Source: Protonemura montana
Taxonomy: Eukaryota; Arthropoda; Insecta; Plecoptera; Nemouridae
Assembly: GCA_947568835.1 (NCBI GenBank)
Contig: OX387604.1
Span: 9,765,860 to 9,829,859 of the forward strand
Direction: 5' to 3'
Length of the DNA: 64,000 bases
Part shown: positions 1 through 64,000 of the stretch, one piece after another
How the letters are laid out: each line of letters begins with the position of its first letter
Position numbering within the stretch: position 1 is the stretch's first letter
Program-made: the position numbers and the translations under genes
The notes under the pieces: model-generated
What the model saw: the letters and a program-made list of their open reading frames with translations, nothing else
The model's database searches: none
Told to the model about the DNA's origin: nothing

Positions 1-2198
1 TTTCGCCCATCACGACGAGGGGGAGGGACATCCTCGAAGATAACATGGATAGCCGTTGTGAAAATGTATGTAAATCATTTAGTTTTCGATTGGGGTTGTT
101 TGAGGTAGTCTTATATGTCCTCAGATTACATCATCCGTGACGCTAGCTGTTTGAAGCGTGCTTTTGACCTCTTTCTTTGCCAAAGATTGACCGAATGTTG
201 TAGTTCAAGATAGTGAATAAATCGATAATACAATAGCCGATGTTATTTTTAAAACTTTTGCAACAAATTAGGATATGCGCCAAAAGTCGAAGCAGTGCCG
301 CTAGCAGCAAGTACTCAACTAATACTAAACTACTTACTTAGTTCAATAACAACTCACTCAATGTTAGTTTTCTAAGAGGCTAAAATATGTGAACTACAGC
401 TGAACTACAGCTAGGAGGGGCGACAACATGCAAATGTGCGTGTGTGCTATGCCTCCCCCACGTGTTTGTTCGCGGCATTTGGGAGTCATCATAGCTTCTG
501 AGCAAACCTCCCACTACTTGGTGCCCGATGCGTTTGGCTCTCAACGTAAACAATGGTTATGTTATGTTTGAAGATGTACTGAATAGGTGGTAAGGGTGTG
601 CCTGGGATCTTCACCAATGCCCAACGGGCTCGTTGAACTGGCCACGGCACCGCACACCACCCTACCCCATTCCTTTAACCTAAGACAGCCATCATAATTG
701 CGTTTGACCTAAGTAGATGGCGCAGTTGACCTTTTATGGACGATACAGGGGTGGGAAACACGGAGTTTGACTTCGAAACATGAAGAGAGTGAGCGTGCAG
801 ACGAAGGAGTTACGATCAAGGAGAAATGACACTGCAAGTTACTGAATGACACAAATTGGTGTAGTATTTCAAAGTCAGTTGTAGAGTGATCATCATCGAC
901 TGGTATCAAGTATTGAAACAATATTACCGTCAGAATAACAACTTTAAGCTAGGTTATTTTGGAAAAAATATTTGTTACAATGATGCCGTAAATACTGTAC
1001 GTAGGTGCATTTTGAAATGAAATATCAATCTTAAGAGTCGGTTACCGGCTGTAAAAGAAATCACGCGCACTTCTTATAAGATGACGCATTTTCTTTTGCT
1101 TTTTCAACATTCCATATTAAAATTTATCTGAAAAGTTTTTGCTGAAAAATATTCTTGTTCGAGCTTGGTTCATATCCAGAATTTTATTGCTTACGACAGA
1201 GTTAGCGCCAAGTTTAATATTAATACTGGCTGGCATTGTATTCAGAGTGAGAATTTTGTCTTCCCTAGCCAACCAGGGGTACACATGCATAGGCGCGTAC
1301 TATAAGTCATCTTTTCGCCAACATTATCATCTTTATAACCTTAATCTTTAGGCGTTAGCTGGCCGCCAAGCCAACATACCAATGCATGAGTAAATAATCT
1401 ATCGCCGCGAAGGCTGTTTCTTGCATGTGAACGTTACTTTCAGTTCGAAAATTCTCGTATATGTATAACATCAATTAGGCGTAAGCATCTGCGCTTCAAT
1501 TGTGTAAAATCTCACTCGATATAACTCTACGAAACCTATTAAGAACAGCGACAGACAGATACGGGGATGAGTAATTAAATAATTAGACTGCACTTACTGT
1601 TCGCAATTATCCTCTCTGCATACGATGTGACTGCAACTGCATCTGTCGATTGCGTTGCTCTTTTCCTGTGCTTAGCTACAAAATGCAGGCGTTCCACTCA
1701 GCCGAATATTGACAGGGTACGAGTACGCAGCTAGACAGCTCCGGCATCAGTATGCACTTCGCCAATCTACTCAGCGTAAAACGAAAACGTTCGTAAGCAA
1801 ATAATAGAGGATCGCTTACTCTGCAAGTACAATATCATATCTATATCCATCCACCCATCCATCTAACTAATGTGTTCCATGAATTCATGAGCGCCTATAT
1901 GCGATATAACTACTTTAAAAGGAGCAAATCGATCTCTTTCTGAGTTCTCCTGACCACGGTGCAGTCTATAAGAAACCCCAAAGTATATTGCGATCAAATT
2001 GATAACGAACACGTAAAGTGTCGGTGTCTTATCTATATCAAGAAAAATATGTGCGGGGCTTTTAATGTTAATGCTTTTAATGTTTTTAATTATTGTCATC
2101 AAAAGAACTGCAACTCACGGCTTACATTTTGAATGGCGCAGGCTTTAATGTTGCTGTAATGTCCTGAAATCGTAACAGTTTATGGTGGTAGTGGTATG

Positions 2199-2572
2199 AT
2201 TGATTTATTTGTTTGTTGTGTAACGACTCACCTGACCGTGTGGCGCTGGTCTAATGAAGTCAGTAGATGAGTGGGTGATGATGAACCTAACCTAGTCTAA
2301 GGATGGAGGGGAAATCCGGTGTTGGTACGTTACCTACTCCTGCCGAAGAGTACCAAGAGGATTATCGGCTTAATATATCTTCCGAAGCTCAGTATTATAA
2401 ATATAACTGCGGTAAAACTCAAACAACAAGATTCCTCTGCTAATACATGCTGCAAACGGAATCGGTTACGAGTACAATAGTTACCCATCCAATACCTGAC
2501 TTAGCGCAGTGTTGCTTAACTTCCGTGATCTCACGAGCACCGATGTTTCCAACACGCTAGACCGTTCAGTGC
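2199..2572 (-). mobile_element. 5S-derived SINE, old copy
   Basis: This diverged copy of the window's SINE family runs on the minus strand. The 5S-like head lies at about 2495-2570 and the tail with the TTAACGAC-like motif near 2220. The order of recognisable blocks (head, TGCTGT block, CCGGTGG-like core, CATCATCA/TAGGTTAGG block, tail) matches the better copies at 59225-59661 and 61544-61984. Many substitutions suggest it is older. No clear target-site duplication was seen. Confidence 0.75.
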
Positions 2573-2839
2573 AAGTTGCGGATGGTGGTGCAGATGTATT
2601 CAAGAAACGGCGAAAATAAAATTATCATAGCTGCGATAATCAAGTGAGAAGTTGGGGTAATTCTATTCGTATACTGTTTCACAAATATGGTTGATCGCGT
2701 TTCTGGATCTACACTTCAAACGGCATAATATTATGTTGATTTAGAGTATAAAGCATGATTTAGCGTAGAATTTGCATCAAACATGCTCAATATGCTGTTC
2801 GATGTTCGATGAGAATTGGGTGCTGAGGGGGTCGATGAA

Positions 2840-2857
2840 GGGGGGGGGGGGGGGGGG
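2840..2857. repeat. Poly(G) run, 18 bases
   Basis: An uninterrupted run of 18 G on the plus strand in non-coding sequence. It is one of four such runs in this otherwise AT-rich window. Confidence 0.95.
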
Positions 2858-5800
2858 TGCGGTTACTCTGACTTTGGGTAGGGTTAGAGGGCGATTGCTT
2901 AACACTTTGAGATAGCAGGTGATAGTGTTACTAATCACTCTAAATCTGTGCCTTGTCGTCAAAACTCGCAGAGAATACTGCGTCACTGTAACATCAAAGA
3001 TCTAAGATGATAGTCAAAGATTATATAAAAATGCAATAAGTAAATATATTAAATAAAGAAATGTCCAGTTTTTTAAGAGTTGATATGTGTTCCAAGTAAA
3101 TTTCTTATCAGTCCGATTGTGTGCTTCTTATGATTTTTACGCAACTGTTAAATGTGTCAATTAGGGGACTGCTTTTACACATCCAAAATATTTCATTACA
3201 AGAGCAATCTATAGAAGTAGATAAATTCACGAATAACTATAAAGTGATTTTATATTGGAGTGGGTAACGCGAGTAATAATTTGTATGGTCTCCAAATTTT
3301 CACGAGTTATTGTAGTTGTCGAAAAGTGTTTTAAATCAGAAATAGACTTGGGCTTAACCCAGGCTTCCATATAACTGATGGATATAACACTGTTCTATGT
3401 TCTAGGCGAAATAATTTCGTTCTGGTCTTCGGGTAGCTTGCTTCTGAGTGCATGGTCGTTGCTCATTTCACATTCGGGGTTCCGTCAAATTGTGGCCCAG
3501 GGTATACTCTTACACCTATTTCCCATTTTTCCCCATCGCGGCTAGAAGTAACGACGTCGTTCGTCTTTTCTACGACCAATCTGTCCGGGTAACTTGTTAC
3601 TTCCATACTAATGATAACTATGTTAAAATCAGGGAATTGTTTAAAGAGAAAAGTAGTTATAATGCCACCAGAGCTTAAATCGAATTCTCTCTAAACAACA
3701 TATGTATTTATGCTTAATGAAACGAGTATAATTAAATAAGCAGGCGTTGATCTGTAGCAATAAATCGTAAATGATTTGGCTTGCTCTACTATTTTCATAT
3801 TGCTGCTATTTTGAAGTCTAAATGTGTCCCTGTTCCACAGACCAATTCGCGGCTGGTAACATCGTGGATATAAATGTGGACTCAAAATGACTTTGGATTC
3901 GAGAAAAAGATTTACAGTCGTTCGAGAGGACTGCGAGACCGACCCCCTTCGCCCCCATCTCTTCTCCACCCACCTTTGAAATCCGCCAGAAATCGGCTAT
4001 CCCCCTATGAGATGGGAAAACAATAATCTTGCAGTCGTCATTCATATTTGATGTCCTATGGTATTTTTCGCTTGCTGAGAAAATTGAACGTACCTGCACA
4101 GTTTTATCTGCCGTTTGAAGGTGATTAAATAAAATCAATCCATGTATCAAACCATTGCTTGGTTTCAACGACGAAAGTCCCGAGGAAACATTTTTACCTT
4201 GGGTGCTTCACGAAAACCAAGCTGTACATATTTTATTTTTATTGACCTGTTACTATGTGATCAATTATGGGCGCTATATCCTGTCAACATTGCGTTAAAA
4301 TGTTTTTTGGTAATAAATAAATAGATAAATACATTTTGCCAATTTTCATAGACGAGACTTTTTTCTAGTTACCAGAGGTCTGTGAAAATCAAGAGAAATC
4401 GAGGCACCATTTTCGGAGTAAGAAATTGACGGTGATTTTTATAAGTAGTTCGTAAATAATGAGCAATTTTGCTTCTCAAATATGGCAAACGTTATATTTG
4501 AAGCGTGACATCAAGATGTGTGCATGTAAATTATAATTGGTTGGCAATCTTAAAACTCTTCATTGATTAAGAAGCCTGCGCCTGTCGGGACCTTGTCAAG
4601 ACCTAGTAAAAGATGCATTGGGCAACTGTATATTTCCCAGCTTCCGCGTAGGGGAGGGCGACATCGCTCGTCACAAAACATTGATTTGCATGCAATATGA
4701 ACGACTGCTTCAACAATGTCATGGACGGTACCTTCTTGATGACTTCGCATGGGTGGGGTCTTTTATTAAAATAGTTTAGATAATGTTCCCAAGTGTAATC
4801 AATGTTTGATAGAGATTCTTGACATTTCACTTGATCTGTTTGCACTGTCAGACATGGGCAGCAGATGTTGCCCTTAGTGCTATCACCAGCTCTCAGGATA
4901 TTGTGCTTGCGGTCAGGGCGATCGCCTTCGCCGCTAAGCTCCCTGTTTCCGCTGGTCCAGGATACAATACAGTCCTTGCCAACTGTGGTCGCCAACTTGC
5001 TATCATTTTCGAAACATTAATTAGAATAGGTACAGAAAAGCATGCTAAACTATTTTCAACGAAGCAGGAAAAACAAGTCAGATCAATTGCAACTCACTAT
5101 TACGAAGCAATGTAATTATTTGGATCGAGTAAATCACAAACCGAATGAAATCATGTAGGTTCTGTCATAGCAGCGCTTTCGTCCGATTATCGATCTAACT
5201 TGTACGTGTGTCGTTTTTCAGTTCCGAAAGTAATTTAGGACATTTTGGCAAACGATGTTTCCGATTCAGCCACTGGAAAACCGAACAGTTCATCGAAAGC
5301 CTCGTTTGTAGAGCGCTGCCAAGCGGGGATTTCGGTGGTGAGGTCGCTGAAATAGCAGAAATTTGGGTATATAATTTAATTCTGCTTGTGATTTCTGCAG
5401 TGACGCTTCCGTTAGGCGTCGGTGAACGCAACATCTTGTTAGTTGTAGCTAAGAGGTGCGTGCGACATTCTTTGCGTGCGACAGTTGTCAGGGTTGGGAT
5501 GGCTCGGTTCACTCGTCACTAACTGAAGCCGAGAACGAGACCCGCAAAGCCGCGAAGTCGCGCTCGCTATGTCGCCCGCGCCGCGAAACCAAATATTTCA
5601 ACCTCGGCAAGAATTTTAATTGAAACTTTAAGTTAAATACAGCTGTTGGCTTGCATTTACATGGACGCGAGTGGCCAGGTTTTCGTCGTCAGCAACTGAA
5701 ATTAATGTATATAACACACCAATCGAGAGAACCTCTAATTATAAAAACTAACTATTTGCTTCATAACAGACGAATAGCTCTGATCATCACGTTAAATTAC

Positions 5801-7046
5801 ACAGAATAAAATAGCATTTATCAACATTTGTGTACTCTGATTTTGTTGCCTTGCTTGGTAGAGACGAGAGTTAGTGAGTAAACTTTTTCAATTTTTTTCA
5901 CGTGGCGTCTGCTCGGCTCATTTATTCAATTTAACTTCCTGTCATATCAATTTACACCCAACTGGAGACTGATTCGCCTCTGAGCTTACCAGTCTGGAAG
6001 TCCTCTAGTAGATCTGAGTCCGCCACAGCTACTTTTATTCGATTCCCGTCACAGCATAGGGGTGCAGAAATGATCAACTAAATTCCCTCCATACGTTTTC
6101 TTTTTTCATCTTGCATCCACTTCGCTTGCTCGCGGCTTACCTATCTATCTTAAATTAAAAGTGCTGAACTAGAAGAGACGGTAACAAGAGATCCGATACC
6201 GCTACACTTTTCGCTCTGTAGAATTGTTTCAGAGATCGGAACAGCCATTTGTCCAGCTTTCTCGAATATCCCTTTTGCTATTTTCAATTAGAGATTAGAG
6301 AATTCTCTCGTGTCATGTACTAGCCAGAGGATCTGTGGAATTTGTTTTGTGCTTTTCCAAGAGCAGATCCATTTCGGTGGATGGCGGCCAAGAAAGTGAG
6401 ATTTTGTCCAGCGTTTACTCATGGCAGGGTTGGTGGGCTGTGTAGTAAATAAATAGAAGCGACGAAAATGCACGACAAACCGTCGAAATATCGTGAGTGC
6501 TAGCGAGCGATATCTGATATGGGATGAAGCCTGACTGATAGGAAATCCGGAGTTGGCCATATATTACGTCGCGCCATGTCAACATTTGATCAGCTTTATA
6601 TTAGCCACAATCCACATTGCATTATATAATTTAGTGATATCAGCAGAACTGCCCACACACCTTCCATTGTCTATACCCATAGTCCAATTATCGATAATTG
6701 AATTACCGACTGTATTATTGCAATGCTTTCAAATTCCGAAATTGTAAGCGTTTACCTATGTTTGATCGAAACTATCGATTTATGTCTTACCCACGATTCA
6801 CTGGGTTGCCCTTGCAATGGTGCTGGAACTTTTTATGTCGTTCTTCCGACGTCTATACTAATAAACGTTGCAGAACCCCGTCATAAGGATTTCAGAGATG
6901 ATTCAAATCAGATTGACTTGTTGTCTAGGTTCTTGCGAGAAATTGACATCGTGGAGATGATTCAGTCTTAAAAACTGCCACTTAAATAAATATTTGAAAG
7001 GCTGTCTGAATGCTGAGCTGATACTGATGGTGTTTGTTGTTTACAG

Positions 7047-10000
7047 GAGATCCGCGAGCTGCTATCAGACTTCCCAGTGCAAGCTGTCCAGCTGAGTTGC
7101 GGCACAGGCTCTGGTATGGCTCGTGCCCTTCTCGAAGATCCAGAGATGTTGGAGGAATGGGACAGGGACCGGCCGTTCCTCTTACGCGGACAGAGGGTGC
7201 CAGTGCAGCCGACACCAACTGAGATGATGCTCTGCGTAGCTAGAATGCCCCTTACTTTCACGGAAACTCAGTTCACGAATCTTGTGCACGCTTATGGGGA
7301 AGTGCGCAGGTGTTTCCTCATGATCAGCGACAAGTCAGGTAATTATTTCCGCTGATTGCACAACTTTGAGCGCTATTTTTTAACCTTGAGTGCCAACTAG
7401 TTAGTTCGTGTTGTGCACAATTCGGTTCAAAGTTTTAGATCCATGTGCAGGATTGAAAGAAATTAGGACCTGTATTATTTTACCTTGAGAACAGGGTGCC
7501 TCTCCCCCCCCCCCCCCCCCCCCCCCCACCGCCTTTCACCTGATGCATATGTTTTTATTTACTGTTTTCATTAAATGTCTATGCATTTTTTTGTACAATA
7601 TTTGGACTTGTAACTTTTTGATAACTTTTTTTGACAAAAGAACATAAAGAAAAAACATACATCTATAATGGACTCTTATTGTATTTATTTCCAATTTTTA
7701 TTTGAAATTGAAATCAAAGAAAATTCATATTGAGGGTGTTCATGTGTTTTGACTCGCCCAGTAAAAGACTTTTATATTGTCTCATATTTGCTTTTCTTTC
7801 CTTAAGGTGATAGCAAAGGCTATGGCTTTGTTGAATACATGACGAAGGAATCGGCGCTCCAAGCTAAGAACATGCTTGACGGAAAGCAAGTCGAGAACTG
7901 GATTCTGTGCTGCGATTGGCTCGACTCCAGCCACATAACATTCGACTCTCTCCATTCTAAGTGCCTCTATGTGGACAAGCTGCCAAAGGACTTCCGTAAC
8001 ATGGACGAGTTCCGAAAAGTTATCAGTTCTGTAGTCACTCCTCCGTACTGCCAGGTAAAATTACGCCATTATTTTTATCGAACTTCAAGGTCATGGTAGG
8101 TTTTTGTCTGTGAAATAGATATTTCTTAACATTATTTAATTAGGCACCTACACCATAAGTTGATGCAATGCATAGTATACAATTAACTCTTCAAACTTCC
8201 TGTGATTCCTGGAACAAGGCAGAGGAAAGACCCAATTAACAATCCTGATTCAAATTAAAGACAATTGTTTCCTCCGTAGATTGCACTGAAGAATGGCTGT
8301 CCACAAGACTGGGGTCTTGTAGAATTCAGCACAAGTGATGATGCAGAGAATGCGCAAGTAGCATTGAATGGGTACGTTCTCAGGGGTCAGAGCATTCGGA
8401 TGTGCTTCTACATTCCTGGAGTACGTGCCATCAACCTCTATCTGAAACTTCTCAATGATTCGGTAAGCAACTGAAAAGTAAACCATTTGCCATAGACCTA
8501 GTTTCCCAGGTAGTCGATCCTTTCTGCAAATTACCACAAAATCTTCCATCTTATTTGGTGGTTTTTAACATTTCGCTCGTCTACCAACGAAAAAGTGTCG
8601 AGGGGATCAAGCCAAGTGGGCGTTGACATTAGTTTCCTTTTTCAATGTTTTACTTGCTTGGCTATGCATTTCTCTCACACCATCACAGCAAAAGCGCACT
8701 GTTTAAATGGTACTCCACCTGAGTAACTTTCGGTAAAGCAACAAGATGCTTACTTGTTTTCTGTGGCTGTTGCAGGGAAACAAAGGGAAGGCTGCTGGTC
8801 TGCTTCCTGACCCTCCAGCACCGGCGGTTTTCCAGCAACTACAAAACTTGGCCAAGCAAAACCCAGCATGTGAGTACTCTGTCCAGGGAATGAGACCATA
8901 ACTCATGACCGGTCGGAAGAAATTTATTTCTGATGGTTCGGGTTCTGGTGGAACCAAGTTACGTTTCCAAACGGTTTCATACAGTTCTAAACTTGACTGT
9001 TATAAGTAGAAAAATAAAATAGAAATAATGCTTTGTTTTTTGTGATATTAAGTCTTCATTTTGATATTTTAGATGCCAAAAGGTGTGTTCCAGTAGACAA
9101 AGTGGTGGTCTAATGCTGTTTCTTCCTTTTTTTGACCAAATTCAGCGGTTAATTTCAGGATAAAGGCGGGTGAACAGCGTCCACCCACCCTTTTTTCAGG
9201 GTGAATGCCGTCCACCAACCCAATTATTTTCGAAATGCCTTTTATTTTAATTTTGCCTTGTCAATGCGCTGTTCTAATTTACTCAGAGTGCACACGATAC
9301 ACCATTTTATTTTGTACAAAATTGCGATTTATAAGTTGGACAGAAGTCCTTCCAGTCCCGTTGTTTCGGGCTAATGTTTTGGTCAAAAGATGTTAGCAGG
9401 ATTGCCTTGGAATTCCTACCCCCAACTCCTCGTGCGAGCAGAGGTAAGCAGCGTTAGTTGATCGATCTTTTTAACAATGGCTCTAGCAGGGAAATTTAGG
9501 ATGACCGAGGTAACCCACGCTCACAATCTTTCCGTGAATTACCATTTCCTCTCCTTTGTCCTCCCGGAAAGTGCCTTTTTGTTTTAAAAACCCTGTCAGT
9601 CACTTGTACTGGTTGCCTCTCAGTTCTTTAAAAAAGTCCACAAATTGGAGGGTAATATTACAAGTTATTTACTGAAACAAAGAAAATTTGTTTGATTCAA
9701 ATTCATGTAGGATGGTTACGTCCTCTTCGGATAAGTCTCATTTTAGTTACACAAAGTCTTTTTGCTGACAATAAACCACAACTATCAACCAATGATTCCA
9801 CTATTTACTTACAGAAAACGAGAAGAGCTACCCCCCCCCCCCCCCCCCTTCCCCACCACACAAAAAAGAATATCGTCAAGTATCCACCTACCTTTTTTTT
9901 TTTTTAGAAATTAACCACTGACCAAATTATAATCCCTACTGGTACCACACAATAAGTTGCCATCTGAAATCTTTGCAAAAGTTTTGAGACAAGCAAATAC

Positions 10001-11717
10001 TGTTTTTTTTTTTAGAAACAGAGTGCCAAAAGTACTGATTGAACCTGGGATTCATTAAAAGCAGTTTTTTTACATTAATTGGAATTTGCACACCAATCAA
10101 TTGGTTTTGGCTTCAGGGTACATCAATATGTTGCTAATTTATATTTCTGGTTGCATTGCAGTTGCCCAAAGCTTGCAGCAGATTATCTGGACACAGATTC
10201 AGAGTCTCCAGGGCGGCGGTGAAAACCTGCCCAATAAGAATAACTCTGCGCCGCCTCAAACCAGCAAGAATCTACCACCAAACAACAAACCATTATCACT
10301 CACTCCGAATCACCCACCCCCGAACATAACGCCACCCCCTAGTGGTCCTGACAAGGCACAGGCAGCCCTGGTGATCCTCCTTGCAGCACAAATGCAGGCC
10401 CAGATGGGTAACAACCACCCTTCACTGCTGGGCAATCCACAAATGCTGGCCACTCTTCAAAATCTCATCAAGCAAGCCCCGCCCCCGACCTCACGTCCCC
10501 CACCCAATGGGCAGAACCTGATGAACATTAACCATCAAATGGGACCACCACCTACAGGGGCATACCAATACGCTCACAATGGCATCGATGCCAGAAAGAT
10601 CCAAGCTCAGAATAATAATAATATGAAACAGGCTCAGTATATGGTGCAAGGACCTCCACAGAAAATCCCGTTGCTGCCCAACCCAAAGATGCCTGCAATG
10701 AGTCCACCTCCTGGAGAAATAACATCTTCACGACCTACCTACTCTGGGAACCCTGAAGAGAACGGAGTGCACCACCATGTGCAAGATCCTGCGTATTGGA
10801 ACGGAGTCCTTGGGCAGTTGCAGAACCATCAAACAATGAACATGCCGACACAACTGGATCCAGCATTCTTCGATCATAGCCTCGCAGGGCCTAAAAGCCC
10901 GCATGACAAGCCCAATGGCTCCATGTACCCCCAACCTCCTCCGCCCGTCGGCAAGATACCTCATCCTCACGACATGAAGCCCCCCAATGGCATGGGATAC
11001 TTCCAGGAAGGCATGCCAGGCGACTTGCAGCAAACGATCAACACGATCCTCAGCAAGGCGCAGAACTTGGGCGATCTGATCGGTTCGCTAACCTCAGCCA
11101 TACAGACGGGCAACAGTAACGCAGCCGCAGCTGCAGCAGGCATGCCCCAGAGACCCGTGCTACCCAACCAAAGCCCGTTCCAGTTTGTGCCACAAGGAGG
11201 GCCTCTGCTGCAGAACAGTGCGGTGGAGAATGCTTGGGTGGCGGCCGCGACCCGGGCACAAGCCGCTGCAACCACGATGACTGCCACTCAGCAGGGGCGG
11301 CCTCTTATGAGGAGTCCAGTTCCTAATGCCCGTGCCATGCTCGGGCCCCCTCCGGTGCACGGCGGACGGCCCCTTTTGGGGAGTCCCGTACCTGCGCACA
11401 AGCCTGTCGGCTTTGTAGAAATGAAGCCAAATCAATTCGGTTGGGGCCCAGGCCACTTCTTGGCCACGCCGGCTCCGCAGTACCCCGCATACCCGGGACC
11501 CAACCTTGTACCTGGCCTCTGGTCGCATCCAGGCAGTCCAGTCTTAGTCGCATCACCGCCCATCGGCCTTTGCACACCCATCGGACAGAAACGCAAGTAC
11601 AATCGCCTTTTACCTTCGCCAGAGCCAAGCCCCGAGGGCAACTACATCGGACAACATTCTCAAGGCCTGGGGGGTCACTACGCAGACTCGTATTTCAAGC
11701 GCAAAAAGAAGAACTAG
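7047..11717 (+). CDS. raver: RAVER-type ribonucleoprotein PTB-binding protein, 5' incomplete
   Basis: An RNA-binding adaptor. Vertebrate RAVER1/2 bind PTB and act as a splicing co-regulator shuttling between nucleus and cytoplasm. Coding exons: 7047-7338, 7807-8054, 8280-8462, 8776-8869 and 10162-11717; all phases match, giving 790 residues. The first exon starts inside RRM1 (EIRELLSDF). RRM2 follows with RNP2 MLCVARMP and RNP1 SKGYGFVEY, split by an intron. RRM3 starts at CLYVDKLP and contains WGLVEF. The last exon (about 517 codons) is low-complexity, rich in P, Q, N and G, and ends with the RAVER C-terminal signature ([11 protein letters not shown], then [14 protein letters not shown] and a basic tail). 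Open reading continues 5' of 10162, but that is intron. The N-terminal part of RRM1 and the start codon are not found in the 7 kb upstream. Family assignment is firm; which vertebrate paralogue it is closest to is not. Confidence 0.93.
7504..7527. repeat. Poly(C) run, 24 bases, in RAVER intron
   Basis: An uninterrupted run of 24 C on the transcribed strand, about 165 bp downstream of the 5' splice site at 7338. A pyrimidine run of this kind in the intron of a PTB-partner gene could attract poly(C)-binding proteins; that is inference. Confidence 0.95.
8870..10161 (+). other. RAVER last intron
   Basis: A non-coding intron of about 1.3 kb. It holds an 18-base C run (9831-9848), a T run near 9892-9905 and no recognised element. 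The 3' splice site at 10161 follows a TTGCATTGCAG sequence. Confidence 0.7.
9831..9848. repeat. Poly(C) run, 18 bases, in RAVER intron
   Basis: An uninterrupted run of 18 C, the second such run within the introns of the same gene. Confidence 0.95.
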
Positions 11718-11756
11718 TGTGTAACTTCTATCAGTTACTTGAAGCATTGGCTTTCC

Positions 11757-12098
11757 AATTAGTCAGAGTCATAGCGCTAATGTTAAACTTTCTGTAGAGC
11801 AAACGAAAATCTAACAAGCGGTACCAGCGCTTGCAGCTGTACTTCTTAACAAACCTCTGCAATTAAATATTTACTACTGAAGATATTGTTATATCTTTCG
11901 CTGCGGTTAGGTTTAATGAAGAGTAATTGAGCATTAACCAGTCTCAATTGCAAATCTGCAAGAAATAACAAACTAAAATGTCTTAATACTGGAAATAACT
12001 CCATCTCTGACTGGCCACAATTTTTGTCGATGTAGTAGTCATCGGTTGCCATTTTTAGCGACGACCGTTAAGTATCAGTGCTGAGGCTCTGACTAATT
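11757..12098. mobile_element. MITE with AATTAGTCAGAG terminal inverted repeats, copy 1
   Basis: A 342-bp element just 39 bp beyond the RAVER stop codon. It begins AATTAGTCAGAG at 11757-11768 and ends with the exact reverse complement at 12087-12098; imperfect complementarity extends to about 32 bp (left TCATAGCGCTAATGTTAAAC, right complement CCTCAGCACTGATACTTAAC). A second, diverged copy is at 63287-63642. It has no coding capacity, so it is non-autonomous. The superfamily is not decided; a short TA- or TTA-type duplication is possible because the ends are TA-rich. Confidence 0.8.
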
Positions 12099-14083
12099 AA
12101 AAATCCGATTTTTGTATGCTTGCAAAGGTATGGTAAAAAAATGTGACTTATGGTTAAATATGTAAGTCACAGTTGTCGAATTGTACGATAGAACTAGCCA
12201 CAAATTCATTCCATTACATGAATGAGATTAGTCTTGAAGAAATGCAGCTATCAAGTGCCTTTTGTTTGTGATGTGGTTTTTAATTTTACAGTTATTTATT
12301 TTAGTAATAATAGTATTGAAAATGCTAGATGTATGGAGTAGTCCATTTATTACTAGGTGGGATTTAAGGGATATGTGTTCGGAGAGAGCGATATTTTGTT
12401 ATAGAAGGCACAGGTTTTTCTAGTTTTGATAAACGTTTTTGTATCTTTACAATACTTTTACAAAGACTTAAATCTTTGGTAGTATTTTCTCTCTGGCTTG
12501 TCTCTTTTTTCTATACATCTGTTTTACTGTAGAATGGTTAAAAATGCTTTGCAAGCTATATTTGTTGAGTATGTTGTTAGGGCCATAATCCCTAAATGTG
12601 TAGAACTTCTTGCTCTCACTGTCATGTGCTTTAATTTGCTTGGTAATTCACAATCGGCTAAATATTCCTTGATTTTCAGGGCTTTCAATTAGATTTTAAA
12701 TTGTGCATAATTTGTCATCGCCATCATTTTTTGATTATAATATTATTTTTCTACTATGTTAGACTGTTCCATGGCAGTCACTTGTTTGATCATTACACTG
12801 TCAAATACTTTGCTCCACTATGTGAAGCGGAAGGAAATAGAAAAAACTCTTCTTTATCTGTCTTCACCACCTTGTCCATGATTTAATTCAAGGAAGATCA
12901 TTTTAAAACTTTGGGCTTAGTTTGACTAGAAGGGTGGGTGGATCAGCAAAATATAATCTGCCTCATCTCCATTGTTTTAAATTGCAAAAAATCAGGCCAG
13001 ATGTGCATTGTGGTCACTTGATTTAGTCTATACATATATTATATATATTGTAATGTGTTGATGGAAACATACACCTATGGGCACATTCATGCAGAATATA
13101 CGTTACATTAGTATCGAGTAGGTACTTAAGTTAATGCACGCCTATTTGACAGTTAGCCATACTCAAATTGAGATGTGTAAAGTATATTTAAGTGTATATT
13201 ATCCAAGTTATCACTTCCAGTATGCATCCTAATGTTTTGGACGTAAAAAAAAAAAACAGCTCCCTCTACATATCTAATAATTATATACTGTAAATGTTGA
13301 CGAATATTTTGGCACCATTTTTAGGAACCCAGTGTTTTGAACTTTTTACCATCTATCTCACTGTTTCTAGCACTCCTATTCAATACTTTTTATTATTTAT
13401 ATTACAAACCTAAAATTTGCTTATAACTTTGCAGAAGTTATCAGCTGTATCATTCCTTCTACTAGCTATCAATTATTAGGACGTTAGTTGGATGATATAA
13501 TAGAAAAAATGTAATTTTCTTTGATTTTGCTCTGCCTGTTCATAAAGTGTAAGTACCCAAAAAAAATATGTATGGACATGCAGTTGTGTTCCATTAAACA
13601 AAAGCCCAGTCGAAAATATTGTTGTTTGATAGAACCTGTAGCAATCTATTTGTTTCCTCCAATACCCAATTTAATATGTGTATTATTGAGTATAGTGTTA
13701 TAATGGTAGGCATATCTCTTTTAGTACCTAAGTAAGGATACAACTCAGAAAATGTACATATTAACTAAATTGATGCAGTTCATTTAAACATGTTTATGTT
13801 TATTTTTAATGTGATCTTTCTTGAAGTATGCATTGCACCAGTCTGTGCCCTACAATCATTTTGTGTAAAATGCATTGGTTATTTTGCATGGTTCTGCTTG
13901 GTAACATAATATACCTACTTGTTTTAATGTTATAAATAAGCAGCCTTCCAACTTCTAAACCCTGAATTCTTATATTCATATGTATGAAACTGTCTACATG
14001 TTTAACATATTTATTTTATGAGTATTAATGTAATATTCATATCAAACCTTTCATTTTTCTTGTTGTGCTTATACAGAATCTCA

Positions 14084-14089
14084 AATAAA
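14084..14089 (+). promoter_or_regulatory. Polyadenylation signal AATAAA, probably RAVER
   Basis: A canonical AATAAA on the plus strand, followed by a TG/T-rich stretch, in the expected orientation and before the convergent GPCR gene. Confidence 0.5.
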
Positions 14090-15026
14090 CTTGTGGGTAA
14101 AACACATATTTTACCTTACTTGTCCTTCAACACTACACACTCTTAAGGTCCAAGCAAATTTTTGTTTTATGGACATCATCTTTATTAGTTCCATATCCAA
14201 TAATTATCTTTTGGTTATGCTCAGAAATACATTGGTTGTGCATTAATGAACTACTTCTATTTTACTTTATTAACTTATGTTCACAAAACACTCATTTTCG
14301 ATAGGGTTTTCTGCATTCGTATTCATTTTCTGATAGTAGAAATATTTTTAATATGGCTGTAAAAAGACATAAAGTGAGCAATTGATAAGCTAGGTTTTGT
14401 TCTTGTTCCATAAGTTGGTTCTTCCATTGGTCTGTCAATTATATTAGCTGTTATTAGGTATGCGGTTTGCATTAAAATTGCAAGAGTTGGGAAACAAGCT
14501 TACTGCCATTTGTACTTGTTCTTTATTCGCTTCTCATTTGACTAACAACTCACTGCATTTGGACATGCAATGCTCAGAGCTGCTCATTTCCAGAAAATAT
14601 ACTTGTCCTATGATCACCCTAGTCTTTTTTTATTGAATCAAACTTTTCCATTACATTGAATACTTTTGAGTACGAAACATTTTGTTCAAAAAGCTACAAA
14701 TAAACTGTTTTTTTTTAATCTTGATTAGTATTCATTTCACTGTTACCGAAATATTTCTGTCAGTAGTTTCTTCCAATAGAAGTAATACAATTAAAAAGTA
14801 TATATGATTAGGTATAAAGTCTAGCAGGAAACACCATCAGTCATTCAGCCAATACCTATTCTAATTCTTACAGACTAGATTTTAAAAACAACTATAAGCA
14901 AATAAGTAATTAAAATGGCACTGTGGTATTCACTGAGTATTAAAATATTATTATCTACCCAATAGTGTTAATTCCTCGTGTCTCTAAAGTCAAAGTTGAT
15001 TAGATAATTAATCAGTAAGAACAACT

Positions 15027-18000
15027 TCACTTGTCAATATTATTGGCATTAGCACGAACGATTTGAACTTTCTCCGTCGCGGCGTTGTATTGGAGCATGT
15101 CTGTAAAGAATGTTTTTCCCGATCCCGAGTGGGACTGAGTGACGCTGGCTCCTCCACCGGCAGTGCACCTCCTGCCCCGCACTTGATTTACTGGTCCGGG
15201 ACGGTTACAGCAAAACAGCTTCTTGTACGCACTCCTGTATTGTCGATTGCTCCCGGCATAGATAAAAGGATTCACGACCCCAGATGCCCAAGCCAATACC
15301 GAAGCCAGCACGTGGACAGTGGGGTATTTGATCTGAAATTAAAATCAACGGGGATTATTCATAAGTATAAGTCGTACCATTACAGTGGAACTGCAGGGCT
15401 GATAATAACTATTTGGTTGTTCTTCACTAAGCATTCAAAACCCAGTTCAAATAGTTTTTGTATGAAATATTGAAGTTGTTTCAAATAGTTTTTGACAAAA
15501 CTAGTGCTTAGGTTAGATAAAGTAGACGTGAGTCTAAAAATTATCATGTAGCGCTGATCCTCCTTTGAAGAAGAAACTGCATTGCTGACTTTGGAACAGG
15601 TTCGTAAATGTAGATATTTATGTGACCACACAGGTCACAAACTGTAATGAACAGGAGTAACATGGCTTTAGGGATCGCTGGTCTGTGCTAGAAGGTACCT
15701 TCCCCATTTCAAATTAGCAACCTGTTGGTCTTCTATCTCAGAACAATTAGCCAGCGATGAATTCTGCACGTATAGATAATTAGTCTGTGAATACGTATAC
15801 ATTGTATACACTTCAAATGACCGACAACGACAATGTGCAATTGAATTCAGGATGGCAAACAATTAAAGGGCTGTATTGGCGTTGAATATAAATGACCACT
15901 CCACAGTTCTTAATATTCGATAGAATTGATGGCTAACGGCTACGATGTATTTTAAACTGAACGGCGAGCTTACTTCATCGTCAGCGACGTTGACAAGCAT
16001 CAACGGAAGGAAACAGAGTAAAAATCCGCAAAAGATTGTCAACATCAGGCGAGTTAAGCGAACGTCTTCCCGCCTTTGCACAAACTGTGCAGTTGTCGGT
16101 GCGACGTTACCAGGTTTTGGGCCCAAAGAGCTGAAAAATAAAACGCCTTTATTGCCTAGGTCGCCGAAATCGAACAATGGACGAACTATCTTCATCTTTA
16201 TCATACCAATGTGCCTGTAGTTTTCTTCTACTTTGTCTGACTTTCCAGTAGATGCAACTGTATGATGCAATAATAATAATGCAAGGAATCAGAAATCCCA
16301 TCACGAAAAACAGTTTCTTGGGGGATGTGCCATTCTTCTTAAGTATAGTACATGAAAAGGTGTGAGGATCGAGTCCAAGTTGTCCCCAAATTTCCAGCAA
16401 TGGTGGCACCATCATGGAGAAACTAAATCCCCATGCGAAGATGAGCATCAAACTGATGTAGCGGGTTTGATAGAGACGGTCATACAAATTGTGGCACGAA
16501 ATTAAGATGTACCTGAAATAAAAAGTTTGAGTTAATTTTGGATCCAAATGCATTATTTGCATAAAATTTTATGAGCGATATCCTAGAACGTTTGTTTATT
16601 ATCCGAACGGGTGAATCGATGTTATTTGAAATGATGCATGTTGAGCTGAAATTTTCCAGCAAATGTCTATTTTTATTTTTGAAGTAGTGCAGTTCCTTTT
16701 CACTCGATGACCTGACGCGAAAACATCAGCTATAAAACAGCTATTTCGGTATGGGCTGATCATTTTGCAAGTTCTGTTTAACGACGCACGGTGTATTTTG
16801 ATGGTGAGCACTGATCGCTATACAAGAATATGATTACAATTCGAATATATTTATTCAGAGTGTGAACATTTTAGGGACCGGAATTTTGATGTTTTTCGAT
16901 TCCGATTCCATGTTACACAAAATATAAATTCCGATTCCGATTCCACACATAAAATAATAAAAATTCAGATTCCGATTCCGATTCCGGAAAGCTTAAAAGA
17001 AAACTTCCGATTCCAGAAAACGCACAATAAAAATGTTGATTTTGATTTTAATTGTTCTATTCAGTCTCTATCAAAATACAAATGATAAAAATAGCAAACT
17101 TCGATTTCTATTCTATAAAATTTCAAATCTTATTTCCTCATAGTCAAGAAGCTGCCTACAAGAATGAAACTATAGTGTTATCACTTCGGTAAGTCAATTG
17201 CCGTTCTTCACGACTTTGCACCGAAAATCAAACCATCGAAAGTAACCACCTGCAAAGAATGGAATTTGCAGTCGAAACAAAAATACCACAAATAACCATG
17301 ATAAAACAAAGGTACGTTTTTACTGACAAACCTACCTGTTTTATTCTCAGCTAGTTCAGCCCACAAATCACATAGACAAAGTGTTAATTTTGAATATAAT
17401 TTTTTCGGTAAAACAAAAAATTCCGATTCCAATTGACTAAAAGTAAAAATTCCGATTCCGATTCCAACTGACTGAAAGAAAAAAATTTCGATCCCGATTC
17501 CAATTCCATTTACCAGAAAATAAAAATTCCAATTCCGATTCCAAAAAAATATCAATTAATTCCGATTCCGGTCCCGAGAAAATTTGCACTTGTTTTTTAG
17601 ACATAATCTCTCGAAAATTTGGAAATGAAACTCAAAGTATGGGCGGACGAAACGAAGCCGAACCAAAGGGAGCACGTGTTGGAGGTCACATGGGACAGTA
17701 CCCATAAAAAGAGGGAGTGGGTTGTTATCACTATAGTAACAAACCCTCAAAATGTGAAAATACCGTTAGCGATTGGCTGATCATCTTTAAACTTTGAGGA
17801 TTTAGCTCCTGCCTAGTGGAATTTAACATCCCGATTTTTCTACTAAGCCTAGAAAAAGTAACTTAAAGGTTTTGCAACTGCCAGAACTCAATGTTCGGTT
17901 TATACAAATATCAAAATCGAAGATAAGGGTATGGGAAATCTAGTGTGACATTTTTGTGTAGTGTTTTGAGATGCATTTTTTGAGACTGTTGAATTTTACG

Positions 18001-21000
18001 GCATGCTTTACAAACACTTACAAACACATGAGGGTATTTATTAATTAGTGACCAGCAGATATGAACTACTTATCATTGGATCCATTTCTTTCTCAAGCCA
18101 CGTTGTCATTGAAATAAATGCTGCAGTTCACTCTAACTGATTAAATGTTGACTTGACATTTTCATTTTCGTTATCACTGAGTTTGTTTTTAGCTTCGTCA
18201 ATCCTCTGAAAGTGTAAAATCAGATAAGATGACATGTATTTTATAAAGTATGTTTGGTATTGGTAAACATGCCCCTATAATAGAGAAGACTTCGAGGGGT
18301 CGACGGCACTCACTGTAACAAATTAGCTAAGTAACCCCCACCTCAACTGGAAACTACAAAATCATGTTCTGTCCACTGTTCATTTGATGTTTTCTGTCCA
18401 CTTTTAACTATTAAAATAGTTTCAATTGGGATTTAGGACAAACTATTCGTTCTTTTCAACCCAAATTGAGTGAATTGTAAGGTACTTGGTAAAGATTGTT
18501 ACATTATTATTTTAGTACCGTAATCAGTCTTTCCAATCAACCGTACTTTATTTTTATATAGTTATCAATGGCTGAGAACCATTTCTTTTAAAGCTACAAG
18601 TGTCTGTGTGCTACGTTATGAGTGTAACAAAATTACTACATGTCTGTTTCTAATTAATATTTATCAGGAGTTTATTTACATCTGTTATTTGCTTCTGATC
18701 TTAAAAGGTTCACAATTTAATTTCAAGTCTGTTACAGCAAGGGCAGTTTTTTGTATCACTAATCAAGAAAATAAACACTATGGTCTAAGGTCTTCATTAT
18801 TTTGCAAAACGGGTTGTTTGATGTTTGATCTCATAACGATTGATTAAATTTCCTCTATAAGCTAAAATGTGTAAGCGGCGTGTTTCAGTTACGCTAGCTC
18901 CCAGATACGCTCTGCCTGTTCTGAAATTTCTTACCCTATTTTGTCACACTCAATCTTGCTCGAATACTTTCAAAGACTCCAGAGAAGGCTTTTAGTTTTT
19001 TTTATAGACGTTTTTATAACCACCGCCTGGTTTATAGCCTGTCAACTGTCATATTTAATTTATTTTTTAAACATCACCGAGTGTTTTGAGCCCCTTTTTA
19101 GAATGAAGTTTGACTCATAGCCTCATAACCGATAAACATTTCCATGCCAGCGTTTGGTGGTTCTCATTGTGGTGTTCGATCTGGGGTTACCCAAATTTAC
19201 TTCCGTTGCCAAACACTACCGAAATTATCGAACAATTCTGACAACTTTCACTTATTTGAAAAGCCCTAGCCCCCAGAAGTTTTTTGAACCTTTTTTTCAT
19301 TCTAATTAGTCATCCCTGTGCTTAGAGACACAATTCTAAGTTCTAACGCAAGATCTGAAACATTGGAAAACAGGAATAATAGAGTGATATTGAAAAGAGA
19401 ACCGCATAACCTAAACTAGGCTACAAAGGAGGAGGGAAACCTAATGCCGGTACATCAATAGACTTTCTGTTCTGGTCCATTCCGAAGGACATCGGGTGGA
19501 AGGACGGCAGAGCTCAAACAGCAGGACCAAGCTGTCGAGAGCTTGGCGCCAAGGGAGTAAAGCAATGCTTCGTACACTCGTGGGCACTTAATACGACCTT
19601 TAGCATCATCGTATTTCGTTCGTCAAAATGACCTGGTATGGGTGACGACATAGAATAGAAGACAAAAAAAAAACGCATTTCTTAAAACGACTCATTGCAC
19701 ATTAGTCATGAGCGCACGCAAGATTTTCAAGCTGTTTAAGCAATTGGCTGAAAACAAAGCGCATCTTTGTTCAAAATATTGAAGTTTGTTTTTAAAGTCG
19801 CTCCTTTCTATCCCTGGAATAAACGCTGTATCATCAAAGTGAAAAAATAAACATTTTCTTGTGTAGCCAACGTACTGTAGATATGTTAAGTCTTATAAAG
19901 TGTTTTCTGTTTTATCAACTTCTTTCAGTTACAAGCTTACAGATTGTACCTAGCTGAAAACTGAAACTCACCTGTTGACCGTAATCGCCACCATGCTAAG
20001 AAGTGACACTGCTACATTCCCGTAAAAGATAAACGGGAAAATTTTGCAAAGAGTCGGTCCGAGGACCCAGGCTTCGTTAATGTATCGGGAAGCTGTCAGG
20101 GGCAGATTGATTCCAGAGAAGAGCAAATCCGAGACGCACAAACTGATGACAAAAGCAGTGGTCGCATGCTTTCGTAGCTTGTTACATCTTAACAATGCAA
20201 CTGCTGTAAGTAAATTTCCTGTAAAAAAAAGAAAAATATCGAATTTCATTGGAAAGCTTCATTTATATTACTGGTATAATCATTATTTTTCTAGTGCCAA
20301 AGTTTTCCATTCATGTTAGTGTCAAAAGGAAATTTCAGTGAAATGTAAATAAATTTTAAATTTGTCCAACTGTTTGTACTGTATTAACTAACAAGTCACC
20401 GGCTTTCAACGCAAACTAACTGTCATATGGGACTGGGATAGCCGAATACACCTTCTTATTTCTCAGTTCTACAATATTAATGAAGGCCCTGACAGCTATT
20501 TAAGCCATGACCAAGCATGTACCATTCAATTCAGCAACATGACCTAGGCACTCTCAATGCTACACTGAAGATGGCGTCAAGCGCTCTGTTACTTCAAAAA
20601 AGGGGTTCGCCTTTTACTCGATGTGAAACACGTTTGGGGCATCATACGCTTCACTGATTTTTCCAACAGCAATGCACCTACTATGCTGCATAGAAGACCT
20701 AAATCTCATTGTAATATGATGCTTTAGGGGCAAGTCTGTTTGGATTCCTAATATTTACCCTTGAAATTGCACGTGAAATTTCTGTATGGGTTCTAGATTG
20801 ATCAAATTTTATAAGCACAGTTCATATTTGAAGATATATTTCGGTTTTCGTTTTAGGGAAACTCTCAAGGTACTATTTATAAATCTTGTTTTAGGCGCAT
20901 ACATTTATTCTGTAACATTCCGCAGTACAAACAAAGATACAAAGAAATCTTATCAAGTTACTGTAATGTACTTATATTCCGGACAACGACAGTTGTGACA

Positions 21001-23159
21001 ATAACACCCCTTCACTTTTTCCTAAACATATATAAAAGATGTGAACTCTGTATTAGAGCAGTTGTACATAGAAACGGCAATAAACATAACTTGAAACCAT
21101 CTGTTCATTACATAAAATTGGTGTCAGAAGTAGGATACGAAAAATTCAACAACACCTTCAAGTTCTAAATCGAAAAAAATCCAAGTCTTCAAGTTAAGTC
21201 ACGAAAAATCCAAGTCTTCGACTTCTAAAAGCCTTGGTCACGTGATATCAGAGAAAGGCGGAGAAGTTGACGAAAACAAAGTTAAAGCGGTAAAAGAGAT
21301 TCCAGCACCTACTAATCAAAAGAAGCTAACATCTTTGTTGGGACTTGGAGGTTAGTACCTACGTTTCTTAAAAAACATACTCGAAATTATGCTTCCGCTA
21401 AGAAGTGTATTAAAAAAGTATGTAACTTTTAAATGGACTAGCTTGCAGCAGAAAAGCTTCGAACTTCTAAAAGATGTGCTTTGTTCCGCCACTATTCTAC
21501 AATGTCCAGATCCAACCAAAACCTACATCCTCACATGCGATGAAAGTGATTACGCAATTGGTTCCGTATTATCACTAGGAAAGATATCAAATAATTTACC
21601 CATTTCACATGCAAGTAGAACCGTAAACAAACACGAGCGCAACTATCCAACTTTTGAAAAGGAACTCCTCTCGATCGTCTGGGCAATAAAACGTTAAAGA
21701 CCATATCTCTCTGGGCAAAAATTCAAAATTGTGACTGATGCAAAGTCATTGCTATAGCTTTTTAACGTAAAAGATCCAGGATCGCGACTCTTACGATGGA
21801 GAATAAAAATTGAAGAATATGACTACAAAATAATTTACAAAAAAGGAAGTTTAAACACACGTAGATGCACTCGGTAGAATAAAAATCAATCTAGACCCAA
21901 CAAGAATTAACAAAATAGAGGCAAAAATTACACATAATACTTATGAGCTTGACCAACTCCATACCACAATTATAATCAACAAAAATTTGAGTGAAAGTAA
22001 TGGATCACTGTTCACTTCCAAAAAGAACTTAGCTCATTTCGCCGATATTGAAATGTCCACAGGAATTGCACTCGAATTTCAAAATAAATACAAGCACGAA
22101 AACGAACTACAAGCAATGAATCTTAAAGTGCTTGATATAGGCATAATCAAAGAACACGACAAATTCATATATTATCTCATTATTAAAATCAATCACTGGG
22201 ACAAACCTAGTCATAACGACCTCTTTAGAGCAATAATTAAACTTAGGAATCACCTCGTTGAGAATAATCAAACAGAAATTAGCATACCAAAATTAGGCTG
22301 TGCATTGGACAGGCTTAATTGGGACAAGGTACGATCAATGATTTGATACATTTTCAAAGATACCTCAGTACGGGTACATGTGTTTACTTATGAAATAAGC
22401 ACACCAAAACTAGATGAGATACCAAACATTCTAAAAGAAAATCATACCAATCCTACGGCAGGATACTCAAGATTTCACCGACGACCGTACAAAAGAATTA
22501 AACATTTTGTACATGGCACAACATGAAAAAGGACATTCATACATTTATTAAACACTGTGAGTCATGTCAAAAGAATAAACTGATAAGACGAAAGAACATA
22601 AAACCTATGGAAATAACGACAGCTAAAAGGGCTTTTGAAAAAATTGCTTTAGACATCGTTGGACCACCGTTAGGGAAGGTGTCCTCTTCGACGCTCCCTT
22701 ACAATGAGCTCAAAAAACATTTACAACTATATCAGTTCCTTCCAATCCACCAAAATCAAAGCAATACTGTATTATATTTCTGCGTTCGTCTGTAATACTA
22801 TGGTTAGTTTCCTGTATAGCTATTAACTTTTTTGTGTGAAAATACTTCATTCGATTTGTTAATTTACTTAAATTACGATGCTCTCAAATCATAATTTTAA
22901 AAGGGAAACATTTTGCCTGCGATTTATTTTTACATACCACAATATATTCCCCTAGCCATACTTTGTGCATTTAAAACAGCATGTATTTACCAGCAACTCC
23001 GACAACGCTGAAAACCACTGCGCATACAGCCCCAAAGACAGTCGCTGCTCGGGGGTAGTAAATCTCCACCACCTCTGCGCTTGTGTAATTCGCCATCTCT
23101 AGGGGAGCTCCCAGATTCCCTCCTTCGATTGCGTCTGCAAAGGCTGCAAGCTGGCTCAC
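15027..23159 (-). CDS. Tre1: Class A GPCR, Tre1/moody type
   Basis: A seven-transmembrane receptor. Drosophila Tre1 guides germ-cell migration and moody acts in the glial blood-brain barrier; the ligand here is unknown. Coding exons on the minus strand: 23159-22991, 20218-19972, 16512-16207, 16130-15974 and 15332-15027, with matching phases, giving 394 residues. Seen: extracellular NYT glycosylation site, TM1 ending GVAGNLLT, TM2 LCVSDLLFSGINLPL, NRY instead of DRY at the end of TM3, TM4-5 segments with FSCTILKKNGTSPKK between them, TM6 LTIFCGFLLCFLPLML, TM7 VVNPFIYAGSNRQY, and a cysteine pair after it for possible palmitoylation. Length equals Drosophila Tre1 (about 390 aa). The start at 23159 is the first in-frame ATG; one at 23096 (MANYTS) is an alternative. 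An acceptor-like site at 23232 suggests an upstream non-coding exon. The family is firm; Tre1 rather than moody is judged from the TM4-5 region. Confidence 0.9.
15402..15539 (-). repeat. Fold-back repeat family, copy 1
   Basis: Its reverse complement matches 62595-62741: both share TAGACTC.TGTCTACTTTATC, the GCACTAGTTTTG block, AAAAACTATTTGAACTGGG and TTTTGAATGCT.AGTGAA. This copy, in the last GPCR intron, carries an extra stretch of about 34 bp (around 15461-15494) that repeats the ACTATTTGAA block. It has no coding capacity. Confidence 0.7.
16872..17577. mobile_element. hAT-like non-autonomous transposon with TTCCGATTCC arrays
   Basis: A 706-bp element in GPCR intron 2. The ends are inverted repeats: TAGGGACCGGAAT from 16872, and ATTCCGGTCCCGA ending at 17577. 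They are bounded by an 8-bp direct repeat, GAACATTT (16864-16871) and GAAAATTT (17578-17585), with one mismatch. Short ends with an 8-bp duplication are typical of the hAT superfamily. Both ends are filled with degenerate tandem TTCCGA/TTCCGATTCC units spaced by A-rich sequence; the middle (about 17030-17400) is unrelated. Reading the arrays on the minus strand gives meaningless G/I/E-rich frames. No transposase was seen. Confidence 0.65.
17586..19404. other. GPCR intron 2, non-coding
   Basis: AT-rich intron sequence between the hAT-like element and the SINE fragment. No coding exon, RNA gene or repeat was recognised. Confidence 0.6.
19405..19552 (-). mobile_element. 5S-derived SINE fragment
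   Basis: A heavily mutated central fragment of the SINE family, minus orientation. It retains the CTAGGCTA / GGAGGAGGGAAACC.. / TGCCGGTAC / TTCCGAAGGAC / AACAGCAGGA / GCTGTCGAGAG block order. The 5S head and the tail are missing or unrecognisable. Confidence 0.65.
20994..21112 (+). repeat. LTR of Ty3/gypsy element
   Basis: A 119-bp segment starting TGTGACAATAAC and ending TTCATTACA (TG...CA). It has a TATATAAAAG promoter motif at 21029-21038 and an AATAAA-like signal near 21080, and is followed by a primer-binding site. It is interpreted as the 5' LTR of the decayed retrotransposon downstream. No matching 3' LTR was found by eye after 22795. Confidence 0.55.
21119..21135 (+). promoter_or_regulatory. 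Retrotransposon primer-binding site (tRNA-Leu type)
   Basis: TGGTGTCAGAAGTAGGA sits 6 bases after the LTR end. It is complementary to the usual 3' end of tRNA-Leu (TGG then TGTCAGAAGTGGGA) with one difference. Confidence 0.6.
21230..22795 (+). pseudogene. Decayed Ty3/gypsy pol with an inserted macrodomain
   Basis: Remnant of an LTR retrotransposon pol gene inside GPCR intron 1, antisense to the GPCR. Order seen: end of reverse transcriptase thumb (about 21235-21350), RNase H (21389-21697, with TCDESDYAIGSVLS, NYPTFEKELLSIVW), RNase H tail and DALGRI tether (about 21700-21880), macrodomain (about 21975-22394), integrase zinc finger (22523-22600, CESCQKNK) and the first integrase catalytic Asp in ALDIVGP (about 22650). 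After that the sequence breaks off. Gag, protease and most of RT are deleted. There are in-frame stops (for example near 21755 and at 22344) and at least one frameshift (near 21860), so the element is dead. The macrodomain between RNase H and integrase is unusual; see the separate entry. Confidence 0.8.
21975..22394 (+). pseudogene. TARG1/OARD1-type macrodomain within gypsy pol
   Basis: Open from 21987 to 22343, then a TGA, after which the same frame continues with a matching last beta strand (VRVHVFTYE, to about 22394). Seen motifs: N-terminal SLFTSKKNLAHFADIEMSTGI (loop binding ADP-ribose), central YYLIIK, then ISIPKLGCALDRLNW. These correspond to the OARD1/TARG1 and yeast Poa1p macrodomain subfamily, enzymes that remove ADP-ribose from proteins or hydrolyse ADP-ribose 1''-phosphate. 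The Lys (in YYLIIK) and Asp (in GCALDRL) that form the TARG1 catalytic pair are both present. It lies between the DALGRI tether and the integrase zinc finger, as expected of a domain of the Pol polyprotein. That it was active in the ancestral element is inference. Confidence 0.8.
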
Positions 23160-23231
23160 AACGTTTCAACACTATACTTCCCGCTGTCGCCGGTCGAAGG
23201 TGTTTGGACGATGGACATAACCCACCCGGAG
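22991..23231 (-). other. GPCR first coding exon with 5' UTR part
   Basis: The minus-strand exon appears to start after an acceptor (T-rich tract then TTTCAG) at about 23232, so 23231-23160 would be 5' UTR and the leader is spliced. The donor at 22990 is GTAAAT. The promoter is not located. Confidence 0.45.
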
Positions 23232-26200
23232 CTGAAATAAATAAAAAAAAAGACGGTGCATTTTTAATTAACGTTTAGAAGATTAAAAGCTCGAAGGGCA
23301 GAGGAGGTGTGGTGTGGGGAAGGGCTATTAACTGTTTTAATTAACCTATACTACTAGTATGACAGTCATGGCTGATACCAGAGTCCATAGCTAAGAAAGT
23401 CGGTCTGACTTTTGTTCTAATATAAGGAGAAGTATGGAAATAATTGTGTACATTATAGTGATAATAATGTTTTCTGACCATTAGGTTGATACTGTCGGGT
23501 ATAATGATTTTGTGACCTGTCACGGTTCAAACTAGTTGACGGTTATCTTTCCGTTGCATCAAATCAACCAACATTCATTTCAAGTGAAAATAAAGGACAG
23601 CATTGACGAGGTTCAGGACTGGACGACATGGTAAGAAACCGTAACACTAAAAAGAAAATCACTGTTCATATTACAAAAAAAAATTACAAAAAATTTAAGG
23701 GCCTGTCCAAACAACACGTGCTAGCTAAACATACATTTTTTGACGGCCTCTGTTTTTTACAACTTTTTTATGCGTCTCGTAAAAGCCAAGATTGCGTTTA
23801 TGATGGATTTTCAAGTTAATGCATACCGTCAAATCACTTCCTTTTTTGTTTTCCTTTTGTACCGGTATAACTTATAATTTCTAAATCATGTGTATGATTT
23901 CCAATACCAATATCCCGGATAGTGATCAGATCGTGTCTCAAAGATATAAAAAGAATATAAAAGTGATGAAATCGGATATGGAAGCACCGATTTATCATAA
24001 ATGATCTGTGGTCAAGTGAAGGGTCAGCATCAGCATGAGTTGTAACTTGTTACTCAACAGAACGTAGAGCCTATGGATTTTGTTTAATTACAGCCTTGGT
24101 GGTCAAGGGCACGTTGGCTTTAAAGCCGTACGAAGGGCTTACCTATTGCTAATTTACTTTCTGCCCAACACAGGTATCGGTCCTACTGCAACTAAATTAA
24201 AAGTGTTCATTTCGATGGACTTTGCTAACATCACACATCAAAGTACGGGTCATATGAAAATGATTAGGGCCATATTAATTGGGGAACTGACTGCTAGTCA
24301 GAACAGTTTTTTTTAAGCCATTTTCTTCACTTTCCCCTAACTTGAGGCAAAAAATAAGATGGTTATTTTGATTAACAAGGATCCACAGAATAATCAATCA
24401 ATGTTGCACTTAACTAAAACATAAAAACACAACACTAACCGCAGGCAGTTTTTGATTATTAAACATCGCGGCACATTTAAAAATGAATCATCTAAATTCA
24501 TTACTCTTGAACTTACTCGTATTTTATTTTGCTTTTTATAACACTCGGTGTAGTCTGTAAACTCTCTCTGATTCAGATTTGAATACGAAATAAATCACTT
24601 ATACATTCTATTCAACGTTCCACCAATAACACCACCAGTCCCGACAGGGGCCCGTAAGAGACTGAACGTCTATCTCAAGGAGTCATGCATCGGCATCTGC
24701 TATTGGCCCTTGAAGTAGAAAATGAAGTAGCTGTTACACATTCGATGGGGAAATCGAAGTCGAAAAATTGGCTGGTCGGAAGGGACGGAATGGGTTGGTT
24801 GACGCTCCAGTCTAACCCCTGTAAACGCAATAGGGGAATTAATAAAAAGGACCCCTCAGAAAGGTGAGTTCACCTTTCAATTGCCACCACTGTTACGGGG
24901 GGGCAAGGACCTCGTTTAATTCTACGAGATACCTAAAAGAGATGAGAAAAACATTCTGTAACCCCGGCCCGACTTTCGGGCCAGGCTCGGGTTCCGATGT
25001 TCAGCATTTGGGCTCTTTTGGACTTGCGCGCTATTGTTTTTGTTTCAGGCATTTGAACTAATTTCAGAAACACCACACTCCGTCGTGATATTGAAAGTTC
25101 CCACGGCTAAGACTCGACCTTGTTTGATTCAAACTTGATCAGTCGATTCCATTCAAATTTAAAAGAATTATTTTAATCTTACATTGAATCACGCTCGTCG
25201 CTTGTTTCCAAACACGAAAATTAACGCGAAAATGCAATCAATTAAAAACGCACGTCTGCAATCACGTACTTCGTTTTTGTGTACCTACCACGGGATAACG
25301 TACTCGGCAGAAAATAGAAGAATTTCGCTATCTATGCGGCTAACAAGGTTATATTTGTGGAACTTTTGCGGCTGCATTAATAGCAAAATGTTGATAGAAT
25401 TTAGATCTGAATGCTTCCGACGCGAAGAATATGAATTGGCCAAGTCAAAGGCAAGTTTTTTAATGTTAAAAAAGTTCTCAGCGTGAACTAGGGAGGACAT
25501 TTCCTGCCTTAGAAACGATTTATTTTCTTAGGAACATTTCATTATCGCTTTTTACAAATTATATTTAAAATACCGCAAGACATTTTTCGAAACTCAAATT
25601 ACAATTCGGCTTTCGAGGCTTTGGACTTTATTAAGTCAGCCAAACTTTCTGTGAACAATTCTGAGCAGAGCTAGAACAAATGAATTTCCAGCATTTCAGG
25701 GTCGGGCACCTGGACCAACAAAAAATAAGTATCTCATCTTTGATACCTAACACGAGGATAGTACCTCCACCTAAAGCCCTGTTCTTACTCGCTGTTATTT
25801 TCATCATAAGATAAGTTGTTAGATGATTTAAATAAGTTCGCCCTGAGTAAAGCCACGGAAACTGCAAAAAGTTGCGAAAATTACAATCAAGGACTTTGCG
25901 AATGAAATTTTAATAGCTTCAGTTGCATGGCAAGTAAGCTATGCACTAGTAGTACAAAAGTAAAGGCATGTCGATGTTGATAAAGAACACAACAGGCTGA
26001 GAACAACAAATGATTTAGCAATCTGAAGAAATTGTATAAAAATTGAATTTATGAAATCTACATTCTAAAATATAAATTAATAGAATTTCACCACTTAAAA
26101 ATAGACTGAAAATAGATGCAAAAAAGACAATTTGCCAGTTTCCCAAATTTGCCAAGTTTGGTATAAAAACTTCCTGATATATTTGTAAAAACTCTGAATA

Positions 26201-27186
26201 CTTGAGCAGGCATGGTTGGATTTTGCCGTACTAATAGCACAATATTTTACTCTGCATATTTAATCAAAATCAAAGCAGCAGGTGTCAATAAGATGGACTT
26301 GTTGGAACCAACTCTATAATATAAAAAGATTTTGTCACTTATCTTACAGCTCTCGCGAGCCTTCTTTCCGAGGGACGACAGATGTATCACTATGTTATGT
26401 TCTTCCGTCGTCCAGGAACTTTAAGATTTTCACAAGCTTGCGATGCTGTTGCTCAAGAATTTAAAATATAGACAGAATATTCCAATTGAAAATCGTGTTC
26501 ACACAATAAAAATAATTCACAAAGAAATTAAATAAGTACAAATTGTAACTTACGATGGCCTAAAAGCTGGCTTAACATTAATTTGAAAATGACAATCCCT
26601 CAACGATAAGGTTTCTATAATACAGTTTGTTGTAAACAGGTATTTACAAGATTTTGTTCTGATATTTGGCCTCAGACTCGTTCTATTTTACCTATTTAAA
26701 AATTAACACACAAATGTCTATGGTAAATTTGTTTATTGCATAGAAATTGTGTTTCACAAATCTTGTAAGGTAGATATAATAATATTTCCAGTACAAGAAA
26801 TGGTAAGAAATGGTAAGAAGAGGAAAGGAGGAAACACAACTTACCGGGGTCGAAGTAGTCAATTAGGAGTGACAAAGAAGGTACAACAGTTCGACTGTTG
26901 ATCTGAAGAATTTGTTTTACCTTCTTCATATCTCCTCGTTGATTTTGAATTCAGTAAGATAGGAACTTTTAAGCTTGTTGTTGTGATAACATTTTAATGT
27001 TTGGCACGCCAACATCTGAATATAAAATAATTGAAGAAAAATTACATGAAATATTTACAATAATACTTGTGTACAATTATTTTTATAAGATAAAGGAACA
27101 CTTTTTACTTCACTGAATCAGTGAATTGGTAAGAATAAAAATAAATTTACAAAAATGATTGTTAGCACATGTGGATTGTTTTACAT
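23232..27186. other. Intergenic region between GPCR and GDP-fucose transporter
   Basis: No gene recognised. It contains a short perfect palindrome at about 24860-24879 (GAAAGGTGA/TCACCTTTC), a CpG-rich patch near 24960-25000, and short directly repeated AGAAATGGTA units near 26798-26820. Open frames of 60-100 codons are on both strands and look random. The 5' leader of the GPCR and the 3' UTR of the transporter should lie at the two ends. Confidence 0.5.
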
Positions 27187-28770
27187 CTACAACATAGTAC
27201 TGTGTTGCTGTTGCTGCCTTTCGATGCGATACTGTTTCTGCATTTCTAGCTGTTTTATTCGAGCATAAGCAGCGCTTGCCAGCAAAATAATCCAATTTGA
27301 GAACCACCAGAGTGGTGGTTTCAAAACGTCATACCAGTATGTCGCAAGAACGGTTTGAGCACAAGCTTTAGCAGTCCCCGATATGTTGTGTGTGAGAGGA
27401 GAAGTTACCTGGAAAATAGCGAGTTGCATGGCATCAAAATAAGTTCAGTTTGAAGAGAGTTAAAGATCTCAGTTTCAGTGAAAATACCTTTATTTGAAGA
27501 GCAGTGACGAAGCCTATAGAGAATCCACATAAGCCCCCTACTACCATCAGCGCCCAGAATATCATACTGAATAACTTGTCATAATTCATAATGGCTGCAA
27601 CTTCCCCATTCATTACAATCATGGGAATAAAAATAAGGCAGGAATATACATTGTTATAATAAGACAGAAGCCAAACTTCATTGTTTAAAAATGGAAGCAC
27701 CCTTTTTGTGTAAATAGAATAAAGTGAAAGAGCTAGCGATCCTAACACCCCATACACTGTGCCGAGGATGGAGAGTGAGCCTGCAATAAAGAGAGCATAT
27801 GGTATTAGAGCCTTAATTATCAACCAAACTACTATTTAAAATGTGTTTGTAATCTAATAATGGATTAGTGACACACCCAATACATTTTCTTGGTCAACAC
27901 CAAGCCAGAATCCAGATAAAATTAGAGCACAGCAAGAAATTGCAGGAAGGGAAGTTTTTTGTCCTGAAATTCAGAGAAATATTAAAATTATTCTATATTG
28001 ATAACATCTTGAATTTAAATACCAGTATTTACTGAGTAATGGAATAAAATGTTAAAATTACTTTAACGATAATTAGAGGATCATACCTAATATAAAGTAA
28101 GTCAATAAAACATTAAAAACTGTAGTCAAAGATCGGCCCACAAAGTAAAATGCTACATCAACGTGCTTGAGACATAAGTTGTTGAATGCTATCATGCCTG
28201 TGAATAGCACAGAAACAGGAAGAACCTGAAAATAATAAAGGAAATTAAAGTTGATATCTGGTTAATAGTAGACATTACATCCTATTTATAATCGTCAATC
28301 AAATATTAATATACAAGAGTGTCTGATCAGAATCGCTGGTGCTGCAAATTTCAATAAATTAAAAATAATGTATTACAATGTAAACAAGGTGTTTACCTTT
28401 CTCACTACGTCGGCGCTAAGTGGGGAACCTTTTGGAAATTTTATTGTAGCTGGGAATATTTGTGAAAGCGTGCTCAGAGTAAAGCAAATTAGCGATGAAA
28501 CTATACATTGAAACCATGTAACAAATAGTGGCGCATCTAGATTCACAACATCACTACTCAGAAGTGTTTTGTTAACGAAAACAGTAAATATTGATATGCA
28601 CCTGGAACAGGAGACAATACAGTAGCATTAAAGAAATTTGGTGTGGAAACACAAGTACGGTAATATTTTGCTATCTTAAATAAATACAAAACAAAATAAT
28701 TTTCTTACCAATAGGAGATGACAACAACGACTATATGTACATATTTAGCAAATAATCCATCCCGAATCAT
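27187..28770 (-). CDS. nac: GDP-fucose transporter (SLC35C1 family)
   Basis: A Golgi antiporter importing GDP-fucose for fucosylation of N-glycans, O-fucose and core alpha1,3-fucose. Drosophila nac (Gfr) is the orthologue. Six coding exons on the minus strand: 28770-28709, 28601-28397, 28225-28087, 27963-27877, 27780-27488 and 27408-27187; all phases match, giving 335 residues (human SLC35C1 is about 364). Seen: TM1 [113 protein letters not shown], and the most conserved stretch [21 protein letters not shown]. The C-terminus is short, charged and Gln-rich ([10 protein letters not shown]-like). The start ATG at 28770 is the first in frame. It lies head-to-head with the sulfotransferase gene, 613 bp apart. 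Confidence 0.93.
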
Positions 28771-29383
28771 TCTGGTAATGATTTTCGTGGAACTTTATTA
28801 AATTTTAAGGAATTTATGGTTTAAGATAGCGATCTAACGTGAATGTAAACATGCCGCTGCAAGACGTAGGCAAGTGGGAACTGGGAACTGTCAAAATACC
28901 ACCGCCTTTCTAGCTCTAGTCGAACGTTCAATTCTCGTTTCTGAATCTAGTTAGTTTGAATCTAGCTAGTCTGTGGTTGGTTGGTTTGACTTCTGTCATG
29001 GCGCCCTGGGAGGGGATTAGCTGAGTTTCCTTAGAACGGAATTTTTTGTTCAAGCGATATTTTTATGCTAAGTTGTAGTTTTTATGTCAATTATTTTATT
29101 GGAGATGACAGCGCACTGGCATTTTGTGTCATGGGCCATCTTTTAATAACTTCGATCGTGGAACATTAGTGATGTGTTAAGGTCAGAATGGATGTTGACA
29201 GTAGGCCTAGGTTATAAAAAATACAAATTCTCAGATAGCCTAGCCTACTTAAATTAAAGGTGCGACGTGGTTGATAACAGTACCTTAGCGAAATAGTTAA
29301 ACAAATATTTACGAAGCAAGTATCATTCTTGAGTGGTTTGCACATAAGAATGAAGGAAATATTTTACCAGAATAGTTCGAAAT
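28771..29383. promoter_or_regulatory. Shared intergenic region of two divergent Golgi genes
   Basis: A 613-bp interval between start codons of the minus-strand GDP-fucose transporter and the plus-strand sulfotransferase. It must contain both 5' UTRs and the promoter(s). It contains repeated TCTAGTTAGTTTGAATCTAGCTAGT-like words near 28945-28970. No TATA box is clear, which would suit a bidirectional housekeeping promoter (inference). Confidence 0.5.
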
Positions 29384-30601
29384 ATGACACAGAACATGCG
29401 CTTGAAAGTAATCCTGCTTTGTCTCCTTATACTGTGCTCCCTCAGTATGATATTTTACTTGGGAAATCTGTCGCAACTAGATGAAACAGGTAGGTAAACA
29501 AGTCTAATGCTACAACTTACCTGCATTTGCAGAAATTTTGTTCCGAAATGAAATGGACCTGGTATGATAAAATTAATAAACATTGGCAACCATGGTTTGT
29601 TTTCTTTTATAGGTGGCCCGATGGAACCATTGGTATACCGGCAGCCATGGGTTAATAATTCTGGTCAGATCCTGCTTACAAGAATGATTTACATCGAGCG
29701 CCAAGAACATTTACAAAAAATGTGCACTCTCGGAGTTTCCAATGGATCTGCGGCGCTACAACTTTCTGACGAAGAATTGCAGAAAGGAACGTTTGATCAC
29801 ATTTTGGTTGATGAAAAGCACCGGCTTCTTTACTGCTACGTGCCAAAGGTTAGTTGAGGCTTTATGACTTCTTGGTCTTACATTTTGTGTGTTGCTAGAA
29901 ACAGTAATAATAATTGATACTTTTCTTAGGTGGCATGCACCAACTGGAAGAGAATATTTATGATTCTTACGGGAAAAGCCAATGGGACAGACATCTTGGC
30001 GATCCCAGCGAGTGCAGCTCACGAAAAGAATGTGTTCACCAAACTCAGTAATTATTCGGCTCTTGAGGCCAGGTCTTTGTTACACACATATACCAAATTC
30101 ATTTTTGTTCGCCACCCATTGGAAAGATTGCTCTCTGCATATCGAAACAAACTAGAACAGCATTATCTGAGCTCAAAATACTTTCAAGCCAGATTTGGTC
30201 GTCATATTGTCAAAAACTATAGATACAATGCAACGAAAGAATCTCTTGAAAAAGGAGATGACGTTACATTTGCAGAATTCACTGCATATTTGACGAATCC
30301 AGATAACAGTGAATATAATGAACACTGGAAACCTATTAACGAGCTTTGCCATCCATGTACAATTAACTACGACATTGTTGGAAAGTACGAAACTCTTTAT
30401 AAAGACTCTGAGTTTATTTTGCGACAAGCTGGGGAGTCTAGAATCGAATTCCCGCACCCACCTAAGCCCTCCAGTACTGCGTCTATTCTTCGGAAATATT
30501 TTAGCACTTTGTCAGAGGAAACTATAATGCAGCTTTATAATATTTATTTGGTTGACTTTAAATTATTTGGATATAATTTAAATGATTACAATACAGGTTG
30601 A
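29384..30601 (+). CDS. Carbohydrate sulfotransferase, CHST11/chondroitin 4-O type
   Basis: A Golgi type II membrane enzyme transferring sulfate from PAPS to a glycan, in the CHST8-14/HNK-1 sulfotransferase family. The best resemblance is to chondroitin/dermatan 4-O-sulfotransferases (CHST11, CHST14). Exons: 29384-29489, 29613-29848 and 29930-30601, giving 337 residues. Seen: short cytosolic N-terminus, one membrane anchor (about residues 8-26), 5'-phosphosulfate-binding YCYVPKVACTNWKR (about 109-122), 3'-phosphate-binding RHPLERLLSAYRNK (about 175-188), GDDVTFAEFTAYL, EHWKPINELCHPC and DIVGKYETL. Several N-glycosylation sites are visible. An out-of-frame upstream ATG at 29350 opens 44 codons overlapping this start. 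The exact acceptor sugar cannot be read from the sequence. Confidence 0.92.
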
Positions 30602-31220
30602 TCTTGATATTTGATCTCATTATTTTACTATAAATGTTGTCAACTCAGTCGGCTTTATGTTCTTTGAATTAAACTCAAGTCATCCAACTAGCAAGTAATA
30701 TATTTACCTTAGGTGCAATGTAGCATTAGTTGTCTTTAAATTATTTTAGCATTGAAGTAACGTTGATGTCTTAAGCTTCAAGGCACATTTTTACGTGAAT
30801 TAATAATTGATCATTGATATTTATTGTTAGATGACATTATTGTGTTGTGTTATTAACTCTTCAGTATACTCAATTAGATTGAGCATCTTATTAAGGTTAT
30901 TAAGACTCATTCGGCATTATATGTTGTGAAAATGGAGCCTGCACTCTTGGTGTGAGAATAATTTGTTTCTAGAACAAAGATATTTTTTCGGTGTATGCAT
31001 GAATATTAGGTGTAATGGTTGTGTTCATGTGCCAATTCGTGATATTGTGATCAATGGTTGATGTATTCCAACAATTAAGTTGTCTACATGTGCTTAAATT
31101 ATGTTATCAGTGTCAATTATCAAAAATTTTGGAGGCAGGAACTCCAGAGTTTTCTAATTTCTTATTTTTGATATGTTATTATGATAATAAAGTATTAAAG
31201 CCTTTAACTGTTTCTTGAAG
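30602..31220 (+). other. Sulfotransferase 3' UTR
   Basis: AT-rich non-coding sequence after the stop codon. The polyadenylation signal AATAAA is at 31186-31191. The SINE target site begins 30 bases beyond it, near the expected cleavage site. Confidence 0.6.
31186..31191 (+). promoter_or_regulatory. Polyadenylation signal AATAAA of sulfotransferase gene
   Basis: A canonical hexamer about 585 bp beyond the stop codon, in an AT-rich context with GT-rich sequence following. Confidence 0.55.
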
Positions 31221-31234
31221 ATATTTAATGACAA

Positions 31235-31609
31235 CACTGCGCTGAGTCATGTATTGGATGGGTGACCATCATATACATGACCAGTTCTGTTAGGGAGAGA
31301 GGTTAGAGGGATGAAAGTTAGTACAGCAACTTCATTCGCCCTGCTTGCCAACTTCTCGACAGCATGGATTTGTGGAGGAATCCTGCTGTTTGAGTTGTAC
31401 TGGCCTTCGGAAGGGACGTTAAGCCGGTGGTCCTCTTGGTGCTCTTCAACGGGAGTAAGCTATGTGCCGGCACCGGGTTTCCCCTCCTCTCTTTTAGGTT
31501 AGGTTCATCATCACTCTCATCATCATCCACTCATTCACCGACGCCATTATACCAGTGCCGCATGGCCAGATGTCAAAACAGTGCGTCGTTAAACATCACA
31601 TTAATAATT
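31235..31609 (+). mobile_element. 5S-derived SINE, 5'-truncated, with 14-bp target-site duplication
   Basis: This plus-strand copy starts inside the 5S-like head (CACTGCGCTGAG) and ends after GTCGTTAAACATCAC. The exact 14-bp duplication ATATTTAATGACAA flanks it at 31221-31234 and 31610-31623. Five-prime truncation plus a long exact duplication is the mark of target-primed reverse transcription by a LINE. The block order matches the full-length copies. Confidence 0.9.
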
Positions 31610-31623
31610 ATATTTAATGACAA

Positions 31624-34194
31624 ATAAAATTCCCCTTCGAGCCAGGCAACCTGTGCTACACGCATGTATCATGTGTTACCGCGTTAGAAGATTTAACTTG
31701 GTCGAACTTCCCACTACAGACATCCTAAAAAACTGACTACCATGAAAATATTTGAAAAATCGCCGCCCTACCCCTGGAATACCAGTTTTTATGAGCTGCT
31801 ATTACTCTCATTTAGATGGCCAACTTTAATGAAAGAGCTGTGTTGTTTTCCCGCGTTTTTAGTTCTTATCAAGTACTATCCACCCACCCACCTTCCACTA
31901 CGGATGCGAGGCAGGAGGGTGAGACGGATGTAGTAGGGGTAACAGGAAGATAACTTGGCTTGAACTTCCTTTATTTTATGTTAGATCCATTTAACATAGT
32001 GGACAAATAAAATCTCATTGGAAATATGACGTGTTTCTCGGACGCTATTGTGTGAATTTTAATAATGAGATTAAAATTAAAATTAAAATTAATCTTTGTA
32101 ATCAATCTGACTTCTTCTTAGGGTAAGTTTAATCAAAGACCATATTTCGTACATTTCCATTTGGAAAATATTATTTTTTAATGGAAAAAATAGCAGCTAC
32201 ATTTCTTAGATATTTGTTTCCGAGCATCTGCTACATGCGTATGAACTTTGAGTTTTTGTATTATTCTGTTATTTTCACGTGTTCTTACATGGACCGCAGC
32301 AAGTCTAATCTGAAAGTCGAGAGTAGAATTCCGTCATTGTTGAGCTATCATATTATGTGCGCTTGGAGTAGTGAGATAAACTCTGTTGCTGTTCTATCTT
32401 GTAAGATCTCCCTCCAACCTCTTGGTCCATTCTGGAGGCAACAGAGCACTCCGCCGCTTTGGTGAAGTCGCCTTGGAATCATATTTTGCTGTCGCCTTCG
32501 CACAAAGATTTAAAATTCTTTCTCAGGCTAGAAATTAAATTGAATCGGTCTTGACTTACCGAACTAGATTATACAACCACCATCGACGGGTTCTTTTCAT
32601 TCAGACCAAAGTCGTAGTGACTGTTAAAAGTTTTGCTACTAACTGGCAAGTCTAAAGTTTTTAAATAAACGCCGAATCTCAGAGAAGCTGTCTCAAGAAG
32701 GGAGTGAGTGTGTAGAGTGCAACAGCCTCGACTTGGACATAGTTTAGAAAAGTTTAGTAGTACTCGTGCGGGTTCTGAAGGAACAGTGAGGCCGCTGTGG
32801 AAATCTTACGGTGAGTTATGACAAGAAATCGCTATTTGACGTTTTATGATTGGTTGACTAGTGCTACACAGTGATTTCGTATGTGAATGAAGATGTTTTT
32901 TGCTAAAAAAAACTCTCCGAAGTTTAGAAGTAATATTTTTAACGATAAATATTTCCAAATGTGGACATTGTGTCTGGAACCTCGCAGGTGTGGTAGGGCT
33001 AAGATAAGGCACAATTTTTATTGTGATTTCATTTCTTTGTTTAAGCGTATTATCTGGGTGGTATTGTTGGCATTTTGATTTGCATGTAAACTTTTACCTC
33101 GCAATGCCAAAACTGTCCAGAGATAGGCCACTTACTCGTGTGATTTGCATTGTTGATTCTCTTTGACATGTAGAAAACCAAGAACCCTCCTGGGTTTTTT
33201 TCATGTATATTTTTTAATTGGAGACCAGTGAAATTGAATATCGGTGCGTTTCCTGTGAGTGGTTGTCAGTAGTCCATACCCGAGGACCAGGCGCTGACCA
33301 CCACACCGCGCGGTTCGAAGATCATGTCACTTCAGAGTTCAGATAATGGGCAACTTTATGATGGACTTTAACTGTAGTCTTAAACTCATCGCGCTATTAC
33401 TAATAGGAAATCGTTGCTCGTGAGCCATTCTTATTGGATTAGGAGAATTAATTCTGTTCACACAATGCAATACTTTTAGTTGTGGTTGGTAGTAGAATAA
33501 CACATTTTAGAACTACCCTTTTAATGAACTGATGAACCATTATGTGTGCCAGTTCCCTTCATAAATTCTGTACAGAACTTTACAGTGACCAAAATTCAAT
33601 ATCCATAAACATTGTCTCGTTTTTGTAGTTGTTATTCTCTGAAGTGCATCTCCAATGTTAGGGAATGGAGTTGCAATGTTGGAGATAATAAAACGGTACC
33701 ATCTCGCTGTCACCGTTTTTATTTCCTGTTAGTTGCATTTGCATAGATTACCCCTTGGATACGCAAGAAAGCTGCTGCTTATCTCGACTCGGTGTTGAGC
33801 GTGAATGATTTGATGAATAACCAATTATATTAATTTTTCAAGAGAATAAAAAACCCATAATCTCCTTCAAGCCCGCTAAATTATTTTATTTGTTTCCTCA
33901 GTAGCAGAAACATTTGATTCCAAATCTCAGCAGCGGACCATTTATGTTCATCATATTGATAGCAAATCAACAGACGTTTTTTGGCCTGAACGGGATTCAG
34001 GGCAAAACAGCTTTAAACAACCTGTATTACATAGGATACGATAACAAACCGTTAATTCTTTGTCCCACAGGTAAACGCGCTTTCGGGGTGGTTTCCTCCG
34101 AAATCGTTCGAACATTGCGATCAGACTTGGCACGACTGGAAGCACCTTAGATTGCCAGCTCGGCCGTACACCGTCGGCTGGAGCCAGCAGAACA
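31624..34194. other. Region upstream of laminin beta start
   Basis: No gene recognised. It contains a short (AAAATT)n run near 32074-32094. The laminin promoter and 5' UTR must lie at the right end; an acceptor-like site CCCACAG at about 34071 suggests that the leader is spliced. Confidence 0.5.
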
Positions 34195-37100
34195 ATGCGC
34201 GTGTACAGCTCCTGTCCTGCACCAACATCACGGATATTCATCGCTTTGATTTTCGTCCTATCGCTTTTGGGTGAGCACTATATTATTATCCATCCATCTA
34301 GTAATTCTTGCTGTTATTAAATTGATAGCCGGCAGAAAGAGTGAAGACTACTCGCGCCTACTCGTTATCTAAAGGATGTCATTAAGCTATTGTCTCATTT
34401 AATTTAGATTAAGCTTTAGTTGTGACTGAAGTCATGTAGATATTCTCTAGAAATGAAAGCGCGTAGCCAGATGAAGTCACACTTGAAAATAAAGGGACCC
34501 CTTACAACCCACTGACGCTAATTGTTGAGATCTTATCATAATTTACCTTTTGGGAGGTTCCTACTTAAGATGTTTTCTTCAGTATTTCCTCTCATTATCC
34601 CAGATTTTGGATGCTCTTCAGCTGGCATGATCCTTTCATTGATGCAGAGGATACCGCTATAGTTTTTCTGAGGTACCTATGGGCAAATGAAGAGTAGGAC
34701 CAGCAGGATAGCTGAGCGGCACAAAGAGACTCATTTATATTTATACGCTTGATTCGTCGCCGGCTTCCATTGTTTGTGACTACTTTTTTGACATTTGTCC
34801 AAAGCCAGGAGATTTGTAGATCCAGCTAGTCTAGCCAGACCTCAGTAAAAATGTCAACTTATGGGAAAGATTTTACAAAATATACTAATGGTTTCGCAAT
34901 CGGCTTTGGCTGGTGTCCGGGGCTAATTCCTCTTGAACTAGTTGTACCAAATTCAAAATAATGTAGACCATACATTTATCTTGGCTATATAGATACGAAC
35001 GCGTTACTCTGCCGTGCTGGAAATAGTATCACGCGATTCTTGCTTTCGATTCCTTCCCCACTCAATCTCTCGTTATTTTATTTTTAAATTAAGTTTCAAT
35101 GCGGTTCGTTCGTTTTTGGTAATGGCAGCTCCAGCGTTCAGAGAACCAAACACTAGCTAGGGACTTTTTCTAGGTCTTCGAACGCAATTTATTGTCTTTG
35201 GGCCTTTATTTTTCTTTCATCTGTCAAACTTAATTCAGTCTTTTTCTCCAAGTCGAAGTGATCATTTAAGTCGGTGCCGCCGGAGGTTACCATATGGCTT
35301 CTTACTGCAGTGCAGCGTCGGTCAAAGACATGGGTTGGCTTGCCACCGAACACTGCACTCAGCAGACAGCAGTTACCTCTGCATGTGCTAGACTAACTCA
35401 CCTCGCTTACGGTGTCTCCAAATGCTGGATGGTCTACTCTAGCTTACGTTACAACCACACAATTCAACATTTGAAAGAAAACGACCAAAGTCAAACTGTG
35501 TACAAAAATGTAGTAATACTAATCTAATACTAATTTAGACTATCTGGCCATCTTGTAATAGAAGTAAGTTGGAGAAACTCGGACCTTTCTTGTCAATATG
35601 AACAATAATGGAACCACATAAATTCCTCCGCAAACCTGTCGAAACATTTTTATTTTCTTCAAGAATGCTGACAACGAATCAAAAGGATCCACCCTATTTG
35701 TATTCACGAAGCATTCCAAATACAATAAAACTCTAAAAGGATCAGTTTAAGCTGCCAAGGTAACAATGCGGTCTTCGGCAAGGTTCACGCAACTCGTAAC
35801 GCATTATCGAGTATGGGAGAATTGCGGCGTCTTTGCATTTCCATCAAGTAGGATCGATGCACAAATCAATCGAGGCACGGTGCCTGTCTCGAAGGTTTTG
35901 GCTACCATGTTTACCTATACACTCAATACGGTACTGTACCTACCTACTAAGACATTCGTGAGCGTACACTGCGTATTGCCTAGTATGTCTTCATTTGTTC
36001 CAGCCACCCACATCCCCAGCTAAAAGACACCAACTGACTTCATAAGTGGCAGCAATTGTCAGAACCCAGAAGCCACTGATATTTTGCGACTGTCAGTTTC
36101 ATCACGGAAATAGTACAGAAGAATTAATGAGATGATCATACTGTGAATATAGAAACTTACTTTAGTGGATGATACAAAAATTTCGTTTTGGACCTTTGTT
36201 TGAGCTGTCGGGTCTATCATAGGTCCAAATGATATTGACTGCCGACCGTTGCATAGATATACATTTCAAAATGAAAATAAAGGAACCTTTTTCACACTAA
36301 ATAACTAATCGCTCTGACTTGGCGCGGGTAAGGCTAGAATAGGTGAACTAGTAGAATTGCATCCCTGATATGTATGACATAATTTTGTGTCACCTTGGCA
36401 GTTCGAAGTTTATACGGTTAAAACTTCAAATATAATGTTTGTTATTGCGTTCTGGGATAACTCATTTTTAACCTATGACACTAAACATGAAAATATTACA
36501 GGCGTCGCAAACTCATTCATTTACACATTTGTTATACACTATGTCTGCTGTGTGTAACACATACTTCTGAACTTTGGAACTATAGTTGTAGACCCATACT
36601 ATTATAATTTACTGAGTGACCAGTACACGTCACGCTAAACAGCATGGAGATGAAATTAGATAATATTCAAAATGTGTTCCATTAAAAAAATGAATGAAAA
36701 AAGGAACCGAGAATAAATCAATGAATTGAGACGCTCTAATTAGTTATAAAGTTCATAAATACCATGTAGGTCATATTAAAACGCCAACGATTTTCATATA
36801 GGAAACAAACGATTAACTATGTCATCGCACAGGCGTGATTACGTCATAATAAACTGCTATTATTGCAAACTCTTAGTGCAGTTGCGATCTGCACATATTT
36901 CTCACGCACTACAATCATTCGAGTGGTCGTAAAGAGCACAGACAGCAGATGCGTTAGATGCAAAATCCTCTCATGCATTCTCGAACGCAATTATAACGTT
37001 CGAGAGTTTTGTAACAATGTCGTAACAGACATCGCCGCACAAGTATCTCATCTGATAACCGCCTTACAGCAAGTTCAGGATTGGCAAAACAATGATAATG

Positions 37101-40100
37101 AAGCAATTTCATTTGCTGGATGAACAAAAAATGCTACTGAAGAGCGGCTTCCGAAACCCTGATGTCTTCTCTACCCTGTTTCCGACAATCTTATGGAAGT
37201 CCACGCAGTTTTCCTCAGCGAAGGCAAATAAAACATTGATTGGTCGGTTCTTGTCTGCACCGCTTTGTGATGTTTATTTTGCATTCTGCAGCCGGCATTG
37301 CAGCAACTTTAGCAATATTGACACCAGCACATATGCCTCATCACATTTTCAATATCATACGTGAGCTTTAAGATATACAGGAAGGGCTCTTGCCATACCT
37401 TGTTTCTTGTGAGAAAGATAAATTTAGAACACTGTAGGGCTGTTAAGTTCACGTCTGTCAATGCATGTAAATGGGCTGTGTTCGAGCAAAAGGAACCCAA
37501 GTGAATACACTTTTTTTACGGTTTGCATTCGGTGTCCTCTGTCATTAAGAGTCAATCAAGTCTAGCTTAAAATTGAATTTTGTGGTTTGCGGTAAAACAT
37601 ACTTTCTTTGTAGCTGGTTGTATTGCACCGATTTAATGATATGCGTTTTTAGTGCAACCCAACAACATTAAGGACGTAACAATGAATTGAACCACAGTTA
37701 TATCTGTGATCGAACGAATCATTTTCCAACTCAGTTTTTGCAGGATTTACATAATGCCAAGAAGTTGTAGTAGGTGCACCTATATTTCGGCTTATCATTT
37801 CCCACAGATATAAAATAGTCAGGAATAGTAGAGCAGGCAAGACTGTGTTAACATGCACATGCTGGAAGGAAAAACCTTTCTACATCTGGTTGACAGATGC
37901 CAGGAGATTCCCCAGAAAGAAGCATGGTAAATGGTTTCAGTATCCCTCGCTCCCCCCACTACCTTTCTTGTAGGTTCTTTTCGGACCATCCTCTGCCCAA
38001 CCCTTCGGCACAAAGCCAAGTGGGAGGTCTTTTGTTTTTTCAAATAGCCTATTCAGGTTATTGAATGGAATGCCTGTACTAAGGGCACTCTACATCTCTT
38101 TGTGGAATGATTTTTAGTAAATTTCTTTCTTTGCAGATCATTCATGGGGCCAATCGGCTCGAGGGGGGGACCGAAGTCGGGCAACACAAATCAAGGGTAA
38201 GGGAAAAACAAGGATGGAATTTTAACATCAACATCTGGAGGAAGCAAACCTGACTTAATCTTAAAAGTCAATGCTTTTGTCCAGTTATTGTGCAAAATAA
38301 AAAATGGACATCGACATAAAATTGGTGTAAACCCTCCTTTCAGAAACTCTTGGAGACCACTTGATACACATAGATTATTTGATTATGTAATAATTTCTCT
38401 TAGTTCTAGGTATTTGCAAAAATAATTAAACATTTCAGCATTACAGCATTCCACTTCCAAGTACCATTGGTATGACTAGATTATTTTCTAAAGAACTATT
38501 ATTGCATGAGGGGCATGTCTTTAGGGATGTTATTTTCCAGCAATCGATCGAAGACACGGTCTAAACCGTTGGGCTGATCAGTGGACTCCATCGAATCAAC
38601 GGCATGTAAGAATTCCGATTATTCAAAGAGGTGACATCTCGGAGCCAGACGAGGACCCAATTGAGCCAGAACTCGAAGATAGTGAATCAGATATCCACCC
38701 ATTAAGCCAAGCAGCCTATTGGCTTCGAAATCCTGGCCGTCGAGGTATTTGCCTAGCAATTGTGACTCTAACAAGTTCGGGTGAATGCAAAAAACTACGC
38801 TGGCCAAAAAAAACCATTAACACGGCTTGGTGGTTGGCGTTCAGATGCGGCCTGGATATCTTCAGCGGCTAACTCCATTGTAACCCTCTTGTTGTAATAA
38901 TTTTCAGCTGTAGTATATTTACAGATTGCCAGTGTGGTGTGGAACTCATGGTTTTATCTTATTGTTAAGGTATTCATTCATCACCGAAATAATGAACATA
39001 ATTTCATCATTACATTGTCTTTTCATAAGTGGTTGAGGTGGGGTTTTTAATTGTAATAATTAATATTTTGTTTCATTTACCAGCACCTCTAACAGCATAT
39101 TATAACAACACTAATTTGCTGATTTGATATGTATTATACCTACCTAAGAACTTAGCTACATGAAATAGTTTTTGTTAGAAATGCCTACAATATTAAAAAT
39201 AAGTAGGAGTAGGTTTTTTATTAATTGATTGGTAATAATTGGTGTCATTTTTTGTATTCCCTTATTCATCCATGTTCAAAAATACAGGTATAATTAAAAC
39301 CAATTATTTGCATATTTCTTATCACAGCATGTGATACTGCTTTAATATTACTATTTACTATTATTATATAAAAAAAATTGATATAAACTGATCATTAAAA
39401 AACAAGTTTAAAAAATAGGTGTGGTTGCAGGTACCATTGTATCGTAGGTTTCGCTGGGAATGAACACCGCTGGAAATTGCGATAGGTTCTTTTCTTGGCA
39501 GATAGTGATCTAGAATTAACAACCATCCAGTACAGTACATACTGTCTGTTGTCATGTTAACTAATCACATTCTGATAGCTAATCATGTTTCGATTTATTC
39601 CGCATCTCCAGGACATAGCAAGACTGTTCCCCATCCCTGTGAACAAAGCTCTTGTTACCCTGCTACGGGGAACTTACTCATCGGAAGAGAGGAGAGGCTG
39701 TCTGCATCTTCCACTTGTGGCCTTGCTAGGCAGGAGCGATACTGCATTGTTTCACATCTCGAGGATCGCAAGAAATGTTTCTGGTGCGATTCTAGAAATA
39801 CTGACAACCCTAACCCTGCCAAGAGTCACAGAGTTGAAAATATTCTCTTCAGGGACACAGTTGGGTGAGATATTGCTGTTTATATTTTTGCGATGGCCAA
39901 AGTTAACATATATAGAAGCATGATGGAGTAGAAATAAATTGTCATGCTAATACCAAAATATAGCAGAGTATATTGTATTTGCTTCTTTCTCAAGGCATCG
40001 TCACATTTTATAAAGAAACAACTAATATTATTTCAGAGTGGACGGAAAGTCTCGGCTCAGGTCGTGGTGGCAATCGGAGAATGGAGTGGAGAATGTTACG

Positions 40101-43100
40101 ATCAAACTTGACCTGGAGGCTGAGTTCCATTTTACCCACATGATAATTACCTTCAAGACGTTTCGACCGGCAGGCATGCTAATTGAACGATCGTACGACT
40201 TTGGCGCCACTTGGCAGGTAAATGTCAAAGATAGCATATGAAAAGCTTAACATAATGACCAATTTACCACTCTTACATTACTCTAAATGTGTCTTAATTA
40301 ATTACAGGTGTATAGGTATTTTGCTCACAATTGTGCAGATACTTATCCCAACATTCCAGAGATGGATCAAAGATCACTTACAGATGTGGTTTGCGAATCA
40401 AGATACTCAAATGTTGCTCCTTCAACTGATGGAGAGGTATTCGTTATGAAAAGGTTTTGATTGTAAGTTGTTATGTGATATCTGGAATACACTATTAACA
40501 TGCTATCTTTTATGATCAGGTAATATTCCGCGTTCTTCCACCAAATTTGCCAATCAACGACCCCTATTCAAAAGAAGTCCAAAACCTACTTAAAATGACA
40601 AATTTGCGAATAAATTTCACAAAATTACACACATTGGGCGATGATCTTCTAGACAACCGTGAAGAAATCCAAGTAAGTAACACTGATAAGTGCCTATGTA
40701 CGAAACATTATAAATTATTATTGATGACTTCTGTCAATGCTTATGTGAAATATTATTCGCAGGAGAAATACTACTACGCCATCAACCAAATGATTGTCCG
40801 GGGTTCTTGCTCGTGTTACGGCCATGCATCGAGATGTCTGCCGCTGCCCAGAGTCATTCACCAGGCTGACATGATTCACGGCCGGTGCGAATGCACCCAC
40901 AACACTAAGGGGCTCAACTGTGAACATTGTGAAGACTTCTTCAACGATCTTCCTTGGAAACCTGCTATTGGGAAACAGAGCAACGCCTGTAAAAGTAATG
41001 CCACTTGTCAGGCAAATAATTTATTTCATTTTTTGAGCTGAAGGACAACGAGTTGAACAAGTGGAGATCTTAATTTAATTTCTTGTTGCAACTCTAACTC
41101 AAAGGGTACAGCAATTGCATAGGTCGAGATTTCAGTCATCATTTTGAAATTTTTGATTTAATAACAGTACTGCAAACAAATTACACTTCTGAAATTTTCC
41201 AACATTTACCCACGTGCTTTTTCTTGAAAACATTAAAAGTAAAAAATATTTTTAAGCACAGGAAATTCAATTATAGGTTCAACATTTGGTGGCCATATTC
41301 TGAGATTGCCTGACATTGCTTCTCAATTCTGCTATGCAATAGCATCTAGCACTTCAGGGTTGATCACAACTGCGGGCTTCCCGAGATCAGCTCTTTAATA
41401 GCAATCTATTGATTATCCATTGTATTAAGTTTGCACCCATTGTTATTATTACCTTCCATTAACTCTGGAATTAAATTGAATTGCAGGATGCGAGTGCAAC
41501 AATCATGCTACCAGTTGCCACTTCGACGCTGCGGTCTATGAGCAGACAGGCAAGGTGAGCGGCGGCGTTTGCGACGGATGCGAGCACTTCACCATGGGGC
41601 GCAACTGCGAGCAGTGCAAACCATTCTACTTCCAAGAAGCTGCTCTCAACATCAACGATCCTCATGTTTGCCAGTGTCAGTAAAGATTAGTCAAGTAATT
41701 CTTGGTACCGAGAGCTTATTTCGTTCTGGCTGAACGTGTTGCTTATTTTTGTGTCTGTTTTTAGCGTGCGACTGTGATCCTCGTGGATCTTTGGACGAAG
41801 GAATCTGTGACTCGCGCACCGACCTTGCTAATGGTCTTGAATCCGGCCGGTGTCATTGTAAGACGAACGTCGATGGTAGGCGTTGCGACAAATGCAAAAA
41901 TGGCTTTTGGAACTTTGATGAAAATAATGTCGATGGGTGTCAAAGTAAGTCAATCGATAAACCTTTAAGCTGTACTTCTAATCGACTTTATCCGTTATTT
42001 CAATCTTTCATCTCGAATCAAATAACTTAAGCCGGGTACGGGCAGTGGAAAGAAATAGGTAGGGGACATTACCGGAAACTCAATATATAGACGGTGTTTC
42101 CTGGTACTATCGAAAGTGTCCCCTTTCTCTTTATTTTTCCTTCTCACTCTATTTATCCAGCCATTTGGCACTCAAACCCAATCCAAACTTTAAACTCAAC
42201 TCAAACCTTAAACTTGCAAAAGTATTCAGAAGCTATTGTACTTAATTTATAACATGTATGGTGTTTTTCTGATTTTCATATGGGATGTCAGTGAAATAAA
42301 GATAGCAAAGAAATGCCTTGATAGTGGCTTGATCTAGTGCCTTTAACTTGACTGCAATAAACTGATTGAAATCTTATGTCACAGCTTGCACATGCAATAC
42401 GCTGGGGACCATCGATAACCAGGGCTGCAACGTGTACACCGGGGAATGCACGTGCAAACGCTATGTGACTGGCCGTGATTGCAACCAATGTCTGCCCGAA
42501 TACTACGGGTTATCTGACGAACGTGATGGATGCAAGGCTTGCGATTGCGACCCAGGTGGTTCGATGGACAACCAGTGTGATGTAATCACCGGGCAGTGCA
42601 GGTGATGCAAAAAAATGAAATATTCTATTAGTTGAGTCCTATCTACTCAATCAATAAAAATAACAATAAAAATGTGTTATTATCATGTCGGTGGAATAAA
42701 TTAATTTTTTAACCAGTGCTTTTAACCAGTGGTGCTTCCAAATCTGATAATCAAACTTAACAAAATTTGAGTGAAGGTTCATAGAAAAAAGGGTCACCTA
42801 TTATCCTTTCTTAACCATTGATAGCGCAAAGCACAAACAAGTTTATGAAATGAAGTAATAAGAGCTAAATTAACTAGGTGATTTTCTTGATATTGGACAT
42901 ATTTTACAATAAAATGACTAAAAATGATCTTTGTTATCAGATGCCGACCACACGTAATCGGAAGAAGCTGCAACCAGCCGGAGCAGAGCTTCTTCACAGG
43001 CATGCTTGACTTTTTGGTTTACGAGGGGGAATTGGCTCGCGGAAGTGAGGTACGTTGCTCTTCTCTTTCATAAAATAAAAAGGAGAAAGGGAATTGAAAA

Positions 43101-46100
43101 GATATAAAAATAATTAAATTTAAAGCAAACATGCAGGTTGTCAATTTGATGGGATTTTTTACAGGCTTGCAGTTTAGGAGATGATAGGGGCTCACAAAGT
43201 GTAAGATCTATATTTTCAAGTAGAGTTTTCTGGTGTTGGTTGCTTTAGTAGCTATTGTAATTTTCTACATCCTCTAAAAGTTGAAATCTACAATCTAACA
43301 AGTTTTCTAACATGTTAACATGTGTATATCATGTGCCTCTTCTTTTTTAGCTCTTAATTCAACAGCTATTAAATTTGCAGAACTGCCAAGTGGTTATTCG
43401 TGAACCATTCCGGGACGGCCGGGAGAATTCGTGGACAGGGACAGGCTTCATGAGAACGTTTGAAGACACTGATCTGGAATTCATCGTGGACAACATCCAG
43501 ACCCCAATGGAATATGACATTGTTATCCGGTATGAACCCCAACTGCCTGGAAGATGGGAAAGCGTGCAAGTGATTGTGGAGAGGCCAGGGCCTGTTGACG
43601 TCCATGGCCCTTGTGCCAACTCTCAGCCACAGGAAGATGAGAAGCATGTTTCTCTCCCACAAGGTAAAAATTAAAGGATCTTTTATTATGTGATATTAAG
43701 AGAAATCTTAAAGAGTTACATTTCTATGATAGTTGAATGTACATTGGGAGCAAAGCTGTAAATCCTTGTATTTCCAAGAAATGTGTTATCTACAAATTTC
43801 TTTATGTATGACTATAACTCTTGTGTAGGTACTAGGAGTGTAGCTGTGTATCCTCCAGTCTGCTTGGAGGCCGGGGAAGAATACAAGATCAAATTAAAGT
43901 TCAACCGCTACGACAATCAAGTTGAAACACCATCAGCATCCGTGCTTGTAGACTCTGTAAGTTACATATTTTTTAATCTATGTGAACCTATGACATATTT
44001 TATTTCAATTTGACTGTTATTTTTTGTTTGTGTTTTAGATTGCTTTAATACCACGCATTGACAGTGTATCGTTCTTCAAAGGCTCGGCTCCCAACGAGCT
44101 TCGACGACAGGAGTATGAACGGTACAAGTGTGGTCAGGCTTTCTATTCCGTGATAAAAGGAAATATTCCTGACGCGTGCAAGAAGTATCACTACAGTGTC
44201 GGGTTCTACGTCAATTCTGGAGCCTACTGTGAGCACTCGCTAGATTTACATTATTTTCATCAACATTGTTTTAAGTACTGTGCATAATTTCCAAAAAGCT
44301 TCTGTAGATGTTTAGACCTGTCAGTTGGACAATGAGTTCTGCTTAGTAAAGACATTAAGTGATAAAGTTTTTGTGTCTTCCAACAGCTTGCGAATGTGAT
44401 CCTACGGGATCGGTGAGCGCTCTGTGCAATACGCTCGGAGGAACATGTCAATGCAAGCACAACGTAGTCGGCCGTCGGTGTGATCGTTGCGCGCCCGGAA
44501 CTTTTGGCTTCGGTCCAGAAGGATGCCGAGGTGATTTCTCGAGGCAGTTTACTTTCTCATATTTTGGTCAAAATCAATTATTTTCTCCCATAATTTCAAC
44601 TCAACAAGCTCATTCTTTTCTAAATCTACCACCTTTGATAGTGATATTGATTAAATGTAAAGAAATACCAACATTTCTGTTTCTTTTCAGCTTGCGACTG
44701 TAATTCCATTGGTGCTTTGGACAATTTCTGCGACCCACAGACTGGCCAATGCAAGTGTCGGGCAAATACTTACGGCCGGGAATGCGATCAATGCCAGCCA
44801 GGTTTCTGGAATTTCCCTAACTGCCAGCGGTGCGAGTGCCATGGACACGCTGACATTTGTGACTCACGCACTGGAGTTTGCATACAGTGTAGAGATGCCA
44901 CCATAGGACACAACTGCGATAGGTTAGATCCATTTTTAAACCTTTATAGTTAATCCCTTATTTGAAATGCGACTGAATGAGACACTTATTTATTTATCAT
45001 TGTTAGGTGCATCGAAGGACATTATGGGGATCCTCGAATTGGGGTGGACATTCCTTGCCGTGCCTGTCCTTGCCCTGGAACTTTAGATTCAGGTCATTCT
45101 TATGCTGATCGTTGTACTCTGGATTCAAAATCGCAAGACGTCGTTTGCGAATGTAATGTTGGATATGCAGGTAAAAAAAGTCTTCTATGCTAATGGTACT
45201 CAAGTATGCTACAGCAATCGCCAATCACAAACCTGCATGACAGAATTTTTTTTATGTGAAGGTTTATTTTGAAATTGCTTTTTATATTTAAATTTAGTTC
45301 AGAAAGCATTGGTTAGCTTCAGTTAACATTTATATGCATCATTGCAGGATCACGATGTGACGTTTGTGCTGATAATTACTATGGAAATCCCGACACACCG
45401 GGTGGCTCGTGCCGATCATGTAACTGCAGCAACAATATCGACATCTCAAGACCTGGCAACTGTGATCTGCAAACTGGCAAATGCATTAGTTGTCTATTCA
45501 ACACTGAAGGCTTTAACTGCCACATCTGCAAAGCTAATTACTACGGGGATGCAGTCAACCAGAACTGTAATGGTAAGAAATAAATATATTAAAGAAAAAA
45601 TTCTGTGAATATTGGATTCCATATATTTTCCTTAGTGATTTTAAAAGATTTTAGGTATGTGAACATTAAAATTACAAAATGATTTTATTTCAAATCCTAT
45701 TTTAAACAAATGGTTCTGCTCTATTTTATTTGGTTCGTGTCATTTCGAAAAATATAATGGTTAAAAATTAACACAAGATCCTGATGTATTTCTCCAGAGT
45801 GTACTTGCAATGTTCTTGGAGTTGATGTGACGGCTGGTCCTTGCAATCGCATCAACGGTCAATGCCAATGCCTGCCAAATGTGATCGGGAAAGATTGTGA
45901 CCAATGCGCTCAGAACCATTGGAAAATTGCCAGTGGCTTGGGCTGCGAAGCGTGTGACTGCGATCCTGTCGGCTCCAAGGCCGATCAATGTAACTTGGTA
46001 AGCAGTACAAAGTCAATATGCATCAATAGCTATCTCACTTTTCAAAAATTGCAATTTGATTTAATGATATTTTGCTTCCCATCTTTAGTATGACGGCCAG

Positions 46101-49100
46101 TGTGAATGTAACCCAGGATTTGGAGGTCGTAGGTGCAACCAGTGCCAAGACAACTATTGGGGAAATCCGACCATCGAGTGTCAATGTAAGATCCTTTAAA
46201 AAGGTCATCTTTAACTCATTACACTGATTTCAATTATCAGTATATCTGGTTTAACACCAAGCCAAAAAAGTTCTTTATATCTGCCAAAATTGATTACGAA
46301 GTTGTCAACCTGTGTTTTGTTCCCTTGAATGTAGCGTGTGATTGCAACCTGGACGGTTCGGCCACTCTACAGTGTGACCGGGAGTCAGGAAAGTGCGTCT
46401 GCATGATGGGAATCGGAGGCGTGAAATGTGATATGTGTGCCCGTGGCTATCTGGGCACTGCCCCGCATTGCAGCCCTTGCGGCGAGTGCTTCGACAACTG
46501 GGACAGAATCCTGGATCTTCTCCGAGGTGAGTCTTCCATCACAGAGTGGTGGGCCCCAGGAATGTGTGAGTGGTAGTATCCGGTTTTGGATTCATACTGC
46601 TATTGGAAAGGAGACTTTGTTAAACATACATCAGATCCAAAATTAAGGGTGGCTTGGACCTTGTGGCATCTTCTCTGTGTTGGTTGCTTCTGGTATTCCA
46701 ACTTTGCAGAATCTGTAAACACCAACATTTTACTTGACAATCAATTTTAGCCGATACTGAGCGAGTCATCCAAGCTGCTTCGGAAATCAAGCAGACTGGA
46801 GCAACCGGGGCTTACACACACGAATTCGAGGTCATGGAGAAACGGCTTGGAGAAGTGAAGCAGCTACTGGACAACACAACTGTCAGCTCTCATGATCTCG
46901 AAGGGCTGGAAAAACTCGTTAAAGAACTACGGTTTGTAATAACTTATAAGCAATTTTAGTCCTCAAACTAAATTTTTGCAAATAATAGAGATAAATGTTT
47001 CTGTATTTTATTCTCAGAGGTAACTTAAGTAAGTCTGCTGATCGTCTTGAGGGAGTTGAAAGTCTCCTTGAAAAAACGTCAGAAAGTATATTCCTCGCAA
47101 ATCTGACATTGGCCGATGTAAGAACGAAGGTCAGGAATCTCAAATCCAAAGAATCTGCATTAAAAGAGAATGCCACTAAACTACAAGAGGCAAACGTTGA
47201 AGGTGCTTTGAATTTGACTCGAGAAGCTAGACAACGTTCTCAAAAGGCTCAAGACGATGCGGAGGCAACGCAAGGTATCGTCGCAGATTCCGAAAGACAG
47301 TGCAAACGCACGGAGGCTCTCGTTAACCGAACGGCTAATCAGTTCGGAGAAGGCCAGGAGGACAACGACAATTCACTGGTTGATTTGAGTCAGAGGCTGA
47401 AAAAACTAGAGAAAGAGATCCCTGCTCTCAATGAACTGGTTTGTGACATTTTCACTGAACATTTTGACTACATCTTTATTTGTGAAGGCCACTCATGATT
47501 TTTTTCCTTTCTGACCCAGATTTGTGACAAGCCTGGAGATCCCTGTGACTCTCTCTGTGGTGGAGCAGGCTGTGGAGTTTGTGGCGGGTTATCCTGCGAA
47601 AACGGCGCAGTCACTAAAGCTGAACGGGCGTTCCGTTATGCTGCTGATGCTGAGAAAGCTATCCGAGATAAGGAAGTGAAGGCAGAGGAACTTTTGAGAG
47701 GGGTACGAAGCTATTTGGAATATATTTTTCAAACAAAAAATCAACGTGAACCAAAATTTAATATTTCTTCAGACACATTGTACAACTGATTGGTATGTTC
47801 TATATGTGTTTTTTATAGATTTCTCAAGCCAAACAAGAAACGGTAGCAGCGCATATGGCAGCTAAGGATGCTCATGACAAAGCATGGCTTGCATTTAATA
47901 AATCTGACAGTATGATTCAAGAACGAGCAGATCTTTCAAACCAAATAGATGAGTTCTTGGGCACGGAAGGGGCCAACCCAGCTAATATAAGAGAAGTTGC
48001 GTCTAAGGTAAAGATAGTAATTATGATGTATTATGTCAGTTAAAAAGAATTATTAATTAAAATCTGATTTTTAACACATATCATTGTACTTTCTTAGACA
48101 CTTGCAATGAACATCCAACTTCAGCCAGAACAGATTACCGACCTGGCGAAACAAATTCAAGACACCATCACTTCCCTCAAGGACATCGACACAATTCTTG
48201 AAGACACATCTGCTGACTTGGCATTAGCAAATAACTTAAAAGAGCAAGCTGATAGAGCCAAGTATGTTTTAGTGAATATTTATTTTCTGGATATGTTGTA
48301 AACTTCTATAGTTCTATAGGATTTTCATTAGCTGAAATATTAAAATTTTTATCATCGTAACATATTTTTCTCTTCAGGAATAATGCTGAGAGCATTTTAG
48401 ACAAAGCCAAGAAAGTAGTTTCTGCTCTCGACGAAGCACAGGAAGCTCAAGACAAGGCTGAGGATGCCATAAGACAGGCAAACAATGACATTTCGGCAGC
48501 GGAAAAGGATCTGGCACAGGTACCTACAATTGGTGTGAATCAAACCCACACATTGTAAATCACAGGAGTAGATTACAGAGATTGTAATCAACCAACAAAA
48601 AATTGCATTATTGGCTGCGGTATGTTGGCTGAAACAAAGCAACCAATTGAAAATAATCTGTGCTTCGAATCTGTGATCTGAGTTCTTGTTTAGTTCAGGG
48701 CTGACAAGCAGACCTCATTTAAAAAAAAAATTGTTTATAAGCAACCTCATACTAAGTTATGTTTTTTAACAGATTTCCAGCGAAACTGGAGAAGCGCAAC
48801 AGAAAGCTAATGAGACCGTCAGCAAAGTAGATACGCTGCAGGGTCGTTTGAAGCTGTTGAAAACTCGCTTCCTCATGAACGGGCGAGATGCAAAGGAGGT
48901 GGGAGAAGAGGCAGAAAAAGTGGGCGACGTCGCTTTGCGAGCTGACAACCATTCACTGGAGCTCGGCAACGCGTACAAGGGGGCTTCGGTTCTGCTCATA
49001 TCACGCGCCGAGCAATCAAGCCAAGCCCGAGACAAGGCTGAAATCCTACTCGAACGAGCAAGCAAGCTTTTCGTCGATACTACTACCAAATTAAAAGAGC

Positions 49101-49636
49101 TCGATGGTAAGTTTATATGAGGCATATTTATCTAATCCTTTTAATAGGGGTGGATTTGTGAAGACAGTAATTCGCATTCCAAAATTTATCATCTGGCTAA
49201 AAGCAAATTAAAAATTATTTTTTTTACAACATTGACTGAAGGAAATTTTTGCACATGCTTTTATATACAAGATGTCACAATTGTTATTCAGCGTATCCTC
49301 CTTCACTTGCTTTTCCTGAGATTGCTTCAAAAAGTATTAAACTGGATCAGAAATACCCATGCTATGTTGCTCTTTTGTGTTTCTTAGAATAGGCTCCTTA
49401 CCTTGCACTAGTTAGGTCATTAAACTAGTTTCCAAACAAACAGTACAAGGTTTTGGTTGCAAGACGTTATTTAATAAAAATATTTTTTTTTTTTAGATAT
49501 GAACACTGACAATGACTCCCACGAAGCAACACTGAATGACTTATCAATGACCATTGATAACTTGAACAATAAAATGTCCGAATATCTCGATGGCATAAAC
49601 ATTAAGTCGACATACTACCGCACTTGTGTTTCGTGA
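34195..49636 (+). CDS. LanB1: Laminin subunit beta (LanB1-type), complete
   Basis: The beta chain of the alpha-beta-gamma laminin trimer, secreted into basement membranes. Exons: 34195-34270, 39612-39864, 40037-40217, 40308-40436, 40520-40672, 40763-40994, 41487-41675, 41765-41944, 42385-42601, 42941-43049, 43381-43663, 43829-43956, 44039-44228, 44387-44530, 44691-44922, 45007-45170, 45348-45572, 45798-45997, 46089-46185, 46335-46526, 46751-46931, 47018-47438, 47520-47702, 47819-48007, 48098-48261, 48378-48519, 48773-49106, 49497-49636. All phases match, giving 1,775 residues (Drosophila LanB1 about 1,790). Order: signal peptide ([13 protein letters not shown]), LN domain (about 30-275, [21 protein letters not shown]), LE repeats 1-5 (about 276-555), LF domain IV (about 556-775), LE repeats 6-13 (about 776-1190), and a coiled coil interrupted by the beta-knob ([15 protein letters not shown], about 1410). 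The third-from-last residue is the Cys expected to bond to the gamma chain. Confidence 0.96.
34271..37852 (+). other. Laminin beta intron 1, 5' part
   Basis: Large first intron, non-coding as far as seen. It includes a small perfect hairpin near 36978-37004 (CTCGAACG/CGTTCGAG) lying inside an 86-codon open frame (36863-37123) that matches no family I know. Confidence 0.5.
37853..38872 (+). CDS. Candidate nested four-exon gene in laminin intron 1, unknown function
   Basis: Not recognised. Four segments join with matching phase through splice-like sites: 37853-37926, 37974-38026, 38137-38196 and 38541-38872 (stop TAA), giving 172 residues. The donors GTAAAT and GTAAGG are good; GTCTTT after exon 2 is weak. 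The acceptors have clear pyrimidine tracts (for example before TTGTAG at 37973 and TTTGCAG at 38136). The protein starts [14 protein letters not shown], has a basic middle ([18 protein letters not shown]), an acidic stretch ([20 protein letters not shown]) and ends [15 protein letters not shown]. Intron 1 would be only 47 bp. It could be a nested gene, the 3' end of a longer gene, or a transposon or pseudogene fragment; chance is not excluded because frames were chosen by phase. Confidence 0.4.
38873..39611 (+). other. Laminin beta intron 1, 3' part
   Basis: AT-rich intron without recognised features. The acceptor at 39611 follows CGCATCTCCAG. Confidence 0.5.
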
Positions 49637-50423
49637 GGAAGCCGAGAGCAAAAGTAATCCACTGCCTTGGCCATGTCTGCAGCCTGGCCATATTTATCAA
49701 CGATCCATCATTTCATTCAGGCTCAGACGTTAGCCACTTTTTCAGAGGTTTCTGCCTTTTTTTAAATGTGCCAAAAACATTTTTTAATACTTTTTTATTG
49801 TATCACTAGGTAATTTTTACTTATTACCTTCTGCATTTCCATCAATGATAAGCTAATAGAGATTAACAGTTAACTGACTACAGTCCACAGTGGATAAGGT
49901 ATACATGTGAAGTGGAAAGAAGTCATTAATCGATGTAAGTTGAATACCTACTCTGTGTTTTTTTGTAATGTTATTATATATCTGTAGCTAATGACACTCA
50001 TATACCTCTTTATTGCATTCTTAACGCAATGTCATGACTTGTGAGGTGTAGAAATATTATAGTTTATTTAAATCAATGTTTATTGTTTTTGGTTACCAGC
50101 TTTCCATCCTGTCACGTTGTGGCTATCAATTTTGACCCTCACCTAGAGGTCCTAAACACCTGCTTCAACTGACTGTTGCACAATTTTAATGCATTTTAAA
50201 ATCCAAACACCCCTAGTCCTAAAAGTAAGTCTGGACTCGATTATTCTCAAGGCAAGAAAACTAGCTTTTAAATTCAGCGCTGCCTGAAAGAAGCAGTGTG
50301 GAAGGGGAAACCTCGTGTGCGCCCACTCCTATTCCCCTTCCTAGAATACCCTCCTCTAGGTCAGGTCAGTTCAGTCTGTTCAGTAACTTCAGGGGGTGGT
50401 AAGCAGGATAGCCCAGTGAGATT
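49637..50423 (+). other. Laminin beta 3' UTR and intergenic sequence
   Basis: Non-coding sequence after the laminin stop. No canonical AATAAA was found in the first 500 bp, so the poly(A) site is uncertain. No repeat was recognised before the presumed left boundary of the P-like element. Confidence 0.45.
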
Positions 50424-50430
50424 CAAAAAT

Positions 50431-50444
50431 TAGTACCGTTGATT
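50431..50444 (+). repeat. 14-bp direct repeat TAGTACCGTTGATT, left copy
   Basis: TAGTACCGTTGATT occurs here and again at 54327-54340, in the same orientation, bracketing the THAP transposase gene and 3,896 bp apart. Each is preceded by a CAAA-containing stretch. It may mark element or duplication boundaries. Confidence 0.7.
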
Positions 50445-50458
50445 GCTATTTAGAGCGC

Positions 50459-50486
50459 GCTGTCTGCTACGAGAGTAGCAGATAGC
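50459..50486. repeat. Hairpin in P-like element 5' region
   Basis: GCTGTCTGCTAC and GTAGCAGATAGC are reverse complements with one mismatch, separated by GAGA. They lie about 160 bp upstream of the transposase start codon. Confidence 0.7.
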
Positions 50487-50523
50487 TTTAGCGTTCCAGG
50501 TTTTTGATAATGGCCGGCGGCTA

Positions 50524-50562
50524 TGACGTCTTTAGCGTCAGCTCTGACGTCTTTAGCGTCAG
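50524..50562 (+). promoter_or_regulatory. Tandem TGACGTCTTTAGCGTCAG repeats upstream of transposase
   Basis: Two exact 18-bp copies of TGACGTCTTTAGCGTCAG start at 50524 and 50545, 21 bp apart. The core TTTAGCGT occurs a third time at about 50485. Each copy has a CRE-like TGACGTC. They lie about 85 bp upstream of the ATG. They could be binding sites for host factors or for the THAP domain of the transposase itself; that is inference. Confidence 0.5.
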
Positions 50563-50646
50563 TAGAGGCAGAGCAACAAGTGCTAGAAGTGTTAAAAGCT
50601 GTGGATGATATTTACCAGAACTCTAATTAAAGTCTGAAGTGGTGCT

Positions 50647-53600
50647 ATGGGAAAGGGCACGGGTCGTGTGCAAATGATTTGCAAGTATAGGGAGTGCACC
50701 AATACTCATTTGAAGGACCCGGCATTGTCTTTTTTTTATTGCACTAATAAAGACCAAGCACAACGCGATGCCTGGTTGACCCGTTCCGGCAACGAGGATT
50801 TGGTGGGTTCAACTGCGGAACATTTGAAAGCGAAGGGGTTTCGTTTGTGTGCTATACATTTCGAGAATAGCGAGTTCGTTAATATAAGAAAAAATCGGTT
50901 GGTCAAGAATGCGCTTCCTAAGCTGTATGCTGCTGAAAATGATCATGATGTCATTGACATTGCCAAAGACACCGACACTGTGGCAGGTGAGGGAATCTGA
51001 GGTCCTGGCATACACTTTATGTTCCAGTAAATAGCCATTACTAGTGGGTACTACACTCTCCTAGCCTGTAGCTAATATGGACTGAAATTCGATTGCAGAA
51101 TCGTCACAAGATGATAGTCCAGTTGCCATGTCTGAGGCAGAGTTTGTTGGTGATGGCATGGATGCTGCTGGGCCATCTTCACCATCAGTCTCCTCTCACC
51201 AGACTACACCATTTGGTAAGTTTAAAATCAATCTATGCACATCCTCCTTTCACTATAACTTTAAATTCAGTACATTCAAATGCCAATAACCTGGGAGTTC
51301 TTATTGTATTTGTTCATTTATAATTTTTAGTCATTCACAAAAGAAGAGGCTCTATTCTCGGAGAGTTGGGGTACAGTCTAGGTGAGCGCACACCGAGAAA
51401 GAAAACCCTGCTGTGCAAATACAAGAAAGCTGTGAAGAGGGTGCACCAGTTACTCAAACAGACTTTGCTACAAAAAGATAAAATTAAAGCTGTGGAGAAA
51501 TTGAAATCTGCGCCAGCACTGGAGAGGCTTATCTCCGACACAGAAACCTTTTCCCCTGCCATGTCGTCCTTCATCTTGGGAGATCTTCGGAACCGCAACC
51601 GGCCAATAAAGTCTCGCAGGTGTGTAAGCAACGGGTGGAAATAATCTTATAATTATCTGTTCGAGCTTGTTTTAACAACAAATTTTGACCTATAGGTGGA
51701 ATTTGCAAGACAAAATCTGGGCACTGGCCATTATGAAGCGAAGCCCTCGGTGCTACGAATATATGCGCAAAATAATTACTCTGCCGAGCCCGAAAACATT
51801 GCGCATTTTATTGGACAACTTGTCGTTTAAAACGGGCCTAAACCAAAAAATTCTCGCTCATCTTGCTACACGGGCGAGTAAGATGAGTGAGAGGGACCGA
51901 TGCTGTGTTGTCCTCTTCGACGAGATGTCCTTGCGCTCGGGCATCTACTATAACGAGAGCGAGGACAACGTATCAGGTAAGGAAGACTACATCAAGTTGT
52001 CTGATTTTGATTAAATGGTATTAATACAATAAATCAATATTTGACTAAAATTCATTTTCAGGGTTTGAAGACTACGGCCACCTTGGCACAACACGAGTCA
52101 TCGCCAATCATGCCCTTGTTATAATGGTTCGAGGACTTGCCAAAAGGTGGAAGCAACCGATTGCTTATTATTACACATGTGACACCGTTCCTAGTGACAT
52201 TTTGGCAAAGTTGTTGCGGCATGCCATCAGTGCGTTGCTAGGCATTGGCTTAAATGTTGTGGTCACAGTGTGTGATCAGGGCCCCACCAACCGCGGAGCA
52301 ATCCGGGAGCTATCGGATGCCACACCTGATGGCTCGAGTGAGACATTTTTCGAGGTTGATGGCAAGAAGATTTTTGTACTCTTTGATCCTCCTCATCTCT
52401 TAAAATGTATGAGGAACATTCTTCAGAAAAACAATGTTACCTGGTGGGATGAGGTCCAATCGTGCTTTAAAACTGCCAAGTGGGAGCACCTGGAAAGGTT
52501 TTACGAGCTTGATCAGCTGACAGCAAGAATGGCTATCAAGCTGACGGCAAACCATCTGAAACCAGAAGGGTCATTCAAGATGCGCGTCAGTTTGGCAGCC
52601 CAGGTCCTGAGCCACACGGTTGCTGCAGGGATGCTGACCATGGCCACTTGGGGGGATGGCAGCGTTTTTCCAAAGGAGGCCATGCACACTGCTGAGTTTG
52701 TGGAGCTCTTGGACAAGTTTTTTGACAGTGTCAACGGCTCCACACTGCACCCTGATCGGGGAAAGGAGCTGCGTTGTGTTCTGTCCAACCAATCTCCGCA
52801 TCTGCAGTTCTGGGTTGAGATGCGAGCTAAAGTCCTAGGCTGGCGATTCACCAACTCTCACACTGGACGGGTAAGCTTTATGATCTACCAGTCTGTTAGG
52901 TACCACATTTTGCTGTTACAGGTAAATAAATCTATGTAGGTTATTACATTGACATATAATTAACCTTTTTGCAGAAGCTAAGCCCACCAACAGTCTCGGG
53001 TATTCTTGTCACCATTGTTTCTTTAGTGAAGTTGTGGGACTACCTGAGGACTGAAAAAGGCTTTCGCTACCTTTCCTTGAGGAATCTTGACCAGGATGCT
53101 CTGGAAAACTTGTTTGGGACCATACGCCAACATGGCATTTGTAATGTGAACCCAACGACAGTGCAGTTTGCTGCTGCCCTGAAGACAGCAACCATTACCA
53201 ACCTGAGCAGCTACAGGTCCAGAGGAACGAACTGTGAGCGTGACAACGACCAGCTGCTCAGCGACCTGCGGGCTCTCCTCGAGAAAAAGGATGCCTCTGT
53301 TACACCTTCAAAGGTAATTTTAATGTTTATGCACCAAACAAATATGTATGGTTGCTGATATTATCTTTATGAGCATGGTAACTCATTACTCATTTCTTGT
53401 AGGTGCTGCGACCATCAGACAGGGCCACCACAAATCCTCGTCTGCTTGCGGTACCAGTTGCCTCGCGAGAAGAGGACCAGCTCACGGACCTGCGGAGACT
53501 GCCAACCGCTTACGTATGCGGCTACATTGCCAAGCGCCTTTGCTTAGTCATATCATGCACCGAATGCAAGTCGCTGATCTTGACGCACGAGCTGACTGAA

Positions 53601-53954
53601 GACCACCTCTTCATTTCCTTGAAGGAATATGATCTGCAAAAGGAGCACTTGACCTATCCAACAAGGAACATGGTGGACTTTGTTGAGTCGCTGTTGGACA
53701 GGTTCAGCGCCCTGATCTCGGAGACCATTTTCCTTCGGGGAGTGAAGGAGTTGTTGATGGCCGACTTTGTCAGCATCAATCATGAGTGGCTGGAGTGCTC
53801 TATCCATGGAGACATTCTGCTCACTCCGCTCCTGCAACTGTTCTGCAGAGTCATGCTGCACAGCTACTGCAAGAGAAGAAACCGCATGATTTCTGGAGCT
53901 GCGATAAAGGCAACCACCATCAAGACCAGGATGAAGATTGTCAGGCACAATTGA
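50647..53954 (+). CDS. THAP-domain P-element-type transposase, intact
   Basis: A DNA transposase of the P superfamily, or a domesticated THAP9-like derivative. Exons: 50647-50986, 51099-51215, 51331-51619, 51696-51976, 52062-52870, 52975-53313 and 53403-53954. Phases match and no stop or frameshift interrupts 908 residues. Domains: an N-terminal THAP zinc finger with C12, C17, C68, H71, W43 and P91 (in ALPKL); a basic/coiled-coil region (about 165-230); an RNase H-like catalytic fold with first Asp in VVLFDEMSLRSG, second Asp in VTVCDQGPTNRG, the FDPPHLLKCMRN motif, the helical insertion, and the catalytic Glu in DQDALENLFGTIRQ; then a C-terminal region with YVCGYIAKR and a CTECKS cysteine pair. 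All introns are 76-115 bp, unlike the long introns of the flanking genes. Terminal inverted repeats were not identified. Confidence 0.9.
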
Positions 53955-54122
53955 ACCTCACATTGCTACAGCATATCTTGTGTGTTCAGCATGTCTTCTT
54001 TGTATGTTTTCACTTGCATAATTTCTAATCACTTCATTAAACACTTATATGTGTCAAAAATGATGCTGTTTTTCAATTAGTTATACCTTGGTCCTTGACT
54101 GATAATTTTTTGCTGTAACACT

Positions 54123-54263
54123 GAATCTGCCAATGTAATGCCATTGCTTTATTAGTAACCTTTGCAATTTGATGAGAAAAATTAATGTCTGTAACAAGCA
54201 TTATTATTTCCTCTCAAATTGCAAATGTTACTGAAACAGCAATGACATTACTAAGACAGATTC
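54123..54263. repeat. 141-bp fold-back 3' of the transposase gene
   Basis: Arms 54123-54172 and 54214-54263 are reverse complements at 41 of 50 positions (outer GAATCTG/CAGATTC, inner TTTGCAATTTGA/TCAAATTGCAAA). Pairing continues inward with small gaps (TGAGAAAAATTAATG against CATTATTATTTCCTCTCA), leaving a loop of roughly 11 bases. It could be a sub-terminal structure of the transposon, an independent palindromic MITE, or a hairpin RNA precursor. Confidence 0.8.
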
Positions 54264-54326
54264 TGAATTTGAATGAAAACCGGGGCTAAATGATGGGTGA
54301 GGGGGAGTCGTGGTGCGGGGTGCAAA

Positions 54327-54340
54327 TAGTACCGTTGATT
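54327..54340 (+). repeat. 14-bp direct repeat TAGTACCGTTGATT, right copy
   Basis: Same sequence and orientation as 50431-50444. It lies just beyond the fold-back and before the Patched-related gene. Confidence 0.7.
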
Positions 54341-54611
54341 CGAACAGAGATGGCGCTAGCTGCGCATTTCGTGTAGGTTTTCTCCTATAACATTGGGTTA
54401 CCCCTCTCTACCTAACTCCTCTCTGAGTAACTTAGTATCGAGCGAGCGCTCCGACTGTTTAGTGTCTGTAGGGGCTTGTCCTGGTCTAGCTCGCTGACAG
54501 GCAACAGTTAATTGTTTACTAGGCCGCATAGAATTAATGACATCTAATTTGATCAATTACAGTAGTGATATTTCACTTTGATAGTCTAAGCGTTTAAAAG
54601 ACTCTCGTAAG

Positions 54612-57600
54612 ATGGTGCCAGTGGAAAGAAAAAATGTAAAAGAAGAGAAAATAGTCGCGAATGAGTCCTCTTGTTGCCGGAAGATGAGCTCCATAATAAT
54701 CGGAGGTGTAGAGAGCTTCTTTTACAGGTACGTTTATTTGATAGTTTTACCGAATCGAGGAAGATATAGAAGAACTTTGGTATTTAGTCACCGACGACCG
54801 ACGACCGACGCCCGACGCTCGACGCTCGACGCCCTGGCGCCGGGAATTTAATAGCGCGCCGGCTGGTGACCTATGGGTTACATACAGGAAAGGGTCCGCC
54901 GCTCACACCCACCAATACATCACACGCAACTCTATGAGCACCAAAATTGTCCAACACAACTCATCGTTCAAAGATAACCAATATCTGTTAAAAAATTGGT
55001 TTGTTCCGTTACTAAATGTCCAGCACTAGCGTTGAAATGGAAGTCCATCGCTTTGTGTGGCATTGACTGTTTGAAGTTGAAATACTGCTAACAGTTTCCA
55101 AATGGGTAATTTGTCATGGCACCCGAGGTCCAAGGGTTGGTGACAGGGGCTCTTCGCACTTCATTCGTGCTTGCCCGTGCATACTCGATTAGCCGTTAAT
55201 AGAAGTAAATAATTACTCTCAATCGAACTACGATGTCTGGCTGAGCAAATGATTATTTCAGAGTGATTCATCCGACATCCCTGCACTGAGGAGCTGATCG
55301 CGATAAAGCTCATTCGTTGGACAATATTAGTGCATATAACTCATAATGCAATTGGAAAAAAACTGCTTGTTGATCCGTTGCATTCTTCGCTGATATCCCG
55401 AAATGAACCATTTTTCGCTTTTTTCAGGTACGGCCATGCCATCGGGACCAATCCTTGGCGCTTCATAGTGTGCTCCCTTCTTCTGGTTGCTCTCAGCAGT
55501 TTAGGGATGCTAAGATTTCGACAAGAGAAACATCCATTAAAACTGTGGGTTCCGAAAGGCTCGGATTTTGCGACTGACACTGAATGGTTGTTGTCGAAAT
55601 TTGGCCAAGGGTATCGAGTTCAGTCGATCCTCATTACCGCGCCAGATGTATTGCAACCCAATGTAATAGCAGAGGTGAATATCCTAACTACGGTATCATT
55701 TTTGTGTTTGTTTATGTGGGTATCGATAATAGTAACATGTGACAAGGAGCACTTTTTTTCTTTAGTGGCGTCCCTTTCGCTGATATACAACCGACTTCTT
55801 TATGGTCGTTATTTGTGTATCTACACGTACACCTACACGTCTAGCATAGTCACATGTGGAGGGTAGCTTGATATTAATGTGCAGCGGAAAATTTTACTTA
55901 GCTTCACCGAAAATATAGTCCGCAAGGAAGTAGATTTCAAGTAACGTCGATAATTAGCTATCATGGAAGTGGCGAGATATCGTATTATTTAATACAATGA
56001 TAATCACCTCACTTTATTCTGTACACCATATATGGCGAGCAAATGTTTATTAACGCATTTGAGCTTCTTATTTTCACAATACCTCAAAATGAGTCCGTGC
56101 CTTCTAAAACATGCTTGATCCTGTTCTGCTTCTAACTGCGTATATACTATTTTGTAACAATTAACAATAGTTTAAAAGTTCAATCACACTAATCACATTA
56201 AATTAAAACATTCGATTTTGGGTTGCAAATCGACACTGGGTTGCATTGATAATGTTACCATATATGTCGAAGTGATTCAATAAACACACAATCACATTAG
56301 TTGATAAACTTAATTGAGTCCAAATGTAGCCGGTGTGGAACCGTACCATACACTGTCTCACGATGTCATTGACAGACCTTGCGATGTTTTCTGATCACAA
56401 TGGATTTTAGGATCCAACCAGCGAAGCATAACCTCTCGAATTAATTATCATGGTATTACCTAGAGATAATATATAGTGGGATATTTTACAATGTCGTTTG
56501 TCATGCTATATCAACCTATACTCTGTACCTACAGCAATTAGTTTTCCTGAATTGACAAAGATATTTTACAAATTATAATATCTATCATCTGTTTCGGTCA
56601 TCAAGGCCATAATCGAGCTGGGGGATAAAAAGGCTGTAGCGATTTCGAAACTGTTTTTTGTTTGATGAAGCACCGATCGCTTCTCCCACTAATTACACAC
56701 AAGATTCACTCATGCACTTGCACGTAACTTCCAATCATTAGCACGGAAGTCGGACGATTACGCCCGTGACAATGAAGACGTGTTACCACTGTCTCGTGAG
56801 ATCAGTAGAGTGAATCGTGATCGTGGGAACAAAGAAGTGCCATATTGCGTCATTGCATGGAAACGTGCGTAACACGTGCGATCTGGATATCAAACCTAGA
56901 TTCAAACTTTGAGCGTGTCAACGGGTTATTTATCTGTGAGATAATGATACGGTTTTCCGTTTTTAACTGACCCCACAAATTACTTTCTACTTTTGTCGCC
57001 GCAATTTGACTCATAGAAACACAATAATTAAATAATCAGAACTAGCCTACTACTCGGAACGTACGTACTGTGACATTGACAGTTGCTAAAGCAAGGGCTC
57101 AAACGGGTTAGCTTGCAGGTAAAGGTAAATAATTGAACCCATTCGCCATATTCGCAATAACTATCATTTAGAATGTAATTTCTTATTTACTAACTCTCCT
57201 GTGTGTTGTGTGCCTACCAGATGCAGGAGATTCATACACAGGTGATTAATATCGTGTCAGATGATGGAGTTACCTGGGAAGATGTTTGCTTCAGGTAAGG
57301 CCATTACAAAGTTTAGCAAGGTGAAGGAAAATTACCGTTGATGTGCCGCATCAGCTTTCATAATTGACATCCATTCGTAATTAATGCAAAGTGAGGAATG
57401 AAAAACTATGAGGAAAATTAAGATTTTCTTGTTTAATTACTTATGTGGGAAATGCTTCTCATTTTCCAGGGTGCCAGTCGTGACTTTTAGTTTGAAACGC
57501 CGAAAGAGAGAGAGCCTCGATCTGGAGTTGAACAGGACCAATTTAAATTTCGTGGACGAACTGCCAGAGAGTAATCTCGAAGATGAAGATTACGAATCTG

Positions 57601-60437
57601 AATTTGATCCCAGTATATTTCTGAGTCAAAATATTTACTGTAGCATAGTGAACGGCTTGGAAACAGCCTGTTACGGAAATAGTTTGTTGGATCTGTGGAA
57701 CTACAATATAAACTCATCTTCCGAAGGACTCACCAAAGTTGATATTCTTGAAGTACTGAATCGTACTACTGTCAGGTAATGTCAACGTAAAATATCTCGC
57801 TTTACTAATATAGGTCAGGGATTGAATGCGTGACCATCATACACATGCACTGTTCTTCTGTTCGGGAGAGAGGTTGGAGGGATGGGTGGCCATCATGCAC
57901 ATGACCAGTACTGTTCGGGAGAGAGGTTGGAGGGATGGAAGTTGCTAAAACTTCATTCACCTAACCTCTGGACACTATGGATTTGTGGAGGAATCCTGTT
58001 GATCGCGCGTTGTACCGTACTTCAGAAGGAACGTTAAGCTGGTGGTCTCCTCGGTGCTCTTCGACAGGAGTAGGCCGGTACCGGTTTTCCTCTCCTCCCT
58101 TCTATGCTAAGTTAGGTTCTTCAGAATTTTCATCCACTCATTCACCGACGCCATTGGACCTGTGCCAAATGGCCGTTGTCAAAACAGTGCATTGTTAAAC
58201 CCTACTAATCAATCGAATATGGAAGAGAAAACTGCATGCCGTATATTGCGAGCTCAATGTCTAGCAAATTACTGTAAATATTAGTCGTGAATCTACGGTG
58301 TATATTCTGCAGTTCGCAATTATATCTAATTACTTAAGCTTTACAACTTAAAAACAAACACACGATAGTCTCTCAGCATCAATTTTAGTGCAAATATTGG
58401 GAAAGATCCCACCCCTAAACTCCTATTGTTATTCGTAACCATCTAATTCTGAACTTCTATTACCGCCATTGCATTATTGCTGGGTAGGCACGCTAGTTTG
58501 ATTTCTTGTGGATTTTGATAGTTTTGAAATGGCGTGCATAATCTTTCGAAAGTGAGCACTATTTTGCTGGCACGCAGGCACTCTTACTTTCTGCGAACTC
58601 TCGACGAGATCTTGGACTTCAGCGTGGTTTATCTTGATTCCTTACTGCGACCTTGACAAATATTGTATTCCGATTATGCAACGTTTCATTGCAATTGTAA
58701 CACATGTGTTACAATTGCACGGCATAATCTGATCTGATGTTTTGGCCGATGACCGTTGAGGTCCTTGCGACCATTGAGGGATTCAGTAAGGTTTAAATTG
58801 TGGATGTTTGATTTGTAATTACTGGTTAACTCGTCTCACACATTTCTTCAGGGACATAAAAATAACTATTCAGAGACCTGGAGGTGTCAAGGCTAATCCA
58901 GCCTCGCGGACATAACGCTACTACGACTTTATATTCAGATACGGCTAATTAAAAGTGCTAGGAGAACCCTAACTTCAAGTCTCCCTTTTTGGCCGAATTC
59001 TAGCTGCGGGACAAGGCCCTTGCTAAAAGGATCACATGGAACGGACAAAAAACTAGACAACCTTTCTTTGATCGTTAGCCATGTTCACAGGTAACGCGCT
59101 ACCTTCAATTATGACGCCTTGTCTAAAGACACTCGTGATTGCTAAAAATTCACGTTTCGAAACCTCGCTAGTAAATACATTTATTTTGCATTTGGTATAG
59201 ATAATAAAGAAAAGAGAAACTAGATTGATTGAATTATTTATTTGTGGTGTTTAACGACGCACTATATTGACATCTGGCCATGCGGCACTGGTCTAATGGC
59301 GTCGGTGAATGAGTGGATGATGATGAACCTAACCTAGCCTAGAAGGGAGGAGGGGAGACCTGGTGCCGGCACGTAGCTTACTCCTGTCGAAGAGCACCAA
59401 GAGGACCACCGGCTTAACGTCCCTTCCGAAGGACGGTACAACTCAAACAGCAGGATTCCTCCACAAATCCATGCTGTCGAGAGGTTGATAAGCAAGGCGA
59501 ATGAAGTTGCTGTACCAAAATTCATCCCTCTTACCTCTCTCCCGTTTAGAACAGGTCATGTGTATGATGGTCACCCATCCAATACCTGACTTAGCGCAGT
59601 GTTGCTTATCTTCGGTGATCTAACGAGAACCGGTGTTTCCAACATGCCACACCGTTCGGTCAGAGAAACTAGAGAAACGAAGACTTACATTTTTCTTGTT
59701 TTGCTTCGCTCTTTAATAGTGAACAAATTTCGTTGAAATGTATTCATGTATTCATTTTTAACATCAAAAGCTAATTTTTTACTAACAAAAAAAATCTGCT
59801 CAGTAGATATTTTTTACTTACGAAACATTAAAACTTGATTGGTGCCAATTTACTAAATATCATGATACCAAATCTTGAATGTTGATCTTATTTATGTAGA
59901 GCAAAATGCCTGATACCATTAGGCGTTAATTCAGTTCATTTTTAAGATTTTTATTCATCGAGAGTTTGACTTCTGAAACATTGTACCGCCCGAACACAGT
60001 TTACTGTCCAATATTTAGTTAACTCGATGGAGAAGGTTTTGAGATCGATTCTTAGAAATTCAGAATACGTAGGTATGTACTATAAAAGTTTTATTGCATT
60101 ATTTTTGGTTTTTAACGACCCTGTATTTACGGTCTCTGAGGCAATGTTCTGATGACGTCGGTGAATTCGTGTGCGCTGGTGAGGATTATGATGATGAACA
60201 AACCCTAGGAGGGAGGAGGAGAAACCCGGTGTCTTCACGTCGCTAATCCTGTTAAAGTGTTTTTCTACTATTATGCTACTTCCAATAAAAAACGGGAATA
60301 CTCTACTAATCCGTGCAGTCGAGAGGTTGAATTTACTAACGTATTTTTGGTCATGGTTGTAATGGTCTTGTCAACATCCTACATCAGTTTTTGATTTACT
60401 TAGTGATCGCTACAGTTGCACAGAAACTATCGGTCGT

Positions 60438-60469
<32 letters not shown>

Positions 60470-63400
60470 GAAAGGAAAGCGAAAGGAGCAAAAGATATCT
60501 TTTGTACCTTAGTATATTTCTTAGTAGGTATGTATTAAGATAAATTGTAACAAAAAGTGCATGATTATTGGAATTATTATTTAGTGATTATTGGGGTTCA
60601 ACGAGGCACTGTTTTGACAACTGGCCCTGCAGCACTGGCCTGCGGCGTCGGTGAATGAGAGGTTGATTATGAGGATGATGATGAACCTTACCTAGCCTAG
60701 ATGGGAGAAAGGGAAACCCGGTGCCGGCACGTAGCCTACTCTTGTCGAAGAGCACCAAGGGGACCACCGGCTTATCGTCCCTTCCGAATGGCGGTTTAGC
60801 GCGAACAACAGGATTCCTCCACAAATCCATACTGTCGAGAGATTGATAAGCAAGGCAAGTAAAGTTGCTGAGTTGTAAAAGTAAAGTAAAGTAAAGTTAA
60901 ACTTTCATCCCTCCAGCCTCTCCCGAACAGAACCGGTCATGTGAGTGATGGTCACCCATCCAAGACCTGATCCATCGCTGTGTTGCTTAACCTCGGTGAT
61001 CTCACGTGAACCAGTGTGTCCAACGTTTTAAGCCATTGGATCTCGCGAATTAGCTGGGCAAAGTCATTGCAAAGAGAAACTATTAAAAATTATAGTAGCG
61101 TATAGTCGTATAGTCGTATAGGCGAATAGTCTTCTTATTTTAAATTACGTCTACTAACCTTCACTTCCACTTTACACCGCGCTTAGCTGCCGAAAAGTCA
61201 GTCCTAATGTACGACGCGTTTAGCCCTCAAATCTTGAGTTTTACGTTTCCAGTAGCTCCAATGCCTTTTCTGCATGTGTTGGGTTTTTTTCATGCTTCTT
61301 TTGTGTTGTTGTGAATGTCGCTGGGATTTGCCAACTCCGATCAGCAGTACTTTTAATATGACGAGTGATGTCACAGTCAAGATTTCTGTGGTATTTAATA
61401 ACATGTAAATACACTGTGAGCAAAGCCCGATTTACACCTTTGTTGCAATTTCCCCCCTCCACCCCCCACAGCCCCGCCCAAATGATCAAAATTATTCCTT
61501 TTATTTGATTTTTATTTGTATTTCGAGGCGATGGACAAGTACAAGCGAACGACTTTGCATGTTGGAAACACCGCTTCTCGTGAGATCACCTAAGTTAAGC
61601 AACACTGTGCTGAGTCAGGTATTGGATGGGTTACCATCATACACATGACCAGCTCTGTTCGGGAGAGAGGTTGGAGGGATGAAAGTTAGTACAGCAACTT
61701 CATTCGCCTTACTTATCAATCTCTCGACAGCATGGATTTGTGGGGAAATCCTGCTGTTTGCGTTGTACCTTCCTTCGAAAAGGACGTTAAGCCGGTGGTC
61801 CCCTTGGTGCTCTTCAACAGGAGTAGGCTATGTGCCGGCACCAAAATTCCCCTCCTCTCTTCTAGGCTAGGTTAGGTTCCTCATCATCCTCATCAACATC
61901 TGCTCATTCACCGACGCCATAAGACCATTGCCGCAGGGCCAGTTGTCAAAACAGTGCGTCGTTAAACCCCAATAATCATCATCAGACAAGAACATTGTAT
62001 TCGTTTGCGCTTTTAGATAATAATAAATTATTAATAATAATAATAGTAACAAAAGTAGTAATATTAATAGTATGATAACTTGGTATCGTGGTATCCTAAG
62101 GTGTCCATGGCATCCTAAGAGAGGAGGTACATTTTGTAAAGCTGACAGCATCGTTAAAATGTAAAACCGTTGGTAAAACGTTTGAAAGATTTATGTTCGC
62201 AACTTGAGCCATACTTTCAATGTTATGTCAACATGTTTAGCGCTTTCTCAGCACCGCTGCTACTTACAAGATTCGCAAAGGTTTAGTCATTACTTAGAAA
62301 TGAGGAGACGGTGCTGTAAAAATTTTAACGTTGAATCTTGTTGTAAAAAAACACATCAATTTAAATGAAATTTTGGAACAAATCAACAGAGCTAATGGGA
62401 TTTTAAAAATTGTACAAAGTAGGCTAGACCTGATCGTAGCGTTCCTGTAAATTCACAGTCGGAGCTTCGGGAAGAATATGGGTGTAGATTTACAGTCGAG
62501 GCATGCAGAAAGAATGTGGGTATAAACTTATGTTTCTCCTTTTTTACTACAATTTTTTTTAGTTTTTTGCATCTAAGATGTGTCCATTATAATGGGTTTT
62601 AGACTCGTGTCTACTTTATCTAACCTTAGCACTAGTTTTGACAAAAACTATTTGAACTGGGTTTTGAATGCTAAGTGAATAACAACTAAATATAGTTGTT
62701 AATATCTTAGAATTCAAAACCTAGTTCAAATAGTATTTGTTAAGTTGTGTCCATCTTTGCGCCTCGTTGAATTAACCCTAGGATGCAGACCTGAACGTAA
62801 AGAAGGTACTGACTGGAAGCAATGACTATAGTAATAGCATGCTGCTCTTTGTTTCAGTCCAAGTCTTGGCCACCCAATGGACTTTGTGCACCTGTTAGGT
62901 GATGTGAGTACCGATGCAAGTGGGAAAATCATCTCTGCCGGCTCCGTGCTCTCTCTGTACATGGTAGCAGTCAATTTCTCTGCAGTCAACATGGATGAGA
63001 CTGGGAACGATGCGGGAACGGCAGACTGGGTAGGCTAGGTTTGATACACTTGCATGTATACAAGTTCTCTAAATAAAGGTTTAAACAGCTTTTGGAGCAA
63101 ACTACTCCGGTTAACTCAAAAAAACACAAGTCTAGGCAAAACTAGCAACCTGTATAAAATAGGAGAGTCTAAAATCTCAGGTGGAGTGAAGATTTTTTAT
63201 TTTGTAATTATATATGTACAGTGCAGGCAAAAGGCAGAGTGAGCATATCGATTCTTTTATGCTTGCTTATACCATTAAGTGTATAGGTTTAGTCAGAGTC
63301 CCAGTGCTAGTGTTAAGCTTTCAGCAGAGAAAACGAGCTTCCTACACAAGGTCCTAGTAATGACAACCCAAAGGCATTTGAGACTGTCCTTTTTAACAAA

Positions 63401-63937
63401 CCTGGGTTCAATAATTCCAAATTAACATATCGATACATGTGTATCTATTGTTGGGGTTAGCATCAACGATAATTAATAGAGTTCAAACAAGTCTTAAATG
63501 GGAGTAATCTGCTACAAATATTTAACAGTCGTAACAACGGTGACTCCATATCTGACCAACCCCAGCTTTCTCGCTAAAGTTGTTGTTGAACGCCATTTTT
63601 TGCGAAGAAAGTTTAACGTTAATGCTGAATCTTTGACTGATTGTTAACCCAATACTAATACTTTGTATGAAGTTAGAAGACCATGAGGGTCTTTAAAAGG
63701 TTTACCTACAATTGGATGTATTAGATTACTAGGTTGAGACTATTTTCGTTGTCTGCCCCAACCAAACATGTGGATAGCACTAGCAGACTAGAGCTGTACC
63801 ACTTGACTGAGAGGGTTGTATCTTTTCATTCAGGCAAATGGCCCAGCTCTTTTGTGGGAGAAGAAGTTCCTGGAGGTGATGAAGTTGATTGCCGAGGACG
63901 TGGAAGGGATGACTGTGTACTATGAAGCTGGAAGGAG
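54612..63937 (+). CDS. Ptr: Patched-domain protein (Patched-related/PTCHD3 type), 3' incomplete
   Basis: An RND-superfamily membrane protein with a predicted sterol-sensing domain further downstream. Exons in the window: 54612-54727, 55428-55674, 57221-57294, 57470-57775, 62858-63029 and 63834-63937. Phases match (about 339 residues) and the last exon ends at a GTAACT donor, so the gene runs off the right edge. Seen: a cytosolic N-terminus, FFYRYGHAIGTNPW before TM1 (IVCSLLLVALSSLGML), then the first extracellular loop with HPLKLWVPKGSDF, EWLLSKFGQGYRVQSILI, cysteines, VNGLETACYGNSLLDLW, an N-glycosylation site (NRT), MVAVNFSAVNMD and ANGPALLWEKKFL. This is the usual arrangement of Patched-related and PTCHD proteins. 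The start at 54612 is the first ATG of exon 1 and in frame. The exact orthologue is less certain than the family. Confidence 0.88.
54791..54834 (+). repeat. CGACGCT/CGACGAC short tandem repeat
   Basis: Degenerate 7-bp units (CGACGAC, CGACGCC, CGACGCT) in the first intron of the Patched-related gene, about 65 bp after the donor. The stretch is CpG-rich. Confidence 0.7.
55675..57220 (+). other. Patched-related intron 2
   Basis: AT-rich intron. No exon, RNA gene or repeat was recognised. Confidence 0.5.
57812..58205 (+). mobile_element. 5S-derived SINE with an internal duplication
   Basis: A plus-strand, 5'-truncated copy that begins in the head (GTCAGGGATTGAATG). The segment GACCATCAT...TTCGGGAGAGAGGTTGGAGGGATGG is present twice in tandem (about 57830-57883 and 57885-57940). 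The rest of the body and the CATTGTTAAAC tail follow. Possible TACTAAT target-site remnants lie on both sides but are weak. Confidence 0.85.
58206..59212 (+). other. Patched-related intron 4, between SINEs
   Basis: No gene recognised. It contains a short palindrome near 58688-58718 (AATTGTAACACATGTGTTACAATT). Confidence 0.5.
59225..59661 (-). mobile_element. 5S-derived SINE, full-length, with 12-bp target-site duplication
   Basis: Best complete copy (437 bp), minus orientation, flanked by exact AGAGAAACTAGA at 59213-59224 and 59662-59673. Read on the minus strand it opens GACCGAACGGTGTGGC, then GGTTCTCGTTAGATCACCGA and AAGATAAGCAACACTGCG, TATTGGATGGGTGACC: the 5S rRNA order (GGTTCTCGTCCGATCACCGA, AAATTAAGCAGCG, ACTTAGATGGGGGACC), including the polymerase III internal control region. 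The body and a TTTAAC(A/C)-type tail follow. Confidence 0.92.
60100..60335 (-). mobile_element. 5S-derived SINE, degenerate partial copy
   Basis: Minus orientation. The tail and CATCATCA/TAGG block and part of the core (GGAGAAACCCGGTGTC, CAGTCGAGAGGTTGA) are recognisable. The middle has an insertion or replacement around 60262-60298 and the 5S head is absent. Confidence 0.7.
60438..60466. repeat. Poly(G) run, 29 bases
   Basis: An uninterrupted run of 29 G, the longest of the four such runs in this window, in an intron of the Patched-related gene. Confidence 0.95.
60580..61040 (-). mobile_element. 5S-derived SINE, near full length
   Basis: Minus orientation. The 5S-like head (GTGATCTCACGTGAACC region) is at about 60955-61035, then the body and the tail ending GTTCAACGAGG. 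An AAGTA-type microsatellite expansion interrupts the body at about 60874-60897. No clear duplication was found. Confidence 0.85.
61041..61533 (+). other. Patched-related intron 4, between SINEs
   Basis: Includes short GTATAGTCGTATAGTC repeats near 61098-61125. Minus-strand open frames here (61204-61489) are K/Q-rich and look like chance. Confidence 0.5.
61544..61984 (+). mobile_element. 5S-derived SINE, full length
   Basis: A 441-bp plus-strand copy. The head reads GCATGTTGGAAACACCG, CTTCTCGTGAGATCACC, TAAGTTAAGCAACACTG, TATTGGATGGGTTACC; the tail reads GTCGTTAAACCCCAATAATC. The candidate duplication GACAAGTACA (61534-61543) / GACAAGAACA (61985-61994) has one mismatch and fits the element boundaries. 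Confidence 0.9.
62595..62741 (+). repeat. Fold-back repeat family, copy 2
   Basis: Left arm 62642-62688 and right arm 62692-62739 are close reverse complements (outer CAAAAACTATTTGAACTGG against CTAGTTCAAATAGTATTTG; inner AACAACTA/ATAGTTGTT). The flank 62595-62641 is shared with the reverse-oriented copy at 15402-15539. It has no coding capacity. Confidence 0.75.
63287..63642. mobile_element. MITE with TTAGTCAGAG terminal inverted repeats, copy 2
   Basis: About 356 bp, diverged from the copy at 11757-12098. Left end TTTAGTCAGAGTCCCAGTGC; right end ATGCTGAATCTTTGACTGATT, reverse complementary with mismatches. Shared internal blocks include TTAACAAACCT and CTCCATNTCTGACC/CTGGCC, and the GCCATTTTT.GCGA block near the right end. 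It lies in the intron before the last visible Patched-related exon. Confidence 0.75.
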
Positions 63938-64000
63938 GTAACTGACCCTACAGAAAATCTACTCTGCATAAAGGTTTTAAAAGTTTTAGGGTCGTAGTTT

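What the first reader, a model, noticed from the sequence alone, without database searches (positions are those of the whole stretch)
21975..22394. A TARG1/Poa1p-type macrodomain inside a Ty3/gypsy pol, between RNase H and integrase
The decayed gypsy element has, between the RNase H tether and the integrase zinc finger, a near-complete macrodomain of the OARD1/TARG1 subfamily (NLAHFADIEMSTGI, YYLIIK, IPKLGCALDRLNW, final strand to about 22394). The Lys and Asp that form the TARG1 catalytic pair are in place. Macrodomains reverse ADP-ribosylation or bind ADP-ribose. Some RNA viruses use them against host PARP-based defence, so a retrotransposon that had captured one may have used it against host ADP-ribosylation or for tRNA/RNA-end metabolism. 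I do not know of this arrangement as a described feature of gypsy elements. The present copy is broken; the family, not this copy, would be the interesting object.
Basis: partly seen in the sequence, partly recalled or inferred. Interest (0 to 1): 0.87.

Follow-up and report, generated by a model that had tools for sequence, protein, structure and literature searches.

The report
ADP-ribose-removing domain inside retrotransposon polymerase gene
A broken jumping gene in this animal genome carries a domain that resembles an enzyme which strips ADP-ribose tags, and other jumping genes in the same genome, one of them young and complete-looking, carry the same kind of domain, which suggests that it may help them get past a host control system.

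Summary
Window 21999-22385 encodes a TARG1/OARD1-type macrodomain (E 8.8e-19 to human OARD1), in one frame with the Ty3/gypsy tether before it and the start of the integrase zinc finger after it, broken by one TGA (22344-22346). The Lys and Asp that align with the human catalytic pair are present. The copy is a fossil: its pol stretch matched only itself in the 258-Mb genome, and no other macrodomain listed there is over 44% identical.

The wider picture is stronger than the finding. TARG1-type macrodomains recur in this genome. One lies in a young, complete-looking gypsy element (C4:408493-415649: identical 338-bp LTRs, gag, open 1672-codon pol), between protease and reverse transcriptase. 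Others lie in LINE first ORFs, between PHD or SAP domains and a GDSL esterase, or before repeats. An RNase H tree rejects one clade for the two gypsy lineages (p 0.018), so two gypsy acquisitions are likely.

Best mechanism (inferred): an element-encoded ADP-ribosylhydrolase acting on element nucleic acid or protein around reverse transcription or integration. Precedents: macro-domain ORFs in fish endogenous retroviruses; enzyme ORFs shared among bdelloid retroelements.

The parts
20961..21112 (+). 3' part of a 5' LTR (TATA-like and AATAAA-like motifs by eye)
   Evidence: window 20961-21144 is 73% identical to a place on C5; LTR end at TTACA placed by eye; no second LTR among the direct repeats of 18500-25500
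21119..21136 (+). primer-binding-site-like stretch just after the LTR end
   Evidence: by eye; not tested against tRNAs (ARAGORN found none in the window)
21230..21355 (+). C-terminal remnant of reverse transcriptase / connection; gag, protease and most of RT not seen
   Evidence: by eye in ORF 21134-21355; no convincing Pfam match
21356..21697 (+). RNase H
   Evidence: Pfam RT_RNaseH_2 E 2e-26, RT_RNaseH 1.4e-16
21698..21998 (+). end of RNase H, tether (DALGRIK) and linker, with a stop and a frame change
   Evidence: by eye; frame open from 21855
21999..22385 (+). TARG1/OARD1-type macrodomain, one in-frame TGA at 22344-22346; catalytic-pair Lys 22185-22187 and Asp 22308-22310
   Evidence: PDB phmmer E 8.8e-19; C4 macrodomain match over residues 8-138 of 141; alignment
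22386..22523 (+). start of the integrase zinc-finger region, in the macrodomain's frame
   Evidence: frame map; identity of the motif by eye
22502..22795 (+). second half of the integrase H2C2 zinc finger, in another frame
   Evidence: Pfam Integrase_H2C2 E 6.2e-7

Best explanation
The window holds a fossil of a Ty3/gypsy element in whose pol a TARG1-type macrodomain stood in place of the usual linker between RNase H and the integrase zinc finger. It is one of several cases in this genome in which retroelements of two classes (gypsy and LINE) took up this domain. SHOWN: sequence kinship of the domain, its frame continuity with pol, retention of Lys/Asp, presence of the same domain type in an open gypsy pol and in LINE ORF1s. 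INFERRED: it worked as an ADP-ribosylhydrolase. The Lys attacks the ADP-ribose and the Asp resolves the adduct (recalled for TARG1), so that ADP-ribose placed by host transferases on element cDNA or RNA ends, on integrase/RT, or on chromatin at the integration nick is removed. Because gypsy elements and LINEs share reverse transcription and a target-site break but not capsid or envelope steps, the shared benefit is most likely at the RNP, cDNA or chromatin stage.
For: Domain. Frame. Seven columns, among them the Lys, the K-P pair and the Asp, invariant in 13 of 13 aligned macrodomains (13 of the 30 loci held were aligned, chosen as the fuller ones; 2 are partial). Gypsy at C4:408493-415649: LTRs identical over 338 bp, a stretch like a tRNA-Pro primer site after the LTR (likeness recalled), gag, RVP, RVT_1, RNase H, H2C2, rve, pol frame of 1672 codons without a stop, macrodomain in it Pfam E 8.2e-7. 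LINE ORF1s: PHD-Macro-GDSL (L005), SAP-Macro-GDSL (L004), Macro-repeat (L014). A LINE endonuclease or RT, or gypsy RT, in sense downstream within 1.5 kb in 12 of 29 loci tested, near-copies counted, and RVT_1 further down from L004. Between families dN is 0.22-0.66 with dS not computable, taken as saturated, in 5 of 10 pairs, and w 0.30 in one: the domain is conserved between families. [quoted passage not shown]
Against: No activity was measured. In the window copy the GD of the human G-D-L-F loop reads GS, two residues are missing after AHF, and the G before L-D is A: decay or loss of function cannot be told apart. This lineage has one pol copy, so no dN/dS for it. Near-identical LINE copies show no purifying signal (L003/L005 w 1.02 on 5 differences; the three pairs of L014/L017/L018 differ by 1-3 changes, all nonsynonymous). 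15 of 29 macrodomain loci show no RT or endonuclease within 1.5 kb and 2 more have it in the wrong place or sense.
Confidence: 0.55

Rival explanations
1. Chimera of one dead copy: a host TARG1 cDNA or LINE ORF1 piece fell into an already broken gypsy copy.
For: The pol stretch matched only itself; LINE ORF1s with such domains recur here.
Against: No listed sequence of the genome is over 44% identical to it; same frame from tether through macrodomain to the integrase start with one stop in 223 codons, where about 15 would be expected at this base composition (hand estimate); no PHD, SAP or esterase remains seen at its edges (by eye).
Confidence: 0.1
2. Reader, not eraser: the domain binds ADP-ribose on chromatin at breaks and steers integrase or the LINE RNP to target sites, without hydrolysis.
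For: Position next to integrase in the window; company of PHD (histone reader) and SAP (DNA-binding) domains in LINE ORF1s (functions recalled).
Against: Lys and Asp invariant in 13 of 13, which binding alone should not need.
Confidence: 0.2
3. Passenger: retroelements here pick up ORF pieces by template switching and TARG1-type domains are carried without use.
For: Close copies show no purifying signal; a bdelloid study reports no significant departure from neutrality for its shared ORF3s (PMC5408684, passages).
Against: Catalytic residues kept between deeply split families; acquisition likely twice in gypsy lineages and in several LINE ORF1 architectures.
Confidence: 0.12

Closest known systems
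Human TARG1/OARD1 (C6orf130) macrodomain
   Same: The only protein among the 5 PDB sequences hit at E<=1; Lys and Asp of the active site in place
   Different: Here part of a retrotransposon pol; loop changes; one stop
Bacterial DarG antitoxin macrodomain
   Same: Only NCBIfam match (E 1.4e-9); same type of catalytic Lys (PMC8501950, passages)
   Different: 37.7 of 250 bits needed; no DarT-type gene among the 14 window ORFs scanned with Pfam, not otherwise searched for
Macro-domain ORFs of teleost epsilon-like endogenous retroviruses (Basta et al. 2009, known to me only through a passage of PMC4977317)
   Same: A retroelement with a captured macro domain
   Different: Described there as additional open reading frames in vertebrate retroviruses; here inside a Ty3/gypsy pol and in LINE ORF1s; the macrodomain subfamily there was not seen by me
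Bdelloid rotifer LTR retrotransposons and Penelope-like elements sharing GDSL and DEDDy ORFs (PMC5408684, passages)
   Same: The same enzyme type shared by unrelated retroelement classes in one genome
   Different: Separate ORF3s; 'macro' occurs 0 times in that text
CR1/L2 LINE ORF1 types with PHD and esterase (PMC4120745, passages; Kapitonov and Jurka 2003 as cited in PMC5408684)
   Same: PHD and esterase modules of ORF1
   Different: 'Macro' and 'SAP' occur 0 times in that text; its abstract finds esterase ORF1s only in vertebrate L2 and CR1 groups
TRADD-N genes fused to retrotransposons (PMC8195603, passages)
   Same: Conflict-related domains joined to retrotransposons in animals
   Different: Other domain; macro domains are mentioned there only in bacterial proteins, in the passages seen

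Membership tests
TARG1/OARD1-type macrodomain | Sequence closest to TARG1 among macrodomains of known structure | tested here: met
   5 of 5 PDB hits at E<=1 are OARD1
TARG1/OARD1-type macrodomain | Catalytic Lys (K84) and Asp (D125) | tested here: met
   role of K84 in PMC8501950 passages, role of D125 recalled
TARG1/OARD1-type macrodomain | ADP-ribose-binding loops intact | tested here: inconclusive
   GD reads GS, two-residue gap, G to A before L-D
TARG1/OARD1-type macrodomain | Macrodomain fold | not testable with these tools
   structure prediction switched off
TARG1/OARD1-type macrodomain | ADP-ribosylhydrolase activity | not testable with these tools
   needs an assay
Ty3/gypsy LTR retrotransposon | RNase H followed by integrase (H2C2) in pol | tested here: met
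Ty3/gypsy LTR retrotransposon | Two LTRs, gag, protease, full RT | tested here: not met
   this copy: one LTR part, internal deletion; it is a fossil
Macro-carrying gypsy of C4 type | Same lineage and same place of the domain (before RT) | tested here: not met
   place differs; RNase H clade rejected, p-AU 0.018
DarTG antitoxin DarG | NCBIfam cut-off 250 bits | tested here: not met
   37.7 bits

The most novel reading that the evidence does not exclude
In this animal lineage retroelements of two classes have again and again armed themselves with a TARG1-type ADP-ribosylhydrolase, placed at different sites of gypsy pol and LINE ORF1, as a counter to host ADP-ribosylation of element nucleic acids or integration complexes. 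ADP-ribosylation would then be an anti-transposon defence in animals, and these domains its genomic footprint.
Probability: 0.35. Interest if true: 0.87.

Novelty: new variant of a known kind. Interest (0 to 1): 0.72.

Why it matters
Viral macrodomains are known to counter host ADP-ribosylation (PMC5156301, search listing); a role of that chemistry in transposon control in animals is, as far as I know, little tested. A genome in which both gypsy and LINE elements carry TARG1-type domains, one of them in a young complete-looking element, makes the question testable with purified domains, and points to a step that both element classes share.

Tried and rejected
Chance match: rejected (E 8.8e-19). 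Host cDNA insertion: see rivals. Relatives in IMG/VR: a single-protein scan gave none; scans with the window's integrase and RNase H pieces gave none; the alignment scan kept 80 macrodomain loci of 127 confirmed, and none of these 80 gave a match at 1e-3 to the four pieces tried (gypsy RT, RNase H, integrase, LINE RT). This says only that IMG/VR at that sensitivity does not show the family. The one genome-contig scan (prokaryotes) was not used. Usual gypsy linkers: in 7 gypsy loci of 3 families the RNase H-integrase linker looks ordinary by eye. Five macrodomain queries against 42 loci (L031-L072) hit only the two that are the window itself; these loci are cut 1.5 kb either side of the match, and for that reason even L032 and L033, parts of the macrodomain-bearing C16 and C4 elements, gave no match, so absence further out is not shown by that call. 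Macrodomain tree (33 rows): the two gypsy macrodomains are not placed together, but one clade is not rejected (p 0.19), and the window row is a long branch; that tree is silent on the number of captures. The RNase H tree (11 rows) is the basis for two, and there too the window row is long. Counting all Macro-family genes by PF01661 failed: the machine was busy.

Literature: searches listed no paper that I could recognise as describing a macrodomain in a Ty3/gypsy pol or a LINE ORF1 (search 48 was on TARG1 and DarG chemistry). Of the hits I opened passages of six papers only; the rest were seen as listings, and the library holds open-licence papers only.

Full report
What is there. The window lies at G000:C16:9765860-9829859 of a 258-Mb, 34-contig genome. 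At 21356-21697 is a gypsy-type RNase H (Pfam E 2e-26) and at 22502-22795 an integrase H2C2 zinc finger (E 6.2e-7). Between them, the frame that opens at 21855 runs through the gypsy tether, a linker of about 40 residues, a macrodomain and the start of the integrase region to 22523, with one TGA at 22344-22346. Against the PDB sequences the ORF matches only human OARD1/TARG1 (5 of 5 hits at E<=1, best 8.8e-19). Lys at 22185-22187 and Asp at 22308-22310 align with the human K84/D125 pair. Pfam's own Macro model barely sees this copy (E 0.12), but it sees the domain in other elements (E 8.2e-7 in the C4 gypsy, 4.4e-8 in L005; 0.00025 and 0.00048, just under the cut-off, in L014 and L030). A part LTR and a primer-site-like stretch lie upstream; gag, protease and most of RT are not seen, and no second LTR was found.

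How alone is it? At DNA level the pol stretch matched only itself in the genome (the tool skips simple and very common words). The LTR end has one relative, 73% identical, on C5; the 9.9 kb around that (L075) gave no match to macrodomain, gypsy RT, RNase H or integrase pieces, only a short LINE match. The nearest macrodomain listed in the genome is 44% identical (34 matches besides itself at E<=0.01, pieces of one gene counted apart). So no donor is seen, and the lineage seems extinct here.

The same domain elsewhere in this genome. The C4 macrodomain as query gives 51 matches at E<=0.001, again with pieces counted apart. (a) Gypsy, second lineage: C4:408493-415649, minus strand. Two 338-bp LTRs identical to the letter mark a young insertion. 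A primer-site-like stretch follows one LTR directly and a G-rich polypurine tract precedes the other; I saw no target duplication (by eye). The gag ORF has Retrotrans_gag (E 1.1e-5); pol has RVP (2.7e-6), a 36-base tandem repeat, the macrodomain, RVT_1 (2.8e-34), RNase H (1.4e-35), H2C2 (1.9e-19) and rve (4.8e-11), in a 1672-codon open frame. A second copy on C16 is broken, also in the macrodomain. A 601-base piece of the end of its pol region has just these 2 matches. (b) The family of L062, which groups with the C4 element by RNase H (96/97), passes from protease to RT with only a short spacer and no macrodomain (by eye and by search of L062): an empty-site comparison for the repeat plus macrodomain. 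(c) LINEs: ORF1s with PHD-Macro-GDSL (L005), SAP-Macro-GDSL (L004; Macro there 16.7 bits, under the cut-off of 22) and Macro plus repeats (L014; 17.2 bits), with RVT_1 downstream of the last two. RT or endonuclease matches lie downstream in sense in 12 of 29 macrodomain loci tested (L003, L005-L008, L013, L014, L018, L019, L021, L023, L027; L003/L005, L006-L008 and L014/L018 are near-copies); L017 and L026 have matches in the wrong place or sense; 15 have none within 1.5 kb, L004 among them, whose RT lies further on. Pfam found no PHD or GDSL in L006 at 1e-3, no GDSL in L013 at 0.01, and BTB but not Macro in L027. (d) A macrodomain match split over two places 2.3 kb apart on C12 (9999492-9999611 and 9997030-9997236) looks like a spliced cellular TARG1 gene (inferred).

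How many captures? RNase H puts the window element with the L044 family (86/89), in whose cut loci no macrodomain was found, and the C4/C16 element with macro-less L062; holding the two macrodomain gypsies together is rejected (p-AU 0.018; 11 rows, window row long). Against this, the integrase piece alone finds the C16 and C4 elements first (E 1.3e-5 and 2.1e-5, against 3.7e-4 for the next). With different places in pol I think two acquisitions by gypsy lineages likely, not proven. The macrodomain tree (33 rows) does not resolve them (p 0.19).

Is it under constraint? Seven columns, the Lys and Asp among them, are invariant in 13 of 13 aligned domains (13 of the 30 loci, chosen as the fuller ones, two of them partial). 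Between families dN is 0.22-0.66 with dS not computable, taken as saturated (5 of 10 pairs), and w is 0.30 for L023/L030. The near-identical copies give no purifying signal (L003/L005 w 1.02; three pairs of L014/L017/L018 with 1-3 changes, all nonsynonymous). So the domain has been conserved over the long term; for the short term nothing can be said.

Mechanism. [quoted passage not shown] From recall, it also acts on Glu/Asp-linked and end-phosphate-linked ADP-ribose. I think that the retroelement versions do the same, on element cDNA or RNA ends, on RT/integrase, or on chromatin at the nick. The company of PHD and SAP domains in LINE ORF1 and the place beside integrase in the window element speak for a nuclear, target-site role. 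ZAP (PARP13) restricts LINE-1 (PMC4423928, PMC4441479: search listing), which makes PARP-family control of retroelements plausible, though ZAP itself lacks catalysis (recalled).

What is known. A review passage says that some fish epsilon-like endogenous retroviruses include extra ORFs for CNPase or macro-domain proteins (PMC4977317; the primary paper was not held). Bdelloid retroelements of different classes share enzyme ORFs (PMC5408684, passages). LINE ORF1s with PHD and with esterase are known (PMC4120745, passages). In the searches named under Tried and rejected I found no report of a TARG1-type macrodomain in a Ty3/gypsy pol or in a LINE ORF1. So I call it a new variant of a known kind, with the recurrence as its strong point.

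Noticed in passing
C4:408493-415649 (L033, L076, L021): Young complete-looking gypsy element with identical 338-bp LTRs, gag, and a protease-repeat-macrodomain-RT-RNase H-integrase pol; no clear target-site duplication seen.
   Followed up: yes
L003-L008, L014, L023, L027: LINE ORF1s with a TARG1-type macrodomain between PHD or SAP and a GDSL esterase (Pfam in L005 and L004), or before long tandem repeats; L027 has BTB as well.
   Followed up: partly
C15:14051-57127 and C23:26953-41784 (L009-L012, L015, L016): Four and two copies, over 99.7% identical in their longest aligned pieces, of a broken SAP-esterase-type macrodomain ORF at about 11-20 kb spacing: an array.
   Followed up: partly
C5:17507102-17577399: At least five macrodomain matches within about 70 kb, most split over two frames.
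   Followed up: no
window 52049-52939: Transposase fragment (TNP-like RNase H N-terminal E 1.9e-21, GTP-binding insertion E 7.1e-18), P-element-like by recall.
   Followed up: no
window 2454-2566 (-), 59545-59660 (-), 61544-61664 (+): Three 5S rRNA matches (40.6, 52.8 and 38.4 bits, gathering score 38) on both strands, perhaps 5S-derived SINEs or pseudogenes.
   Followed up: no
window 10059-11717: 552-codon open frame in a GC-richer stretch without any Pfam match at 1e-3.
   Followed up: no
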